Of a stretch of 64,000 bases of DNA, positions 1-64,000 are shown piece after piece. The position numbers were made by a program, and so were the translations under genes. Where the stretch lies: NCBI RefSeq assembly GCF_019278465.1, contig NZ_CP058983.1, forward strand, positions 1,735,501 to 1,799,500, in the 5' to 3' direction. The DNA comes from Tenacibaculum sp. AHE14PA (GTDB lineage Bacteria > Bacteroidota > Bacteroidia > Flavobacteriales > Flavobacteriaceae). A model generated the notes under the pieces. That model was not told the DNA's origin. It was given only the letters and a program-made list of their open reading frames with translations, and made no database searches. Position 1 is the stretch's first letter. Each line of letters starts with the position of its first letter.

Positions 1-262
1 CCACATTAATAACCACTTCTTTGGTTTCTTCAGCATTATCTAACGTATGTTTTGTTTTATTACCTCTTACACTTCGTGCTGGAGAAAAAATTAACATTGG
101 TGGATTGGCTCCGAAAACATTAAAAAAACTAAACGGTGATAAATTCGGATTTCCTTCTTCATCAATAGTACTTGCAAAAGCAATAGGTCTTGGTGCTATA
201 GCGCCTAATAAATAACTATGTAATTTACCTACAGGTAATTCTTTAGGATCGAGTGATAACAT
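1..262 (-). CDS. Flavin reductase family protein (N-terminal part only)
   Basis: The leftward frame opens with ATG at 262 and runs off the left edge of the window, giving about 87 N-terminal residues. The segment LGAIAPRPIAFAST, followed by NLSPFSFFNVFGANPPM and a downstream FSPAR, is typical of the FMN-binding split-barrel flavin reductase family, in which the Pro-Arg-Pro-Ile and Ser-Pro-Phe-Ser motifs contribute to flavin binding. Members use NAD(P)H to reduce flavin or serve as flavoproteins of unknown substrate, so no specific reaction is assigned. It is divergent from the histidine kinase at 339, with about 75 bases between the two starts. The C-terminus is outside the window. Confidence 0.8.
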   Translation of the reverse strand, partial: MLSLDPKELPVGKLHSYLLGAIAPRPIAFASTIDEEGNPNLSPFSFFNVFGANPPMLIFSPARSVRGNKTKHTLDNAEETKEVVINV

Positions 263-338
263 ATATATTCTTTTTAGATGTAAATATACTACCGTTTTAC
301 AAATTAAGTTATTGTATAGAATAGTTTATATTTGACTA

Positions 339-1487
339 ATGACATTTTTTAAGAATACTTATTGGATAAAACGCCTTACTGTTTTAGTATCTATATTAAT
401 CGTTTCGTTTATTTTATGGAATACCTATGTTTTTTTTCAGAAATTTAAGGAAGAAGAACGTGGTAAAATAGAAATATTTGCAGTCGCCTTTAAAGAGCTA
501 GCTTCTAATCCTGATTTAAACGAAAACACAAACTTAATTAATAAGGTTTATGAAACTATAGAAAACATTCCTACGATTCTTGTAAATAAAGACGGAACAA
601 TTGATTTATATAGAAATTTAGACATTGTTAAGTCTAAAAATCTTAAATATCTTCAGGAACAGTTAGCGCTCATGAAAGATCAGAACGAGCCTATTGTTAT
701 TGAGTATTTCGGAATTACACAATATCTCTATTATCGAAATTCCGATTTATTATACAAGCTTAAATACTATCCGCTAGCATTACTTTTAATACTAGGTCTT
801 TTTTTAACCATTGTTTATATGGTGTATAAATCGAGTAAAGTTGCCGAACAAAATAAACTTTGGACCGGTATGGCTAAGGAAACTGCTCATCAAATTGGCA
901 CACCGTTATCTTCTTTATTAGGTTGGATTGCTATTTTAAGATCTGAAGATGTAAACGAAGAATATATTGTTGAAATTGAAAAAGATGTTGATCGTTTAAG
1001 TACCATTGCCAATCGATTTTCTAAAATTGGCTCTCTTCCTAAATTAAAGAAATATAATATTGTATCAGAAACACAAGCAGCATTTAATTATTTAAAATCT
1101 AGAAGCTCTAAACAAATTAATTTTTCTTTTTCTTCGGATAAAGAAACACTTTCAACCTTCTTAAATATCGAGTTATATGGTTGGGTAATTGAAAATTTAA
1201 TTAAAAATGCTATTGATGCAATGCGAGGAAAGGGAAATATTTCTCTTGAAATTAAAGAAACTAGTAAGTTTATAAAAATTATAGTAACCGATTCTGGTAA
1301 AGGAATTGCAAAATCGCAGTTCAAACAAATATTTAAACCTGGTTTTACCACAAAAAAACGTGGCTGGGGATTAGGCTTGTCGTTATCTAAACGTATTATT
1401 GAAGATTACCATAACGGGAAAATACATGTTTTAAAATCTGAAATAAATAAAGGAACTGCTTTCGAAATTCAGCTAAACAAGGTTTAG
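339..1487 (+). CDS. Membrane-bound sensor histidine kinase (orphan)
   Basis: This 382-residue kinase has a transmembrane helix at about residues 11-32, an extracytoplasmic loop of about 110 residues and a second helix at about 143-163. The H-box is AKETAHQIGTPLSSLLGW, with His in the context HQIGTP, followed by an N-box (NLIKNAIDAM), a G1 box (DSGKGI), an F-box (FKPGFTTK) and a G2 box (GWGLGLSLS). The catalytic core therefore looks intact. No HAMP, PAS or receiver domain is visible, and no response regulator gene lies beside it, so its partner must be encoded elsewhere. The short periplasmic loop is the only candidate sensor region. The signal sensed is unknown. Confidence 0.9.
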   Translation: MTFFKNTYWIKRLTVLVSILIVSFILWNTYVFFQKFKEEERGKIEIFAVAFKELASNPDLNENTNLINKVYETIENIPTILVNKDGTIDLYRNLDIVKSKNLKYLQEQLALMKDQNEPIVIEYFGITQYLYYRNSDLLYKLKYYPLALLLILGLFLTIVYMVYKSSKVAEQNKLWTGMAKETAHQIGTPLSSLLGWIAILRSEDVNEEYIVEIEKDVDRLSTIANRFSKIGSLPKLKKYNIVSETQAAFNYLKSRSSKQINFSFSSDKETLSTFLNIELYGWVIENLIKNAIDAMRGKGNISLEIKETSKFIKIIVTDSGKGIAKSQFKQIFKPGFTTKKRGWGLGLSLSKRIIEDYHNGKIHVLKSEINKGTAFEIQLNKV

Positions 1488-1492
1488 CCTTC

Positions 1493-1521
1493 TATGTCAT
1501 TGCGAGTCACGAAGCAATCTA
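1493..1521. repeat. Half-copy of a dispersed palindromic repeat
   Basis: The stretch TGTCATTGCGAGTCACGAAG followed by CAATCT lies just after the histidine kinase stop. It matches one arm of the longer palindrome found inside hemW at 57045-57120 (TCGTCATTACGAGG...AGTAATCT). It appears to be a single arm, perhaps a decayed copy. Confidence 0.6.
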
Positions 1522-1573
1522 TTTAACTAATAAACTACTTCAATACTCAAAAAAACATTGATATAAATAAAGT

Positions 1574-1771
1574 TTAATCTTCTTTCTCTAATCTTTTTTT
1601 CATTGACAACCCAAAAAAGAAGCTCCCTAAAAGCATCCAAAAAACAAAACCCACTAACACACTTTTTAATGTTATTTCTTCGCCATCAAAATAAGGCCAA
1701 ATAAATGTCATTGTTATAAACATAGACACTCCCCAGCCTAATCCCACTTTGTGCCATTTTTGAAATTTCAT
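1574..1771 (-). CDS. Small two-helix membrane protein, function unknown
   Basis: A 65-residue protein with two probable transmembrane segments (about residues 9-27 and 37-56), a short polar connection containing FDGEE, and a charged C-terminal tail (KKRLEKED). It sits one base downstream of the HIT-family gene on the same strand, so the two are probably cotranscribed. I do not recognise a named family. The size and tight coupling argue for a real gene rather than a chance frame, but nothing in the sequence indicates a role. Confidence 0.7.
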   Translation of the reverse strand: MKFQKWHKVGLGWGVSMFITMTFIWPYFDGEEITLKSVLVGFVFWMLLGSFFFGLSMKKRLEKED

Positions 1772-1772
1772 A

Positions 1773-2165
1773 TTAACTGAAATTATTAGAAATGTTTTTT
1801 GCTATGGTAACAAACTCGTCATTTGTTAATTTTTCTTTCTCTATAAATTGAATATCAGCCATTGTGTTTAAAGGAATTAAATGCACATGTACATGCGGCA
1901 CTTCAAGACCAATTACACTCATTCCAACACGTTTGCAAGGAATCGTTTTTTCTATCGCTTTTGCTACTCGGTAAGAAAAAGACATCAATCCGTTATATTC
2001 TTCTTCTGACAAATCAAAAAGTTTATTTTCTTCTCTTTTAGGAACTACCAAAGTGTGTCCTTTTGCATTCGGATTCACATCTAAAAAAGCGATAAAATTT
2101 TCGTCTTCTGCGATTTTATATGAAGGGATTTCTCCTAAAATTATTTTGGTAAAAATACTTGCCAT
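1773..2165 (-). CDS. HIT family nucleotide-binding hydrolase
   Basis: The 130-residue protein carries the histidine triad as HVHVHLIPL near residue 100, where the central His forms the nucleotidyl intermediate. The N-terminal part SIFTKIILGEIPSYKIAEDE and the segment GHTLVVPKRE are typical of the Hint/PKCI branch, which hydrolyses purine nucleoside phosphoramidates and related nucleotides. The frame is open upstream to 2225, but the start chosen is ATG at 2165 because family homology begins there; the extra upstream codons overlap a dispersed repeat. It follows greA after the terminator at 2252-2280, so it probably has its own promoter, and it leads into the 65-residue membrane protein. Confidence 0.9.
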   Translation of the reverse strand: MASIFTKIILGEIPSYKIAEDENFIAFLDVNPNAKGHTLVVPKREENKLFDLSEEEYNGLMSFSYRVAKAIEKTIPCKRVGMSVIGLEVPHVHVHLIPLNTMADIQFIEKEKLTNDEFVTIAKNISNNFS

Positions 2166-2212
2166 AACTTTTGTTTTAATGTTTTCTAGAACACAACCGA
2201 TGATTAAATTAA

Positions 2213-2232
2213 ATCTCGACTGCACTCAACCT
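2213..2232. repeat. Degenerate copy of the TCGACTGCGCTCGA repeat family
   Basis: ATCTCGACTGCACTCAACCT lies between the HIT gene and the greA terminator. It matches the core of the repeats at 5098-5156, 7241-7265, 56169-56193 and 57847-57871 with a few substitutions. Confidence 0.5.
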
Positions 2233-2251
2233 AACAATATAAAGTAAAAAT

Positions 2252-2280
2252 AAAAAAAGCGTTGCAAACGCAACGCTTTT
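2252..2280 (-). terminator. Intrinsic terminator of greA
   Basis: The arms AGCGTTGC and GCAACGCT flank an AAAC loop. On the minus strand the stem is followed by seven U residues. It lies 24 bases beyond the greA stop. Confidence 0.85.
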
Positions 2281-2303
2281 ATCAATAAATATTTTTAAAG
2301 AGA

Positions 2304-2777
2304 TTATCTAGATATCTCTATGATTTCAAATTTCATAATTCCGTTAGGCACTTTAATCTCTGCGATATCACCTACTTTATTCCCTAATAATCCTTTTCCT
2401 ATAGGTGAATTTACTGATAATTTTCCGTTTCTAATATCTGTCTCAGAATCTGCAACCAAAGTATAGGTAAACTCCATACCATTAGTCGTATTTTTTAATT
2501 TCACGATAGAGTGAATCAATATTTTAGATGTATCTAATTGACTTTCATCAATAATACGGGCATTCGCAACTACATTTTTAAGTTGCGCAATTTTAGTTTC
2601 TAATAACGATTGCTCTTCTTTTGCTGCATGGTACTCTGCATTCTCACTTAAATCTCCTTTATCTATAGCGTCACCAATTTCCTGAGAAACTCTTGGTCTT
2701 TCAGTATGCTCTAAATGTGATAATTCGTCTTTTAATTTTTTTAATCCTTCTGCAGTATAATATGATACTTCACTCAT
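2304..2777 (-). CDS. greA: Transcription elongation factor GreA
   Basis: This 157-residue protein has the usual GreA length. The N-terminal half (to about residue 75) is the antiparallel coiled coil that inserts into the RNA polymerase secondary channel; the acidic tip DKGDLSENAEYHAAKEEQ carries the conserved residues needed to stimulate transcript cleavage. The C-terminal FKBP-like half ends SPIGKGLLGNKVGDIAEIKVPNG, which binds RNA polymerase. GreA rescues backtracked complexes by promoting cleavage of the nascent RNA. The gene is monocistronic to judge from its own terminator downstream, and its 5' leader contains a terminator-like hairpin (2795-2821). Confidence 0.97.
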   Translation of the reverse strand: MSEVSYYTAEGLKKLKDELSHLEHTERPRVSQEIGDAIDKGDLSENAEYHAAKEEQSLLETKIAQLKNVVANARIIDESQLDTSKILIHSIVKLKNTTNGMEFTYTLVADSETDIRNGKLSVNSPIGKGLLGNKVGDIAEIKVPNGIMKFEIIEISR

Positions 2778-2794
2778 AATTTCTAAACTTTAAA

Positions 2795-2821
2795 AATCTC
2801 ATTCCGATTAGGAATGAGATT
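2795..2821 (-). promoter_or_regulatory. Terminator-like hairpin in the greA leader
   Basis: A perfect 11-bp inverted repeat (AATCTCATTCC, five-base loop, GGAATGAGATT) lies 17 bases upstream of the greA ATG. On the minus strand the stem is followed directly by a short U run, so it could act as a leader terminator or pause site. It begins within a few bases of the transcription start expected from the -7 box at 2828-2835. Confidence 0.55.
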
Positions 2822-2827
2822 GCTCTA

Positions 2828-2835
2828 CAAATATA
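2828..2835 (-). promoter_or_regulatory. Candidate -7 box for greA
   Basis: Read on the minus strand this is TATATTTG, a match to the flavobacterial -7 consensus TAnnTTTG. No convincing TTG was seen at the expected spacing upstream, so the promoter call rests on the -7 box and its position. Confidence 0.5.
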
Positions 2836-2886
2836 CAAAATATTTGTAAATTCGTACCGTTACCTATATAACTCTATTTTAAAATA

Positions 2887-3297
2887 ATGAAAAAAATACT
2901 TTACCTATTTATTATAACAATTACATTGGGTTGTAGTGATAATACACCTGTTAATAATTGTTTTAGAGGAATAGATATGAATGCTATTGTCGATTTAACA
3001 TTACCCGAGTTTCAAGGATTATTAGTTCCTAGTGGTAGTTCTCAAAACACAATTCAGGGTCGTAATGTTTTCCTTTTCAGAACAGGTATTAATGGTTATA
3101 AAGCTTTCGATCAGCAGTGTCCTGAAACTACTTGTAACTCTTTAATGACTTTTAACGGCGTGCAAATTACATGCCCTTGCGACGATAAACAATATAACTA
3201 TTTAGCAGATGGCGCACCAATTGATAATGAAGGCTGTTCTGCCCTAATGTATCTTGTTACTAAAGTTAGCGCTTCGCAATTAAGAATATCTCGTTAA
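2887..3297 (+). CDS. Rieske-like lipoprotein without the ligand histidines
   Basis: The 136-residue protein starts with a lipoprotein signal ending LGCS (Cys16 the likely lipidation site). The rest has the spacing of a small Rieske-type domain: YKAFDQQCPETTCNS, then ITCPCDDKQYNYLADGAP and a C-terminal strand region. In a true Rieske centre the motifs are CxH and CxxH. Here the matching positions read Cys-Pro-Glu and Cys-Pro-Cys-Asp, so both His ligands are absent and a [2Fe-2S] Rieske cluster is unlikely. It may be a structural relative that binds something else or relies on its several cysteines. It probably faces the periplasm or sits on the outer membrane. Confidence 0.65.
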   Translation: MKKILYLFIITITLGCSDNTPVNNCFRGIDMNAIVDLTLPEFQGLLVPSGSSQNTIQGRNVFLFRTGINGYKAFDQQCPETTCNSLMTFNGVQITCPCDDKQYNYLADGAPIDNEGCSALMYLVTKVSASQLRISR

Positions 3298-3324
3298 TTG
3301 TATTTATACTATACTTTAGATTCT

Positions 3325-3332
3325 TATTTTTG
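3325..3332 (+). promoter_or_regulatory. Candidate -7 box for purK
   Basis: TATTTTTG matches TAnnTTTG and lies about 30 bases upstream of the TTG start of purK. The TTG at 3297-3299 is farther upstream than the usual 17-19 bases, so only the -7 box is supported. Confidence 0.4.
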
Positions 3333-3362
3333 CGATAACAACAACACACTAAAATATTTATC

Positions 3363-4520
3363 TTGAAAAATTATTTTTCTTCAGACTTTAAATTGGGCGT
3401 TCTTGGTGGCGGACAATTAGGTAGGATGTTACTTACCGAAACTCAAAAATTTGATATTTACACCTTAATTTTAGATAAGAATCCAGAGGCTCCTTGCGCA
3501 CAAATATGCAATGAGTTCCATCAAGGAGATTTATTTGATTTTGATACAGTTTACAACTTCGGTAAAAAGGTAGATTTACTAACCATCGAAATAGAAAATG
3601 TAAATATTGATGCACTCGAAAAACTACAGGCCGAAGGCTTAACTATTTACCCGAAACCTGCTAATTTGAGGATAATTCAAAACAAAGCACGTCAAAAATT
3701 ATTTTACAAAGATCATCAAATTCCTACTGCCGATTTTTCTCATTATGCTTTTCTAGAAGAGTTAAAACACTCATATGAAAACAATATTATTGAGTTTCCT
3801 TTTGTATGGAAATCTGCACAATTTGGTTATGATGGTACCGGTGTAAAAGTAGTTCGTACTTATGAAGATTTACAATCATTACCAGAAGGAGAATGTATTG
3901 CTGAAAAACTAATTCCTTTTAAAAATGAATTGGCCGTTATTGTAGCCAGAAATTCTAATGGATCTGTAAGAACATACCCTGTTGTTGAAATGGAATTTCA
4001 TCCAGAAGCAAATCAGGTTGAATATGTAATTTGCCCTGCAAGAATAGATTCTAAAGTAGCGGAAAAAGCAAGAGAAATAGCGTTAAAAGTAGCTAGTGAT
4101 TTCGACTTCGTCGGATTGTTAGCTGTTGAAATGTTTCAAACTAATGATGATCAAATCATTGTTAACGAAGTAGCTCCAAGAACACATAACTCTGGACACT
4201 ATTCAATTGAAGCTAGTTATACAAACCAGTTCGAACAACATGTACGCAGTATTTTAAACCTTCCTTTAGGTAATACAGAAAGTAAAGTTGCCGGGATTAT
4301 GGTAAACCTAGTAGGCGAAGAAGGTTATACAGGCGATGTCGTTTACGAAAACATGACAGAAATCTTAAAAATAGACGGAGTTACACCACACATTTACGGA
4401 AAGAAAACAACCAAACCTTTTCGAAAAATGGGGCACGTAACTATTGTTAATAAAGACATTAATGAGGCGCGAAAAATAGCGCAACAAGTAAAAGAAACAA
4501 TTAGAGTAATTAGTAAATAA
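3363..4520 (+). CDS. purK: 5-(carboxyamino)imidazole ribonucleotide synthase PurK
   Basis: This ATP-grasp enzyme (385 residues, normal length) carboxylates AIR with bicarbonate and ATP to give N5-CAIR in purine synthesis. The N-terminal nucleotide-fold motif is GVLGGGQLGRMLL, the central ATP-grasp region includes FVWKSAQFGYDGTGV, and the metal/substrate region is VNEVAPRTHNSGHYSIE. The best start is a TTG codon at 3363, directly before KNYFSSDFKLGVLGGG; there is no in-frame ATG nearby, and moving inward would remove the first strand. purE follows 91 bases downstream, and the two enzymes act consecutively, so they are probably one transcription unit despite the repeat-like DNA between them. 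Confidence 0.95.
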   Translation: MKNYFSSDFKLGVLGGGQLGRMLLTETQKFDIYTLILDKNPEAPCAQICNEFHQGDLFDFDTVYNFGKKVDLLTIEIENVNIDALEKLQAEGLTIYPKPANLRIIQNKARQKLFYKDHQIPTADFSHYAFLEELKHSYENNIIEFPFVWKSAQFGYDGTGVKVVRTYEDLQSLPEGECIAEKLIPFKNELAVIVARNSNGSVRTYPVVEMEFHPEANQVEYVICPARIDSKVAEKAREIALKVASDFDFVGLLAVEMFQTNDDQIIVNEVAPRTHNSGHYSIEASYTNQFEQHVRSILNLPLGNTESKVAGIMVNLVGEEGYTGDVVYENMTEILKIDGVTPHIYGKKTTKPFRKMGHVTIVNKDINEARKIAQQVKETIRVISK

Positions 4521-4524
4521 TTAC

Positions 4525-4597
4525 TCGTCAAGCTGAATTCATTTCAGCTTCTCACCCAAATTAATGAGATTCAGAAACAAATTTTAGAGTCTCATTT
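4525..4597. repeat. Palindromic repeat relic between purK and purE
   Basis: The left part GTCAAGCTGAATTCATTTCA with GCTTCTCA and the right part TGAGATTCAGAAACAAATTT with TAGAGTCTCA each have internal dyad symmetry, and they are roughly inverted with respect to each other. This looks like a short dispersed intergenic palindrome rather than a coding or promoter element. No second copy was recognised in this window. Confidence 0.4.
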
Positions 4598-4611
4598 TAA
4601 AAACATAAATT

Positions 4612-5091
4612 ATGGTAGGAATTATAATGGGAAGCGATTCAGATCTTCCAATCATGCAAGAAGCAATTGATATTTTAGAAGGTTTCGATATTCAAATAGA
4701 AGTAGATATTGTTTCTGCTCATAGAACACCAGAAAAATTAGTCGACTATTCTAAAAACGCACATACTCGTGGTGTAAAAGTAATTATTGCCGGCGCAGGT
4801 GGTGCTGCTCATTTACCAGGAATGGTAGCAAGCATGAGCCCTTTACCAATAATCGGAGTTCCTGTAAAAAGCAGAAATTCTATTGATGGCTGGGATTCTG
4901 TTTTATCAATATTACAAATGCCAGGCGGTGTTCCAGTAGCAACTGTTGCTTTAGATGGTGCAAAAAATGCAGGTATTTTAGCTGCTCAAATTATTGGTGC
5001 TTCTGATAAGTGTGTATTAGATAAAATCATTGCATACAAGGAAGGTTTAAAATTAAAAGTTGAACAAGCTTCAGAAAGAGTAAGAAAATAA
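4612..5091 (+). CDS. purE: N5-carboxyaminoimidazole ribonucleotide mutase PurE
   Basis: A class I PurE of 159 residues, normal for the family. It converts the N5-CAIR made by PurK into CAIR. Diagnostic motifs are the N-terminal GSDSDLPIM, the SAHRTPE loop that holds the catalytic His and substrate phosphate, and AGGAAHLPGM. The stretch PVKSRNSIDGWDSVLSILQMPGGVPVATV completes the active site across the subunit interface of the octamer. It is directly downstream of purK on the same strand. Confidence 0.97.
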   Translation: MVGIIMGSDSDLPIMQEAIDILEGFDIQIEVDIVSAHRTPEKLVDYSKNAHTRGVKVIIAGAGGAAHLPGMVASMSPLPIIGVPVKSRNSIDGWDSVLSILQMPGGVPVATVALDGAKNAGILAAQIIGASDKCVLDKIIAYKEGLKLKVEQASERVRK

Positions 5092-5097
5092 TCATTT

Positions 5098-5156
5098 GTC
5101 TCCTCGAGCGCAGTCGAGAGGTTCTATTTAGATTTCGACTGCGCTCGACCTGACAC
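5098..5156. repeat. Full inverted copy of the TCGACTGCGCTCGA repeat
   Basis: Two copies in inverted orientation flank a short AT spacer: TGTCTCCTCGAGCGCAGTCG on the left and TTCGACTGCGCTCGACCTGA with CA on the right. The ends TGTC and GACA form terminal inverted repeats. This is the most complete copy of the family in the window, and it fills most of the gap between purE and the M3 peptidase. Confidence 0.75.
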
Positions 5157-5168
5157 AAACATTAAAAA

Positions 5169-7190
5169 ATGAATCCACTTTTACAAGACTTTAATACACC
5201 TCCTTTTTCTAAAATTGCAAATACAGATTATAAACCTGCCATTGAAGAAGGAATAAAAATAGCCAAAGCAGAAATTGATGCAATTGTAAATAATACTGAA
5301 GCTCCTACTTTTGATAATACCACAGTAGCTTTAGATTTTACAGGCGAAAAACTAAATAAAATCACCTCAATTTTCTTTAATTTAAACTCAGCAGAAACTA
5401 ATGATGAAATTCAGAAAATAGCACAAGAAATTTCTCCTTGGCTGAGTGAATTCAGAAATGACATCACATTAAATGAAGCATTATTTAAGAGAGTAAAAAC
5501 TGTTTTTGAGAATATACCTTCTTTAGAATTATCTCCTGAACAACATATGTTACTAGATAAACAGTACAAAAGTTTTGCTAGAAACGGAGCCAATTTAAAT
5601 GAGACTGACAAGACTGAATTACGTAGTATTGATGCTGAACTATCAAAACTCTCATTAAAATTCGGAGAAAATGTATTGGCAGAAACCAATGCTTTTGAAA
5701 TGCATTTAACTGATGAAAATGATTTATCGGGTTTACCAGAAAGTGTAAAAGAAGCGGCTAAGGAAATAGCAATATCAAAAGAGAAAGATGGATGGATTTT
5801 CACTTTAGATTACCCAAGTTATATTCCGTTTATGACCTATGCAGACAATAGAGAACTGCGTAAAAAATTAGCAATTGCTGCTGGTAAAAAAGGATTTCAA
5901 CAGAACGAATTCAATAACGAAGAAACGGTTTTAAACATTGTAAACCTTCGTCATAAAAGAGCCAATTTATTAGGTTATAAAACACACGCTCATTTTGTTT
6001 TAGAAGAACGAATGGCTGAAACACCTGAGAAAGTTTTGTCTTTTTCTAACGATTTATTAGCAAAAGCAAAACCTGCCGCAAAACGTGAATTTGATAATTT
6101 AGCTACTTACGCTAAAAAATTGGATGGTATAACGCAACTTCAAAAATGGGACGGTGCTTATTACGCAGAAAAATTAAAGAAAGAATTATTTTCTTTAGAT
6201 CAAGAATTGCTAAAACCTTATTTTAAATTAGAAAATGTAATTGACGGTGTTTTTGAAATTGCAAGTAGATTATTCGACTTACAGTTTGAAGAAATCAACT
6301 CGATTGATAAATACCACGAAGACGTAAAAACATACAATGTAACCGATACAAAAGGAAATTTCGTATCACATTTTTATGCAGATTTTCATCCTAGACCAGG
6401 AAAAAGAAATGGTGCATGGATGACTTCTTACAAATCGCAACAAATTAAAAATGGTGTTAATGAGCGCCCGCAAGTATCTATTGTTTGTAACTTTACTAAG
6501 CCTACCGAAACAAAACCGTCATTATTAACCTTTAACGAGGTTACAACGCTATTTCATGAATTTGGTCACGCATTACACGGAATGCTTGCAAACACAACGT
6601 ATAATAGTTTATCTGGAACATCTGTTTCTTGGGATTTTGTAGAACTTCCTAGTCAGGTTTTAGAAAACTGGTGTTACGAAAAAAAAGCTTTAGAGTTGTT
6701 TGCAAAACATTATGAAACTGGAGAAACGATTCCGATGGAATATGTTAAAAAGATAAAAGAATCAGCTAGTTTTCATGAAGGTATGCAAACCTTGCGTCAA
6801 CTGAGTTTTGGACTCTTAGACATGAATTGGCATGGAAGCGAATCGCCTGAAACAATTACTTCTGTAAAAGAATTTGAATCAAAAGCTTTTGCTGACACAA
6901 AACTATATCCTGATGTTGCTGAAAATTGTATGAGTACTGCTTTTTCTCATATTTTTCAAGGAGGATATTCTGCTGGATACTATTCTTATAAATGGGCAGA
7001 AGTTTTAGATGCTGATGCTTTTGAGTATTTCTTAGAAGAAGGAATCTTTAACAAAGAAGTTGCCGATAAATTTAAAAACAATGTACTTTCTAAAGGTGGA
7101 ACCGAAAAACCAATGGAGTTATATAAACGCTTTAGAGGAAAAGAACCAAAACCAGATGCGCTTTTAAAACGTGCTGGACTTTTAGCATAA
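5169..7190 (+). CDS. M3 family zinc oligopeptidase (dipeptidyl carboxypeptidase/oligopeptidase A type)
   Basis: The 673-residue length matches the Dcp/OpdA group of M3A metallopeptidases. The zinc motif is FHEFGHALHGML, with the two His residues and Glu of HExxH in a standard setting; the third ligand Glu is expected in the following WDFVELPSQVLENW. Other family blocks are FYADFHPRPGKRNGAW and FSHIFQGGYSAGYYSYKWAEVLDADAF, the latter carrying the substrate-binding His and Tyr residues. There is no signal peptide, so the enzyme probably acts on short peptides in the cytoplasm, although some family members are periplasmic. Dcp and OpdA cannot be separated by sequence reading alone. Confidence 0.93.
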   Translation: MNPLLQDFNTPPFSKIANTDYKPAIEEGIKIAKAEIDAIVNNTEAPTFDNTTVALDFTGEKLNKITSIFFNLNSAETNDEIQKIAQEISPWLSEFRNDITLNEALFKRVKTVFENIPSLELSPEQHMLLDKQYKSFARNGANLNETDKTELRSIDAELSKLSLKFGENVLAETNAFEMHLTDENDLSGLPESVKEAAKEIAISKEKDGWIFTLDYPSYIPFMTYADNRELRKKLAIAAGKKGFQQNEFNNEETVLNIVNLRHKRANLLGYKTHAHFVLEERMAETPEKVLSFSNDLLAKAKPAAKREFDNLATYAKKLDGITQLQKWDGAYYAEKLKKELFSLDQELLKPYFKLENVIDGVFEIASRLFDLQFEEINSIDKYHEDVKTYNVTDTKGNFVSHFYADFHPRPGKRNGAWMTSYKSQQIKNGVNERPQVSIVCNFTKPTETKPSLLTFNEVTTLFHEFGHALHGMLANTTYNSLSGTSVSWDFVELPSQVLENWCYEKKALELFAKHYETGETIPMEYVKKIKESASFHEGMQTLRQLSFGLLDMNWHGSESPETITSVKEFESKAFADTKLYPDVAENCMSTAFSHIFQGGYSAGYYSYKWAEVLDADAFEYFLEEGIFNKEVADKFKNNVLSKGGTEKPMELYKRFRGKEPKPDALLKRAGLLA

Positions 7191-7240
7191 AATGTAACTT
7201 TGAGCGCTGTTTAACTAATTTTACAACTGTAACATTAAAA

Positions 7241-7265
7241 GTTCTGGACTGCGCTCGAACTGACA
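7241..7265. repeat. Copy of the TCGACTGCGCTCGA repeat family
   Basis: GTTCTGGACTGCGCTCGAAC followed by TGACA lies between the convergent M3 peptidase and glycosyltransferase genes. It aligns over its whole 25 bases with the copies at 56169-56193 and 57847-57871. Confidence 0.7.
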
Positions 7266-7276
7266 CTAATTTATAA

Positions 7277-8506
7277 TTACTTGTTCTTAGCTTCAATCCA
7301 CTTGCTCATGTATTTTGTAGCTTGTAAAGTTTGATGTTGTAACAAACTTCCAAGAAAATTATTTTGACGGTGTTCAATTATATTTTCTTGGATTTTTTTT
7401 ATGCGCTCAACAAAAGGTTTCTCAATTTTTTCTTTATCATAAATAGCATTGATAATTTCTATTCCGCTTAATTGAAACTCTTCCCATAATTTCTCATCAG
7501 AATACAATGTAATCGCTTTGTTAGAAAATGCCTCAAAATCATCTTCTATAAAACCATTCCAATTAAAACCATCATGCATTCCTTCTGCTCCGATATTTGA
7601 TGTTATACTTGGCGTTCCGCATAGCATCGCTTCGGTAAGTTTCCCTTTTATTCCTGCTCCAAAACGGATAGGCGCTAAAACAACTCTGGCGTTTCTCACA
7701 ACTTGCATGGCATCTTCAGCAAATCCTTTTACGATAAAACCTTCTTTTTTATTATGCAACTGATTTATTTGTTGCGTTGTATAGGCTCCGTAAATATGAA
7801 TTTCTGTTTTCGGTAGTTGCTTCCGAATCGATTTCCATAGTAATTTAAGTTGTAAAACAGCATCTACATTTGGTTGATGAAAAAAGTTACCTATAAAAAC
7901 AAAATGCTCACGTTCTTTAAAAGACTTCCACTTTTCAATAACCTTTTCATCAATTTTATCTAATAAAAAAGGAAGATGACAGAGTAAGTTTTCATCAATT
8001 TTAAAAACTTCTTTAAGTAATTTTACTTCATAAGAAGAAATAATTAAACTTAAATCGCATCGCAATATCGAAGCTATTTCTCGTTTAGCATCCGTAGAGT
8101 TTAACAAAGAATCCGTAGAAAAAATTTCGCCTTTTTTTAATTGTTGATGACGGGTTTTACGCAAAAAATGTAAATCCTCAGTATCCAAAATTCTTATAGC
8201 ATCCGGACAATTTTCTGCTACTCGCCAACCGAACTGTTCTTCCATCATAAAACGATCAAACAGCACGATAGACGGATTTAAATCAGATATAAAATCATCA
8301 AACGAAGTATTATTCAATTCAATCGATCTTTCATCTACTCCCAATTCAGTTAAATGAATTGCTTTTTCACTTTTTTGTGCTGGCGAAGCAAATGTTATTT
8401 TATAATTATTCTTTAAAAACAATTCAATTAATTGCAACATTCTACTTCCTGCGGCAGAAGAATTTGGTTCTACCCAAACATACCCGATAATTAATAGTTG
8501 TTTCAT
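7277..8506 (-). CDS. Glycosyltransferase, GT4-like
   Basis: This is a protein of 409 residues from ATG at 8506. The frame stays open to 8737, but that extension overlaps lpdA and is low-complexity, while MKQLLIIGYVWVEPNSSAAGSRMLQLIELF is a normal GT-B N-terminus. The C-terminal half contains GNFFHQPNVDAVLQL and VLAPIRFGAGIKGKLTEAML followed by CGTPSITSNIGAEGM, the nucleotide-sugar binding region of group 1 (GT4) transferases with Glu in KLTEAM. The donor and acceptor are unknown, and it is not inside a polysaccharide cluster. It is convergent with the M3 peptidase and divergent from lpdA, with 175 bases between the starts. Confidence 0.85.
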   Translation of the reverse strand: MKQLLIIGYVWVEPNSSAAGSRMLQLIELFLKNNYKITFASPAQKSEKAIHLTELGVDERSIELNNTSFDDFISDLNPSIVLFDRFMMEEQFGWRVAENCPDAIRILDTEDLHFLRKTRHQQLKKGEIFSTDSLLNSTDAKREIASILRCDLSLIISSYEVKLLKEVFKIDENLLCHLPFLLDKIDEKVIEKWKSFKEREHFVFIGNFFHQPNVDAVLQLKLLWKSIRKQLPKTEIHIYGAYTTQQINQLHNKKEGFIVKGFAEDAMQVVRNARVVLAPIRFGAGIKGKLTEAMLCGTPSITSNIGAEGMHDGFNWNGFIEDDFEAFSNKAITLYSDEKLWEEFQLSGIEIINAIYDKEKIEKPFVERIKKIQENIIEHRQNNFLGSLLQHQTLQATKYMSKWIEAKNK

Positions 8507-8590
8507 AATGGTTTCAAAGTTAAAATAATTAATGATACTTATTGATAAAAAGTAATCGAAAACATACTTCAGCAAATCAACTTTTATGTG

Positions 8591-8598
8591 TAATTTTG
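8591..8598 (+). promoter_or_regulatory. Candidate -7 box for lpdA
   Basis: TAATTTTG matches TAnnTTTG and would place the transcription start about 75 bases upstream of the lpdA ATG. TTC at 8568-8570 is the only -33-like element, so confidence is moderate. Confidence 0.4.
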
Positions 8599-8681
8599 CA
8601 CTTATTATTCTGAAAAACAAAATATAAACTGATAAAACGTTAATTTTTATCAGATATACATAAACAATAAAAACACGACTT

Positions 8682-10082
8682 ATGAAATACGATTTAATCG
8701 TTATTGGTTCTGGTCCAGGTGGATATATTGCTGCCATTAGAGCCGCTCAATTAGGATCTAAAGTAGCTATCATCGAAAAATATTCAACTTTAGGTGGTAC
8801 CTGTTTAAACGTAGGATGTATTCCTTCTAAAGCTTTATTAGATTCTTCTCATCATTATTACGATGCTGTGCATCATTTTGAAGAGCACGGAATTACTGTT
8901 GAAAAGCCTTCTTTCGATTTCGGAAAAATGGTAGACCGTAAAGCTAATGTTGTAGAAACTACTACAGGCGGAATTAAATATTTAATGGACAAGAATGATA
9001 TTACTGTTCATGAAGGTTTAGGTTCTTTTGAAGATGCAACACATGTAAAGGTTACTAAAAACGACGGAACTTCTGAAGTAATTGAAGGTACAAACATTAT
9101 TATTGCTACAGGTTCTAAACCATCTACATTGCCTTTTATCACTTTAGATAAAGAGCGCGTTATAACATCAACTGAAGCTTTAAAACTTAAAGAAGTACCA
9201 AAACATTTATTAGTAATTGGTGGTGGAGTAATCGGTTTAGAGTTAGGTTCTGTTTACAAACGTTTAGGTGCTGATGTAACGGTAATTGAATATGCTCCGA
9301 AAATTACACCTACCATGGATGCTGATATTTCTAAAGAACTTCAAAAAGTTTTAAAGAAACAAGGCATGAAGTTTAACACAAGTCACGGTGTTACTTCTGT
9401 AGAAAGAAACGGAGACGAAGTTGTTGTAAAAGCAACCAATAAAAAAGGTGAAGAAGTTACTTTTAATGGAGACTATTGTTTAGTTGCTGTTGGTCGTAAA
9501 GCCTTTACAAAAGGATTAGGATTAGAAAAAGCAGGCGTTAAGCTTACTGATAAAGGAATGGTAGATGTAAATGAACATTTACAAACTAGTGTTTCTAATA
9601 TTTTTGCTATTGGTGATGTTGTTCGTGGAGCAATGTTAGCACACAAAGCTGAAGAAGAAGGTGTTGTTGTTGCTGAATTTTTAGCAGGACAAAAACCTCA
9701 TATCGATTATAACTTAATTCCTGGTATTGTGTATACATGGCCAGAAGTTGCCGCTGTTGGTAAAACAGAACAAGAGTTAAAAGATGCTGGTGTTGCTTAC
9801 AAAGCGGGTAAATTTTCTATGCGTGCCTTAGGAAGATCTAGAGCAAGTGGAGATACTGACGGATTTGTTAAAGTATTGGCTGATAAAAATACGGATGAAG
9901 TATTAGGAGTTCATATGGTTGGTGCACGTGTTGCCGATTTAATTATGGAAGCTGCCGTAGCAATGGAATTTAGAGCTTCTGCTGAAGATTTAGCAAGAAT
10001 ATGTCATGGACATCCAACATATTCAGAAGCTGTTAAAGAAGCTGCAAAAGCTGCTTGGGACGGAAAACCTTTAAACGCTTAA
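8682..10082 (+). CDS. lpdA: Dihydrolipoyl dehydrogenase (E3)
   Basis: The 466-residue flavoprotein is the common E3 subunit of 2-oxoacid dehydrogenase complexes and reoxidises dihydrolipoyl groups with NAD+. FAD binding is shown by GSGPGG at residues 10-14; the redox-active disulfide is Cys41 and Cys46 in GGTCLNVGCIPSKALL; the NAD fold has GGGVIGLELG near residue 180; and the C-terminal HPTYSEAVKEA supplies the active-site His-Glu pair from the partner subunit. All key residues are present. No E1 or E2 gene is adjacent. A strong terminator follows the stop. Confidence 0.97.
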   Translation: MKYDLIVIGSGPGGYIAAIRAAQLGSKVAIIEKYSTLGGTCLNVGCIPSKALLDSSHHYYDAVHHFEEHGITVEKPSFDFGKMVDRKANVVETTTGGIKYLMDKNDITVHEGLGSFEDATHVKVTKNDGTSEVIEGTNIIIATGSKPSTLPFITLDKERVITSTEALKLKEVPKHLLVIGGGVIGLELGSVYKRLGADVTVIEYAPKITPTMDADISKELQKVLKKQGMKFNTSHGVTSVERNGDEVVVKATNKKGEEVTFNGDYCLVAVGRKAFTKGLGLEKAGVKLTDKGMVDVNEHLQTSVSNIFAIGDVVRGAMLAHKAEEEGVVVAEFLAGQKPHIDYNLIPGIVYTWPEVAAVGKTEQELKDAGVAYKAGKFSMRALGRSRASGDTDGFVKVLADKNTDEVLGVHMVGARVADLIMEAAVAMEFRASAEDLARICHGHPTYSEAVKEAAKAAWDGKPLNA

Positions 10083-10104
10083 TACAAAGCTTTAAAATAT
10101 ATTT

Positions 10105-10140
10105 TAAAAAAAGCAATCTCGTTTGAGATTGCTTTTTTTT
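10105..10140 (+). terminator. Intrinsic terminator of lpdA
   Basis: The arms AAGCAATCTC and GAGATTGCTT enclose a GTTT loop and are followed by eight T residues, 23 bases after the lpdA stop. Confidence 0.92.
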
Positions 10141-10202
10141 GGTTTATTATTATTATTATTATTGCCAATAAATAAATTGTTACAAACTATAAAAATTGAG
10201 TT

Positions 10203-10319
10203 ATGAAAACTAAAAAAATAAATTATTGGTATGTTTTAATCGTTTTTATAGCCATTATGTTAATAACTGGTTATGTTTTTGACCTTGGAGAAGCTTTGGG
10301 TAAAGCGATGGCTAATTAA
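10203..10319 (+). CDS. 38-residue single-span membrane peptide, unknown
   Basis: ATG at 10203 opens a frame of 38 codons ending in TAA at 10317. The peptide has a basic N-terminus (MKTKKINYWY), a hydrophobic stretch (about residues 10-25) and a polar tail (DLGEALGKAMAN). It sits alone between the lpdA terminator and a second hairpin at 10386-10425, that is, between two terminators as an independent unit. That placement, the Lys-rich start and the clean membrane segment support translation, but no family is recognised and a chance frame is possible. Confidence 0.45.
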   Translation: MKTKKINYWYVLIVFIAIMLITGYVFDLGEALGKAMAN

Positions 10320-10385
10320 GGCTTATTAAGGCTTATTAGCTAAGAAGAGCTCCTGAAATAGATAAGTTATACCTTTATAATAAAG

Positions 10386-10425
10386 CACAAAAAAAATCCG
10401 AACTCAATGAGTTCGGATTTTTTAT
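10386..10425. terminator. Bidirectional intrinsic terminator
   Basis: The arms AAATCCGAACT and AGTTCGGATTT are flanked by A runs on the left and T runs on the right. It can end the small peptide transcript rightward and the PPIase transcript leftward. Confidence 0.88.
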
Positions 10426-10441
10426 ATTTTAACTTTTCTGA

Positions 10442-12562
10442 TTACTGAATTCCGTAAAAAGAACTCATGTTATCTTCAATGTTAGAAGCTTTCTTAATTG
10501 CTTCATACATTTGAAAAGATTTGTTTTTTCTTTCGTTTACTAAACGCTTTCTGTAAGAATCGTAGTTTGGTAAAGCTGTTGGTAATGTTTTTGATGTTAC
10601 TTCAAAAGCAAATACTCCTTTATCTCCTGCTACGTTTTTAACTACAGTGTTTTCTTTAGCGTTTAACATTGCTCCTACTACTTTAGGCTCAAACCCTACA
10701 CCCGAAATTGTTGGTGATTGTAAGTTTACATCTGCAGCATTTTTAACAGTTACATCTACCGATTTAGCTATTTCTGCTAACGTAGCTCCGCTAATTTTAG
10801 CTTCAATTAATTTTGCTTTTCTTTGGTTTGTTAAAATAGGACGAACTCTTGAAATTGCTTTTTCAACTGGCATTAAACCTTTTTCAGTTTTACCTGTTAA
10901 AACAGCAACTACATATCCTCCATCAATATCAAAACGTTTAGAAGTTCCTTCGTTTACCTCTGTGTCAAAAGACCAAGTAATAATTTGTCTTTCATTACCA
11001 ATTCCTGGTACAACTTCATCTAAAGGTTTTAAACCAACTGCTGGTTGAGATACTAAATTCTTTTCTTTTATAACTTCATCAAAGTTTTTACCGTTTGATA
11101 AATCTAAAGAAAAAGTTTCAGCATTTTGAAAAACTGTATTTTCTGTAGCTTCTGATGCCTCAATCTTACGTCCAAAAGTTGCTAATTTTACAACTGTTTG
11201 AAAGTTCTTCTGACCATCAACTTTCATTACGTGAAAACCAAATTGAGATTTTACAACACCCATATCTCCTTTTTTCCCTTCAAAAGCAAAGTCTCTAAAA
11301 GCTGGTACCATTCTGTTGTAACCAAACCAATCATAGAAACCTTCTTTTTCAGCAGAACCTTTATCTGAAGAAAACTCTTTTGCTAAAGCTGCAAATTTAG
11401 ATTTGTTAGCTTTTAAAACTGTTAATAAGCTATCTGCAGTATTCTTAGCTTCTTCTTCTGTTTGTGTTACTGTTGCATCTGCACTTGCAGAACCCACAAA
11501 AGGAATTAAGATATGACTTGCCTGAGCTGAATCTGGTAATTGAACTACTTTTGTAATTTTAGATAATTTAAAGTGGTTTGCGTCTTTATATGGTCCGAAA
11601 ACATCGCCTTCTTTACCATTAAAAATTTGCTCAGCAATTACTTGTGGTACTTGAACCTTAAACTTGTAATTGTTGTCTAAAGCGATATCAGAATCATTTT
11701 CTGATAAAAACTCAGCATAATTACTAGTGTTCTTTAATCCTTTAACAGCTATGTTAGCACCAGTTACTGAATCTTCTATTAACTTAGCAACTTCTGCTTT
11801 AACAGCTACTTCATCTTCAGCCGTAGGCTTAATATCAAACTTTACAAATTTAATATCTCTAGAGGCTGTTACTTGAAATTGATTTTCGTATTTACTAATA
11901 TAATTTTTAATGTCGCTTTGTTTTAAAACAACTAAATCATCAGCAATTGTAGTATAAGGTACATAAACATATTTACCTGAAACCTTTGTGTTTTCTGTTA
12001 AATATTGTGCTTCACCTTCTTTTAAAGAAGCTCCTAAACCTGCAGATACTAAATTATCGTATGCTGCTTTTTCAAGTTCGTTCTTTAAAGAAAACATGTA
12101 GTTTTGCCAATTACTCCAATCAGCTCCGTTTTCTTCTTTAATAGTTGCTAAGAACTCTTTAAGTTTATTTTTATCTAAAAGACCTGCGCTTTGAAATCTT
12201 GGGTCGTTTTGAATAAACGGAGTTTCATACAATCTATTCATTATATCAGCATCACCAACAGTAATTCCTGCTTCTTCTAACTGAGTTTTGTATATTTTTT
12301 GTCTGATAATGTTATTCCAAACAGTTTTTGCTGCTTGCATTTCAGAAACGCTATTGCCTGTTTGTGCTTTATAAGCATCTAAAGCTTCTGCAAATTCTTG
12401 GCGTGAAACAGCTTCACCGTTTACTTCACCTATTTCATTTACTTTACTTGCATTAAAAAAATCTGATATTGTAGAAGGGTCTAATACAAAAGCAAAAAGT
12501 GCTAAACCAATTACAAGAATTAAGAACATTGAACGTTCTCTAATTTTCGATAAAATTGCCAT
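10442..12562 (-). CDS. Periplasmic peptidyl-prolyl isomerase, PpiD/SurA type
   Basis: The 706-residue protein has a short cytoplasmic N-terminus and one transmembrane anchor (about residues 12-29, MFLILVIGLALFAFVLDP). It continues with a SurA-like chaperone region and a parvulin domain beginning near ASHILIPFVG and including GFYDWFGYNRMVPAFRDFAF and KSQFGFHVMKVDG (roughly residues 345-450). The long C-terminal part resembles the second half of PpiD-type proteins. It most likely helps outer-membrane or secreted proteins fold after Sec export. It is read in the same direction as the genes for a CBS-domain protein, LptC and envelope proteins that lie upstream on the minus strand. Isomerase activity is inferred from the family. 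Confidence 0.88.
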   Translation of the reverse strand: MAILSKIRERSMFLILVIGLALFAFVLDPSTISDFFNASKVNEIGEVNGEAVSRQEFAEALDAYKAQTGNSVSEMQAAKTVWNNIIRQKIYKTQLEEAGITVGDADIMNRLYETPFIQNDPRFQSAGLLDKNKLKEFLATIKEENGADWSNWQNYMFSLKNELEKAAYDNLVSAGLGASLKEGEAQYLTENTKVSGKYVYVPYTTIADDLVVLKQSDIKNYISKYENQFQVTASRDIKFVKFDIKPTAEDEVAVKAEVAKLIEDSVTGANIAVKGLKNTSNYAEFLSENDSDIALDNNYKFKVQVPQVIAEQIFNGKEGDVFGPYKDANHFKLSKITKVVQLPDSAQASHILIPFVGSASADATVTQTEEEAKNTADSLLTVLKANKSKFAALAKEFSSDKGSAEKEGFYDWFGYNRMVPAFRDFAFEGKKGDMGVVKSQFGFHVMKVDGQKNFQTVVKLATFGRKIEASEATENTVFQNAETFSLDLSNGKNFDEVIKEKNLVSQPAVGLKPLDEVVPGIGNERQIITWSFDTEVNEGTSKRFDIDGGYVVAVLTGKTEKGLMPVEKAISRVRPILTNQRKAKLIEAKISGATLAEIAKSVDVTVKNAADVNLQSPTISGVGFEPKVVGAMLNAKENTVVKNVAGDKGVFAFEVTSKTLPTALPNYDSYRKRLVNERKNKSFQMYEAIKKASNIEDNMSSFYGIQ

Positions 12563-12672
12563 ACGTTATTTATTTTATTTACAGTGAGCGAAAATACAAT
12601 TTCATAGTAAACAAAGCAATGTTTTTTTAAGCTGTTTTTTTTTGATTGAGAATCTATGCAGAAAAGTACGTT

Positions 12673-13965
12673 TTAATCTTCTATATCGATGACTTTTAAG
12701 TACAAATCATCAATTTTAGTAGCGCTTACTTTTAGTATTTTAATATAGAATTTATCGATGTGTAAAACTTCGTCTTGTTCGGGTATCGTTTCAGTATGAT
12801 TTATAATAAAACCACCCAACGTTTCGTAAGCTTCTTCTTTAGGTATATTTAAATCGTATTCTTCATTTAAATAATCGACTTCTAATCGTGCTGAAAATTT
12901 AAATTCTTGGTCGCTAATTTGTTCTTCTAGTAACTCTTGACTATCATGTTCGTCTTCAATCTCACCAAATAATTCTTCTACAACATCTTCTACAGTTATA
13001 ATTCCTGATGTACCGCCATATTCATCTACAACAATTGCAATGCTTTTTCTTTTCTTTATCAAACTGTTTAAAACATCGTTAATAATCATCGATTCTGGCA
13101 CAAATTCTACCGGTAATAAAATCGACTTGATAGAAACTGGATTTTTGAATAATTCGAAAGCACTTACATACCCCAAAATATCGTCAAAAGAATTTTTATA
13201 AACCAAAATCTTAGATAAACCTGTTGCGATAAACATCTCTTTTAAATTTTCGACAGATTCGTGTATATCAATTGCCATAATTTCTGTTCGAGGCACCATA
13301 ATTTCTCTGGCTTTTACCTTGTGAAATCCTAATGCATTCTGGAAAATTTGGATTTCTAAATCGATTTTATCTTCGTCATTTCCTCCATCTAATTGTTCAG
13401 AAATATAATTCCCCAATTCCTCTTTACTAAATTCTTTTTTAGCTTCTGCTTCTCTTATTCTGAAAAAAATGAATAAGAAAAAATCTGAAATTTTGGTGAT
13501 AATCCAAGTTATTCCGTAAAATAATAAATAAAAAATATATGCCGGCACTACGAAAAGCTTTAACATTTCGTTTGCATAAATTCTAAATATGGTTTTAGGT
13601 AAAAACTCTGCCGTTACTAAGATAATAAGTGTAGATACTATTGTTTGTGTTAAAAGGTTTAAATCATCTAATAAATAGTTTATAAATGTAAAATCTGTTG
13701 GCAATGCTGTTTGAAACCAATTCATTAACAATTGTCCCATAAAGTAACTATATATTACCAATGCTACATTATTACCAACCAACATTGTTGTTATAAACTT
13801 TGATGATTTTCGGGTAAGAATCGCTAATATTTTAGGTAAAAAACCTTCTCTCTTTTTTTCTAGCTCAATATGTAATTTATTGGCAGAAACAAAGGCTATT
13901 TCCATACCTGAAAAAAAGGCCGAAAATAGTATAGAGCTAAGAATTATAATGATTTCAAATTCCAT
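12673..13965 (-). CDS. Hemolysin/CNNM family protein with CBS domains
   Basis: The 430-residue protein has the DUF21 (CNNM) transmembrane region in its first 190 residues with about four hydrophobic segments, then a CBS pair (about 215-335, including [11 protein letters not shown] and [29 protein letters not shown]) and a CorC/HlyC C-terminal domain. Family members are linked to Mg2+/Co2+ efflux or ion sensing; the hemolysin name is historical. The gliding protein GldE is a relative, but gldE usually sits with ssb or gldD, which are absent here, so I do not call it GldE. The start overlaps the stop of the upstream 65-residue gene. Confidence 0.88.
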
Positions 13966-14162
13966 TAACGTTGTTGATTTCTCTTTTCAACTTTTCTTCT
14001 AAAATGACGTTTAAAGAAGAAAATTAAAGTAATAAAGATACCAAATCCAAATCGAATAAGCGCATCTTGTTTGCTTGTGCTCCATTGAAAAACACCTTCA
14101 ACAAAAAACAATGCCCCAATAACTAAGTAACCGTACTGTAAATACTTCCAAAATGTATTCAT
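13965..14162 (-). CDS. Small membrane protein, function unknown
   Basis: Sixty-five residues with two probable transmembrane helices (about 9-24 and 36-50, the second rich in Phe) and a strongly basic C-terminal tail (KRHFRRKVEKRNQQR). Its stop overlaps the first base of the downstream CBS-domain gene and it lies 5 bases after lptC, so it is part of one tightly packed operon. No family is recognised. A role in the inner membrane alongside LptC or the CBS protein is only a contextual guess. Confidence 0.72.
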   Translation of the reverse strand: MNTFWKYLQYGYLVIGALFFVEGVFQWSTSKQDALIRFGFGIFITLIFFFKRHFRRKVEKRNQQR

Positions 14163-14167
14163 TGTAT

Positions 14168-14734
14168 TTATTTTTGATTTGTTTGAATTTCTCCTGTAAT
14201 GTCTTTAGCTATATATTTAGATAAATCCTCTTTCGACTCAAAACCAAAACCGTTAACAGTACCTCTTAATGTTGTTAACCTAAAGCCATCTTCAGTAAAA
14301 AAGTAATGTTCTTTTTGATCCCAAAATAACTGATTGGTTTCTAACTTTCTGTTTCCAGAATGGTTTAAGATTACCACATTTCCTTTAATTTCAGAAACAC
14401 CTGTTTTACTGTATGACAAAGCATAGTTACCTGTGATTGTAGTAGAATCCTTTCCTGTTTGATCAATAGAAACAATTTTTATTCCTTTAGGGAACTCGCT
14501 ATACGGATGCTCCTCTCTATTAGAAAAATCATAAAAAAGAGATGCTTTTGTTTTTGAAGTAATTTTACCTGAGTCTTTTTTTATATGATAAATATTTATT
14601 GCCGTTCCTACAGGCATATTTTTATCCGCTAAAAAATCTCGCACTTCTTGCTTTGAATTTACACAAGAAAAAAGCATTGCCACCAAAAAAATGGCAGCAA
14701 TGCTTTTATGTATATTTATAGAGTATAATTTCAT
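14168..14734 (-). CDS. lptC: LPS export protein LptC
   Basis: The 188-residue protein has an N-terminal hydrophobic segment ending in SCVNS, which reads as a lipoprotein signal (Cys24) rather than the plain membrane anchor of E. coli LptC. The remainder is a beta-rich LptC-type periplasmic domain (SKTKASLFYDFSNREEHPYSEFPKGIKI followed by repeated strand segments up to the C-terminus). LptC passes lipopolysaccharide from the LptBFG transporter to the periplasmic bridge. The matching outer-membrane component LptE is encoded about 27 kb away. It lies downstream of the TPR gene by 9 bases. Confidence 0.85.
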   Translation of the reverse strand: MKLYSINIHKSIAAIFLVAMLFSCVNSKQEVRDFLADKNMPVGTAINIYHIKKDSGKITSKTKASLFYDFSNREEHPYSEFPKGIKIVSIDQTGKDSTTITGNYALSYSKTGVSEIKGNVVILNHSGNRKLETNQLFWDQKEHYFFTEDGFRLTTLRGTVNGFGFESKEDLSKYIAKDITGEIQTNQK

Positions 14735-14743
14735 CTAACCCTA

Positions 14744-16054
14744 TTATGGTACACGAACTGTTTCACCAATCCAACAACCAATTTTATGGCTAGCTCCTGA
14801 AGCAATACCTTTTTGAAATATTAATTTCTTTGATGGTACATTTTTAGTATAACTTGAAATATATCTATTGGCTCCACAACCTGGATCTACTCTCTTAGCT
14901 TTTAATGCTTTATTTAAAGCCGCTACGTACACCATTCTCTTTTCAAACTCATCACTACCACAAGAGTTTGCACTCTTTTGATATAAACTTGCAATAAATA
15001 AGTACGCCTTACCCATGTTTGGGTTATATCTTAATGCTTCGTAAGCTAAAGATCTTGCTCTACTTCCGCTAGCATTCTGCGCTTCTCTTAATTTATACTT
15101 TGCCTTTACAAAAGGATCTGTTTCTAAATCAAAAGCTTTCTTTTTCATTTCTACAGCACCACTTCTATCTCCATTTTTAGCCAAAACTCCAGCTAAGAAG
15201 TTGTAAGCATCAGAAGATTGTGTAGTTTCAGCATAAGCATTTGCTAACTTCTCAAATAAAGGATCTGTTTGACAACCTTTATTATACATTCTAGAAACTG
15301 CTCTTTTTAACCAAACACCATCTGTTTTTTTACCTTCGAAATCTCTAGTATAAATAGGAATTAATCGTTCACAAGTAGCTATTTTAGAAATCATAGCATC
15401 TAAACCACCTTCAACCTGTCCTAAAGAACCAGAGTTAATAGTAAAAGCTTTTAAATTTCTTTTTTCTCTTGCTGATGCTGTTCCTAAAGAGTCTTTTACC
15501 TGAAGTTTTGCTATTTTTTTATTATAGTCTTCTAACTTAACCTCTACAGATTCCATTACATCATCATAAGTATCAAATACTTTCTGAGGGTCAGTATCTT
15601 TATTTTGTTCGGCAATAGCCTTAAAGTATCTAAAGATATTTGTTACACTCATATCAATAGGAGAAATATCATATGCTTTTTTTAATATTTCAAAAACCTC
15701 AGCATCGGTAGCTAATTTATTTTTTATTAAATACTTCGCATAATCACTATGTATTTTAGCAGGTCTATCTCCTGAAAAATTAATTAATCTGTTCTCATAT
15801 ACTTTTTTTGCTAATACAGGGTCTTTTAATTTATCTGCTACTTTAGCTCCATATTTATAAATATTAACTGATAGCTTTGGGCAATTTGTTAATAGATATT
15901 CTAAGTTCCCTTTAGCTTCAGCATACTTCCCTGTAGATGCATCTCCTTTAAAAAGGTTATACTTTATGTTACATTCTTGACTCGCTTGTGCCTTAACACC
16001 ATTTACGGCTACGAACAAAAATAATCCTGTTAGTAAATACGTAATTTTTTTCAT
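14744..16054 (-). CDS. Secreted TPR-repeat protein, function unknown
   Basis: The 436-residue protein begins with a signal peptide (cleavage near KAQASQ). The rest is helical, with a pattern of tetratricopeptide-like repeats (for example KYAEAKGNLEYLLTNCP and YNFLAGVLAKNGDRSGAVEM) and a C-terminal part with several cysteines (NSCGSDEF, DPGCGANR, IGCWIGE) that may form disulfides. It sits in a tight operon between a barrel-like protein and lptC, so it probably acts in the periplasm as an assembly or interaction scaffold for the envelope. That role is inferred from context, not seen. Confidence 0.75.
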   Translation of the reverse strand: MKKITYLLTGLFLFVAVNGVKAQASQECNIKYNLFKGDASTGKYAEAKGNLEYLLTNCPKLSVNIYKYGAKVADKLKDPVLAKKVYENRLINFSGDRPAKIHSDYAKYLIKNKLATDAEVFEILKKAYDISPIDMSVTNIFRYFKAIAEQNKDTDPQKVFDTYDDVMESVEVKLEDYNKKIAKLQVKDSLGTASAREKRNLKAFTINSGSLGQVEGGLDAMISKIATCERLIPIYTRDFEGKKTDGVWLKRAVSRMYNKGCQTDPLFEKLANAYAETTQSSDAYNFLAGVLAKNGDRSGAVEMKKKAFDLETDPFVKAKYKLREAQNASGSRARSLAYEALRYNPNMGKAYLFIASLYQKSANSCGSDEFEKRMVYVAALNKALKAKRVDPGCGANRYISSYTKNVPSKKLIFQKGIASGASHKIGCWIGETVRVP

Positions 16055-16073
16055 CTTGTATCAGTTTTTTTTA

Positions 16074-17330
16074 TTAATCTATTTCTCTTTTCTGGAACCA
16101 TTTAAGACTATTTAATGATAAACTTAATCTAACATTAAAATATTCTTCTTTTACCAAGCTACTACTTGATGATCCTTTTTGCCCATATTCAAATCCAATA
16201 TTTACATTAGACAATTGTCTTGGCAATGGCAATCCTAATCCAATATTTATGCCAAAGTCTTTAATTGCTGTAAAATCATTTGTGGTCTTAACTAACAGAC
16301 CTGTATCTTCGAATCGCAAACCAGCCCTATAAGTAACTCTATCCCAATAACTTGATATTGAATTCACCTTCGGAATATAATAACCTCCTATTGATAATTT
16401 ATTTGAATCATCGTATTTATAGCCCCCGCCATCTGAAATTAATGAACTATTACTACTTAAAGCACTTTGATATTGCTGATTAATACCTACATACCATTTG
16501 TTCTCTTTTCCTAAACCTACTCCGAAAACAGTTTTTACAGGAATGTTTATATCTCCACTTACCGTTCTATTAAAAAGCTCATCTCTTTGAATATCTTGTC
16601 CTGAAAAAGAATACATTCTTTCATTTCCGTTTGCAGATAAATCGCTATTTAAAGTTATTGAAGCTCCAGTAAAAAAGTTTAAATTATTTTTCAACTCTCT
16701 TTTGTATTGAGCACCTAATTTAAATTGCCCTCCTCTAATATTTACAGATTCTTCATTTTTTGTTCCTAAAGCAACATCAGCCCTTTGGTTTATGATGCTA
16801 TTATCTAGATTACCAAAAATATATCCTGCTTCGACACCTACTGAAAGCCCCTTTAAAACATACATTCCAAAACTGGCATATATTTTATTTGTTCCTCCTT
16901 CTCCTCTAAACAAAGTTACCTCTTCATCGTTTTGGTTATTTAATAAAGAATAACCAACTGAAGAAAAAGGTTGTAACCCAACAGAAACCCCTGCTTTTTT
17001 ACCTAACGGAAAACCTAAAGAGATATAACGTAAGTTTGTTGACTTACCAGATTGTGATGTATTTCCTTCTTTTATTGTTAGGAAACTCATATTTCCACCT
17101 ATACCATATGTAGCCGCTCTTAAATCTGCATTTGAAGCCGGATTCGTGAAATTTAAGTGGTGAGTATCTTTTAAAGCAACTCCAATACCCCCCATAGATG
17201 CTTGCTCTACAGTAACTGCTTCAAAATTTTCTCCAATTCCAAAATAAGAATAAGGTGACGCACTGTTTCTTTGTGCTGATATTGTTACTGCGCTAAGCAC
17301 AAGTATTCCTAATATAAATCTCTTAATCAT
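16074..17330 (-). CDS. Putative outer-membrane beta-barrel protein
   Basis: This is a 418-residue protein with a cleavable signal peptide (LSAVTISAQ). The mature part starts NSASPYSYFGIGENFEAVTVEQASMGGIG, resembling the N-terminal hatch of FadL/PorV-like Bacteroidota barrels, then shows alternating short strands rich in Gly, Ser and Tyr, and ends FNVRLSLSLNSLKWFQKREID. A barrel is therefore likely, but the ligand or role is unknown. The gene overlaps the end of coaX by 8 bases and is followed 19 bases later by the TPR gene, so the two envelope proteins are probably made together. Confidence 0.72.
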   Translation of the reverse strand: MIKRFILGILVLSAVTISAQRNSASPYSYFGIGENFEAVTVEQASMGGIGVALKDTHHLNFTNPASNADLRAATYGIGGNMSFLTIKEGNTSQSGKSTNLRYISLGFPLGKKAGVSVGLQPFSSVGYSLLNNQNDEEVTLFRGEGGTNKIYASFGMYVLKGLSVGVEAGYIFGNLDNSIINQRADVALGTKNEESVNIRGGQFKLGAQYKRELKNNLNFFTGASITLNSDLSANGNERMYSFSGQDIQRDELFNRTVSGDINIPVKTVFGVGLGKENKWYVGINQQYQSALSSNSSLISDGGGYKYDDSNKLSIGGYYIPKVNSISSYWDRVTYRAGLRFEDTGLLVKTTNDFTAIKDFGINIGLGLPLPRQLSNVNIGFEYGQKGSSSSSLVKEEYFNVRLSLSLNSLKWFQKREID

Positions 17331-18054
17331 TCGTTAAATTATATGTCAAAACGGTATGTAATCCTTCCAAAACAAAATTTGGATGGGCAAATATGCCACT
17401 TTTTAATTGTTTAGCCAAGAAATATGTGTCTCCTCCTGTTAAAACAATTGTTAAATCTCCATACTTTTTTTGATATTGATTAATAACGCCTTCAATTTCA
17501 TTAATTACGCCGTTTACAACACCCGAATGTATTGATGTGTTTGTGTTTGTGCCTATAAAACTAGATACTTCACTTAAACCTAGCAATGGTAATTTAGCCG
17601 TATAATCATGTAATGCCTTATACCTCATTGTAATACCTAAAGAAATTGCACCTCCTAAATATTCGTTTTTATTATTGATAAAATCGAAAGTAATACAGGT
17701 TCCTGCATCAATAATTAAAACGTTTTTTTGCGGGTATTTTCCTGTAGCTGCTGCTGCGAGTGCTATTCTGTCAACACCTAAAGTTTTTGGGGTCTCGTAT
17801 TTATTTATAAAAGGAACTTTAATATCGGAATTTAAAAAAATCGGATTTAATAAATCAGTGATTTCTTTTAGTGTTTTTTCTGATATATTAGACACAGAAG
17901 ACACAATAGAGCTTGAAATAGAAAAATTTTTAATAATTTTTTTCACTTCAAATACAATTTCTGCCTTGCTAAAAACAAAAATTTCTTTGATTGTATTCAA
18001 CTCAAAAACAGCTGCTTTAACTCTTGTATTACCAACATCGATAATTAAATTCAT
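17323..18054 (-). CDS. coaX: Type III pantothenate kinase CoaX
   Basis: The 243-residue enzyme phosphorylates pantothenate in the first step of coenzyme A synthesis. ASKHA-fold motifs are visible: MNLIIDVGNTRVKAAVF (phosphate 1), PKTLGVDRIALAAAA (substrate loop with Asp-Arg), VLIIDAGTCITFDFI (phosphate 2) and LTGGDTYFL near the end (adenosine). Type III kinases need a monovalent cation and are not feedback inhibited by CoA. It heads the leftward run that continues with the barrel, TPR and lptC genes, with an 8-base overlap to the barrel gene. Its start is close to the tRNA promoter on the opposite strand. Confidence 0.95.
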   Translation of the reverse strand: MNLIIDVGNTRVKAAVFELNTIKEIFVFSKAEIVFEVKKIIKNFSISSSIVSSVSNISEKTLKEITDLLNPIFLNSDIKVPFINKYETPKTLGVDRIALAAAATGKYPQKNVLIIDAGTCITFDFINNKNEYLGGAISLGITMRYKALHDYTAKLPLLGLSEVSSFIGTNTNTSIHSGVVNGVINEIEGVINQYQKKYGDLTIVLTGGDTYFLAKQLKSGIFAHPNFVLEGLHTVLTYNLTND

Positions 18055-18108
18055 CTTTACATTTCTTAGAATTCAAATTTACAATACATTTTTTTTAAAA
18101 CAAATACT

Positions 18109-18138
18109 TTGTATAATTAAAAAACGGTTGTATATTTG
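18109..18138 (+). promoter_or_regulatory. Promoter of the tRNA-Phe pair
   Basis: TTG at 18109-18111 and TATATTTG at 18131-18138 are separated by exactly 19 bases, an excellent match to the flavobacterial TTG-N(17-19)-TAnnTTTG promoter. The start of transcription would fall about 20 bases before the first tRNA. Confidence 0.85.
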
Positions 18139-18164
18139 CATCCGCTTAACGAAAGTAGCAAACT

Positions 18165-18237
18165 GGTGCCTTAGCTCAGTTGGTAGAGCAAAGGACTGAA
18201 AATCCTTGTGTCCCTGGTTCGATTCCTGGAGGCACCA
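18165..18237 (+). tRNA. tRNA-Phe (GAA), copy 1
   Basis: The 73-base sequence folds as a standard cloverleaf: acceptor arms GGTGCCT and AGGCACC with discriminator A, a D-loop with AGCTCAGTTGGTAGAGC, an anticodon loop CTGAAAA giving anticodon GAA, and a T-arm CCTGGTTCGATTCCTGG. No CCA is encoded. It is identical to the second copy and is transcribed from the promoter at 18109. Confidence 0.97.
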
Positions 18238-18295
18238 CTATAATTTTCTCAATCTAATTGTGAATTTTATTTTGTTACTTAAATAAGCATTCAAC

Positions 18296-18368
18296 GGTGC
18301 CTTAGCTCAGTTGGTAGAGCAAAGGACTGAAAATCCTTGTGTCCCTGGTTCGATTCCTGGAGGCACCA
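18296..18368 (+). tRNA. tRNA-Phe (GAA), copy 2
   Basis: Identical over all 73 bases to copy 1, and separated from it by 58 bases of AT-rich spacer that is not a repeat of the upstream flank. An intrinsic terminator follows immediately. The two genes are probably processed from one transcript. Confidence 0.97.
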
Positions 18369-18371
18369 CCG

Positions 18372-18407
18372 AAAAAACCCGAACATTTGTTCGGGTTTTT
18401 TGTTTTT
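18372..18407 (+). terminator. Terminator of the tRNA-Phe operon
   Basis: The arms AAAACCCGAACA and TGTTCGGGTTTT are followed by a T run, a few bases after the second tRNA. Confidence 0.92.
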
Positions 18408-18414
18408 ACAACAT

Positions 18415-18446
18415 AAAAAACTCATTGTTTTAGCAATGAGTTTTTA
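18415..18446 (-). terminator. Terminator of the EEP-family gene
   Basis: The arms CTCATTG and CAATGAG with a six-base loop are flanked by A and T runs; on the minus strand the stem is followed by U residues. It lies just beyond the stop of the gene at 18451. Confidence 0.75.
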
Positions 18447-18450
18447 AGTT

Positions 18451-19428
18451 TTATTTTAATCTGAATCTCATTTCTACGGGTAAATGATCTGAGGCTTGCT
18501 CAAAATCATTCAATACTTTTCCGCCTATATATTCAATAGAGTTTTCTGTATAAAAAATATAATCTATTCGCTCGAAAGGATTTTTACTATTAAATGTATT
18601 TGAAGGATCTACAGCGTTAAAAGCAGCGTTTCCTACTCCGTTCATTTTAAATATTTTTTGAACTGCTGAATTCTCATCTCTCGCGCTTGAATTAAAATCA
18701 CCTAATAATATTGTTGGATATTTATCCTTATATTGACTAAACAGCTCCAAAATATACTCAAACTGACGAACCCTAGTATCTTTGTCAAAAGCCTCTAAAT
18801 GGATATTTATTAACACCACTTCTTTCCCTTCTAAAATAACTTTTACAACTTGCGCCAACCTTTCTAGATACAAAGCATCTCTATAAAAAGGATTATCTGG
18901 TACACGTTCTAAAACAATGCGCTCGTACTCTTTTAATTTATATTTACTAATAATTGATTGACCCGAGATTACTTTTCCGAAGTGCATACTTGGTGGCCAA
19001 TACGGAAAAGGCACATAGCGCTCATCCCAATTTACACCTCTTGCGGCATAATTATATCCTAAATTCATAAACGCTTCTTCCTGATCTACGTTATAAGATC
19101 TTGAAGCCTTATAATCAATTTCCTGAAAAGCAATAATATCCGGATTTACTTTTTTAAGTTCACTTTCTACCTTTTGCTGGTTTTTATCAAACAACTCTTT
19201 TGGTTTTGCTACCGGTAAATTATTTGTCATTCCACTTAAATAACCAACATTATAAGTTACAATACTATATATTGAATCATTTTTTACAACTAGGGAGTTT
19301 TCTCTTTCTATTAATTTACTATACTCTTTTTCATCAATTGATGGTGATGATGCCCAGAAAAAAAAGAGTACAAAGCCTACAAACATTAATAAAAGCAGCT
19401 TCCACAAAAATCTGACTGTATTTTTCAT
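18451..19428 (-). CDS. Endonuclease/exonuclease/phosphatase family protein, membrane anchored
   Basis: The 325-residue protein has an N-terminal hydrophobic segment (about residues 8-28, LLLMFVGFVLFFFWASSP) and an EEP-fold catalytic domain outside the cytoplasm. Catalytic motifs are YNVGYLSG, IIAFQEIDY (metal-binding Glu), VVLINIHLEAF, TILLGDFNSSARDE (Asp and Asn) and SDHLPVEMRF (Asp-His). The substrate cannot be told from sequence: family members cleave DNA, RNA, inositol phosphates or sphingomyelin-type lipids. An extracytoplasmic position suggests a nuclease or phosphodiesterase acting in the periplasm. Confidence 0.85.
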   Translation of the reverse strand: MKNTVRFLWKLLLLMFVGFVLFFFWASSPSIDEKEYSKLIERENSLVVKNDSIYSIVTYNVGYLSGMTNNLPVAKPKELFDKNQQKVESELKKVNPDIIAFQEIDYKASRSYNVDQEEAFMNLGYNYAARGVNWDERYVPFPYWPPSMHFGKVISGQSIISKYKLKEYERIVLERVPDNPFYRDALYLERLAQVVKVILEGKEVVLINIHLEAFDKDTRVRQFEYILELFSQYKDKYPTILLGDFNSSARDENSAVQKIFKMNGVGNAAFNAVDPSNTFNSKNPFERIDYIFYTENSIEYIGGKVLNDFEQASDHLPVEMRFRLK

Positions 19429-19528
19429 AAAAATTAAAGAAATGTTAAAGTTACTTTCAAATTTAAACTTTTTTAAAGAAGCATAGTCATAGATGTATAA
19501 ATAATTAAAAAACTTAAATTTTATAAAT

Positions 19529-19996
19529 ATGAAAAAATTAGTAACAGTATTGGTTTTAGCAATTGGGTTTACATTAACAACTCAAGCTCAAAAAGGAAAA
19601 AGAAATAACTTAGAAATGCTAACTGTAGAACAACAAACTGAGTTAGCTGTAAAAAAAATGACATTAAAGCTAGATTTAACAACTTCTCAGCAGCGAGATA
19701 TCACTCCCTTATTAACTGATAAATTTATAAAACGTAAAGAAATGCATCAGAAAAGAAAGGCAATGAAGGAAAGTGGTGAAAAAAGAGCTAAACTATCTGC
19801 TGATGACCGTTTTAATAAGAAAAGCAATGCTTTAGATGCTCAAATTACTTTTAAAGCCGAAATGAAACGTATTTTAAACAAACAACAATACGAACGTTTC
19901 GAAAAAATGAGCGCAAAGAAAAAGCATAAAGCTAAAAAGAAAATGAAGCACAGAAAAGGTTTAAAAGAAGAACATAGTGATAACCAAGAAAAATAG
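19529..19996 (+). CDS. Small secreted helical protein, Spy/CpxP-like
   Basis: The 155-residue protein has a signal peptide (cleavage near LTTQAQ). The mature part is highly charged and helical: LTVEQQTELAVKKMTLKLDLTTSQQRDITPLL contains an LTxxQ-type motif, and the second half is very rich in Lys, Arg and Glu with ILNKQQYERFEKM. This resembles small periplasmic stress proteins of the Spy/CpxP type common in Bacteroidota. A chaperone or metal-stress function would be an inference from that similarity. The gene is monocistronic, with its own terminator downstream. Confidence 0.7.
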   Translation: MKKLVTVLVLAIGFTLTTQAQKGKRNNLEMLTVEQQTELAVKKMTLKLDLTTSQQRDITPLLTDKFIKRKEMHQKRKAMKESGEKRAKLSADDRFNKKSNALDAQITFKAEMKRILNKQQYERFEKMSAKKKHKAKKKMKHRKGLKEEHSDNQEK

Positions 19997-20029
19997 TATT
20001 GATTGATTGATAGTAGGTTAGTTTTGATT

Positions 20030-20066
20030 AAAAGCTCAGTTTTGGAAACAAAACTGAGCTTTTTTA
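20030..20066 (+). terminator. Intrinsic terminator of the Spy-like gene
   Basis: A perfect stem with arms AGCTCAGTTTT and AAAACTGAGCT is followed by six T residues, about 35 bases after the stop. Confidence 0.92.
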
Positions 20067-20084
20067 TGAATTTTTGTGAGGCTT

Positions 20085-20166
20085 GGCGTTAGGGATTGAA
20101 GTGACATCCTTTTTTTGAGGCACGAAAAAAAGATACAACGTAAAGCCCGACCTTTAGGTAACGCCC
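20085..20166. repeat. Structured intergenic repeat element with terminal inverted repeats
   Basis: The element is bounded by perfect 7-bp inverted ends GGCGTTA and TAACGCC. Inside, ATCCTTTTTTT and AAAAAAAGAT flank GAGGCACG and form an internal hairpin, and GCCCGACC lies near the right end. The region is less AT-rich than the surrounding intergenic DNA and has no reading frame of note. I recall elements of this design as dispersed repeats in other Flavobacteriia, but that cannot be verified here. It sits between two convergent genes. Confidence 0.6.
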
Positions 20167-20171
20167 AAATA

Positions 20172-20687
20172 TTATTCCTTAAACCAACTTGAATATTTTA
20201 CGTAATTATTAGCTATTCGATCAATTTCTCCTGAAATTAATTCTTTAGAAACGTCCTTAATTTTTTTAGCTGGCACACCGGCATAAACACTTCCGCTTTT
20301 TACAATGGTGTTTTTTGAAACCACCGCTCCGGCTGCAATTATCGAGTTAGATTCAATAATACAATCGTCCATAATAATGCTTCCCATACCTATTAAGACA
20401 TTGTCGTAAATAGTACAACCGTGTACAATGGCATTGTGCCCAACGGAAACATTGTTACCGATTGTAGTTGGTGATTTTTGATAGGTTGCATGGATTACGG
20501 CACCGTCTTGAATATTTACTTTATTACCCATTTTTATGTAGTGTACATCGCCTCTTATTACGGCATTAAACCAAACGCTACACTCTTTTCCCATTTGCAC
20601 ATCGCCTACAATTGTGGCGTTTTCTGCTATGTAACAATCAGCTGGAATTTGGGGCGATTTACCGTTTACTCCTTTTATAATTTTCAT
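20172..20687 (-). CDS. Gamma carbonic anhydrase family protein
   Basis: The 171-residue protein is a left-handed beta-helix of hexapeptide repeats (NATIVGDVQMGKECSVWFNAVIRGDVHYI onward). Three His positions match the zinc ligands of the Cam/CaiE/YrdA group: VIHATYQ, VSVGHNAIVHG. Members form trimers with zinc between subunits; some hydrate CO2, others have acyltransferase-like or unknown roles, so activity is not certain. The C-terminal helix ANNYVKYSSWFKE is typical. It lies 6 bases after the LytTR regulator gene and may be cotranscribed with the two-component pair. Confidence 0.9.
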   Translation of the reverse strand: MKIIKGVNGKSPQIPADCYIAENATIVGDVQMGKECSVWFNAVIRGDVHYIKMGNKVNIQDGAVIHATYQKSPTTIGNNVSVGHNAIVHGCTIYDNVLIGMGSIIMDDCIIESNSIIAAGAVVSKNTIVKSGSVYAGVPAKKIKDVSKELISGEIDRIANNYVKYSSWFKE

Positions 20688-20693
20688 TTGTAT

Positions 20694-21425
20694 TTATTTA
20701 AAATATGATAATAAATTTGCTTTTTTTGATGCGGATACCATTACTTCTTTTCCGTTGGATAAAAGTACGCTTCCGCCCTTACCTTTTTTATATTTTACAA
20801 TTTCATTTACGTTTACCAAATACGATTTATGTACGCGCGCAAAACCACTTTCTTTTAAAAGATCGTCAAAGTGTTTTAAGGTTTTACTAACTACTTTTTT
20901 GGTGTTTTCGAAGTAGATTTCGGTATAATTATCATCTGCCTTGCAAAACAGAATATCTGCAACTGAAACAACCTCAAATCCATCTTGTTGCGGAATCGTT
21001 ATCTTATTTAAATCCGCAATGCTTTTAGTCGTTAAAACCGTGCTTTCTAATGTTTGTTCTTTGGTTTTAATTTCTTCAACTAAGTTTACTGCTTTAATTA
21101 ATTCATCTATCGAAATAGGTTTTAATAAATAATACGTTGCTTGATTGTTTAAAGCTTCTATTGCATAATGATCGTAGGCAGTTACAAAAATGGTTTCGAA
21201 GGTTTGATTTTCTATTTTTTCTAATAAGTCAAATCCGTTTCCGTAAGGCATTTCTACATCTAAAAACACCAAATCTAATTCGTGTTCTTCTATTAATGTT
21301 TGTCCGTCTTTTATATTATCCGCTTCTCCTAGCAATTGAACATTTGGGCAATATTTTGTTATATAATTCCGCAAAATATCTCTACCAATAGCTTCATCTT
21401 CAATAATGATTGCTTTTAACTTCAT
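20694..21425 (-). CDS. LytTR-family response regulator
   Basis: The 243-residue protein has a receiver domain at about residues 1-120 (IIEDEAIGRDIL; phosphoacceptor Asp in LVFLDVEMPYGNGFD; switch residue region IFVTAYDHYAIEA; LKPI) and a LytTR DNA-binding domain from about residue 140 (ADDNYTEIYFEN, KSYLVNVNEIVKYKKGKGG). It starts 2 bases downstream of the sensor kinase stop and is its evident partner. Targets cannot be read from the sequence; the divergent VWA gene beyond the kinase is one candidate. Confidence 0.93.
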   Translation of the reverse strand: MKLKAIIIEDEAIGRDILRNYITKYCPNVQLLGEADNIKDGQTLIEEHELDLVFLDVEMPYGNGFDLLEKIENQTFETIFVTAYDHYAIEALNNQATYYLLKPISIDELIKAVNLVEEIKTKEQTLESTVLTTKSIADLNKITIPQQDGFEVVSVADILFCKADDNYTEIYFENTKKVVSKTLKHFDDLLKESGFARVHKSYLVNVNEIVKYKKGKGGSVLLSNGKEVMVSASKKANLLSYFK

Positions 21426-21427
21426 CT

Positions 21428-23614
21428 TTAATTTTTCTTTAAAATCAGTTCGACTTTTGTTCCGCTACCATCTTCAAAAACATCCGAAACTGTAACATCA
21501 ATTTTATCTTTGTACATACTATTTAAAATAGCAATTCTGTTTTCAATAGTACTAATTCCTTTCGATTTTTGCTTTAGCTGATGTTTTGTTTTCATTTCCA
21601 TCGATCTCTTTCTACCAACTCCGTCATCTTGCACAGTTATTAAAATCGTATTCGCTGTTTGCTGACGCATAGAAATTCCTAGACTCCCTTTTTCTTTTTT
21701 ATAACGGAGTCCATGCCAAATAGCGTTTTCTATATAAGGTTGCAATAACATTGGCGGAATAGAAAAATTTTCTTTTTTGATTTTCTCATCAACAAACATT
21801 ACATAATCAAACTTGTCTTTAAATCGATTATGCTCTAATTTCACATACAATTCTAACAGTTCTATTTCTTTTGCTAACGGAATAAAATCTTCATCAGAAT
21901 TTTCTAAAACTGACCGCATTAATACTGAAAATTCAGATAAATAACGATTCGCACTTCGTTCATCATTCACAGCTATAAAATTATTTACCGAGTTTAAAGC
22001 ATTGAATATAAAATGCGGATTCATTTGAGATCGCATCGATTTTAATGCCAATAAATTATTCGCTAATTTTTGTTGCTTATTGGTTCGAAACATAAAATAC
22101 GCCAACAAACTCATTAAAAAGAAACCTCCAATTAATGAATAAATAATCAGTTTTTGCTGTTTATTACTTTCTTGTATTAATTGCTGATCTTTATATGCCA
22201 AGCTAATTTTACTATCGCTTAATTGCTTATCTTTTTCTAGACTTCGGATTCGGTTTTGATTGTTTGCAATTTTTTTTCCGAATCTTTTTACTTGTTGAAT
22301 TTCTTGTTCTTTTTTAGAATACAACGTATCCACCAACTTCACATAATCTTGATAACTCTCTAACGCTTTTGTATAATCTCCTACAGTTGCATACACTTCT
22401 GATAGTTTACGCGTTGCATCTTTTTCGATAATTAAATCTTCTTTACTATTGGCGTCTTTTATACTTTTCTTTAAAAAAGGAATAGCTTCGTTATAAGATT
22501 CTTTTTGAATATAAGCGTTTCCTATTTTGTAATTTATTTTTTGAGAGGTAATAGAATCTACCAACGATTCTTTTTCTTCCGTTTCTATAACAATATCATC
22601 TGCGGCTACTAAACTTTGCTTTCGTAATTGAATTTCATCATCATACCTTCGGGATTCATTATAAAAATCAGCTACTTTTTGCTGTTCTTTTAAAGCTCTT
22701 TTTTTATTTTCTTTGGATGCTAATTTTAAAGAGTTCTGAAAATAACCATTTGCTTTTTGTGTTTTACCTTGTGCTGCAAAAACTTCTGCTAACTTCGAGT
22801 TTAAATCTGTTATTTTAGGTGTTACATAATCGTTTTTTGCAATTTTTAAGGCTTTGGTATAATTAGTAGTAGCTTTCGTATAATTTTTCTTTGCCATAAA
22901 CACATCACCCAAGCCTTCATAGCCTTTTAACTTTTCGTAATTGGTTAATCCGCCTTCTAAACTTTCTTGATAATTCTTTTCACTATCATCAAATTTATTA
23001 ACTAAAAACTGTGTTTTAGCTAATAACAACCGAACACTTGCTTTGTTATCTTCTCTTAAAGACACGCTATAATTTTCTACCGCTAAATCATACTGTTTCC
23101 AGTAAAAATAAACATCTCCCAACTCTTTATAAGTAGTTGCTTTTCGGCTTTTAGAAGATGAATTTAAAAGCATTTTCTCTACAGCTGTTAAACTTTTATC
23201 TATATCTTTTTTCTTGTAAAAATTTACAGAATCTAAATATTTCGGATATAGGTCTACTATTTTTCGACTATAAGGATTTCTTTTTGATTTTTTCTTCTCA
23301 TTAAAATCTTCCACCAACACCTTAACATCTTCATTATCTATAATTGTATAATAAACAGTTTCGAAACCAACATGTGACACTTCTAATTCACTTCCCTTTT
23401 TAGCTTCTACAAGATACCTGCCTTTTGTATTTGAAAACTTAAAAACACGTCCGTTTATCGTAACTCTCGCATCTTTAATTTGCGCTCTCATATTTTTATC
23501 TACCACCTGAACTTCTACTATAAACTCCTGTTCGCTTTCTTTAATTTCTTGAGAAAAAACAGAAGATAACGTAAATAAAAATCCTATAAATACTATTTTA
23601 AAAAATCTATTCAT
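21428..23614 (-). CDS. LytS-type sensor histidine kinase with TPR periplasmic sensor
   Basis: The 728-residue protein has a signal peptide (to about residue 21), a carboxypeptidase-regulatory-like beta domain (about 30-92, GRVFKFSNTKGRYLVEA, VSHVGFETVYY), a long TPR region (about 130-440), a coiled coil and one transmembrane helix (about 490-510, LIIYSLIGGFFLMSLLAYFMF). The cytoplasmic part is a His_kinase/HATPase pair of the LytS class: SQMNPHFIFNALNSVNNFIA with the phosphorylated His, then PPMLLQPYIENAIWHGL and DDGVGR. TPR-bearing LytS kinases are a Bacteroidota speciality. The ligand is unknown. Confidence 0.92.
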   Translation of the reverse strand: MNRFFKIVFIGFLFTLSSVFSQEIKESEQEFIVEVQVVDKNMRAQIKDARVTINGRVFKFSNTKGRYLVEAKKGSELEVSHVGFETVYYTIIDNEDVKVLVEDFNEKKKSKRNPYSRKIVDLYPKYLDSVNFYKKKDIDKSLTAVEKMLLNSSSKSRKATTYKELGDVYFYWKQYDLAVENYSVSLREDNKASVRLLLAKTQFLVNKFDDSEKNYQESLEGGLTNYEKLKGYEGLGDVFMAKKNYTKATTNYTKALKIAKNDYVTPKITDLNSKLAEVFAAQGKTQKANGYFQNSLKLASKENKKRALKEQQKVADFYNESRRYDDEIQLRKQSLVAADDIVIETEEKESLVDSITSQKINYKIGNAYIQKESYNEAIPFLKKSIKDANSKEDLIIEKDATRKLSEVYATVGDYTKALESYQDYVKLVDTLYSKKEQEIQQVKRFGKKIANNQNRIRSLEKDKQLSDSKISLAYKDQQLIQESNKQQKLIIYSLIGGFFLMSLLAYFMFRTNKQQKLANNLLALKSMRSQMNPHFIFNALNSVNNFIAVNDERSANRYLSEFSVLMRSVLENSDEDFIPLAKEIELLELYVKLEHNRFKDKFDYVMFVDEKIKKENFSIPPMLLQPYIENAIWHGLRYKKEKGSLGISMRQQTANTILITVQDDGVGRKRSMEMKTKHQLKQKSKGISTIENRIAILNSMYKDKIDVTVSDVFEDGSGTKVELILKKN

Positions 23615-23871
23615 CTTTTATATATTACTGTAAACATACACACAAAAACTGAGTTCAAAAAATGAGGCTCCTTAAATAACAACATAGAAAAACACTAAAT
23701 AATTGCTTTTACTCATTTTAAAAACCACTTCACTCATTCATTTTACCCACATACTCATTCGCTGTTTTTTAAGAAGGAAGTTGCTTGTAGATTTGACAGT
23801 GTAAAACGACAAGCTACTATTTTTTATACCTGTTGTTTTGAAATTAAATAAACAATTTAAAACATAAAATC

Positions 23872-24996
23872 ATGAAAAATTACATCTTAAAAACAGTTTT
23901 CATTTTTACTTTTTTAATATCAATAGGAAGTTATGCTACTAATACTAAGAAAGACATTAAGAAACAAACAACCAAAGTTGCTTTACTACTAGATACAAGT
24001 AGTAGTATGGACGGACTAATAAACCAAGCAAAAGCACAGTTATGGGAAATTATAAACGAATTATCGCATGCTAAATGCGAAGGAATAACTCCTATATTAG
24101 AAATCGCTTTGTATGAATATGGCAACAGCAAACTTTCTTCTAGCGAAGGTTATATTCGTCAGGTTTTACAATTCACAAGTGATTTAGATGATATATCTGA
24201 ACATTTATTTTCTTTAACTACCAATGGTGGTAGCGAGTTTTGCGGACAAGTAATTCAGACTTCTTTAAATGAATTAGAATGGGGAAACAATAAACGTGAT
24301 TTAAAAATGATTTTTATCGCAGGAAACGAACCTTTTACACAAGGAAAATTAAATTATAAAGATGCCATTACCAGCGCTAAAGAGAATGACATTACGGTGA
24401 ATACTATTTTTTGTGGTGATTACAACCAAGGTGTTTCTGGCATGTGGCAAGACGGAGCAGTTTACGGTGGTGGAGATTATATGACTATTAATCATACAAA
24501 GAATATTGTACACATTGTAACACCATACGATAACGATATTATTATTTTAAATAAGCGATTAAACAAAACGTACATTCATTATGGTAGTGCTGGGTATTCT
24601 AAATACACAAATCAGGCTAAACAAGATGCTAATGCCGAAACTTTAGATGAAGTTGTTGTTGTAAAACGTGCCGTTAGTAAAAGTTCTAAATTATATAATA
24701 ATGCCGAATGGGATTTGGTTGATGCTTCTGAAGAAAAAGAAATGGATTATAGTAAATTAAAGAAAAAGCAATTGCCAAAAAACCTACAAGAAAAATCAGC
24801 TAAAGAAATAAAAAATTATGTTGATAGTAAACGTAAAGAACGTAATGATATTCAACAAGAAATTCAGTTATTAGATAAAAAAAGAAAACAATATGTTGCT
24901 AAAAAACAACGAGAGAACAAGACTAAAAACGAATTGGAAAATGTAATGATTAAAGCAATAAAAAAACAGGCTAAAAAGAAAAAATACTCTTGGTAA
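23872..24996 (+). CDS. Secreted VWA-domain protein
   Basis: The 374-residue protein has a signal peptide (cleavage near SYATNT) and a von Willebrand A domain at about residues 35-200. The MIDAS metal site is readable as DTSSSMDG, with the later Thr/Asp elements in LTTNGGSEFCG and IFIAGNEPFT. The C-terminal third is a long Lys/Glu-rich helix (KSAKEIKNYVDSKRKERNDIQQEIQLLDKK). This suggests a metal-dependent protein-binding module on a coiled-coil stalk in the periplasm. It is divergent from the LytS-type kinase, with about 257 bases between the starts, and may be its target. Confidence 0.78.
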   Translation: MKNYILKTVFIFTFLISIGSYATNTKKDIKKQTTKVALLLDTSSSMDGLINQAKAQLWEIINELSHAKCEGITPILEIALYEYGNSKLSSSEGYIRQVLQFTSDLDDISEHLFSLTTNGGSEFCGQVIQTSLNELEWGNNKRDLKMIFIAGNEPFTQGKLNYKDAITSAKENDITVNTIFCGDYNQGVSGMWQDGAVYGGGDYMTINHTKNIVHIVTPYDNDIIILNKRLNKTYIHYGSAGYSKYTNQAKQDANAETLDEVVVVKRAVSKSSKLYNNAEWDLVDASEEKEMDYSKLKKKQLPKNLQEKSAKEIKNYVDSKRKERNDIQQEIQLLDKKRKQYVAKKQRENKTKNELENVMIKAIKKQAKKKKYSW

Positions 24997-25008
24997 ACGC
25001 TACTAAAT

Positions 25009-25053
25009 AAAAAAGCATCATTCTTAGTTAAACGCTAAGAATGATGCTTTTTT
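25009..25053. terminator. Bidirectional intrinsic terminator
   Basis: The long stem has arms AAAGCATCATTCTTAG and CTAAGAATGATGCTTT, flanked by A and T runs. It serves the VWA gene rightward and the glucosaminidase gene leftward. Confidence 0.92.
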
Positions 25054-25072
25054 GTCATAAAAGACAATCCTT

Positions 25073-25867
25073 TTATTTTACTAATAAGTTTTGCCCAATA
25101 CTAATTTCATTCGTACTTAGTTCATTAATTTTTTTCAACTCACTTACCGATAAATCATATCTTCTTGATATCGAATACAAAGTATCACCTTTTTGTACTT
25201 TATGGTAATCACTTTCTATTGTATTTTTGGTTATAGTAGTATTCTTAAGCTTAATTCTGTCGTATTTTGTTAAATTATATTTTTTAATAATCGATATTAA
25301 TTTTTGTGGATACCGTTTATCTGTCGCATAACCTGCTTTTCTTAATCCGTAAGCCCAACCTTTATAATTAGTGTGCCCTAATTTAAATAAACTTGCATAA
25401 CGACTTCTTGTGATTAAAAACTGCGAATGATCTTCGTATGATGTTTGCGGGTATTTATATTTTCTAAAACACTCTCCTTTTTCATCATCATCATGAGTTA
25501 CACTTTTTCCTTGCCAACCTTTATGGCATTTTATACCAAAATGATTATTAGATCTAATTGCCAAAGCACTTCTACCACTACCCGATTCTAAAACTCCCTG
25601 CGCTAAGGTAATACTGGCAGGAATATTGTGCTCATACATTTTCTTTACTGCAATTGGTGCAAATTTTTCAATGTATGCAACTGTGTGATTAGAGCTTGTT
25701 TTTAAAGGTTTATTTACTTGCTCTAGCTGAGGTATTACAGGATATACTTCTTCTCTTTCTTGCAACACCACTTTTTTTCGGTTTTTAGTAACCATATTTT
25801 TGTTAGAACCACAACTCACTAAAAAAAGAGTACTTATTGCTATGTATAAAACTGATTTTATTTTCAT
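25073..25867 (-). CDS. Glucosaminidase lipoprotein with LysM domain
   Basis: The 264-residue protein has a lipoprotein signal ending FLVSCGS. It continues with a glucosaminidase (GH73-type) domain at about residues 65-205, including SITLAQGVLESGSGRSALA with the catalytic Glu and NNHFGIKCH, and a C-terminal LysM module (YHKVQKGDTLYSISRRYDLS). It should cleave N-acetylglucosaminyl bonds of peptidoglycan from a membrane-anchored position while LysM binds the wall. The start overlaps the stop of the upstream desulfhydrase gene, so they share a transcript although the functions look unrelated. Confidence 0.9.
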   Translation of the reverse strand: MKIKSVLYIAISTLFLVSCGSNKNMVTKNRKKVVLQEREEVYPVIPQLEQVNKPLKTSSNHTVAYIEKFAPIAVKKMYEHNIPASITLAQGVLESGSGRSALAIRSNNHFGIKCHKGWQGKSVTHDDDEKGECFRKYKYPQTSYEDHSQFLITRSRYASLFKLGHTNYKGWAYGLRKAGYATDKRYPQKLISIIKKYNLTKYDRIKLKNTTITKNTIESDYHKVQKGDTLYSISRRYDLSVSELKKINELSTNEISIGQNLLVK

Positions 25868-26874
25868 TAAATTTTTATTAATGCTTGATTTTTATTTTTC
25901 AACTTCTGATTAAATCCTGTAATTCCCTGTAAACCTCCTGTATGAATTGCTACAATTTTACTATTTTCTGGAAACTCATTTTTTTTAATCATTTCTATAA
26001 TTCCGAACAGCATTTTACTCGTGTAAATAGGATCTAACTGAACTTTTGTTAGCTCATTAAACTCGTTTATAAAACGAATTAAATCTGTATTATATTTTCC
26101 ATAACCTCCAAAATGATATTCGGTTTGTAAACTCCAATTAACTTTATTTATTATTAATTGTTCAATTTCTTTTTGTAGGAAATCACCTTTTAATGCAGGA
26201 AAACCAATTACTTCTTGATGCTTTTTTGCTGCATTTATCAATCCAGAAATTGTTCCTCCGGTTCCTATTGCAGCACAAATATAATCGAAATTCTTATCTT
26301 CTTCTGTTAAGATCTCTTCACATCCTTTAATTGCCAGCTCATTTGTTCCGCCTTCAGGAATTAAATAAAAATCACCAAACTCATTTTTCAAGTCATTTAT
26401 AAATTCTTCGGATGTTTTATTTCGATATGCTTCTCTCGAAACAAACTTAAAATGCATTCCGTTTTTATAGGCTTCTTTTAAGGTTGAATTTCCTGCCAAC
26501 GTTTTTTCGAGGTTCTTACCCAATTCATCTCCGCGAATTATCCCGATAGTTTTAAAACCTGATAAATTCCCGGCTATTGCCGTTGCTACAATATGATTAG
26601 AAAAAGCGCCTCCAAAAGTTAACAACACTTTTTTATGTTGATTTTTTGCAGCCTCAATATTATATTTCAATTTACGAAACTTATTTCCTGAAACAAATGG
26701 ATGTATTTTATCTTCTCGTTTTATAAACAACGCCACTTTTTTCTCTTCTAAAATAGGAAGAAAAATTTGTTGATTTTCAGTTTTAAAAACCTGATTAAAT
26801 AAAAGATTATTAATATCGTTCAATACATAAATTTTAATGGTGTAAAAATAAGAGAAAGGTTTATTAATAAACAA
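25867..26874 (-). CDS. PLP-dependent D-cysteine desulfhydrase/ACC deaminase family enzyme
   Basis: The conserved protein (fold type II PLP) has the lysine motif SGNKFRKLKYNIEAAK, where Lys binds PLP, the GGAFSNH loop and the phosphate-binding AAIGTGGTISG. The family includes D-cysteine desulfhydrase and 1-aminocyclopropane-1-carboxylate deaminase; residues shown here do not decide between them. The longest frame starts at ATG 26874, but the first 17 residues (MFINKPFSYFYTIKIYV) look non-homologous, and a TTG at 26823 would give a normal-length protein. The true start is therefore uncertain. It precedes the glucosaminidase gene by a one-base overlap. Confidence 0.82.
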   Translation of the reverse strand: MFINKPFSYFYTIKIYVLNDINNLLFNQVFKTENQQIFLPILEEKKVALFIKREDKIHPFVSGNKFRKLKYNIEAAKNQHKKVLLTFGGAFSNHIVATAIAGNLSGFKTIGIIRGDELGKNLEKTLAGNSTLKEAYKNGMHFKFVSREAYRNKTSEEFINDLKNEFGDFYLIPEGGTNELAIKGCEEILTEEDKNFDYICAAIGTGGTISGLINAAKKHQEVIGFPALKGDFLQKEIEQLIINKVNWSLQTEYHFGGYGKYNTDLIRFINEFNELTKVQLDPIYTSKMLFGIIEMIKKNEFPENSKIVAIHTGGLQGITGFNQKLKNKNQALIKI

Positions 26875-27000
26875 CTAATTTAAAGTTGATTTCACAACAG
26901 AAAAACACATTATAGTTAATAATATCTCTAAACTCTTTTCAAAAATTAGTTACTTTAGCTGTATACAAAATAAGTTATTTTGAGCTCTATAATAATTTTA

Positions 27001-27047
27001 AATAGTAACAGCGGTTTTGTTTAAAAAACAAAACCGCTGTTACTATT
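27001..27047 (-). terminator. Very long perfect hairpin downstream of the ABC-F gene
   Basis: The 22-base arms at 27001-27022 and 27026-27047 are exact complements with a three-base loop. The core reads AACAGCGGTTTTG/CAAAACCGCTGTT. The gene that ends just upstream of it is the leftward ABC-F gene (stop at 27070). There is no long U run, so it could be a terminator, an mRNA end stabiliser or a relic palindrome. Confidence 0.65.
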
Positions 27048-27069
27048 AGAATAAAAAATGAATAAACTG

Positions 27070-28986
27070 CTAAAAATCAGAAATCTGTTCTTCTATTTTT
27101 TCCCAATCAGTCATTAATTTTTCTAAACTTGCTTTTTTTGCTTTATATTTCTCAAAGAAATTAGGACGAGCAGAAACTTCATCATAATTATTTGCTAATT
27201 CTAAATCTATTTTTTCAATATCTTTTTCTAAATCAGCAATATCTCTTTCTGTTTTAGAAAGTTTATTCTTCAATTTTTTTAACTCTTTTTCTTGCTCTCT
27301 AGATAACTCTTGTGCTTCTTTTTTGGCTGTTGGTTTTTCAACTTTAACAACTGTTCTTTTTTCAGCTTCTCTAAGGTTTTCCATTTTATGCTGATCTAAG
27401 AAATAATCAATATCTCCTAAATACTCTTTAATAACCTTGTCTTTAAATCCGTAAACAGTTGATGTTAATCCTTGTAAGAAATCTCTATCGTGAGAAACTA
27501 CAATTAAAGTTCCGTCAAAGTTTTTTAAAGCTGTTTTTAATACTGTTTTAGAGGCGATATCTAAGTGGTTTGTTGGCTCATCCATTATTAACACGTTAAA
27601 AGGTGATAATAATAATTTACATAAAGCTAAACGGTTACGTTCTCCACCCGATAATACTTTTGCTTTTTTGTCTACAGCATCTCCACCGAATAAAAACGAC
27701 CCTAACATATCTCTAACACGCATTCGGTTTGTATCCGAAGCAGCATCTTCCATGATTTCTAAAACTGTTTTCTCCGGCGGTAATTCTTCTGATTGGTTTT
27801 GTGCGAAATATCCTATTTCTACATTATGTCCTAGTTTTAGATTTCCTATAAACGGAATTTCACCAACCATCATTTTTGCTAAAGTAGATTTCCCTTGTCC
27901 GTTTTGACCAACAAAAGCAATTTTACTGTTACGCTCAATCATTAAATCTACATCCTCTAAAACATGCTTATCTCCGTAACTTTTACTTAAACCATCAGCT
28001 TCAACAATAATTTTACCTGGTTCTTTAGAAATATTAAAACGCACATTCATTGCCGCATTATCATCTCCATCAACCTCAATAAGTTCTACTTTATCTAACT
28101 GCTTCATTAGCGATTGTGCCATCGAAGCTTTACTTGCTTTTGCTTTAAACTTATTGATTAAGTGTTGTTTTTGCTTAATTTCTTTCTCTTGATTTTTCTG
28201 CGCTTGTAATTGTTTTTCTTTAATTTCAGCTCTTAAAACCAAAAATTCAGAATAGGGTTTTTTATAGTCATAAATCTGACCTAAAGAAATTTCGATCGTA
28301 CGGTTGGTTACATTATCTAAAAACATCTTATCATGCGAAACCAATACAATAGCGCCAGAATATGATTTTAAAAAGTTCTCTAACCAAATAATTGATTCGA
28401 TATCTAAATGATTTGTTGGCTCATCTAAAAGCAGAATATCATTATCTTGCAATAACAATTTTGCCAATTCTATACGCATTCTCCATCCACCAGAAAAAGT
28501 ATTGGTTAACTTATCAAAATCTTCACGCTGAAAACCTAAACCTTGTAAAATTTTCTCGGTATCTCCTTGATAATTATATCCTCCTAAAAGCTCATATCGC
28601 TCTGTAAGATCCGTTAAATCGATAATTAGCTGACTATACTCTTCACTTTCATAATCGGTTCTTGTAGCTAGCTGATTGTTAATATCATCTAACTTTAACT
28701 CAATTTCTTTAATTTCTTCAAACGCTTGGTATGCTTCTTCTAAAATGGTTCTTCCTTCTACAAAATCAATATCCTGACGTAAAAACCCCATTCGAATATC
28801 TTTATCAAAAGCCATCGTACCACCACTGGTTTCTATGTCTTTAGAAAGTACTTTTAAAAGTGTAGATTTTCCGGCTCCATTCTTACCAATCAATCCGATT
28901 CTATCACCTTTATTTAATTTAAAAGTAATTCCTGAAAACAAATCAGTTCCCATAAAAGAGACTGATAAATTGTGTACGTTTAACAT
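27070..28986 (-). CDS. ABC-F family ATPase (ribosome-associated type)
   Basis: The 638-residue protein has two ATP-binding cassettes and no transmembrane region. In the first, Walker A is GKNGAGKST and the signature is FSGGWRMR, followed by LLLLDEPTNHLD; in the second, Walker A is GQNGQGKST and the signature is LSGGERNR, followed by LIMDEPTNHLD. A long charged linker (AEIKEKQLQAQKNQEKEI...) and a C-terminal coiled-coil tail (KELKKLKNKLSKTERDIADLEKD) match the Uup/EttA-like group that acts on translating ribosomes. Whether it is a housekeeping translation factor or an antibiotic-resistance type cannot be decided here. Confidence 0.93.
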   Translation of the reverse strand: MLNVHNLSVSFMGTDLFSGITFKLNKGDRIGLIGKNGAGKSTLLKVLSKDIETSGGTMAFDKDIRMGFLRQDIDFVEGRTILEEAYQAFEEIKEIELKLDDINNQLATRTDYESEEYSQLIIDLTDLTERYELLGGYNYQGDTEKILQGLGFQREDFDKLTNTFSGGWRMRIELAKLLLQDNDILLLDEPTNHLDIESIIWLENFLKSYSGAIVLVSHDKMFLDNVTNRTIEISLGQIYDYKKPYSEFLVLRAEIKEKQLQAQKNQEKEIKQKQHLINKFKAKASKASMAQSLMKQLDKVELIEVDGDDNAAMNVRFNISKEPGKIIVEADGLSKSYGDKHVLEDVDLMIERNSKIAFVGQNGQGKSTLAKMMVGEIPFIGNLKLGHNVEIGYFAQNQSEELPPEKTVLEIMEDAASDTNRMRVRDMLGSFLFGGDAVDKKAKVLSGGERNRLALCKLLLSPFNVLIMDEPTNHLDIASKTVLKTALKNFDGTLIVVSHDRDFLQGLTSTVYGFKDKVIKEYLGDIDYFLDQHKMENLREAEKRTVVKVEKPTAKKEAQELSREQEKELKKLKNKLSKTERDIADLEKDIEKIDLELANNYDEVSARPNFFEKYKAKKASLEKLMTDWEKIEEQISDF

Positions 28987-28996
28987 ATTATTTGCG

Positions 28997-29004
28997 TAAA
29001 TTTG
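28997..29004 (+). promoter_or_regulatory. Candidate -7 box for the DUF983 gene
   Basis: TAAATTTG fits TAnnTTTG and would start transcription about 17 bases before the ATG at 29028. The expected -33 region lies within the opposite gene's start. Confidence 0.4.
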
Positions 29005-29011
29005 AAAAGCG

Positions 29012-29019
29012 CAAAGCTA
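29012..29019 (-). promoter_or_regulatory. Candidate -7 box for the ABC-F gene
   Basis: On the minus strand this reads TAGCTTTG, matching TAnnTTTG, about 25 bases upstream of the ABC-F ATG. It faces the plus-strand box at 28997-29004 across seven bases. Confidence 0.4.
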
Positions 29020-29027
29020 CTTAAATT

Positions 29028-29423
29028 ATGATTAGAAAAGGAACAAAGTTATACAGTGTTTTAAAAGGTAAATGTCCACGTTGTAACGAAGGGGAGTTCT
29101 TTAAGTATAACATTACAATTAACCCTAAAAAAATAACACAATTGCATGATAACTGCCCGAGTTGCAATTTAAAATATATGATGGAACCTTCTTTTTTCTT
29201 TGGTGCCATGTATGTAAACTACGGCTTATCAGTTGCCTTATTTGTAGCTGTTTTTATTATTTCTAAAATGATTTTTGGGCTAACAATACTGCAAAGCTTT
29301 ATCTCTATCATTATAGTTTCTTTATTATTGATACCTTTTACATTACGTTTATCTAGAATTATTTGGATAAATATGTTTATTAGTTACAATAAAAAAGCAA
29401 AAGAATTACAGTCTGAAAGGTAA
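29028..29423 (+). CDS. DUF983 family membrane protein with zinc-ribbon-like cysteines
   Basis: The 131-residue protein has two CxxC pairs in its N-terminal half (KCPRCNEGEFF and CPSCNLKYM, about residues 14-50), spaced as a zinc ribbon, and then two to three transmembrane helices (about 60-115). The family is found with heme-copper oxidase genes in some proteobacteria, but its role is unknown, and no oxidase gene is near here. The start chosen is ATG 29028, only 41 bases from the divergent ABC-F start. Confidence 0.85.
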   Translation: MIRKGTKLYSVLKGKCPRCNEGEFFKYNITINPKKITQLHDNCPSCNLKYMMEPSFFFGAMYVNYGLSVALFVAVFIISKMIFGLTILQSFISIIIVSLLLIPFTLRLSRIIWINMFISYNKKAKELQSER

Positions 29424-30473
29424 TTAATCAACAAATCTTTTAATATCTGTTTCTTTATCTAACTCTTCTGAGCTTTCTAAATGATTAAATAAGTTCTTAG
29501 CGATTGTTGGACCAATCATAACACCTCGTGTTCCCAAACCATTTAAAACAACTAATTGGTTATGTTTTGGATGAACACCTATCATTGGTCTTCTATCACT
29601 TACAGTTGGTCTAATTCCTGCTGTATGATCTTTTATGGTATAAGGCACTGTAATTATTTTCTTTAATTTTTCTTCTAATTCATGCCTAGCTTCTGCTGTC
29701 GGATCACATGTTTTATCTGTCCAATTAAAAGTAGCGCCAACTTTATAGCTATCATTGCCTATTGGCATTACAAAGAAACCTGATTTTAACAAAAAATCAA
29801 TTTTTAAGGTTGGTGCATGTATTACTATCGATTCTCCTTTTACCTCACTTAACGGTAAGTAATTAAAAAACGGGTTCTTTTTTATTCCAAATCCCTCACA
29901 AAAAACAATTTTATTTGCATTGATATGCTGATATTGAACCTTTCCTTTTGACGTATCTAACTGATTATATTCAAAGGACTGCTCAATCAATCTATTTGAT
30001 TTTTTTATATAATCTCTATATGAATTAACGAGTGTTTCTGTGTCTATTCTCCCTGTTCCTGTTAATTCTCCAAAACCAAAATCACCTACAACACCTTCTA
30101 TTTTATCTTTCTTAACTGTTGGGTTCATATAATGTGATAGCGTTGGTTTATCCATAGCTGCAAACCAATTATTCTCATCTCCAATACTAGAGAAAGCTTT
30201 TTTAATCGCGAATTTGTAATCTAATTTTACTTTTAACTTATGCTCTAAATCTTTATAGAATGGTAAAGCCGTTTGTATCATATTATGAGCGTTCCAAGCT
30301 GCATTAAAACGTTTTAATATAACAGGATTATATACTCCACCAGCTACTAAAGAAGAAGTTTGCGAATTATCTTCAAAAATCACAAATGATTTATTAGCTT
30401 TCTGTAATTCTTCTGCAAAAGCGATTCCTGCCAAGCCTAAACCTACAATAATATAATCTACATCAATATTCAT
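29424..30473 (-). CDS. FAD-dependent oxidoreductase, DAO type
   Basis: The 349-residue protein opens with the dinucleotide-binding fold (VDYIIVGLGLAGIAFAEELQ...FEDNSQTSS), followed by a D-amino-acid-oxidase-like substrate domain (VGATFNWTDKTCDPTAEARHELEEKL) and a C-terminal FAD-closing segment VLNGLGTRGVMIGPTIAKNLF. It probably oxidises an amine or amino-acid-like substrate, but no substrate can be named. The stop is one base from the convergent DUF983 stop. It lies downstream of the gldN terminator. Confidence 0.85.
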   Translation of the reverse strand: MNIDVDYIIVGLGLAGIAFAEELQKANKSFVIFEDNSQTSSLVAGGVYNPVILKRFNAAWNAHNMIQTALPFYKDLEHKLKVKLDYKFAIKKAFSSIGDENNWFAAMDKPTLSHYMNPTVKKDKIEGVVGDFGFGELTGTGRIDTETLVNSYRDYIKKSNRLIEQSFEYNQLDTSKGKVQYQHINANKIVFCEGFGIKKNPFFNYLPLSEVKGESIVIHAPTLKIDFLLKSGFFVMPIGNDSYKVGATFNWTDKTCDPTAEARHELEEKLKKIITVPYTIKDHTAGIRPTVSDRRPMIGVHPKHNQLVVLNGLGTRGVMIGPTIAKNLFNHLESSEELDKETDIKRFVD

Positions 30474-30498
30474 ACTTCAAAAATACTATTTATTACCA

Positions 30499-30530
30499 CA
30501 AAAAAGAGCTTGCAATGCAAGCTCTTTTTA
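30499..30530 (-). terminator. Terminator downstream of gldN
   Basis: The arms AAAAAGAGCTTGCA and TGCAAGCTCTTTTT form a strong stem bounded by A and T runs, about 22 bases beyond the gldN stop. Confidence 0.88.
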
Positions 30531-30551
30531 AATTTTATAAGAAGTATGAAA

Positions 30552-31415
30552 TTAGTAATTCCACATATCCATTTCACGGTCACGAATACTTTCTTTAACT
30601 CTATCCGCTTCTAATAATTGAAATAAAGAATTACCTCTAACATAATCTTTAATAGATCTGTCTCCGTAAATATTCTCTTCTTTCATTATTGTAGAAGTAA
30701 ATCTTCTAGCGTTTAACAAGTTGTCATACGATAATGGATGTGCTGAGTTTTTTGGATTGAAAACTTTAGAATCATGTAATGTTTCTCTAGCATCTGGAAA
30801 AAACACCCAGAATAATTCATACACATTTTCTTTATCATCAATCTCTTCAACACCTAATACTTGTACATCTGGTCCCATAGGAGCTAATGCAAGCATACGA
30901 TACTTTAATTCTCCTCCACGTTTATCGAAATACCAAAGACCTTTAATTAAATATCCTTTAATATCAGCTGATTGTATTGAATAAGTATCAACATTACCAT
31001 AACCATCATCACGTTGGTTAGAAGTAACTTTATCAATATCCTCCATTGCTATTTTGGTTGTAAAGTAAGAATCACTGTATACTTCAGTAATTTCGCCATT
31101 ACTAATACCTTTTAATAAAGTGTCAAATAATGAACGTCTCGTTAAACCAGCACTTGTAGTATCAATTGGGTAATAATAAGGTAAATTAATTTTTTGATTT
31201 AAATCTACATATTCCCACACCACTTTAGACCATAACACATCTCTATCGCTTATATAGCCATAAGGAAGTGGTTTATCATCTTCTGAAGCTATTTGGGCTT
31301 CAGATTTAAATCCAATCTCTTCAACCTTTTGAGAATTTAAGAGGTTAGCTTGTGCACTCGCAAAACTTGTTATTGCAAGGGCAAATAAAACCATATAAAA
31401 ACGCTTCCAATTCAT
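30552..31415 (-). CDS. gldN: Type IX secretion/gliding protein GldN
   Basis: The 287-residue protein has a signal peptide (ITSFASAQ) and the GldN/PorN core (VLWSKVVWEYVDLNQKINLPYYYPID, GLWYFDKRGGELKYRMLALAP, ELFWVFFPDARETLHDSKVFNP). GldN forms a periplasmic ring with GldK under the outer membrane as part of the secretion motor and translocon. The position as the last gene of gldK-gldL-gldM-gldN, in that order and on one strand, confirms the call. Confidence 0.95.
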   Translation of the reverse strand: MNWKRFYMVLFALAITSFASAQANLLNSQKVEEIGFKSEAQIASEDDKPLPYGYISDRDVLWSKVVWEYVDLNQKINLPYYYPIDTTSAGLTRRSLFDTLLKGISNGEITEVYSDSYFTTKIAMEDIDKVTSNQRDDGYGNVDTYSIQSADIKGYLIKGLWYFDKRGGELKYRMLALAPMGPDVQVLGVEEIDDKENVYELFWVFFPDARETLHDSKVFNPKNSAHPLSYDNLLNARRFTSTIMKEENIYGDRSIKDYVRGNSLFQLLEADRVKESIRDREMDMWNY

Positions 31416-31433
31416 ACTTTAAATTTTTACTTA

Positions 31434-32963
31434 TTAATTAGTAATCTCAATACTTACAGGTAATACTTTCTTAATCTTGTAGTTAGAACCTGAAACTGAT
31501 GCTTTAATATCGTAAATAGTAATTACATCATTTCTTCTAGCTTTGTTAAGCGCTTGTTTTGCTCTTGCTGTTAAAGTTCTACCGTTAACTGCAATAGCTA
31601 ACTGCCCTGGAACTTTAATTTTAAAACTAGATACATTTAATTTTAAATCGAATAAGAAATCTGGCAAACCAGCTGCAACGCTAATTCTAGCAACACTTGC
31701 TTTAGGCATTTTTACTGTACCATACTGACCTCTTACCATACCAACTGCTGGTGGTATATCTTTAATTCTATATTTCTTAGGAGTACTTATTTTTCCTCCT
31801 CCTGGTAATGTTGCAGAAACCCTTATAGTTACTTCTGTTCCTTTACCTGGATTCATTACATATTTATCTCCTTTAACTCTTCTTAAACCTGGTGCAGATG
31901 CAGAAACTTTATTTCCTGAAACTCCTGGTACTGATATTGTTAATGGATTAGATAACCCACGGTACACAACATTCATTTTATCAGCAGAAACAACTGCTTC
32001 ATTTGGTTTAGGAATTACTGAATAACCTCCTAAAATAGGAATGGTTACTAAAGAATCGTTTTCCATAAACTGAAACTCTCCTTTTAATTCCTTATCACCT
32101 ACAGAACCTGCTGGCCCATCTAAGATAACTTGACCTGCTTGAATTTTATCAGCTGGCATTTCTTCACCGTTAACGATAACTTTTTCTGCCGTTAAGTTAG
32201 GATCATTTTTTCCTAAAACAATTCTACCAGATAATTTTTCACCAGGGTAGTAAGCGTTTTTATCAAAAATAACCATGGCATCATAGTTAGTCATTGATAC
32301 TGCACTTTCTAACTCACCTTGTAACAATGCTGTTAAAGCATCCGCTTCAGTAGTTTTAATATCTGCCTGAATCTGTGTTAATTTGGTTAATGATGCTATT
32401 AAAGGAAAACCTTCATAGTTATACTTTAACCAATTTTTTGTTACTCCTTGAGTTTTTACATCCTCAGTTTTAAAACGAGCTGCAACTACGCTAGATAATT
32501 CAGACTCACCTAAAACAACTAAAGATTGCTCTCTAAACTGATTCATTTTATCTACAAATTCTTTTCCTTTTGCGGTGATTTTTCCACCTGCGAAAAAGTA
32601 TTGATCTAAGAAACCAGACTTATCCATAGATTCATAAGCTTTCTTATCCTCTATCTCTGTAGTCATTTGAGTTTTCAAATCTCCTATATAGACAAAAAAC
32701 TCATCAGCCATAGCTCTAAGCTTATCTGTTTTCTCTTTAGCTTCACCATATTGCTTTGCTTGTTCAGCTGCTTTAAGTGCTAAAAGATCGTACGATGCTT
32801 TATTTTTCTCGGTTGCTCTAATATTAGATTCCGATAATTTCTCATTCATTAATCCAAATGCTGATAGAACTTCTTTACTCATGTTCATTGCTAACATTGC
32901 AATAAATACAAGGTACATTAAGTTTACCATCCTTTGCCTTGGTGACTGTTTTCCTCCTGCCAT
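31434..32963 (-). CDS. gldM: Type IX secretion/gliding motor protein GldM
   Basis: The 509-residue protein has one N-terminal transmembrane helix (about residues 13-32, MVNLMYLVFIAMLAMNMSKEVL) and a large periplasmic portion with a helical first domain (about 40-220) followed by beta domains. Conserved features are PRQRMVNLMYLVFIAMLAMN and the C-terminal IKVPGQLAIAVNGRTLTARAKQAL. GldM dimers span the periplasm and couple the GldL ion-powered motor to the GldK/GldN ring, driving both rotation and secretion. It follows gldL by 48 bases. Confidence 0.95.
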   Translation of the reverse strand: MAGGKQSPRQRMVNLMYLVFIAMLAMNMSKEVLSAFGLMNEKLSESNIRATEKNKASYDLLALKAAEQAKQYGEAKEKTDKLRAMADEFFVYIGDLKTQMTTEIEDKKAYESMDKSGFLDQYFFAGGKITAKGKEFVDKMNQFREQSLVVLGESELSSVVAARFKTEDVKTQGVTKNWLKYNYEGFPLIASLTKLTQIQADIKTTEADALTALLQGELESAVSMTNYDAMVIFDKNAYYPGEKLSGRIVLGKNDPNLTAEKVIVNGEEMPADKIQAGQVILDGPAGSVGDKELKGEFQFMENDSLVTIPILGGYSVIPKPNEAVVSADKMNVVYRGLSNPLTISVPGVSGNKVSASAPGLRRVKGDKYVMNPGKGTEVTIRVSATLPGGGKISTPKKYRIKDIPPAVGMVRGQYGTVKMPKASVARISVAAGLPDFLFDLKLNVSSFKIKVPGQLAIAVNGRTLTARAKQALNKARRNDVITIYDIKASVSGSNYKIKKVLPVSIEITN

Positions 32964-33011
32964 CTTTAATTAGTTTGTTTAGTTAATAAAAAAATTAGAT
33001 AAACTAATTAA

Positions 33012-33662
33012 TTATTTAGTTGACATTGCAGTTAACATTCCACCATATACTCCGTTTAAAGAAGATAAGTTAGTTGCTAATGATTGCATTTGTTCTTGTA
33101 AACGTTGAGAATTTTCAACTAAAGCAGAATTTAAATCAGCTTGTTTACCTGCATTTTCTACCTGTGTAGTATACAACCCGTTTAAAGATTCTAATTTTGC
33201 AGCTGCCATAGACATTTGCTCATTATATTGATTCGTAGAAGATACTGTTTTAGAAGTAGCTGTTAATCCTTCTGCTGCTCCTTGGAAGTTTTTAATACTA
33301 TCTCCCAAACTAGAAATTAAAGTTGCATCTAATTTTGCTTCTTTTAAAATACCATCTAATTTTTGAGACAACATACTTTGTGCTTCTTCAGGAGAAGACT
33401 CTTTACCTTTCTTACCTAAAGATTGTCCATCTGATAATTCTGGATAAACTTTTGTCCAATCTAATTCGTCTTCAACAGGCTCAAATGCAGAAATAGCAAA
33501 AACTAATGCTTCTACAACAAGACCTAAGGTAAGAATCATACCTCCTGTAATTGGACCAAATGAAAAGTGCTGAATTTTACATAAAGCTCCTATAATTACT
33601 ACAGCTGCTCCCAGACCGTAGACCATGTTAAAAATTTTCTTAGTTGATTTTGATTGTGACAT
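33012..33662 (-). CDS. gldL: Type IX secretion/gliding motor protein GldL
   Basis: This 216-residue protein has two transmembrane helices near the N-terminus (about residues 12-28 and 38-58), the second carrying a buried Glu in GLVVEALVFAISAFEP. A cytoplasmic coiled-coil tail follows. GldL assembles as a 5:2 motor with GldM, where the membrane Glu is thought to carry protons. The size and order, between gldK and gldM, are standard. Confidence 0.95.
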   Translation of the reverse strand: MSQSKSTKKIFNMVYGLGAAVVIIGALCKIQHFSFGPITGGMILTLGLVVEALVFAISAFEPVEDELDWTKVYPELSDGQSLGKKGKESSPEEAQSMLSQKLDGILKEAKLDATLISSLGDSIKNFQGAAEGLTATSKTVSSTNQYNEQMSMAAAKLESLNGLYTTQVENAGKQADLNSALVENSQRLQEQMQSLATNLSSLNGVYGGMLTAMSTK

Positions 33663-33708
33663 AATTTTTTGATTTTTTTTGGGGATTATTATATTTATTG
33701 TTGTTTGA

Positions 33709-35088
33709 TTACTTGCTCTTATTTGTACCTAAATAATCTTGTACAGTTCTAAAACCGATATAACTTCTAGCAGTATCAGCATATTCCCAATCACGAGAAC
33801 TTACTTCTAAAAAATATGCCACATCTTTCCAAGAACCGCCACGAATAATTTTTCTTCGATTTTCTTTAATCTCTACATTAGGGTTCATTGTTGATCCCAT
33901 GTAGTAAGACATTTGATTATATGCTGTGTTTGTCCATTCGGCAACATTACCAGCCATATTATACAATCCATATTCATTCGGATTAAAAGAAACAGCTTCT
34001 ACAGTATATAAAGCTCCATCTGCAGCATAATCTCCTCTAACGGGTTTAAAGTTAGCTAAAAAACAACCTCTATCACTTGTTGTACTTGGCCCACCCCAAG
34101 GGTATTTACCATAGTTTAATCCACCACGAGCAGCATATTCCCATTCTGCTTCAGTTGGTAATCTAAAAGAAGGAACTAATCCTAATTTCTTTCTAGAACG
34201 CTGAAAGTTATTTTTTGTTTGTGTTCTCCAGTGACAAAATGCTTTTGCTTGGTTCCAAGTTACACCAACTACAGGATAATTTTCATAAGCTTTGTGTGCA
34301 AAATATTCTTGGTGCATTGGATCGTTGTATGAATAATTAAAATCTTTAATCCACACTGTAGTGTCCGGGTATACATTAATAACTTCATCTTTCATGAAGT
34401 CTTTTCTATTTTTACCTGTTTTAGCAGCTTGTTCGTTATCGAACCAGTAATATCTATAGTTTAATAGTTTTGTGTTAAATGTTCTTATTCCGTTTAAAGC
34501 TTCATCTTTTTTAAGGTATAAAGAATCCATCACTTCTACATAATCAACATCAGGATATTCTTGCTGTTCCCATATAAGTTCTTCTTGCCAATTTAATGGC
34601 TTTAAAGAATCCATTCCTTCTCCTAATTCATAATAGTTTTCACGCATATATTTTGCATATGGTGATTCGTTAATGGTATCCGCAGAAGCAAATGCATATA
34701 ATTGAATCCCTTCTGCATTTTTACCTGCGTTAGCTGGGTCTATGTCTCCTCCTGATGCAAATTCAGCTTGGTACGCTAACTTTGTTCTTGTGATAGAATC
34801 TCTTACCCAAAACACAAATTGCTTGTATTCACTATTAGTAATTTCAGACTCATCCATATAAAAAGGCTGCACTGTAACTGTTTTAGTTGGTGCATTCATA
34901 GCTCCTAACGGGTCTTCATCTTGCTTACCCATCGTAAAAGAACCTCCAGGGATCTTAGCCATTCCGAAAGGTTTTTCTGCAAACCATTTTCTTTTCGACT
35001 TCTCTCCCACTAACTCTCCTCTGTCTCCACTTGAACCACAAGCGTAAATCAGAGATACTAACAATGCAAATATTACTATTTTTTTCAT
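33709..35088 (-). CDS. gldK: Type IX secretion/gliding lipoprotein GldK
   Basis: The 459-residue protein has a lipoprotein signal (LIYACGSSGD, Cys17) and the formylglycine-generating-enzyme fold reused without catalysis (MAKIPGGSFTMGKQDED, VVGVTWNQAKAFCHWR, RLPTEAEWEYAARGG, GNVAEWT, RGGSWKD, YIGFRTVQD). GldK forms the periplasmic ring with GldN that associates with the outer membrane. It starts the gld block. A -7 box candidate lies at 35172-35179, upstream of a leader of about 75 bases. Confidence 0.95.
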   Translation of the reverse strand: MKKIVIFALLVSLIYACGSSGDRGELVGEKSKRKWFAEKPFGMAKIPGGSFTMGKQDEDPLGAMNAPTKTVTVQPFYMDESEITNSEYKQFVFWVRDSITRTKLAYQAEFASGGDIDPANAGKNAEGIQLYAFASADTINESPYAKYMRENYYELGEGMDSLKPLNWQEELIWEQQEYPDVDYVEVMDSLYLKKDEALNGIRTFNTKLLNYRYYWFDNEQAAKTGKNRKDFMKDEVINVYPDTTVWIKDFNYSYNDPMHQEYFAHKAYENYPVVGVTWNQAKAFCHWRTQTKNNFQRSRKKLGLVPSFRLPTEAEWEYAARGGLNYGKYPWGGPSTTSDRGCFLANFKPVRGDYAADGALYTVEAVSFNPNEYGLYNMAGNVAEWTNTAYNQMSYYMGSTMNPNVEIKENRRKIIRGGSWKDVAYFLEVSSRDWEYADTARSYIGFRTVQDYLGTNKSK

Positions 35089-35171
35089 ATTATTCCTTTC
35101 TTATAAAAGAGGTCGTAAACCTATTATTTTTTTTATTAAAAAACAATTACGTGTTATAATTTTTTCAAAAA

Positions 35172-35179
35172 CAAATATA
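35172..35179 (-). promoter_or_regulatory. Candidate -7 box for the gldKLMN operon
   Basis: On the minus strand this is TATATTTG, a full TAnnTTTG match, located between the gldK start and the end of the upstream gene. No well-spaced TTG was found, so the promoter is tentative. Confidence 0.4.
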
Positions 35180-35187
35180 AATAGGTT

Positions 35188-36348
35188 TTAAACAAGCTTT
35201 TGCTGTGCTTTAAACCATCTATCAGGCATCTTTCTTTTTAACGCCTGCTCGTAATCTTTATAGTTACATGGTATTAACGCATGTCTTTTGTGTTTATTAT
35301 TCGAAATTAAATTTATTTCCATCCACCAACGACCACTTTTATCACTTTTATAAAAGTTTATAGGATCATCATCACTTAAAAGTACCGTGAATTTTTGATA
35401 ATTTTCTTTTGTTACAAACGGATAATCTTTTGCTCTGGCATTAACTCCTTCAATAAAATACCAAATCATTTGAGCAATTAAGCTTGCTGTTTGATTGTTT
35501 GAATCTAACCTATGATTATACTCATAAATTCCAAATGAAGTTACTTTATCACTAATCCCTGCATATCTTGCGATTGCACAGATTTCTTCTCCATAAAAAC
35601 CGTTTGGTGATGCGTTATTATTTGCTGGCGCTTCACTTTGACGAACGCAGCCAATATCTACACTAACAATATCTGCATCTCTCATTATAGGCTCCACTAA
35701 AGTTACATCTTTTACTTCACCTAACCTAAAAGCATCAAAATATAATTTATCAAGTAGTTGTATTTCGTCTTGTGAATTAAAATACGTTTGATAGCCTATG
35801 TTACTATAGTTAAACAAATTATTTGGCTGCTCCATAATCACTTTACTTAAAAATGATTTAGAAGATAACTCCTCATCTATAGAACCAATATCAAATCGAC
35901 TATCTACAGACACTAAGTTTACGGTTTGTTCTAAAGAATCGTAAGCTCTATAGTTTGCGTACGTTATATCTTGACTCCCACCAATTAATATCGGGATTAT
36001 ATTTTTCTTTAATAAAGCTTCTATAGATGATGCTACGGCAAAACAAGTATCTTTTGGCGTGCTACCTTGTTCTATATTTCCTAAATCGGCTATTTTAGTA
36101 TGCCAATTACCAGGAAATAATTCATATAGTTTTTCACGAATATATTGTAACTCCTCTCCACAACCTTCATTCTCATTAGCTCCTCTACCATCTTTAACAC
36201 CTATGACAGCAATATTGACACCCGATAAATCAGGAAATCCATTTTCTAAAGTGTAGACCTCAATTTTATGCCCTAAAGATGATGCAGATTGCGACATTAG
36301 ATGTGCAACCACGGTATTTTTAATAGGTGTAAAAAAATTAAAACTCAT
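35188..36348 (-). CDS. Arginase-fold (formimidoylglutamase-like) protein with altered metal site
   Basis: This is a 386-residue ureohydrolase-fold protein. The fold is clear from IIPILIGGSQDITYANYRAY, VNLVSVDSRFDIG and ADIVSVDIGCVRQSEAP. In active arginases, agmatinases and HutG the corresponding motifs are GGDHS, DAHxD and SxDxD. Here GGDH reads GGSQ (residues 123-126), DAHxD reads DSRFD (149-153) and SxDxD reads SVDIG (229-233), so three of six Mn ligands (His, His, Asp) are replaced. A classical dinuclear Mn site is therefore doubtful and catalysis is not assured. It lies between topA and gldK on the same strand; no histidine-degradation genes are nearby. Confidence 0.75.
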   Translation of the reverse strand: MSFNFFTPIKNTVVAHLMSQSASSLGHKIEVYTLENGFPDLSGVNIAVIGVKDGRGANENEGCGEELQYIREKLYELFPGNWHTKIADLGNIEQGSTPKDTCFAVASSIEALLKKNIIPILIGGSQDITYANYRAYDSLEQTVNLVSVDSRFDIGSIDEELSSKSFLSKVIMEQPNNLFNYSNIGYQTYFNSQDEIQLLDKLYFDAFRLGEVKDVTLVEPIMRDADIVSVDIGCVRQSEAPANNNASPNGFYGEEICAIARYAGISDKVTSFGIYEYNHRLDSNNQTASLIAQMIWYFIEGVNARAKDYPFVTKENYQKFTVLLSDDDPINFYKSDKSGRWWMEINLISNNKHKRHALIPCNYKDYEQALKRKMPDRWFKAQQKLV

Positions 36349-36386
36349 CTTTTTTGGGGACTAGGGAATTGGCAATATACTAAACT

Positions 36387-38885
36387 TTATTTCTTTTTCG
36401 CTACTTTCTTTTTAACGACCTTCTTTTTCGCAGTTTTCTTTTTAGGTGTTTTAGCCTCTATTAACTTCACTGCTTCTTCTTTCTTCATCTTCTCGATCTC
36501 TGTAGTTTTCGGTAATTCAACTTTAATTTTACCTTTAATCACATTAAAACGACCCCAACGAGCTTTTTCTACTCGAATACCAACATCTTCCCAGTTATGA
36601 AGAACTTTATCTATTTCCTTTTGCTTTTTAACCTCAATCAACTCAATAATATCTTCATCTGAAAGATTATCGAAATCGTATTTTTTACTTACGTTGATAA
36701 AAATTGAGTTCCATTTTAAGAATGGACCAAAACGACCTACTCCTTTTTGAACTGGTAAATCTTCGTAATAATAAATTGGCGCATCTGCTTTTTGCTTTGC
36801 AACAATCAATTCTTCAGCTCTTGGCAAATCTACTTCCATCGGATTTTCGCCTTTATCTAAAGACACGAACATTGCGCCGAATTTAATATACGGTCCAAAA
36901 CGACCATTAGAAACAATTACTTCTTCATCCTGAAAAGTTCCTAAGTTTTTCGGAAGCAAAAACAATTCTAATGCCTCTTCCATGGTTATTGTACCAAGGT
37001 TTTGATCTTTGTTTAAACTTGCAAATTGCTTCTCTTCATCTTCGGGAGCTCCAATTTGTGCTATTGGCCCAAACTTACCTAAACGTACTAAAACTGTTTT
37101 TCCTGATTCTGGATGCTTTCCTAAAATACGCTCTCCACTTTCTCTTTCTGCATTTTCCTTTACATCTTCTACGTTTTCATGAAATTTAGTATAGAAACCT
37201 TTTATCATTTCTATCCAGTCTTCATCTCCTTCTGAAATATCATCAAAAGAATTTTCAACTCTTGCTGTAAATCCGAAGTCAAGAATATTTGAAAAATTTG
37301 CAACTAAGAAATCATTCACAATATTCCCTATATCTGTAGGTACTAATTTGTTTTTATTTGAACCTGTTTTTTCCGTCAACATTTCACTTTCTACAGTTCC
37401 TTTAGACAAAATCATTTGTTCGTAATTTCTCTCTACCCCTTCATTATCACCTTTTTCTACATAACCTCTTCGTTGAACGGTAGAAATTGTTGGTGCATAT
37501 GTTGATGGTCTACCAATACCTAACTCTTCTAATTGTTTTACTAAAGATGCCTCTGTAAAACGGTAAGGTGCGCTTGTAAAACGCTGTGTTGCGTTTATAT
37601 ATATATATTCTAAGCTTTCACCTGTCTTTAAATTTGGTAGCATTCCTGCCTGCTCTTCTTCTTCGTTATCTGTTCCTTCTAAATATACTTTTAAGAAACC
37701 ATCAAACTTTATCATTTCACCGTTTGCAGTGAATATCTTTTTATTTCCTGAGTTCTCTATTTTAACGTTGGTACGCTCTAATTGTGCATCACTCATTTGA
37801 GAAGCCAATGTTCTTTTCCATATTAAGTCATACAACCTTGTTTGATCGTACTCACTATTTATAGAGTGTTTTTTCATCTCAGTAGGACGAATTGCTTCAT
37901 GGGCTTCTTGAGCTCCTTTTGCCTTCGACTTAAAGACACGCTGCTTACTATATTCCTTTCCGTAATAATTACTAATTTCTTCTTCAGCAGCATTTCTTGC
38001 GTCTACAGATAAGTTCACACTATCTGTTCTCATATAAGTAATTAAACCGGCTTCATATAAACGCTGTGCTACTTGCATTGTTTTCGCTACAGGAAAACCT
38101 AATTTTCTAGAAGCTTCTTGCTGTAGTGTTGATGTTGTAAATGGTGCTGCTGGAGATTTTTTTGCTGGTTTTTTAGTTAAATCAGCTATAGAAAAATCGG
38201 CATCTGAACAAGACTTTAAGAAATCTTCTGCTAGTTTTTTTGAATCAAAATTCTTCGGAATTGTAGCCTTAAAAGTTTTACCTTCTGTGTTAGAAAACTG
38301 AGCAACTACTTTATAATGAGTTTCTGATTTAAAATCAAGAATACTTCGTTCTCTTTCTACAATTAAACGAACTGCTACAGATTGTACCCTACCTGCAGAC
38401 AAACCACCTTTTACTTTACGCCATAAAACAGGCGATAATTCGTACCCAACAAGCCTATCTAAAACTCTACGCGCTTGTTGTGCGTTTACCATATTATAGT
38501 CTATATCTCTTGGATTTTCGACTGCTTTTAAAATGGCATTTTTTGTTATCTCGTGAAAAACAATACGTTTTGTATTGTCATCATTTAATTTTAATTGTTC
38601 TTTTAAATGCCAAGCAATTGCTTCACCCTCTCGATCCTCATCACTCGCTAACCAAACAGTTTCTGCTTTTTTTGCTAAAGCTTTTAACTTCTTAACAACG
38701 GGCTTCTTATCATCAGAAACAATGTATTTCGGACTAAAATCGCCATCAACATCAATTCCTAATTCTTTCGATGGTAAATCTGCGATATGACCATAGCTAG
38801 ATTCTACTTGAAAATCTTTACCTAAAAATTTCTCAATTGTTTTTGCCTTTGCAGGTGACTCAACTATAACTAAATTCTTTGCCAT
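36387..38885 (-). CDS. topA: DNA topoisomerase I
   Basis: The type IA enzyme relaxes negative supercoils. The TOPRIM domain is at the N-terminus (NLVIVESPAKAKTIEKFLG, YGHIADLP, WLASDEDREGEAIAWHL). The active tyrosine is in LYEAGLITYMRTDSVNLS near residue 284. The C-terminal region contains repeated GRFGP-type topoisomerase C-terminal modules (LVRLGKFGPIAQIG, VSNGRFGPYIKFG, GVGRFGPFLKW) without zinc cysteines and ends with a Lys-rich tail. The start chosen is ATG 38885 (MAKNLVIVESP), giving 832 residues; an upstream in-frame start at 38897 would add four residues. Confidence 0.96.
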   Translation of the reverse strand: MAKNLVIVESPAKAKTIEKFLGKDFQVESSYGHIADLPSKELGIDVDGDFSPKYIVSDDKKPVVKKLKALAKKAETVWLASDEDREGEAIAWHLKEQLKLNDDNTKRIVFHEITKNAILKAVENPRDIDYNMVNAQQARRVLDRLVGYELSPVLWRKVKGGLSAGRVQSVAVRLIVERERSILDFKSETHYKVVAQFSNTEGKTFKATIPKNFDSKKLAEDFLKSCSDADFSIADLTKKPAKKSPAAPFTTSTLQQEASRKLGFPVAKTMQVAQRLYEAGLITYMRTDSVNLSVDARNAAEEEISNYYGKEYSKQRVFKSKAKGAQEAHEAIRPTEMKKHSINSEYDQTRLYDLIWKRTLASQMSDAQLERTNVKIENSGNKKIFTANGEMIKFDGFLKVYLEGTDNEEEEQAGMLPNLKTGESLEYIYINATQRFTSAPYRFTEASLVKQLEELGIGRPSTYAPTISTVQRRGYVEKGDNEGVERNYEQMILSKGTVESEMLTEKTGSNKNKLVPTDIGNIVNDFLVANFSNILDFGFTARVENSFDDISEGDEDWIEMIKGFYTKFHENVEDVKENAERESGERILGKHPESGKTVLVRLGKFGPIAQIGAPEDEEKQFASLNKDQNLGTITMEEALELFLLPKNLGTFQDEEVIVSNGRFGPYIKFGAMFVSLDKGENPMEVDLPRAEELIVAKQKADAPIYYYEDLPVQKGVGRFGPFLKWNSIFINVSKKYDFDNLSDEDIIELIEVKKQKEIDKVLHNWEDVGIRVEKARWGRFNVIKGKIKVELPKTTEIEKMKKEEAVKLIEAKTPKKKTAKKKVVKKKVAKKK

Positions 38886-38940
38886 ATCTCTTTTCAATTA
38901 TCTCTTTTTACATCAGATATATAATGATGCTTGGAATTTG

Positions 38941-38948
38941 CAAAAGTA
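38941..38948 (-). promoter_or_regulatory. Candidate -7 box for topA
   Basis: On the minus strand this reads TACTTTTG, a TAnnTTTG match about 55 bases upstream of the topA start. The region further upstream is A/T homopolymer, and no -33 TTG is seen. Confidence 0.35.
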
Positions 38949-39055
38949 GAATGTTTTTTTTAAAAAAAAACTTTTTGTTGCACTTAAGGTTTAAAATCGA
39001 TTCTAAATTAACAATAAATTTCTGCCAATTTGTCATAATTTTTATATTTTGGTTG

Positions 39056-39063
39056 TATCTTTG
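39056..39063 (+). promoter_or_regulatory. Candidate -7 box for miaB
   Basis: TATCTTTG fits TAnnTTTG and lies 15 bases before the ATG at 39078. The nearest upstream TTG is 23 bases away (39030-39032), longer than usual. Confidence 0.4.
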
Positions 39064-39077
39064 CCTCCATTTTTAAT

Positions 39078-40538
39078 ATGAATATGGAGCACACTGAGAA
39101 GGTTATAGATGAAAAAGTACAAGGGCAAGCTCTTGTTACTGAGACGAAAAAAGAGAACACTAAAAAATTATTTATAGAGAGTTACGGTTGTCAAATGAAC
39201 ATGAACGACAGCGAAATTGTAGCTTCTATTTTAGCAGAACAAGGTTTTAACACCACACAAGTTCTAGAAGAAGCCGATTTAGTTTTAGTAAATACATGTT
39301 CTATTAGAGAGAAAGCCGAAACTACAATTCGTAAACGTTTACAAAAATACAACGCTGTTAAAAAAACAAATCCGACGATGAAAGTTGGTGTTCTTGGTTG
39401 TATGGCCGAACGTTTAAAAGAAAAATTTTTAGAGGAAGAAAAAATCGTTGATTTGGTTGTAGGACCAGATGCATATAGAGATTTACCAAACCTATTAGAG
39501 GAGATTGATGCTGGTAGAGATGCTATAAACGTAATTTTATCTAAAGAAGAAACTTATGGTGATGTTGCTCCGGTTCGTTTAAATTCTAACGGGGTTTCTG
39601 CCTTTGTATCTATTACGCGTGGTTGCGATAATATGTGTACTTTTTGTGTGGTTCCGTTTACACGTGGTCGCGAAAGAAGTAGAGATCCTAAAAGTGTTTT
39701 AGAGGAAATTAAATCGATGCATGATCAAAACTTTAAAGAAATTACTTTACTTGGTCAAAATGTAGATAGCTATTTATGGTATGGTGGTGGATTGAAAAAA
39801 GATTTTACTAAAGCTTCTGAAATAGCACAAGCTACTGCTGTAGATTTTGCTCAGTTACTAGACATGTGTGCTACTGAGTTTCCTAAAATGAGGTTCCGTT
39901 TTGCAACCTCAAATCCGCAAGACATGAGTTTAGACGTAATTCACACCATGGCAAAACATAAAAACATTTGTAAATACCTTCACCTACCTGTGCAAAGTGG
40001 AAGTAATGCAATGTTAAAAGCCATGAACCGTCAACACACTCGTGAAGAATACAAAGAATTGGTTGACAATATCTTTAAAATAATTCCAGAAATGTCTTTA
40101 TCACAAGATATGATTGTTGGTTTTTGTGGTGAAACAGAAGAAGATCATCAAGATACTTTGGATTTAATGAGGTATGTAAAATACGACTTCGGTTTTATGT
40201 TTGCTTACTCTGAACGACCTGGAACATTGGCTGCCAAGAAAATGCCAGACGATGTACCATTTGCCACCAAGAAAAGACGTTTACAAGAAATTATCGATTT
40301 ACAGCAAGAACACGCTTTATATAGAACACAACAACATTTAGGAAAAACTGAAGAATTCTTAATTGAAGGAACTTCTAAAAAGAACCCGAATGAATGGAAA
40401 GCTAGAAATACGCAGAACACCGTATGTGTTTTTCCTAAAGAAAATTATAAATTAGGTGAGTTTGTAATGATAAAAATAGAAGATTGTACTTCGGCTACCT
40501 TAAAAGGAACTGTGCTTGGGTATTCAGATAATAATTAA
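39078..40538 (+). CDS. miaB: tRNA-2-methylthio-N6-isopentenyladenosine synthase MiaB
   Basis: The 486-residue radical SAM enzyme adds a methylthio group to i6A37 in tRNAs reading codons that begin with U. The N-terminal MTTase domain has its cluster cysteines in YGCQMNMNDSE, VNTCSIREKAE and VLGCMAERLK. The radical SAM motif is RGCDNMCTFCVVPFTRGRERS. A TRAM domain closes the protein (about residues 420-482). The N-terminus is longer than average by about 20 residues, but no later start fits better. It begins a rightward run toward groEL. The two tRNA-Phe genes in this window encode one class of its substrates. Confidence 0.96.
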   Translation: MNMEHTEKVIDEKVQGQALVTETKKENTKKLFIESYGCQMNMNDSEIVASILAEQGFNTTQVLEEADLVLVNTCSIREKAETTIRKRLQKYNAVKKTNPTMKVGVLGCMAERLKEKFLEEEKIVDLVVGPDAYRDLPNLLEEIDAGRDAINVILSKEETYGDVAPVRLNSNGVSAFVSITRGCDNMCTFCVVPFTRGRERSRDPKSVLEEIKSMHDQNFKEITLLGQNVDSYLWYGGGLKKDFTKASEIAQATAVDFAQLLDMCATEFPKMRFRFATSNPQDMSLDVIHTMAKHKNICKYLHLPVQSGSNAMLKAMNRQHTREEYKELVDNIFKIIPEMSLSQDMIVGFCGETEEDHQDTLDLMRYVKYDFGFMFAYSERPGTLAAKKMPDDVPFATKKRRLQEIIDLQQEHALYRTQQHLGKTEEFLIEGTSKKNPNEWKARNTQNTVCVFPKENYKLGEFVMIKIEDCTSATLKGTVLGYSDNN

Positions 40539-40613
40539 TTTTTAGAAAAGAGCAGCAAGAGAAAACATCAACCCTTTTCTCTTATTCTTTTTTCTCTATT
40601 CTAAAGAAAAAAT

Positions 40614-41843
40614 ATGGAAAACCTACAAGCAATAAAACAACGATTTGGTATTATCGGTAACGATACACAATTAAACCGTGCTATAGAAAAATCTATTCGT
40701 GTAGCCCCAACTGATATTTCAGTTTTAGTTACTGGAGAAAGTGGCGTAGGTAAAGAAAGTATTCCTAGAATAATTCACCAATTATCACACAGAAAACACG
40801 CTAAATACATTGCTGTTAACTGTGGAGCAATTCCTGAAGGAACGATTGACAGTGAACTTTTCGGTCATGAAAAGGGCGCTTTTACAGGAGCCACTGCTGC
40901 TCGTAAAGGGTATTTTGAAGTTGCGGATGGCGGAACCATTTTTTTAGATGAAGTAGGTGAATTACCATTAACAACACAAGTACGTTTATTACGTGTTTTA
41001 GAAAATGGTGAGTTTATAAAAGTAGGATCATCACAAGTACAAAAAACTGACGTTCGTATTGTTGCAGCTACCAATGTAAACATGCAACAAGCTATTTCAA
41101 AAGAAAAATTTAGAGAAGATTTATATTATCGTTTAAGTACCATTGAAATCGACTTACCTGCTTTACGCGACCGTAATGAAGATATTCACTTGCTTTTTAG
41201 AAAATTTGCTTCTGATTTTGCTCAAAAGTACCGAATGCCAACAATTCGTTTAGATGATAATGCTACAAAAGTATTGTTAAACTATCGTTTTCCTGGTAAC
41301 ATTCGTCAGTTAAGAAACTTAGCCGAACAAATTTCTGTTGTAGAAGAAAGTCGTTTAATTACTGCCGAAAAACTAGTGCAATACCTTCCAAAGAACAATG
41401 GAAACCTTCCTGCAGTAATCGGTAAACAATCTAGCAATTCTGATTTTGCGAACGAACGAGATATTATGTATAAAATCTTGTTTGATATGCGTAACGACAT
41501 TAACGATCTAAAAAAATTAACCTTAGATTTAATGCAAAACGGAGACGCTGAACAAGTGAAAGAAGAAAATCACGGATTAATAGAACGTATTTATCAAGAA
41601 ACAGAAAAACCAGAAGATCATAACTTCGAGGTTGTTAAAATTCCGCAATCATCATCTACTCAAAATAATTACGAATATGCTGAAACAATTGAGGAAGACG
41701 AAAACTTATCATTACAAGAAAAAGAAATTGAAATGATTCGAAAATCGTTAGAAAAAAACAGCAACAAACGTAAGTTAGCTGCAAAAGAATTAGGTATTTC
41801 TGAACGAACTTTATACCGAAAAATAAAACAATACGATTTATAA
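40614..41843 (+). CDS. Sigma-54-dependent transcriptional activator without sensor domain
   Basis: The 409-residue protein begins almost at once with the AAA+ domain: Walker A GESGVGKE (41-48), the sigma-54 contact loop GAFTGA (88-93), Walker B TIFLDEVGE, and arginine-containing FREDLYYRLSTIEIDLPALRDRNEDI. A Fis-type helix-turn-helix is at the end (RKLAAKELGISERTLYRKIKQYDL). A variable helical region (about 270-370) joins them. There is no receiver, GAF or PAS domain, so regulation must come from expression, from the linker or from a partner. Its position between miaB and lptE suggests an envelope-related regulon, but targets are unknown. Confidence 0.92.
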   Translation: MENLQAIKQRFGIIGNDTQLNRAIEKSIRVAPTDISVLVTGESGVGKESIPRIIHQLSHRKHAKYIAVNCGAIPEGTIDSELFGHEKGAFTGATAARKGYFEVADGGTIFLDEVGELPLTTQVRLLRVLENGEFIKVGSSQVQKTDVRIVAATNVNMQQAISKEKFREDLYYRLSTIEIDLPALRDRNEDIHLLFRKFASDFAQKYRMPTIRLDDNATKVLLNYRFPGNIRQLRNLAEQISVVEESRLITAEKLVQYLPKNNGNLPAVIGKQSSNSDFANERDIMYKILFDMRNDINDLKKLTLDLMQNGDAEQVKEENHGLIERIYQETEKPEDHNFEVVKIPQSSSTQNNYEYAETIEEDENLSLQEKEIEMIRKSLEKNSNKRKLAAKELGISERTLYRKIKQYDL

Positions 41844-41889
41844 AATATTCGTTAAAATTATACTCTTTGAATTGTTTACTTTTGATTTT

Positions 41890-42396
41890 ATGAAAAAACT
41901 TTTTTACAATATTCTTTTTATTACCACATCAATTATATTAATAAGTTGTGGCGCCTATTCATTTACTGGAGGAAATACCGGTAATGCTAAAACCATTCAG
42001 ATTGATTTCTTTCCGAATCAGGCTCCTTTAATAGAACCAACGTTAAGTCAGGAATTTACACAAAATCTTCGCGATTTATTTACACGTCAAACAAATTTAA
42101 CCTTAGTTAACTCTAACGGAGACTTGCATTTTTCTGGAGAAATAACCGATTATCGAATTACACCTATGAGTGCTACCGCAAATCAAACTGCAGCACAAAA
42201 TCGATTAACAATTTCTGTAAATGTTATCTATGAAAACAAGTTAGAAGAAAAAGATAATTTCGAAAAACGTTTTTCTTTTTACTACGATTACGGAGCTACA
42301 CAACAACTGTCTGGCGGTGTATTAGATACTGCTTTAAAAGAAATTTTAGAAAGAATCACACAAGATATTTTCAATGCATCTGTTGCTAAGTGGTAA
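41890..42396 (+). CDS. lptE: LPS-assembly lipoprotein LptE
   Basis: From ATG 41890 this is a 168-residue lipoprotein with a signal ending IILISCGAYSFTGG (Cys20). The mature part has the LptE pattern of strands and helices: AKTIQIDFFPNQAPLIEPTLSQEFTQNLRDLFTRQ, LHFSGEITDYRITPM, and a C-terminal helix. LptE plugs the LptD barrel that inserts lipopolysaccharide into the outer membrane. The frame begins at 41872, but the extra six residues precede the signal and are unlikely. The sigma-54 regulator ends 46 bases upstream. Confidence 0.88.
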   Translation: MKKLFYNILFITTSIILISCGAYSFTGGNTGNAKTIQIDFFPNQAPLIEPTLSQEFTQNLRDLFTRQTNLTLVNSNGDLHFSGEITDYRITPMSATANQTAAQNRLTISVNVIYENKLEEKDNFEKRFSFYYDYGATQQLSGGVLDTALKEILERITQDIFNASVAKW

Positions 42397-42400
42397 ATAA

Positions 42401-43132
42401 TTGGATAAAAAAAAATACATACATGTTCTAAAGAAGCCAAGTGCTATTTCGCAAGAAATTAGTACTGAGCTTAAAAATGTTATCCAACAATATCCTTATT
42501 TTCAATCAGCAAGAACTTTAGAGTTAAAAACTTTAAAAAATAAAGACAGTTTTAAATACAATAACGAATTAAAAATAACAGCAGCTTACACCATAGATCG
42601 TAGTGTTTTATTTGATTTTATCACCTCTAAGTCTTTTAAAGAAATTTCGAATCTGAAAGAGAAAAAAGCGAGTTTAAAAGAAATCCTTCTTCCTAATAAA
42701 AAAGAAACTACAAATATTGAGAAAGATTTAGCTATAGGTAAACCTTTAGCTTTTACTAAAAGTGAATCATTTTCATTTAATCAATGGCTACAACTCTCTT
42801 CTAAAAATGTAATAACAAGAGATGCTATTTCAAGCAAAAAAGAGGTTATTACTCCTATAAACTTAGAAAAAAACGCAATTATTGATCGTTTTATTGAGAA
42901 ATCACCTAAAATATCTCGTCCAAGTAAAACAAACCCATCGGAGATTAAAACCACTTTAAGTAAGCAAAATTCTCAATTAGCAACCGAAACACTAGCCAAG
43001 GTTTATCTAGAACAAAAAAAATATGAAAGCGCAATACAAGCTTATAAAATATTAAGTTTGAAATATCCAGAAAAAAGTGGTTTCTTTGCAGACCAAATTA
43101 AGAGAATACAAATTTTACAAAAAAATAAATAA
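42401..43132 (+). CDS. TPR-like protein, function unknown
   Basis: The 243-residue protein starts at TTG 42401, four bases after lptE, and its stop overlaps the secG ATG by one base. The N-terminal segment (IHVLKKPSAISQEISTELKNVIQQYPYFQSARTLELKTLKNKDSFKYNNELKITAAYTIDRSVLFDFI) is conserved-looking and the C-terminal end carries TPR-like helices (LATETLAKVYLEQKKYESAIQAYKILSLKYPEK). It has no signal peptide or membrane span, so it is cytoplasmic, perhaps linked to Lpt or Sec machinery by context only. Confidence 0.75.
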   Translation: MDKKKYIHVLKKPSAISQEISTELKNVIQQYPYFQSARTLELKTLKNKDSFKYNNELKITAAYTIDRSVLFDFITSKSFKEISNLKEKKASLKEILLPNKKETTNIEKDLAIGKPLAFTKSESFSFNQWLQLSSKNVITRDAISSKKEVITPINLEKNAIIDRFIEKSPKISRPSKTNPSEIKTTLSKQNSQLATETLAKVYLEQKKYESAIQAYKILSLKYPEKSGFFADQIKRIQILQKNK

Positions 43133-43476
43133 TGACTACGTATACTTTACTTTTAGTTTTAATATTGATTGTTGCAATAGCATTAATCTTAATCGTAATG
43201 GTTCAAAACCCTAAAGGTGGCGGATTATCTTCTTCTTTTGGAGGTGGTGGTGCTCAGAACATTGGTGGAGTACAAAACACTAATAGTTTTTTAGACAGAA
43301 CTACATGGACTTTAGCAATTACAATGTTTGCTTTAATTTTACTAGCTAACTTCGCTATTCCTAGAGGAAATTCAGCAGATGCTCCTCAATTAGATAGTAC
43401 TTTAGAAAATGTAGAAACTACAGCTCCTGTTGCAGCTCCTACAACAAACGATACTACAAAAGATAGTGTAAACTAA
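43132..43476 (+). CDS. secG: Preprotein translocase subunit SecG
   Basis: The 114-residue membrane protein has two transmembrane segments (about residues 3-22 and 57-77) separated by the conserved segment MVQNPKGGGLSSSFGGGGAQNIGGVQNTNSFLDRTTW, then an acidic, low-complexity tail. SecG assists SecYE during preprotein export. The ATG overlaps the stop of the TPR gene, and a terminator follows, closing this transcription unit before groES. Confidence 0.93.
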   Translation: MTTYTLLLVLILIVAIALILIVMVQNPKGGGLSSSFGGGGAQNIGGVQNTNSFLDRTTWTLAITMFALILLANFAIPRGNSADAPQLDSTLENVETTAPVAAPTTNDTTKDSVN

Positions 43477-43497
43477 TCTTAACAACATATAATATCA

Positions 43498-43532
43498 AAT
43501 GCCAACGTAATGACACGTTGGCATTTTTTTTG
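43498..43532 (+). terminator. Terminator after secG
   Basis: The arms ATGCCAACGT and ACGTTGGCAT are followed by eight T residues, about 20 bases after the secG stop. Confidence 0.92.
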
Positions 43533-43559
43533 CACATATTTTTCGTTGATTTAGAAAAA

Positions 43560-43600
43560 GTGGCATATAATTTTTAATGGCATAATTTCTGACTATTTTT
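43560..43600 (+). promoter_or_regulatory. Tandem TGGCATA sequences upstream of groES
   Basis: TGGCATATAATTTTT and TGGCATAATTTCTGA occur head-to-tail about 17 bases apart, between the secG terminator and groES. They resemble the -24 half of sigma-54 promoters (TGGCAC) but the -12 half is weak. They could equally be operator-like repeats. No TTG/TAnnTTTG pair was found here. Confidence 0.3.
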
Positions 43601-43640
43601 AACCAATAATAACAACTACTTAATCATAACTTATATAAAA

Positions 43641-43916
43641 ATGGGATTAAATATTAAACCTTTAGCAGATAGAGTTCTTATAGAACCAGCTGCTGCAGAA
43701 ACCAAGACAGCATCAGGACTTATTATTCCTGATAACGCCAAGGAAAAACCACAAAAAGGTACTGTTGTTGCCATAGGAAATGGAACCAAAGATGAACCTT
43801 TAACGGTAAAAATTGGTGATACTGTTTTATACGGAAAGTATGCAGGTACAGAATTAAAATATGAAGGAAGTGATTATTTAATTATGAGAGAAAGCGACAT
43901 TTTCGCTATCATATAA
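43641..43916 (+). CDS. groES: Co-chaperonin GroES
   Basis: The 91-residue protein begins [46 protein letters not shown] and has the mobile loop and the C-terminal [13 protein letters not shown] of all GroES proteins. It caps the GroEL chamber during ATP-driven folding. It heads the groES-groEL operon, 42 bases before groEL. Confidence 0.98.
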
Positions 43917-43943
43917 TTTATTCACTCACCTAATAATTAATAA

Positions 43944-45587
<1,644 letters not shown>

Positions 45588-45615
45588 TGGCGAGAAGCTC
45601 GACACCTAAATATTT

Positions 45616-45658
45616 AAAAAACCTCGAAACGTTAATGCTTCGAGGTTTTTTCTTTTTT
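45616..45658 (+). terminator. Terminator of groESL
   Basis: The arms ACCTCGAA and TTCGAGGT are flanked by A runs and followed by a long T-rich run, about 35 bases after the groEL stop. Confidence 0.9.
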
Positions 45659-45736
45659 ATATTTTTTTTATGATTATTGAGACTTAATATTTAAAGGCTC
45701 TCATTTTTCATTAAATAAGAGTACCTATAACTTTAT

Positions 45737-45774
45737 AAAAAAACCTCGAGAAACTTCTCGAGGTTTTTTTTATT
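45737..45774. terminator. Second strong hairpin with no obvious gene in front
   Basis: The arms ACCTCGAGA and TCTCGAGGT have seven A before and eight T after. Its core resembles the groESL terminator. No gene lies between the two, so it may be a backup terminator or mark an unannotated small RNA. Confidence 0.75.
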
Positions 45775-46030
45775 TAAGATAACAACTTCTATTCTAGTAA
45801 ATTAAGTGAACTTCTTTAAAAAAAAACAATTAAATTAAGAAATAATTAACTTTTCGGTACAATACTTGTTAAATATTCATTAATTATTTAAAAAAAATAT
45901 TGATATGAAAACAAAAACCCTAAAAATCTATATAAAAAAACATAACTAAGAACCAACTTCCAACAAAACCATTAAACACAATTTTGATGGGTTTACTTAA
46001 AAAAAATCAAAACAAAAATTGCTAAAAAAC
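45775..46030. other. AT-rich gap before the large lysine-rich protein
   Basis: The stretch is extremely AT-rich. A 14-codon frame at 45905-45949 (MKTKTLKIYIKKHN) is too short and biased to support. The 5' region of the next gene must lie here; no convincing -7 box was found. Confidence 0.5.
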
Positions 46031-48412
46031 ATGAAAAAAATTACAATACTAATACTACTATTAAGTTCGTTTAATATTCTTAGTCAGAATATTCATAAAA
46101 TTGATTCAGCTTATGTAAGCTACTTTGAAAACACGAGAGAAACACCTTATTTACATTTAAATAAAACCTCTTTTTTAAAAGGCGAAGAAATATGGTTTCA
46201 AGCCTATGTAATAGAACAAAACTCCAAAAAATTACACAAAACGACCTCAAACCTCTATGTTTCAATATTTAATGATCAAAAACAAATAAAAGATCAGTTT
46301 CTAATTCATATTAAAAAGGGAATAGGAAAAGGTAGCATTACTTTAGATTCAACATTTACAGAAGGAAATTACTATATAAAAGCATCTACTAATTGGATGA
46401 AAAACTTTAAGGAAAGTAATTCATATAATCAAAAAATTAAAATTATTTCATCCTCTAAAAAAGATAAAAAATTAATTAATGAAGAAAATTTTTACGAATT
46501 TAAAATACTCCCTGAAGGCGGGCATGTTCTTGAAAATACTATTAATAATCTTGGTATATTAATTAAAGATAAAAATGGTAATGGTATAAAAATTAAGAGC
46601 GGAAACATTAAGAATAAGTCAAAAAAAATAATTACTACTTTTAAAACAAATTCATTTGGTTTAGGTAATGTTAATTTCTTTTTTAAGAAAAATGAAAGTT
46701 ATGAATTTGAAGCTATGCTTGAAAACGGAATAATTATAAAAGCTGCACCTCCAGAATCTAAAAAAAATGGATTAAACTTAAGAGTTGTTAACTCTAACCC
46801 TAAATTTTTATCAATTAACTTAAAAACAAATAAAAATAGCGTTCCTAAACTTATTCAGTCTGATGTTACTGTTTTTATTCACAACACAAATAAATACAAG
46901 AAATTCAAGATAAAAATTAATGAAAAAAGTCATAAATATGCTTTACTTATTAATAAAAACGAATTACCATTTGGTCTTAATACAATAACTGTATTTAACA
47001 ACAACAAACCTATACTAGAAAGATTAATTTTTATTAATAATGAATCTTTATTTTCTAAAATAGAAACAAAAAACACCACTATTAATTCAGACTCTTTAGA
47101 GATAAATTTAAAAAACACTACAAATGAAACAACCCATTTAAGCACATCTTTTTTACCATTAATTACAAAAGCTTATGCCCCACAAAACAGTATTGTTACT
47201 AGTACATTTTTTAAACCTTTTATTAAAGGTGACATTCAAAATTATAAATATTACTTAACTAATATTAATCAAAAAAAACTTAGAGACCTCGATTTACTGT
47301 TAATCACACAAGGATGGACAAAATATAACTGGAATGATATTTTTAATAACACCCCTAAAACAAAATTTAATTTCGAAAACGGAATTAACATTATTTTGAA
47401 ATCAAATACAAAAAGTAACAACCCTGTTTTAATGTATTCTCCAGAAAATAAAATTGTAAGAGAAATTAAATCTCTTAAAACACCTTATGTTTTAAAAAAT
47501 ACTTTTATTAAAAAGAATAGCGTTATCAAATTCGGTATAAAAAGTCAAGACAATATTTTTGAAACTACTCCTATTTTATCTTACTCTAAAAACTCTTTAA
47601 AAGAGTCTTTAAATTACAATTACAAGACCGAAAACTCTGAATTAGACTATTCTTCATTTAAATATTTACCTAATGATTTTGAATTCTTAAACGAAGTTAT
47701 GGTTAAGGCTAATAAAAGAAAAACCAATAGTAATGTTTATTTAGCAAACTCATTATTTAACAGTTTTAAAATGAAAGATATTATGATTGGATCGGGAGAA
47801 ACGGTAATGGATTTCATCACTTATAAAACTGGAAAAAGGCTAAATACCATTAATGACATAGCGGGAACTCTCACTACTAAAACAGAGGAAAACATCAGCA
47901 AAGGGCAAATAGTAGAAAAGAGCTCAAGAACTAGACACTTAGAAGCTCGTGCCAAAGAAAGAGCAAACGCAATGCCTGGAAGCTTATTAGATTTAGCAGT
48001 AATAATAAATGGTAATAACAGGAGTCATGATCCTTCAATACTTGAAGGAATGCTCTTAGAAGATGTAGAAGAAATTTCATTTGGTAACAGCTCTCCTAGT
48101 GCTGCTACCGAAGTACATATTAAAACACTTACTCCTTTGCAGCTTAAAACTAAGAAAACAAAAATGAGTACCGTAAAATTACCTTATGGCTTTAGTAATG
48201 ACAAAGAATATTACAACCCGAAATACCCTTCTTATTCTAACAAAACATATCAGCATTTTGGCGCTGTATATTGGAAATCAAACATAAAAATACCAGCTAA
48301 TTCTAGTATCAGTTTTAAGATACCTAAAAATCAACAAAAGAAAATAAAAATGTTTATCGAAGGAATGTCTGAAAAAGGAAAAGTAATCTCTGAAGAAATA
48401 ATATTAAAATAA
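46031..48412 (+). CDS. Large envelope protein with MG2-like start and plug-like end, unknown
   Basis: From ATG 46031 this is 793 residues with a signal peptide (LLLSSFNILSQ). Near the N-terminus, TPYLHLNKTSFLKGEEIWFQAYVIEQ matches the start of MG2-type (alpha-2-macroglobulin-like) domains common in Bacteroidota outer-membrane-associated proteins; beta-rich repeats follow. Around residues 600-710, GETVMDFITYKTGKRLNTIND and GMLLEDVEEISFG resemble a TonB-receptor plug, but no barrel follows. The composition is very rich in Lys and Asn and unlike its neighbours, suggesting an accessory gene. It lies alone between groEL and the convergent prenyl synthetase. I assign no function. Confidence 0.65.
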   Translation: MKKITILILLLSSFNILSQNIHKIDSAYVSYFENTRETPYLHLNKTSFLKGEEIWFQAYVIEQNSKKLHKTTSNLYVSIFNDQKQIKDQFLIHIKKGIGKGSITLDSTFTEGNYYIKASTNWMKNFKESNSYNQKIKIISSSKKDKKLINEENFYEFKILPEGGHVLENTINNLGILIKDKNGNGIKIKSGNIKNKSKKIITTFKTNSFGLGNVNFFFKKNESYEFEAMLENGIIIKAAPPESKKNGLNLRVVNSNPKFLSINLKTNKNSVPKLIQSDVTVFIHNTNKYKKFKIKINEKSHKYALLINKNELPFGLNTITVFNNNKPILERLIFINNESLFSKIETKNTTINSDSLEINLKNTTNETTHLSTSFLPLITKAYAPQNSIVTSTFFKPFIKGDIQNYKYYLTNINQKKLRDLDLLLITQGWTKYNWNDIFNNTPKTKFNFENGINIILKSNTKSNNPVLMYSPENKIVREIKSLKTPYVLKNTFIKKNSVIKFGIKSQDNIFETTPILSYSKNSLKESLNYNYKTENSELDYSSFKYLPNDFEFLNEVMVKANKRKTNSNVYLANSLFNSFKMKDIMIGSGETVMDFITYKTGKRLNTINDIAGTLTTKTEENISKGQIVEKSSRTRHLEARAKERANAMPGSLLDLAVIINGNNRSHDPSILEGMLLEDVEEISFGNSSPSAATEVHIKTLTPLQLKTKKTKMSTVKLPYGFSNDKEYYNPKYPSYSNKTYQHFGAVYWKSNIKIPANSSISFKIPKNQQKKIKMFIEGMSEKGKVISEEIILK

Positions 48413-48421
48413 TTTTACACT

Positions 48422-48456
48422 ATGTAGAACGTAGGATTTTAAATCTTACGTTCTAC
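48422..48456. terminator. Shared hairpin between convergent genes
   Basis: The arms begin TGTAGAACGTA and end TACGTTCTACA, with one mismatch over about 16 pairs. The right arm includes the last codons and stop of the prenyl synthetase gene. It probably ends transcripts from both sides, although U runs are short. Confidence 0.55.
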
Positions 48457-49416
48457 AACATAATCAATCATTTGTTGTAGTGAGCTTTTGTATGCTGATT
48501 CCGGAAAGTTATTTAATATTGCTAATGCCTTATTTTTATAACTATGCATTTTAGTTGTTGCATACTCTAAGCCGCCATTCGTGTTTACAAAAGCTATAAC
48601 TTCTTTTACACGTTTTTTATTAGTGTTATGCTTTTTTACAGAGTTTATCAACCAAGATTTTTCTTTTTTAGAACAGTTGTTTAAAGTGTAAATTAAAGGA
48701 AGGGTCATCTTCTGTTCCTTTATATCAATACCTGTAGGTTTTCCTATTTTATCTTCAGTATAATCAAATAAATCATCTTTAATTTGAAAAGCAATTCCAA
48801 TATACTCTCCAAACTTTCGCATTTGCTGCACAACATCATTACTTGCTCCTACTGATGCCGCTCCAATACCACAACAAGCAGCAATTAAAGTTGCTGTTTT
48901 CTGTCTGATAATTTCAAAATAAATTTCCTCGGTAATATTTAGTTTTCGTGCTTTCTCTATCTGCAGTAATTCACCTTCACTCATTTCACGCACTGCGATA
49001 GAAATCAGTTTAAGAATATCAAAATCTTCATTATCAATAGACAATAACAATCCTTTTGACAATAAAAAATCACCTACTAAAACAGCTATTTTATTTTTCC
49101 AAAGTGCATTTACAGAGAAGAATCCACGGCGACGATTACTATCATCCACCACATCATCATGTACCAAAGTTGCAGTATGAATTAATTCTACTACTGAAGC
49201 CCCTCGGTAAGTTCGTTCGTCAAAACCACCATCAGAAACCATTTTGGCTACTAAAAAAACAAACATCGGTCGCATTTGTTTTCCTTTTCGACGAACAATA
49301 TAATACGTAATTCTATTTAATAAGGGAACTTTTGATAACATCGAATCTTTGAACTTAGTTTCAAAGAGTTCCATTTCATTTTTAATAGGAAGTTTAATTT
49401 GTTCTACTGGCTTCAT
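48439..49416 (-). CDS. Polyprenyl diphosphate synthase (long chain, menaquinone side chain)
   Basis: The 325-residue trans-prenyltransferase condenses isopentenyl diphosphate units to a long polyprenyl chain. The first Asp-rich motif is HTATLVHDDVVDDSNRRRG and the second is FQIKDDLFDYTEDKIGKPTGIDI. The basic motif RRKGKQMRPMFV is near the N-terminus. Product length is set by residues just before the first motif and cannot be read with confidence; a menaquinone side chain is likely for this phylum. The C-terminus overlaps the hairpin at 48422-48456. Confidence 0.9.
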   Translation of the reverse strand: MKPVEQIKLPIKNEMELFETKFKDSMLSKVPLLNRITYYIVRRKGKQMRPMFVFLVAKMVSDGGFDERTYRGASVVELIHTATLVHDDVVDDSNRRRGFFSVNALWKNKIAVLVGDFLLSKGLLLSIDNEDFDILKLISIAVREMSEGELLQIEKARKLNITEEIYFEIIRQKTATLIAACCGIGAASVGASNDVVQQMRKFGEYIGIAFQIKDDLFDYTEDKIGKPTGIDIKEQKMTLPLIYTLNNCSKKEKSWLINSVKKHNTNKKRVKEVIAFVNTNGGLEYATTKMHSYKNKALAILNNFPESAYKSSLQQMIDYVVERKI

Positions 49417-49440
49417 TGTTTATCAAAAGTAAGATTTTTT

Positions 49441-50184
49441 TTAGTTTTCAATAGCTCTAATTCTTTTTAATCTAGCCCAAGCTAATTTATGCCTTCTTTT
49501 GTAAAAAGACATAGTTCCTCTGTCTAATCCGTAATAAAATAAACAAATTCCCGAAGGCGGGTTTCCACTTGGCAAAAACTCAAAAGTATTAAACGCAATT
49601 TTTGGCCAAGACCAAGTATTTAATGAGGTTCCTATAAGTTCTGCATACACAACTACAACATACATTGTTAAATAAAACAATTTTTCTTTAGGATACTTTC
49701 GTAATGAATAGAAAACCAGAAGTGTCATAACAAAGCCAAAGACATCTTTTTTAAATACTAAAAAAACGAATGCATATACAGCTATGAAGATGGTTAGAAA
49801 AAGGTTTATTTTTTTTGCATTTAATTTTACTTTAGATTTTTTTGAAAAGCTATATACTCCTAAAAACACTAACGCATGTCCAAAAGGAGTATAATGTGGT
49901 ACATTATACAACCTGTATGAATACATCCCTAAAATTAATGAAAAAAAATATTCTCCAATTACGCCAATAAATAATGCATAAATAAGTTGTTCTCTAGTTC
50001 TTGATGTGCCTTTATAATAACAATAAATAAAAACTAAAATTACACAGACAGTATTAATCCATTGAGAGTGTTCAAAATAATTTTTTGAAAAATAACCACT
50101 ATCAAAAAATAGCCCTAAGAAAAGGATAAAAAGAATCCAGCCTAAAGACTGGAACGTTTGACCTAATAGGGTTTTTGAATTCAT
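49441..50184 (-). CDS. Polytopic membrane protein, function unknown
   Basis: The 247-residue protein has about seven hydrophobic segments and a basic C-terminus (KRRHKLAWARLKRIRAIEN). Conserved-looking pieces are YRLYNVPHYTPFGHALVFLG and NTWSWPKIAF...PSGNPPSGICLFYYGLD in a loop near the end. No motif identifies an enzyme. Its start overlaps the rlmN stop by one base, so it is cotranscribed with rlmN and may be followed by the prenyl synthetase. A lipid-related activity is a guess from that neighbour only. Confidence 0.72.
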   Translation of the reverse strand: MNSKTLLGQTFQSLGWILFILFLGLFFDSGYFSKNYFEHSQWINTVCVILVFIYCYYKGTSRTREQLIYALFIGVIGEYFFSLILGMYSYRLYNVPHYTPFGHALVFLGVYSFSKKSKVKLNAKKINLFLTIFIAVYAFVFLVFKKDVFGFVMTLLVFYSLRKYPKEKLFYLTMYVVVVYAELIGTSLNTWSWPKIAFNTFEFLPSGNPPSGICLFYYGLDRGTMSFYKRRHKLAWARLKRIRAIEN

Positions 50185-51224
50185 TACGATTTATTAGCTA
50201 ATTGTCCACAAGCTGCATCGATATCTTTTCCGCGAGAGCGACGAACATTTACCGTAATATCATGCATTTCTAAATTAGATATATAATTGTTGATTGCTTC
50301 TGGGCTAGCTTGTTGAAACTCTCCATCGTCAATAGGGTTATATTCTATTAAATTAACCTTACAAGGAACGTATTTGCAAAACTGAATTAAGGCATTAATA
50401 TCCTCTCTTTTATCGTTAATTCCTCCCCAAACTACATATTCGTACGTAATCATTCTCTCGGTTTTCTCGTACCAATACTCTAACGCTTCTTTTAAGTCTT
50501 TTAAAGGAAAAGTAGCATTAAACGGCATGATAGACGTACGAACTTCATCAATAGCTGAATGCAATGAAACAGCTAAGTTAAACTTCACCTCATCATCTGC
50601 CATTTTTTTAATTATTTTAGGAACGCCTGATGTAGAAACTGTAATACGTTTAGGAGACATTCCTAAACCTTCTGGAGACGTAATTTTATCGATTGATTTA
50701 ATTACATTATTGTAATTCATCAATGGCTCTCCCATTCCCATAAAAACAATATTAGATAGTTTTCTATCATAATACAATAGGCTTTCTTTGTTAATGGCTG
50801 CTACTTGATCGTAAATTTCATCTGGATTTAAGTTTCGCATTCTTTTTAAACGCGATGTTGCGCAGAAACGACAATCTAAACTACAACCAACTTGGCTAGA
50901 AACACAAGCAGTTGTTCGTGTTTTTGTTGGTATTAAAACAGATTCGACCACTAAACCATCGTGTAAACGAACTGCATTTTTTACAGTACCGTCTTTACTA
51001 CGTTGCATATTATCAACCTGAATATGGTTGATAACAAAATTTTCGTCTAGCATTTTACGAGTGTCTTTCGATAAATTGGTCATATCATCAAACGAATGTG
51101 CCGATTTGCTCCATAACCATTCATATATCTGATTACCACGAAATGCTTTATCTCCGTTTGCTACAAAAAAATCACGTAATTGTTCTTTTGATAATGCGCG
51201 TATGTCTTTTTTCTTAACTTCCAT
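50184..51224 (-). CDS. rlmN: Dual-specificity rRNA/tRNA adenine C2-methyltransferase RlmN
   Basis: From ATG 51224 this is a 346-residue radical SAM enzyme that methylates A2503 in 23S rRNA and A37 in some tRNAs. The radical SAM motif is CSLDCRFCATSRLKRMRNL (CxxxCxxC). The methyl-carrying cysteines are expected at SSQVGC upstream and IDAACGQL near the C-terminus, both present. The frame extends nine residues upstream to 51251, but those residues do not fit the family. It is the closest relative of the Cfr resistance methylase, but the residues seen are those of housekeeping RlmN. Confidence 0.95.
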   Translation of the reverse strand: MEVKKKDIRALSKEQLRDFFVANGDKAFRGNQIYEWLWSKSAHSFDDMTNLSKDTRKMLDENFVINHIQVDNMQRSKDGTVKNAVRLHDGLVVESVLIPTKTRTTACVSSQVGCSLDCRFCATSRLKRMRNLNPDEIYDQVAAINKESLLYYDRKLSNIVFMGMGEPLMNYNNVIKSIDKITSPEGLGMSPKRITVSTSGVPKIIKKMADDEVKFNLAVSLHSAIDEVRTSIMPFNATFPLKDLKEALEYWYEKTERMITYEYVVWGGINDKREDINALIQFCKYVPCKVNLIEYNPIDDGEFQQASPEAINNYISNLEMHDITVNVRRSRGKDIDAACGQLANKS

Positions 51225-51239
51225 TGGGTGCAAAAATAC

Positions 51240-51272
51240 ACAAAACCTCACAAGTAATCTTGTGAGGTTTTA
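51240..51272 (-). terminator. Terminator of queA
   Basis: A perfect 12-bp stem (AAACCTCACAAG/CTTGTGAGGTTT) with a TAAT loop lies 23 bases beyond the queA stop. On the minus strand it is followed by a T-rich tail. Confidence 0.85.
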
Positions 51273-51294
51273 TAATTCATTTAAATCTATACTA

Positions 51295-52344
51295 TTATAA
51301 AATCAACATCGCATCTCCGTACGAGTGAAATTTATATTTTTCTTTAATTGCTTCTTGGTATGCTTCCATCATAAAATCGTGTCCTGCAAAGGCAGAAACA
51401 GTCATCATTAATGTTGATTTTGGTGTATGAAAGTTTGTAATCATACAGTTTGCAACACTAAAATCAAATGGAGGAAAGATAAATTTATTTGTCCAACCGT
51501 CAAATTCCTTTAACTTACGCTTAGATGTAATTGCAGATTCTGTTGCTCTCATTACAGTTGTACCAACAGCACAAACTCTTTTCTTTTTATCTAAAGCACT
51601 GTTAACCATATCTGCAGTAGCTTGCGTTACATTTATCTTTTCAGAATCCATTTTATGCTTTGATAAATCTTCAACCTCAACAGGATTAAAAGTACCTAAA
51701 CCTACATGTAACGTAGTTTCTGCAAAATCTACTCCTTTAATTTCTAAACGTTTCATTAAATGTTTAGAAAAATGTAAACCTGCTGCTGGTGCTGCCACAG
51801 CTCCTTCATGCTTTGCGTAGATTGTTTGGTAACGATCTTCATCTGTAGCCTCTACCTCACGCTTTATATATTTAGGTAATGGTGTTTCCCCTAACTTCAC
51901 TAATTTTTCTCTAAACTCTTCGTAAGGTCCGTCGTATAAGAAACGTAAAGTTCTACCTCTTGATGTTGTATTGTCAATAACCTCTGCTACTAAACTTTCG
52001 TCATCGCCAAAAAACAATTTGTTTCCGATTCTTATTTTTCTTGCTGGATCTACTAATACATCCCACAAACGGTTTTCAGCATTTAACTCACGTAATAAAA
52101 ACACTTCAATACGAGCTCCAGTTTTTTCTTTATTCCCGTACATACGAGCAGGAAAAACCTTTGTATTGTTTAGCATCATTACATCTCCTTCATCAAAATA
52201 ATTGATTAAATCTTTAAATAATTTATGTTCAATTTTTTGAGTATCTCTGTGTAACACCATTAAACGTGCTTCATCTCTATGCTCTGATGGATATTCTGCT
52301 AATAATTCATCTGGTAATTCAAAACTAAAATTCGATAACTTCAT
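51295..52344 (-). CDS. queA: S-adenosylmethionine:tRNA ribosyltransferase-isomerase QueA
   Basis: The 349-residue enzyme transfers the ribosyl part of SAM to preQ1 in tRNA, making epoxyqueuosine. The start [33 protein letters not shown], the motif [13 protein letters not shown], the [21 protein letters not shown] region and the [21 protein letters not shown] end are all standard. Length is typical. It is followed by its own terminator and preceded by aroA with a 64-base gap. Confidence 0.97.
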
Positions 52345-52408
52345 AAATCTTTTTTTCGTATGTGCAAATATACGATTTGGACATAGGCCTTGTCAAGTGA
52401 TTCTCCTT

Positions 52409-53641
52409 TTATTTTCCTTTAATCGTTTCTATTCCTACTTGTTGCATATCTTTCCAAAAATTACGATACGATTTAGTTACCACTTCGGCTTCTAAAATAA
52501 CAATTGGCGTCTTTAATGCTAACGGTGCAAATGCCATTGCCATTCTATGATCGTTATAAGTAGCAATCTCAATATTTTTTTTAATTTCTTCGGATGTTTT
52601 TAAGTGCAAACTTTCGTTGGTTACAGATATATCTCCACCTAACTTCGTTAATTCTTCTTTTAAAGCCTCTAACCGATCGGTTTCTTTTATTTTTAAGGTA
52701 TGTAACCCTGATAAATCACAAGCAACACCTAATCCAAAACAAGTTACTGCAATTGTTTGAGCAATATCTGGCGCATTTTTCAAATTCTCCGTTAAAATGG
52801 CTGTATTATGTAGTGCTTCTTTCGTTAAAACAATGGTATTTTCTTGAAACGTAGTTACAACTCCAAAATGATTATAAATTCTTGCTAAGCAGTTATCACC
52901 CTGTAAACTATCTTTTTTATAGGCTGATAATTTTACAGACGATCCTATTTCACTCAATGCAATTAACGAATAAAAATAAGAAGCAGAACTCCAATCTGAT
53001 TCTACTACGATATCTTGAGTAGAAACTTCAGATTGGTTTATAATAGTAATAATATTCCCTTCAAAACTTGCATAAACACCTATTTGATGTAACAAGGTTA
53101 ATGTCATTTTTATATACGGAACAGAAGTAATATTTCCTTTCAATTCAATTGTTAATCCGTTTTTTAAACTCGGTGCAATTAACATTAAAGCAGAAATATA
53201 CTGACTACTTACATTGCCATCAATAGCAACTTTAGCTATCAATAATTCTTTCCCTGTAATTTTTATTGGTGGATAGCCGTCTTTTTCTAAATACTCAATA
53301 TCAGCTCCTAAATCGCGCAGCGCATCTACCAAAATTTTGATTGGTCGATTATGCATTCTCTCGGATCCTTGTAAAACTTTCACAGCATCTTTTTTACTTG
53401 CAAAAAAAGCAGTTAAAAAACGCATTGCAGTACCTGCATGACCAATATCTGCAATTTCATTTTCTGACGACAACGCTTCTTGTAAATGATGTGTATCATC
53501 AGAATCTGATAAATTATGAATTGTAATATTCGGATATAATTGTTGTAAAATTAATAACCTGTTAGATTCACTTTTTGAACCCGAAATAGTTATTTCGGCA
53601 TTAATTTTAGTACCTTTTTTTGTTGCTAATTGTAAGTTCAT
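52409..53641 (-). CDS. aroA: 3-phosphoshikimate 1-carboxyvinyltransferase (EPSP synthase)
   Basis: The 410-residue enzyme transfers the enolpyruvyl group of PEP to shikimate-3-phosphate for aromatic amino acid synthesis. Motifs visible are ISGSKSESNRLLIL at the N-terminus (Lys and Ser/Arg binding), IGHAGTAMRFLTAFFA for PEP, ESDWSSASYFYSLIAL, the catalytic Asp region NAPDIAQTIAVTCFGLG, KETDRL and YNDHRMAMAFAPLAL. All expected active-site residues are present. It is about 15 residues shorter than E. coli AroA, as common in Bacteroidota. Confidence 0.95.
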   Translation of the reverse strand: MNLQLATKKGTKINAEITISGSKSESNRLLILQQLYPNITIHNLSDSDDTHHLQEALSSENEIADIGHAGTAMRFLTAFFASKKDAVKVLQGSERMHNRPIKILVDALRDLGADIEYLEKDGYPPIKITGKELLIAKVAIDGNVSSQYISALMLIAPSLKNGLTIELKGNITSVPYIKMTLTLLHQIGVYASFEGNIITIINQSEVSTQDIVVESDWSSASYFYSLIALSEIGSSVKLSAYKKDSLQGDNCLARIYNHFGVVTTFQENTIVLTKEALHNTAILTENLKNAPDIAQTIAVTCFGLGVACDLSGLHTLKIKETDRLEALKEELTKLGGDISVTNESLHLKTSEEIKKNIEIATYNDHRMAMAFAPLALKTPIVILEAEVVTKSYRNFWKDMQQVGIETIKGK

Positions 53642-53706
53642 TTATGTAGACTTCCTTATTTTATATCGATTGAAAATGACTTTTGATATTGAATTTAACA
53701 TTCATA

Positions 53707-53979
53707 CTATTTATTTTCCCAAGCATTATTCCAGCCTTTTCTTACAGCATGAAAAATTCTAAAAAAGAAACCAAAAACGAAAGCTTGAATTAAAATTCTT
53801 CTCCAATCGAAAGATATTCCTTCAAATAGCAAACTTGCAATAAAATTGGTGATAGCAAACATTAAAAACAATACTGGAACGTAAATTAACACATATTTAA
53901 TTAATGATACTTTGTGAATCAATTCCGTTTCTTCGTTAATATTTTTATTTAATTTATCTTCTAGCTTCTCTAAACCCAT
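53707..53979 (-). CDS. Small membrane protein, unknown
   Basis: The 90-residue protein has two hydrophobic segments (about residues 28-48 and 62-79) and an acidic, Lys-rich N-terminus. It lies three bases after the next small membrane protein gene and in the same direction as the MazG gene. No family is recognised. The tight order with its neighbour argues that the two proteins function together. Confidence 0.68.
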   Translation of the reverse strand: MGLEKLEDKLNKNINEETELIHKVSLIKYVLIYVPVLFLMFAITNFIASLLFEGISFDWRRILIQAFVFGFFFRIFHAVRKGWNNAWENK

Positions 53980-53982
53980 TAT

Positions 53983-54231
53983 CTATTTTGTTCTTTTATT
54001 TACCACATATATGGCATAAAAAATACTAACAGTTACTTTGGTTAACCAAAAACGTTTCCATTTTCCTTCTGAAAAATTAATAGTAAGTACAGTTTCAAAA
54101 TCCGCAGAAAACAAAGCGCCTCCACTATTTACTAATAATGAAAATATTGCGACAACCACTAAAAAAGGAATACCCACTTTAAGTACATTAATCCAAAAAG
54201 ATCCTTTTTGTATATTTTTAATAAGACTCAT
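53983..54231 (-). CDS. Small membrane protein, unknown
   Basis: The 82-residue protein has an N-terminal hydrophobic helix (about residues 15-33) and a weaker second hydrophobic stretch near the C-terminus, with TKVTVSIFYAIYVVNKRTK at the end. Its start directly abuts the stop of the MazG-like gene. It probably belongs to a three-gene unit with MazG and the 90-residue protein. Nothing indicates its role. Confidence 0.68.
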   Translation of the reverse strand: MSLIKNIQKGSFWINVLKVGIPFLVVVAIFSLLVNSGGALFSADFETVLTINFSEGKWKRFWLTKVTVSIFYAIYVVNKRTK

Positions 54232-54558
54232 CTATTTTAATTTTTCGTTGTTGTGATGACGATCGTGATCACGTTTTGTTTTTATATCTAATTTTTTATC
54301 GAAAGCTTCTTGAAGATTAATTCCTGTTTGATTTGCTAAACACAGTACCACAAACATAACATCTGCTAATTCTTCTCCTAAATCTTTATTTTTATCGCTC
54401 TCTTTTTCACTTTGTTCGCCATAACGACGTGCGATAATTCTTGCTACTTCTCCTACTTCTTCTGTTAATTGCGCCATGTTTGTTAATTCGTTAAAATAAC
54501 GAACTCCATGATTTTTAATCCAATTATCAACTTCTTTTTGAGCGTCTTGTATATTCAT
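54232..54558 (-). CDS. MazG-like nucleotide pyrophosphohydrolase
   Basis: The 108-residue protein matches the small MazG/dUTPase-like all-alpha hydrolase group. The metal-binding Glu/Asp motifs are EEVGEVARI and DLGEELADVMFVVLCLA, giving the ExxE-ExxD arrangement. These enzymes hydrolyse nucleoside triphosphates, probably abnormal ones, to monophosphate and pyrophosphate. A His-rich charged tail (KRDHDRHHNNEK) follows. It begins the small operon with the two membrane proteins. Confidence 0.88.
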   Translation of the reverse strand: MNIQDAQKEVDNWIKNHGVRYFNELTNMAQLTEEVGEVARIIARRYGEQSEKESDKNKDLGEELADVMFVVLCLANQTGINLQEAFDKKLDIKTKRDHDRHHNNEKLK

Positions 54559-54651
54559 TTTTACTTCAGAGTTTAAAATTCAAATATAAATATTTCTTTT
54601 GGGCTAATTAATTCGCCATGGCGGATTTTTTCTATTCTTTCCTGCTTTAAC

Positions 54652-55869
54652 TTAATTTAATCCTTCTAACTTTTCTTTTTTAACAACGCTGCTTAACATC
54701 AATAAGAAAAACAACCCTATTATCGACATAAAAGTAATAATCCACCATGTTTTATCAAATCCCAAAGCAGCTACTAATTGCATTCCTGAATTATGTCCAA
54801 AAATATGTGCCAAAGAAAAAGCAATACTATAATATGCCATATATTCTCCTTGATTTCCCTTTTTTGCACGCTCCATTACAAAAGCATTAGAAAACGGGAA
54901 AGCAATCATTTCGCCAATAGTCATAAATAACATTCCTATTACTAAAATACCAATCCAACCTGTTAAGTTTAGTACTAAAAAACTTATCCCTGTTAAAAAT
55001 AAACCTACAAACATTAAGCGTTCTTTTGAATACTTACTTTCTTCTAACCACTTAATTAATGGCATTTCCAATAAAAAGATTAAAAAACCATTCATTCCCA
55101 TTAACAAACCAATCTCTAACTCAGATAAATCATGAACGTTTTCATAATACAATGGCATTGTTGAAAAGTATTGTAAAAACACAAATCCGAAGATAAACAT
55201 CGCTACAAAAAACACCCAAAAAGCCTTGTCAGAAAACACCGAAACCGGATTATCAACTTTCACCTCATCTAAAACTTTTGCCTTTTTAGGATTCAACACT
55301 TTTATAAGTAATAACGTTGCTAGAATACACGTAATACCATCAACCCAAAACAAACCACTATAACTTAAAGTAGTAATTATAATTCCGCCAACTGCTGGCC
55401 CAGCAGAAAAACCTAAGTTAATTGCCAAACGGATTAAAGTTACCGAACGTGTTTTATTTTCTGGCTTACTGTAAGCACTTAAAGCTACAAACATTGCGGG
55501 CCTAAAAGCATCAGCAACTAACATCACCAAAAAGATACCAATACAAAAACCGTAAAATGTAGTTACAAACTGCAAGGCTAAAAACATTAAACCGGTTAAA
55601 AACAAACTTGTTTTCATTACTTTGTACGAACCTATTTTATCAGTTAGCTTTCCTCCTAACCAAGATCCTAATACAGAACCTAAACCAAAACAACTCATAA
55701 TCCAAGCTACATCTTTTAGTGTGAAGTCTAAATCTTTGGTTAAATACAATGATAAAAACGGAATTACCATCGTACCTGCTCTATTTATTAGTGTAATTAG
55801 AGCAAGCCACCAAACTTCGGTTGAAAGCCCTTTAAACGTCTCTAAATAATTAAAATATAGTTTTTTCAT
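54652..55869 (-). CDS. MFS transporter (drug-efflux type)
   Basis: The 405-residue transporter starts at ATG 55869 (MKKLYFNYLETFKGL) and has about 12 hydrophobic segments. The loop 2-3 motif is LGSWLGGKLTDKIGSYKVMK, the MFS signature A, and the region after helix 4 has RLAINLGFSAGPAVGGII, resembling motif C of drug antiporters. Substrates cannot be named. The upstream region (55905-56043) carries a short reading frame and a terminator arranged as a leader-peptide attenuator, which suggests that the gene is induced by something that disturbs translation. An in-frame start at 55908 would lie inside the terminator and is rejected. Confidence 0.88.
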   Translation of the reverse strand: MKKLYFNYLETFKGLSTEVWWLALITLINRAGTMVIPFLSLYLTKDLDFTLKDVAWIMSCFGLGSVLGSWLGGKLTDKIGSYKVMKTSLFLTGLMFLALQFVTTFYGFCIGIFLVMLVADAFRPAMFVALSAYSKPENKTRSVTLIRLAINLGFSAGPAVGGIIITTLSYSGLFWVDGITCILATLLLIKVLNPKKAKVLDEVKVDNPVSVFSDKAFWVFFVAMFIFGFVFLQYFSTMPLYYENVHDLSELEIGLLMGMNGFLIFLLEMPLIKWLEESKYSKERLMFVGLFLTGISFLVLNLTGWIGILVIGMLFMTIGEMIAFPFSNAFVMERAKKGNQGEYMAYYSIAFSLAHIFGHNSGMQLVAALGFDKTWWIITFMSIIGLFFLLMLSSVVKKEKLEGLN

Positions 55870-55904
55870 ACTGTTTGGTTTAGTAGTTATTGATGCTCTT
55901 AAAA

Positions 55905-55938
55905 ACAAAAAAATCCGACTGTGAAGTCGGACTTTTTA
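55905..55938 (-). terminator. Intrinsic terminator upstream of the MFS gene (attenuator)
   Basis: On the minus strand the stem has arms AGTCCGACT and AGTCGGATT with a TCAC loop, preceded by A and followed by seven U residues. It lies 36 bases before the MFS start codon. Its 5' arm is complementary to eight bases in the upstream short reading frame. Confidence 0.88.
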
Positions 55939-55965
55939 TAATTGATATATTTTATATTTGAATAA

Positions 55966-56043
55966 TCATAATACATAAGTAGCCCGACATGTTCCGTATC
56001 TCACGGTCCATTTACATTGCTTATATGTATTAAAAATTGCCAT
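55966..56043 (-). CDS. Probable leader peptide of the MFS gene (25 residues)
   Basis: ATG at 56043 opens 25 codons to TGA at 55966. The peptide begins MAIFNTYKQCK and ends RYGTCRATYVL, with two Cys and two Arg, one Trp and three Tyr. About 28 bases after the stop is the terminator at 55905-55938, and then the MFS gene. Bases 55988-55981 on the minus strand (GTCGGGCT, within codons Cys19-Arg20-Ala21) are complementary to the terminator 5' arm AGTCCGAC over eight pairs with one G-U. A small hairpin CCGT-GAGAT-ACGG lies at 55994-56006 in the same frame. No family is recognised; it is inferred to be a leader peptide. Confidence 0.6.
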   Translation of the reverse strand: MAIFNTYKQCKWTVRYGTCRATYVL

Positions 56044-56168
56044 TTTAGTATTAATTGAAGCGTAAAACTATAAAAAAAAGAAATAGGTTTTACAAAACAC
56101 TATTTTAAAACCTTATTTCATATTGATTCTAAATAAATTACTCTTAATTACTTGTTCGTTTCAAAGTA

Positions 56169-56193
56169 GTTCTCGACTCCACTCGAACTGACA
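56169..56193. repeat. Copy of the TCGACTGCGCTCGA repeat family
   Basis: GTTCTCGACTCCACTCGAAC followed by TGACA lies between the MFS leader and the cyclase gene. It matches the copy inside hemW (57847-57871) at 23 of 25 bases. Confidence 0.7.
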
Positions 56194-56211
56194 ACTATTA
56201 TAAATTTATTC

Positions 56212-56961
56212 TTATTGAATTTTATACAAAATAGGTTTACTTGGAGTTGCATCATTTTCAAAAGGGGCAATCATTAAATTTAAAAAATATGCTCCGTCTT
56301 TTATTGATTCTTTTACATAGATAAATTCTGTAATAGTTGCATCAAAACGAATTTCATTTGCGGTATTCCAAAAAGCATTGTGCGCTAATAATTTACCTTC
56401 ATCTTTTTCTTTATCTACCGAAGGTAAATCTATTAATAAATGCTTCACTCCTATTTCTTTTAAATAAGCAGCGGCTGCTTCTAATAAGTAAGGCGGGTTT
56501 GTATTTGAATATCGAGTGCTTGTTTTTTTATCAGAATTTGGCAATGTTCTTATTACAACAGCTTCTCTTACTTTATTTTTTAAAATTGCATGTAATTGAC
56601 CTTTTGTAATTACAGAATCTCCATGTTCTAACTCCTTTGGGGTTATTGTAATAACCTCAGCTAAAAAAAAGAATTTATTTAAATTTTTATTTACAGAATG
56701 TACTTGTTTTGTAATATGCCCAACACACTCGGTATGTGTTATATGCGCATGCGGATTAAAAGAGATATTATTAAAATTAACATCTGCCCCTTTAGAAACA
56801 CTACCAACCCAATTACCTTCTTTTACTGGCTTAATTTCTGGTTCACCAACATACCATGCATTGATGTTTTCTTTTAAAACATCTATTGAAATAGAAATAT
56901 CTAAAGGTTTTGATAAATCTATTCTATGTTTTTCTGAATTGTAAGTTATCTCTGCAATCAT
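56212..56961 (-). CDS. Cyclase family protein (kynurenine formamidase-like)
   Basis: The 249-residue protein has a cyclase/kynurenine formamidase fold. The metal motif usually written HxGTHxDxPxH reads HITHTECVGH here, so the ligand Asp is a Glu and the Gly and Pro are replaced, although three His remain. The later segments VREAVVIRTLPNSDKKTSTRYSNTNPPYLLEAAAAYLKEIGVKHLLIDLPSVDKEKDEG and LAHNAFWN fit the family. It might hydrolyse an amide or cyclic ester. It is 7 bases from hemW on the same strand. Confidence 0.75.
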   Translation of the reverse strand: MIAEITYNSEKHRIDLSKPLDISISIDVLKENINAWYVGEPEIKPVKEGNWVGSVSKGADVNFNNISFNPHAHITHTECVGHITKQVHSVNKNLNKFFFLAEVITITPKELEHGDSVITKGQLHAILKNKVREAVVIRTLPNSDKKTSTRYSNTNPPYLLEAAAAYLKEIGVKHLLIDLPSVDKEKDEGKLLAHNAFWNTANEIRFDATITEFIYVKESIKDGAYFLNLMIAPFENDATPSKPILYKIQ

Positions 56962-56968
56962 GTTTTTA

Positions 56969-58171
56969 TTATTTAATTATAAATAATTCTGAAGCCAAAC
57001 CGTCTGCCAAAAACTTTCCTTTTGGAGTTGTTTTTAATACCCTGTCGTCATTACGAGGAGACAACGACGAAGTAATCTGATTAAAACCTAAAGATTGCTC
57101 CGTTTCTCTCGCAATGACGAGTAAACCTTCATCTATAAACTTTTTTGACGAGATTAGTAATTCCTCTTTAAAATCTTCATCAATTTTATTTAACGATACG
57201 CCCCAAATAGTTCGTAAGCCCGTCATTAAATATTCGTTAAACTGATCTTCTTTTGATAATTCTTCTACTTCATTCGGAAGATTACCTTGCTGAAGTTCCT
57301 TTATATATTTTGCGTTATTAGCGACATTCCAACTACGATGCGTTTTACTAAACGAATGCGCAGACGGACCGATACCAATATATTTTTTACCCAACCAATA
57401 ACTTGTGTTGTGTTTCGAAAAGTAATCCGCTTTTCCGAAATTTGAAATTTCGTAATGTATAAATCCGTTTTTAGCTGTTTCTGCTACTAAAATATCAAAA
57501 TGTTCTTTTGCTACCGTTTCATCAGGTGCTGGATATTTTCCTTGACTAATAAAACTAGCCATTGCTGTTTTTGGCTCAACTGTTAATGCGTAGCTTGAGA
57601 TATGATTCACGCCAAAACCGAACGCTATTTGTAAATTCTCTTTCCATCGTTCGTTACTCATATTCGGAACACCGTAAATTAAATCGACCGTAATATTATC
57701 AAAATGGCGGGTCGCCATAGATAAACATTCTTTTGCCTCTTTAGCCTTATGCGCACGATTCATACTTTTTAAATCTTCTTCAAAAAAAGATTGCACGCCA
57801 ATACTTAATCTGTTTATTCCTGCTAATTTGTATTCTTCAAAAATAGTTCTCGACTCCGCTCGAACGGACAAATCAGATAAATCATCCGGATTGGCTTCTA
57901 AAGTAATCTCGGGGTTTTCTATTACTTTATAATTCTGATGAACTGCCTTTAACAAGGTTTCTATTTCTTCTTTCGATAATAAAGACGGAGTTCCGCCACC
58001 AAAATAAATAGTTTCTATGGTTTCGTTTGCTAATTCTTCTTTTCTGATTTCAAGCTCTTTTACCATGCACAAAACCAAGTCATCTTTCCTTTTTAAAGAA
58101 GTAGAAAAATGGAAATCGCAATAAAAACATGCTTGCTTGCAAAACGGTATGTGTAGATAGATTCCTGCCAA
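56969..58171 (-). CDS. hemW: HemW-like radical SAM heme chaperone, with two repeat insertions
   Basis: This 400-residue protein belongs to the HemN/HemW group and has CxxxCxxC at 11-18 (CKQACFYCDFHF), FGGGTPSLL and EITLEANPDDLS. The lack of the extra features of oxygen-independent coproporphyrinogen oxidase suggests HemW, a heme chaperone. Two parts are foreign. After NPDDLS, the residues VRAESRT derive from the 25-base repeat at 57847-57871. Near the C-terminus, VIARETEQSLGFNQITSSLSPRNDD derives from a palindromic repeat at 57045-57120. Both are read in frame, and the core motifs around them are intact, so the protein is probably still made. Confidence 0.85.
   Translation of the reverse strand: MAGIYLHIPFCKQACFYCDFHFSTSLKRKDDLVLCMVKELEIRKEELANETIETIYFGGGTPSLLSKEEIETLLKAVHQNYKVIENPEITLEANPDDLSDLSVRAESRTIFEEYKLAGINRLSIGVQSFFEEDLKSMNRAHKAKEAKECLSMATRHFDNITVDLIYGVPNMSNERWKENLQIAFGFGVNHISSYALTVEPKTAMASFISQGKYPAPDETVAKEHFDILVAETAKNGFIHYEISNFGKADYFSKHNTSYWLGKKYIGIGPSAHSFSKTHRSWNVANNAKYIKELQQGNLPNEVEELSKEDQFNEYLMTGLRTIWGVSLNKIDEDFKEELLISSKKFIDEGLLVIARETEQSLGFNQITSSLSPRNDDRVLKTTPKGKFLADGLASELFIIK
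57045..57120. repeat. Palindromic repeat inside the hemW coding sequence
   Basis: The left arm TCGTCATTACGAGG...AGTAATCT and the right arm AGATTGCT...CGCAATGACGA are imperfect inverted repeats separated by a short spacer. One arm matches the repeat at 1493-1521. The repeat codes for about 25 residues near the hemW C-terminus and leaves the frame open. Confidence 0.75.
57847..57871. repeat. TCGACTGCGCTCGA-family repeat inside the hemW coding sequence
   Basis: GTTCTCGACTCCGCTCGAAC followed by GGACA is identical at 23 of 25 bases to the intergenic copy at 56169-56193. It lies within hemW codons just after NPDDLS and does not interrupt the frame. Confidence 0.8.
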
Positions 58172-58177
58172 AATAAA

Positions 58178-58732
58178 TTACTTTTTTACTCTTTTTTCAT
58201 TCTGCTTTACAAAACTTGCCCAACCAGTATAATTTTTACCACCTACAACCCTTCCTGAATTATAATGATGACAAACCGCTGCGGCTAAACCATCAGTTGC
58301 ATCTAAATTTTTAGGTAAGGTCTTTAAATTCAATAAGGATTTTAGCATTAAAGCAACTTGCTCTTTACTAGATTTTCCGTTACCTGTAATTGCCATTTTA
58401 ATTTTTAGTGGTGCATATTCTGTTACTGGTATTTCGCGTGACAATGCTGCTGCCATCGCAACTCCTTGTGCGCGTCCAAGCTTTAACATCGATTGTACAT
58501 TTTTACCAAAAAAAGGTGCTTCTAAAGCTACTTCATCAGGTTTATACGTATCTATCAATTCAATTGTACGTTCAAAAATTAACTTTAGTTTTAAGTAATG
58601 ATCGTCGTATTTTTTTAAAATTAACTCATTCATTTGAACGAATTCCATTTTTTTTTCCACCACTTTTATAATTCCGAATCCCATGATAGAAGTTCCGGGG
58701 TCAATTCCTAAAATAATTTTCTCTGTCTTCAA
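58178..58732 (-). CDS. ruvC: Holliday junction resolvase RuvC
   Basis: The 184-residue nuclease resolves Holliday junctions by paired cuts with RuvAB. The RNase H-like acidic residues are readable in GIDPGTSIMGFG (Asp), DEVALEAPFFGKN (Glu) and NLDATDGLAAAVCHHY (Asp-Asp). Length is normal. It ends 6 bases before hemW, in the same direction. ruvA and ruvB are not in the window. Confidence 0.95.
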   Translation of the reverse strand: MKTEKIILGIDPGTSIMGFGIIKVVEKKMEFVQMNELILKKYDDHYLKLKLIFERTIELIDTYKPDEVALEAPFFGKNVQSMLKLGRAQGVAMAAALSREIPVTEYAPLKIKMAITGNGKSSKEQVALMLKSLLNLKTLPKNLDATDGLAAAVCHHYNSGRVVGGKNYTGWASFVKQNEKRVKK

Positions 58733-58835
58733 ATTTTAATTTCTATAACACTAAACTAATCAATTAAATATTAAGTGATCATCATAATAAGTAAGGTGTA
58801 GTTCTAATACTAGCTCAGAATGATGCTAAAAACTA

Positions 58836-60455
58836 CTAAACTTCCAGTGAAGTAAACTTAAATGTATTTCCGTCAAACAATCCTTTATCAGATAGTTTTA
58901 ACGCTGGTATTACCAACAGTGCCATAAAAGATAAACTCATATATGGTGCTCGTAATTTACTTCCAATTTGTTTTGCCATTGTATCTAATTCTGCATACGC
59001 TTTACCTATTTCTTCTGCGGGTTTATCAGACATGATTCCCGCTACAGGTAATGAAACTATTTTTTCTTCGGATGCCGTTACTGCACAAACTCCACCTTTA
59101 TTAGCTATCAATAAATTTACGGCCTTACATATAGCTTCATCAGAAACACCGACTGCTATTATATTATGAGAATCGTGCCCAACCGAACTAGCAATTGCTC
59201 CTTCTTTTAATCCGAAGTTTTTTATAAATGCGATTGATGGCTCAGCATTTTTATAACGATTTACAACCGTCATTTTTAATACATCAGTTTCTGTGTTAGA
59301 AACTAAATTACCCTCTTTTATCAAAGCATCCGCTTCAACTTCATTCGTTACTAGTTCACCATCTAAAGCTTCAATAACTCTAATTTTTGTTGCGGTAGAT
59401 TTAAATTCAAAATCAACTACTTCCTTTTTATCTGTATTAAAATTATTCAACACTTTAAAAGGAACTGACTTTACAAACGATTTTCCGTTTTCAGCAATCA
59501 ACTCTCCGTTAATATAGGTTTGTAAAACATTAAAACTCTTTAAATCTTTAACTACAATAAAATCCGCATCATCCCCTTGTTCTAACAAACCAACATCTAA
59601 ATTATAGTGTTTTACAGGATTTATACAAGCTGCCTGTAAAACTTTAAAAACATCAATGCCTTTTGCTACCGCACGCTCACATAACTCATTCAAATGACCT
59701 ACTAATAAATCATCTGGATGTTTATCATCAGAGCAAAACATCATATTTTCGTAATGATGAGGTAATAAATCAATCAATGCTTCGAAATTTTTAGCAGCAC
59801 TCCCTTCACGAATAATTACTTTCATTCCTTTTTGAAGTTTCTCTAAAGCCTCATCATAACTAAAGCATTCGTGGTCGGTAGAAATTCCTGCCGATATATA
59901 TTTAGTAACATCATCACCTCTTAAACCTGGCGCATGACCGTCAATAGGTTTATTATTATTTTTTGCATGCTGAATCTTTTTTAAAACCTCTTCATCATCA
60001 AACAAAACCCCAGGATAATTCATCATTTCTGCTAAATATTTGATATCAGGATTTTCCATCATCAATTTAATATCCTCAGAATCGATAATTGCGCCTGCAC
60101 TTTCAAAAGATGTTGCGGGTACACAACTTGGTGCACCAAAATTAAATTTTAACGGAACTTTCTTTCCGTTTTCAATCATAAAATCTACTCCTTTTACCCC
60201 TAAAACATTTGCTATTTCATGCGGATCAGAAACAGTGGCAACCGTACCATGAACAACTGCTATTTTAGCAAATTCTGAAGGTACTAACATTGAACTCTCA
60301 ATATGAATATGTGCATCTACAAAACCAGGAATAATATAATTCTCTACAGCGTTATTTTTTTCCCTTACTGCTGTTATCTTCCCGTTTTCAACCTCAACTT
60401 CTCCTTTGTAGATTCGTTTGTTTTGTATGTCAACTATATTTCCTTGTACAATCAT
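58836..60455 (-). CDS. ade: Adenine deaminase
   Basis: From ATG 60455 this is a 539-residue amidohydrolase that converts adenine to hypoxanthine in purine salvage. The metal-binding motif [45 protein letters not shown], the ligand-bearing CFSYDEA and the [14 protein letters not shown] motif typical of bacterial adenine deaminases are present. The frame runs open to 60509, but those 18 codons ([12 protein letters not shown]...) overlap the pckA terminator and are unlikely. It is separated from pckA by that terminator, so it probably has its own promoter. Confidence 0.94.
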
Positions 60456-60497
60456 GCTATTGGTTTTAAAGCTACAAAAATAGGTAGTATTTGCGCA

Positions 60498-60526
60498 TAA
60501 AAAAAGCATCCTTTCGGATGCTTTTA
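60498..60526 (-). terminator. Terminator of pckA
   Basis: The arms AAAAGCATCC and GGATGCTTTT enclose a four-base loop; the minus strand continues with a U run. It lies within 10 bases of the pckA stop. Confidence 0.9.
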
Positions 60527-60531
60527 ATTAT

Positions 60532-62142
60532 TTATTTTTTAACATTTGGTGGTCCTCCTGCTAAAATTTCAGCGTTTGCATTTTCTTCAAACTTCTTAAA
60601 GTTTTCTCTAAATGAATCTGCTAATTTGTGTGCTGTTTTATAATACTCTTCATCATTATCCCAAGCTTTTCTTTGGCTTAACATTTCAGAAGGCACTCCT
60701 GGACATTGTCTTGGTTGTGCTAAACCAAATACTGAATGTGTGTGGTAGTTTTCTTCGTTTACATCTCCTAAAGCTCCGCTTAATGCTGCATTAATCATAG
60801 CACGCGTGTACTTTAATTTCATTCTGTGACCAATACCGTAAGGACCTGCTGTCCATCCAGTATTTACCAACCAAACATTTACATCTGACGCCTTCATTTT
60901 TTCGCTTAACATTTCTGCATAACGAGTTGGGTGTAACGGCATAAATGGTGCGCCGAAACAAGCTGAAAAACTTGGTAATGGCTCTGTAACACCTGCTTCT
61001 GTACCTGCAACTTTAGCTGTATAACCAGAAATAAAGTGATATGCTGCTTGACCTGGTGTTAACCTAGATATTGGAGGCAATACTCCGAAAGCATCTGCAG
61101 TTAAGAAAAATATATTTTTAGGATTTTTTCCTGTTGATGGTGTTTGAATATTTTCGATATGATGTATCGGGTAACTTACACGTGTATTTTGTGTAATTGA
61201 CGTGTCATGAAAATCTACATTTCCTTCAACATCCATTACAACGTTTTCTAGGATTGCTCCTCTTTTAATCGCTGCGTGAATTTCTGGTTCTTTATCTTTA
61301 GATAAGTCGATTACTTTTGCGTAACAACCACCTTCAAAATTAAAAACAGTGTTTTCAGAAGTCCATCCATGTTCATCATCACCAATCAAACTACGTTTTG
61401 GATCTGTAGATAAAGTTGTTTTTCCTGTACCTGATAATCCGAAGAAAATAGCTGTATCACCTTTTTCACCAACGTTTGCAGAACAGTGCATTGGTAACGT
61501 ATTTTTAAATACCGGTAAGATAAAGTTTAATGCAGAAAAAATTCCTTTTTTAATTTCACCAGTATAACCGGTTCCCCCTATTAAAGCAACCTTTCTTTCG
61601 AAGTTTAAAATAGCAAAATTGTGTTGACGAGTTCCATCAACTGCTGGATCTGCCATAAAACCTGGTGCATTAATTACAGTCCACTCAGGAGAAAAATCTT
61701 TTAATTCTTCCTCAGTTGGACGTAAAAACATGTTGTGAGCAAACATGTTACTCCAAGGATATTCGTTTACAACTCTAATATTTAGCTTATAATCCTCATC
61801 TGCACATGCATAGCTATCACGCACAAAAACCTCTTTATTAGAAAGGTAGTTCGTTACTTTATCGTAAAGTTTATCGAATTTTGCAGAATCGAAAGGTATG
61901 TTTATATCTCCCCACCAAATTTCATCTTTTGTAATATCGTCTTTAACGATAAAACGATCCATTGGTGAACGACCTGTAAACTCTCCTGTTTTAACTGCTA
62001 ATGCACCAAAACTAGTATTTACACCTTGTTCTTTTTTTATAGTAGTATCTTGTAATTCGTCTGAAGTTAATTGATAACGAATCGTAGCGTCCTTAATACC
62101 TAAGTTATCTAATGATATCGTTTTCTTATCAATATTTGTCAT
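60532..62142 (-). CDS. pckA: Phosphoenolpyruvate carboxykinase (ATP)
   Basis: The 536-residue enzyme converts oxaloacetate and ATP to PEP, CO2 and ADP, the entry step of gluconeogenesis. The kinase-1a P-loop is FFGLSGTGKTTLS, the kinase-2 motif is LIGDDEHGW, the substrate-binding region includes FTGRSPMDRFIVKDD and NMFLRPTEEELKDF, and GIGHRMKLKYTRAMI is near the end. All these show the ATP-dependent class, not the GTP one. It has a strong terminator and an upstream gap of about 94 bases. Confidence 0.97.
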   Translation of the reverse strand: MTNIDKKTISLDNLGIKDATIRYQLTSDELQDTTIKKEQGVNTSFGALAVKTGEFTGRSPMDRFIVKDDITKDEIWWGDINIPFDSAKFDKLYDKVTNYLSNKEVFVRDSYACADEDYKLNIRVVNEYPWSNMFAHNMFLRPTEEELKDFSPEWTVINAPGFMADPAVDGTRQHNFAILNFERKVALIGGTGYTGEIKKGIFSALNFILPVFKNTLPMHCSANVGEKGDTAIFFGLSGTGKTTLSTDPKRSLIGDDEHGWTSENTVFNFEGGCYAKVIDLSKDKEPEIHAAIKRGAILENVVMDVEGNVDFHDTSITQNTRVSYPIHHIENIQTPSTGKNPKNIFFLTADAFGVLPPISRLTPGQAAYHFISGYTAKVAGTEAGVTEPLPSFSACFGAPFMPLHPTRYAEMLSEKMKASDVNVWLVNTGWTAGPYGIGHRMKLKYTRAMINAALSGALGDVNEENYHTHSVFGLAQPRQCPGVPSEMLSQRKAWDNDEEYYKTAHKLADSFRENFKKFEENANAEILAGGPPNVKK

Positions 62143-62236
62143 CTTAAATTAATTTAGTTGTGTTTAATTTCTCACAAAAATAGAACTTTTTGATTAAAAT
62201 CATTCCTCATTGAAAAGTTTTATCAACTATTATTGA

Positions 62237-62611
62237 TTAATAACTTTTTTTTAAGAAATGAAAAACCATCAAAGACCAACCTATAATTAGCATAACTCCT
62301 CCTAACGGAGTTACAAACCAAATTGATTTTGCAGGCACATCTAACAAGTGTATTGCGTAAATTGAGCCTGAAAAAAGCAATATTCCACCAATTACAAATA
62401 AACTAATAGCGTTTTTCTGTTTTAATGTAAACTCCTTAAACGTATTTATAAACAGTAATAATAAAACATGAATAAACTGATATCTTACTGCTGTTTCAAA
62501 GCTTTGCATTGCTTCTTCGCTTAATGTTGCTTTTAATGCGTGCGCACCAAAAGCTCCTAAAATTACTGCGATGCCTCCTAACACCGATGCTATTGTTAAA
62601 TTTTTATACAT
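62237..62611 (-). CDS. DUF423 family membrane protein
   Basis: The 124-residue protein has four hydrophobic helices and the family pattern GGIAVILGAFGAHALKATLSEEAMQSFETAVRYQFIHVLLLLFI, including the GAFGAHAL motif. DUF423 (YgdD-like) proteins are widespread inner-membrane proteins of unknown function. It is divergent from the saccharopine dehydrogenase-like gene, with about 80 bases between starts. Confidence 0.9.
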   Translation of the reverse strand: MYKNLTIASVLGGIAVILGAFGAHALKATLSEEAMQSFETAVRYQFIHVLLLLFINTFKEFTLKQKNAISLFVIGGILLFSGSIYAIHLLDVPAKSIWFVTPLGGVMLIIGWSLMVFHFLKKSY

Positions 62612-62692
62612 TTACGTTCTTTTTGTTTAAAATTAAACTTTTTTAGCGATATTGTGCTTTTAAATTTTTAAGACAACAAAAGTACATTATAA

Positions 62693-64000
62693 ATGAGAAA
62701 AATATTAATTATTGGCGCTGGTAGATCTTGTTCATCTCTTATAAAATATTTATTAGATAAATCTACACAAGAAAACCTACATATAACTATTGGTGATGTT
62801 TCTATAGAAAATGCTAAAAACCAAATTAACAACCATAAAAATGCAACGGCTGTTGTATTAGATGTTTTTAATGCAGCACAACGTGTTGATGCTATTAAAA
62901 ATGCCGACATCGTTATCTCGATGCTTCCTGCTCGTTTTCATATCGAAGTAGCAAAAGATTGTGTTACTCACAACAAACATATGGTTACAGCTTCGTATGT
63001 TTCTGATGAAATGAAAGCTTTAGATACCGATGTTAAAGCAAAAGGATTAGTATTTATGAATGAGATCGGTTTAGATCCAGGGATTGATCATATGAGCGCA
63101 ATGCAAATAATCGATAAAATACATGATGAAGGTGCAAAAATGCTACTTTTCGAATCTTTTACTGGTGGATTAGTTGCCCCTGAAAGTGACACTAATTTAT
63201 GGAACTATAAATTTACATGGAACCCAAGAAATGTTGTATTAGCAGGGCAAGGAGGTGCCGCAATGTTTATTCAAGAAAACACCTATAAATACATACCATA
63301 TCACAAACTTTTTAGAAGAACCGAATTTTTAAACATTGATGGTTACGGGAAATTTGAAGGCTATGCAAACCGAGATTCTTTAAAATACAGAAGTATTTAT
63401 AATTTAGAAAACGTACCAACAATGTATAGAGGTACGATTAGAAAAGTTGGTTTTTCTAGAGCTTGGAATGTATTTGTTCAGCTAGGTATGACAGATGATT
63501 CTTACACTATTGAAGACTCTAAGAACTTAAGCTATCGCGATTTTACTAATTTATTTTTAGCGTATTCTCCTACGGATTCTGTTGAATTAAAATTCCGTTC
63601 TTATCTAAAAATAGATCAAGATGATATCATGTGGGATAAATTTTTAGAGTTAGATATTTTTAATGCTGATAAAAAAGTAAGTCTTTCAAACGCAACTCCT
63701 GCCCAGATATTACAGGAAATATTATCAGAAAAATGGACGCTTGAAGCTGCCGATAAAGATATGATTGTAATGCACCATAAATTTGGTTATGAACTTAACA
63801 ATGAAAGATATCAAATAGAAAGTAGTATGGTTATTAAAGGTGATGATCAAACTTATACAGCAATGGCAAAGACTGTTGGTTTACCTGTTGCAATGGCTAC
63901 TTTACGTATTTTAAATGGTGACATTACAACTCCTGGGGTTCAGTTACCTATTACAAAAGAAGTATATGCGCCTATTTTAAAGGAACTAGAGGACTACGGA
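62693..64000 (+). CDS. Saccharopine dehydrogenase family protein (cut at the right edge)
   Basis: ATG at 62693 opens 436 codons that are still open at the window end. The N-terminal NAD(P)-binding fold begins KILIIGAGRSCSSLIKYLL and continues DAIKNADIVISMLPARFHIEVAKDCV. The substrate domain has FMNEIGLDPGIDHMSAMQIIDKI followed by a helical alpha/beta part. This matches the LYS9-like saccharopine dehydrogenases (glutamate-forming) found in Bacteroidota, likely in lysine degradation. It lacks an obvious partner gene in this window. Only a short C-terminal piece should be missing. Confidence 0.88.
   Translation, partial: MRKILIIGAGRSCSSLIKYLLDKSTQENLHITIGDVSIENAKNQINNHKNATAVVLDVFNAAQRVDAIKNADIVISMLPARFHIEVAKDCVTHNKHMVTASYVSDEMKALDTDVKAKGLVFMNEIGLDPGIDHMSAMQIIDKIHDEGAKMLLFESFTGGLVAPESDTNLWNYKFTWNPRNVVLAGQGGAAMFIQENTYKYIPYHKLFRRTEFLNIDGYGKFEGYANRDSLKYRSIYNLENVPTMYRGTIRKVGFSRAWNVFVQLGMTDDSYTIEDSKNLSYRDFTNLFLAYSPTDSVELKFRSYLKIDQDDIMWDKFLELDIFNADKKVSLSNATPAQILQEILSEKWTLEAADKDMIVMHHKFGYELNNERYQIESSMVIKGDDQTYTAMAKTVGLPVAMATLRILNGDITTPGVQLPITKEVYAPILKELEDYG

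Follow-up and report, generated by a model that had tools for sequence, protein, structure and literature searches.

A 25-codon reading frame and an intrinsic terminator precede an MFS transporter gene in a Tenacibaculum-like genome, and both recur before its orthologues, where sequence comparison indicates that the end of the frame and the terminator have changed in step. The leader is probably a ribosome-mediated transcription attenuator of the MFS gene, answering to impaired translation.

Architecture of the locus

Coordinates refer to the window, the whole stretch of 64,000 nucleotides that was analysed, and the locus is read on its minus strand. On that strand the element TAGTTTTA, the 25-codon frame, the intrinsic terminator and the MFS start at 55869 follow one another in this order; the cyclase gene upstream has its end at 56212, which leaves 275 bases to the terminator. 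The features are as follows.

56063..56070, minus strand: -7-like promoter element TAGTTTTA (TAnnTTT[G/A]), from pattern match and orthologue comparison
56043-55966, minus strand: leader ORF, 25 codons plus TGA, product MAIFNTYKQCKWTVRYGTCRATYVL; ATG at 56043-56041, TGA at 55968-55966
56024..56032, minus strand: P1 5' strand UAAUACAUA of the leader hairpin, from the fold, letters checked
55994..56006, minus strand: P2 apical hairpin CCGU-GAGAU-ACGG, from sequence and fold
55981..55988, minus strand: putative antiterminator segment GUCGGGCU (DNA letters GTCGGGCT), codons 19-21, from pairing with the terminator 5' arm and co-evolution
55969..55977, minus strand: P1 3' strand UAUGUAUUA, codons 23-25, from the fold, letters checked
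55908..55937, minus strand: intrinsic terminator AAAAAGTCCGAC..GTCGGATTTTTT, then a T tract, from the terminator scan
55933-55926, minus strand: terminator 5' arm letters AGTCCGAC, antiterminator partner
54652..55869, minus strand: MFS transporter gene, 405 aa, proposed target (Pfam MFS_1, E 1.1e-54)

A sequence-only reading of this DNA had proposed a leader-peptide attenuator of the MFS gene, and conservation of the frame, the terminator and their pairing supports it. Direct reading of the letters confirms the coordinates that it gave for the 25-codon frame (56043-55966), finds an ATG at its MFS start (55869) and CCGT-GAGAT-ACGG at its small hairpin (55994-56006), and shows that codons 19-21 (55988-55981), which it had paired with the terminator 5' arm, can indeed do so (GTCGGGCT against AGTCCGAC). 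The terminator lies where it had been placed, but the nine-pair stem has to be revised: the scan gives a stem of 13 pairs (four of them G-C) at 55937-55908, with a 4-base loop and a T run after it. This terminator ranks first among the 10 terminator-like sites in 52000-60000, where shuffled sequences yield 3.7 ± 2.0.

Conservation of the short frame and its flanking signals

Orthologues of the MFS gene were found in 110 of 166 genus genomes at E ≤ 1e-40, and 30 of these loci were kept; with the best 80 of 365 named relatives they made up 110 MFS loci, which gave 90 non-identical upstream regions (alignment A1). A second alignment, A2, holds 59 selected sequences. All 90 upstream regions carry, equally far from the terminator, a frame of 23-28 sense codons that opens with ATG, against 2.2% of dinucleotide shuffles, and this ATG is invariant (90/90). 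The corresponding interval is free of stops in frame 0 in all 90 regions, in frame +1 in 7 and in frame +2 in 7; after thinning by similarity to 22 sequences, the three counts are 22, 4 and 1. In-frame gaps are multiples of three in 88 of the 90 rows of A1 (the exceptions are L060 and L065) and in 59 of 59 in A2, and the spacer between stop codon and terminator, 23-34 nt long, occurs in all three phases among the 90 regions. The conservation of the short frame on which the sequence-only reading depended is thus strongly borne out.

The encoded peptides differ widely among relatives. In 33 independent close pairs, 58 codon changes are synonymous where 42.3 ± 5.5 are expected, a modest excess, and the conservation of the peptide appears modest and in part due to RNA pairing. 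The Tenacibaculum finnmarkense-type leaders L035 and L036 (the named loci L051 and L052) and L055 (T. piscium) carry a quite different peptide, MKIYTTYKAYEYADTIGVFRTFCVV, with an antiterminator GGACTTTTT to the same arm.

A terminator is present in 90 of the 90 regions. TAnnTTTG is the Bacteroidetes promoter consensus, and all regions but L055 (89 of 90) have TAnnTTT[G/A] 25-40 nt 5' of the leader ATG, against 8.9% in shuffled sequence; between the terminator and the MFS gene it is found in 17 of 90, at scattered positions, against 12.2% shuffled. A TTTG at 56096-56093 was spotted by eye. Rfam 15 gave no match at gathering score at the locus and none credible at a permissive threshold, the best sub-threshold match reaching 27.4 bits against a gathering score of 54. 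Taken on the sequence comparisons, the arrangement of frame, terminator and candidate antiterminator is beyond chance.

Co-evolution of the antiterminator with the terminator

Of the 90 leaders, 86 can form six or more of the eight antiterminator pairs and 38 can form all eight. In A1, 88.9% of the antiterminator cells are paired, compared with 20-48% when the partner is slid; the shuffle control gives 88.3% and is mildly exceeded, 8 of 500 shuffles matching the observed value, and two pairs show double changes, a count reached in 86 of 500 shuffles. The value lies barely above its shuffle control because the arms hardly vary in A1. RNAalifold recovers the terminator alone as a consensus structure in A1 and nothing in A2.

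Addition of 81 diverged leaders from a covariance model brought the set to 171, in 128 of which pairing of the distal frame to the terminator arm has a rank ≤ 0.05 relative to the leader's own mononucleotide shuffles. Co-evolution was assessed on 69 thinned leaders carrying 34 different terminator arms. Pairing between the distal frame and the leader's own arm has a mean energy of -9.35 kcal/mol, versus -7.04 with foreign arms, and the own arm pairs better in 61 of the 69 leaders. None of 5,000 permutations reached the observed own-arm sum, whereas 3151/5000 did so in the control with the proximal frame. Matched changes in frame and arm are seen, for example, in L147, L158, L178, L187, L191 and L217. 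On this sequence evidence the antiterminator is co-evolving with the terminator arm, so that the pairing called for by the earlier reading is also found conserved among relatives.

Leader hairpin

Folded by itself, the leader forms a long hairpin, P1/P2, whose basal helix links the early codons with the end of the frame. Over 69 leaders the mean z score of this fold is -2.27, with negative values in 67 and values below -1.65 in 45. As RNAalifold returned the terminator alone or nothing, P1 was judged by counts of named pairs and by duplex energies. In 59 selected sequences, from which nine leaders of another arrangement were left out, 87.4% of the P1 cells are paired, compared with 18-54% in slid versions and 85.2% in shuffles, none of 500 of which reach the observed value. 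Double changes in P1 (5 pairs, 13 cells) do not exceed those of the slid versions (2-6 and 5-15, respectively). Duplex energies place P1 at rank ≤ 0.05 versus mononucleotide shuffles in 94 of 171 leaders; P2 varies in sequence and length among relatives. P1 crosses the antiterminator, which allows competition among three structures of the kind known from classical attenuators.

Ribosome position and leader folding

A 30-nt ribosome footprint was masked at each codon and the transcript folded up to the terminator 5' arm. The mean pairing between arm and leader over 90 leaders is 0.86-0.92 with the P site at least 13 codons before the stop codon, and falls to 0.71 at -12, 0.37 at -11 and 0.10 at -10. 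When the A site holds the stop codon, the values are 0.38 (90 leaders) and 0.40, a partial block; leaders such as L114 have about 0.7 at the stop, and recovery near the stop is seen in L114 and L089. According to this model, a stall in codons 1 to ~14 would leave the antiterminator free, and a ribosome in the last ten codons would mostly block it.

Equilibrium antiterminator pairing without a ribosome averages 0.78 in the 90 leaders and 0.67 in the 69 thinned ones. Because the antiterminator forms without a ribosome and is blocked only in part at the stop codon, the OFF state would have to rest on kinetics and occlusion. For an untranslated leader, the modelled equilibrium corresponds to ON, but P1/P2 is the first to be transcribed, and the kinetic outcome may be OFF.

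Three leaders of prephenate dehydratase genes from other members of the family (L207, L214 and L225; for example MNVLITFNYYRFFFFKERNEVVV, then a terminator) were found as weak matches of the covariance model and carry runs of Phe, Tyr and Trp around codons 7-15. The modelled pairing of L207 and L225 persists as far as codon 14 and is gone at codons 15-16, where their Phe/Tyr run ends; in L214 it drops at codon 15 and recovers late in the frame. Two of the three pheA leaders, all from the same family, thus behave like the MFS leaders in the folding model.

The transporter and the candidate signal

The nearest solved relative of the MFS protein is NorA, a drug exporter (E 1e-8, over residues 32-230 only), and the MFS translation contains AGPAVGG, an instance of the antiporter motif GPxxGG. 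Among the 25 of 32 NCBIfam matches listed, all were below cut-off. The protein is, on its sequence, a probable drug-efflux pump.

Relative to nucleotide shuffles, Thr, Val, Cys, Trp, Gln and Tyr are over-represented in codons 3-14 of the leaders; Leu, Pro, His, Phe, Asp and Glu are scarce. Thr occurs there 138 times in 69 leaders, against 65.8 ± 7.6 in the shuffles, and is present within codons 6-15 of 63 of the 69. In 65 leaders, Ala, Ser and Thr make up 45% of residues one codon ahead of the permissive-window edge, compared with 9-34% across the 13 remaining offsets. By contrast with shuffles, the +x+ macrolide motif in codons 6-15 is not enriched (6 of 69 leaders versus 10.8 ± 2.7), nor do adjacent Ser/Thr pairs rise above them (33 versus 30.6 ± 3.2); aromatic triplets, PP and residue runs show no enrichment in the 69 thinned leaders. 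Of these 69, 62 use every residue at most three times within codons 3-15, and no residue is common to all leaders. Ala/Ser/Thr contexts favour stalling by chloramphenicol and linezolid. The available part of one report describes the action of both drugs as context-specific (PMC13410324). On the simplest reading, the element would be a sensor of impaired translation.

Distribution and association with the MFS gene

A covariance model built from the MFS upstream regions has matches in 163 of the 299 family genomes with a cut-off of E ≤ 0.01, and in 116 when E < 1e-5 is required; some of the searched genomes are training rows, in which matches are expected by construction because of how the model was built. 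The 116 strong matches were picked by hand and the length of the list checked. All but one (115 of 116) lie directly upstream of the MFS gene, as placed by tblastn for 88, by coordinates for 26 and separately for one. The sole exception (genome G289, L277, 525-665) has an intact-looking leader and terminator and no MFS gene within 1.7 kb behind them, which suggests loss of the MFS gene. When 109 loci with model matches were searched with tblastn, 93 had the MFS gene; the other 16, which include the three pheA leaders, are all weak matches (E ≥ 1e-5).

The MFS gene itself is found in 172 of the 299 family genomes at E ≤ 1e-90. About 59 genomes have it and no strong leader match, and 38 of these were examined: a terminator is present in 25 and a small frame as well in 18, using a looser window that shuffles of the set of 90 pass in 10%, while 20 are without a qualifying frame and 13 without a terminator. 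The leader therefore seems to extend beyond the reach of the model, and other MFS loci seem to have lost it or never had it. At the level of the order, 230 upstream bases were read by eye in 24 loci (L233-L256). By eye, L233, from the same family, and L234, from family f3, seem to have a diverged leader, and L235 gives a weak model match (E 2.7e-4). No leader was seen by eye in these 230 bases in 16 loci of genus g128, nor in L236 and L253-L256; the MFS gene is also present in family f5. The leader is found in Flavobacteriaceae and perhaps in one neighbouring family.

Proposed mechanism and alternatives

RNA polymerase would start just 5' of the leader and make a short mRNA with the 25-codon frame, which we infer to be translated. 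Three competing structures are then proposed: the P1/P2 leader hairpin, linking early codons to the end of the frame; the antiterminator, formed by codons 19-21 and the terminator 5' arm; and the terminator itself. If translation runs to the end of the frame, the ribosome would sit on or near the antiterminator segment, allowing the terminator to form and end transcription ahead of the MFS gene. If the ribosome is instead held at about codons 1-14, it would open P1/P2 and leave the antiterminator segment free, and the terminator arm would therefore be captured and the pump transcribed. The likely signal is impaired elongation, caused most simply by a ribosome-targeting compound that the pump may export.

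How specific that signal would be is a matter on which two readings differ. Tentatively, the leader may be a sequence-plastic sensor of translation status, its peptide nearly free and its frame, length and RNA pairing kept, which reports whether or not ribosomes get to the end of the frame. If equilibrium folding is right, such a sensor would be ON by default when the leader is not fully translated, and blocks of initiation as well as of elongation would then induce one dedicated pump in many of the family's members. It is possible, although we consider it somewhat unlikely, that the leader instead encodes a drug-specific arrest peptide on which one antibiotic class stalls ribosomes at defined residues, for example Thr/Ser codons 12-14, as in MefAL/MsrDL. 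The Thr enrichment in codons 3-14, the Ala/Ser/Thr share of 45% before the permissive-window edge and the nature of the target, an MFS transporter whose closest relative of solved structure is NorA, would fit this, but the leader peptides are widely variable, neither Ser/Thr pairs nor +x+ are enriched, and the residue bias is partly a result of RNA pairing.

An amino-acid-starvation attenuator of an amino acid or metabolite transporter would share its architecture with the pheA leaders of the same family and could draw on the Thr, Val, Cys, Trp, Gln and Tyr that exceed expectation in codons 3-14, and on the Thr that 63 of the 69 leaders have within codons 6-15; the lack of a residue run in 62 of 69, and of any residue common to all, makes this improbable. 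A structured RNA switch (a riboswitch or protein-binding leader) with an incidental frame could account for the strong leader hairpin and for a constraint on the RNA that seems to exceed that on the peptide. We regard it as very improbable: the frame is kept in 90/90 and in 22/22 thinned sequences with the other frames mostly closed, gaps come in threes, the locus has no Rfam match at gathering score, and no conserved unpaired core resembling an aptamer was seen. The distance of 275 bases to the cyclase gene end at 56212 would suit a plain terminator of that gene accompanied by a short frame that arose by chance. This is scarcely credible, as a conserved promoter-like element lies between the two, the antiterminator co-evolves with the arm and 115 of the 116 strong matches stand before the MFS gene; the conservation of the frame and the co-evolution of the arm already refute it for the most part.

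Ribosome-mediated attenuation of the MFS gene would make the leader a widespread cis-regulatory element without an Rfam match, in which the co-evolution of codons and terminator is unusually clear. On this view, a so far unstudied chromosomal pump of the Flavobacteriaceae, many of whose host genera are marine to judge by their names, is predicted to respond to ribosome-targeting compounds. The leader would offer a direct handle on the natural substrate of the pump and a system in which to examine how transcription and translation are coupled in this phylum.

Relation to known systems

In attenuators of the trp/his type, three mutually exclusive RNA structures are combined with a coding leader. 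The MFS leader is alike in both respects and differs in having no run of control codons and a transporter as its target. The pheA-type Phe/Tyr attenuators (L207, L214 and L225) resemble it in their 23 sense codons, in a similar distance to the terminator and, in two of the three, in the loss of modelled pairing at codons 15-16, but they have a dense Phe/Tyr/Trp run and precede a biosynthetic operon, whereas the MFS leader is without a run.

Nearest in logic is MefAL of mef(E)/mel (mefA/msrD), which the available parts of two reports describe as an MFS efflux gene under leader-peptide transcription attenuation (PMC4335068, PMC10314930). The system proposed here would share with it an MFS efflux gene, a short leader peptide and ribosome-mediated transcription attenuation. 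As far as those parts describe it, MefAL has 8 residues with a +x+ macrolide motif and travels on mobile elements, whereas the leader described here has 23-28 codons without +x+ enrichment and occurs in the genomes of Flavobacteriaceae and perhaps one neighbouring family. Leaders also precede vmlR, lmo0919 and similar ABC-F genes, according to the sections available of one of these reports (PMC10314930), and the uORF of TopAI-YjhQ in E. coli senses stress from several classes of ribosome-targeting antibiotics, according to those of another (PMC12121999); from what these sections describe, both use a short frame as a sensor of translation stress, as proposed here, and differ in that they belong to other genes in other phyla. 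In F. psychrophilum, leader-peptide attenuation has been reported for amino-acid operons, in the portion available of that report (PMC9723704). A literature search, with Table S7 of PMC9723704 (64 structured 5' regions) outside its scope, found no description of the present leader.

Other features of the window and genome

The genome itself (2.82 Mb, one contig) holds no second copy of the leader, the six short matches obtained falling on a palindromic repeat. Right after the cyclase stop codon lies a palindrome-like repeat, GTTCGAGTGGAGTCGAGAAC (56188-56169, minus strand), one of 16 genome matches with at most two mismatches, against 0 for a reversed-pattern control. Between contig positions 1512496 and 1512977, four other matches of GTTCGAGTGGAGTCGAGAAC follow one another at intervals of exactly 154 bases. 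Elsewhere in the window, the structured RNA motif Flavo-1 (RF01705) is found at 20081-20156 (plus strand), and two tRNA matches of equal score, 58 bases apart at 18165-18237 and 18296-18368 (plus strand), possibly represent a duplicated gene.
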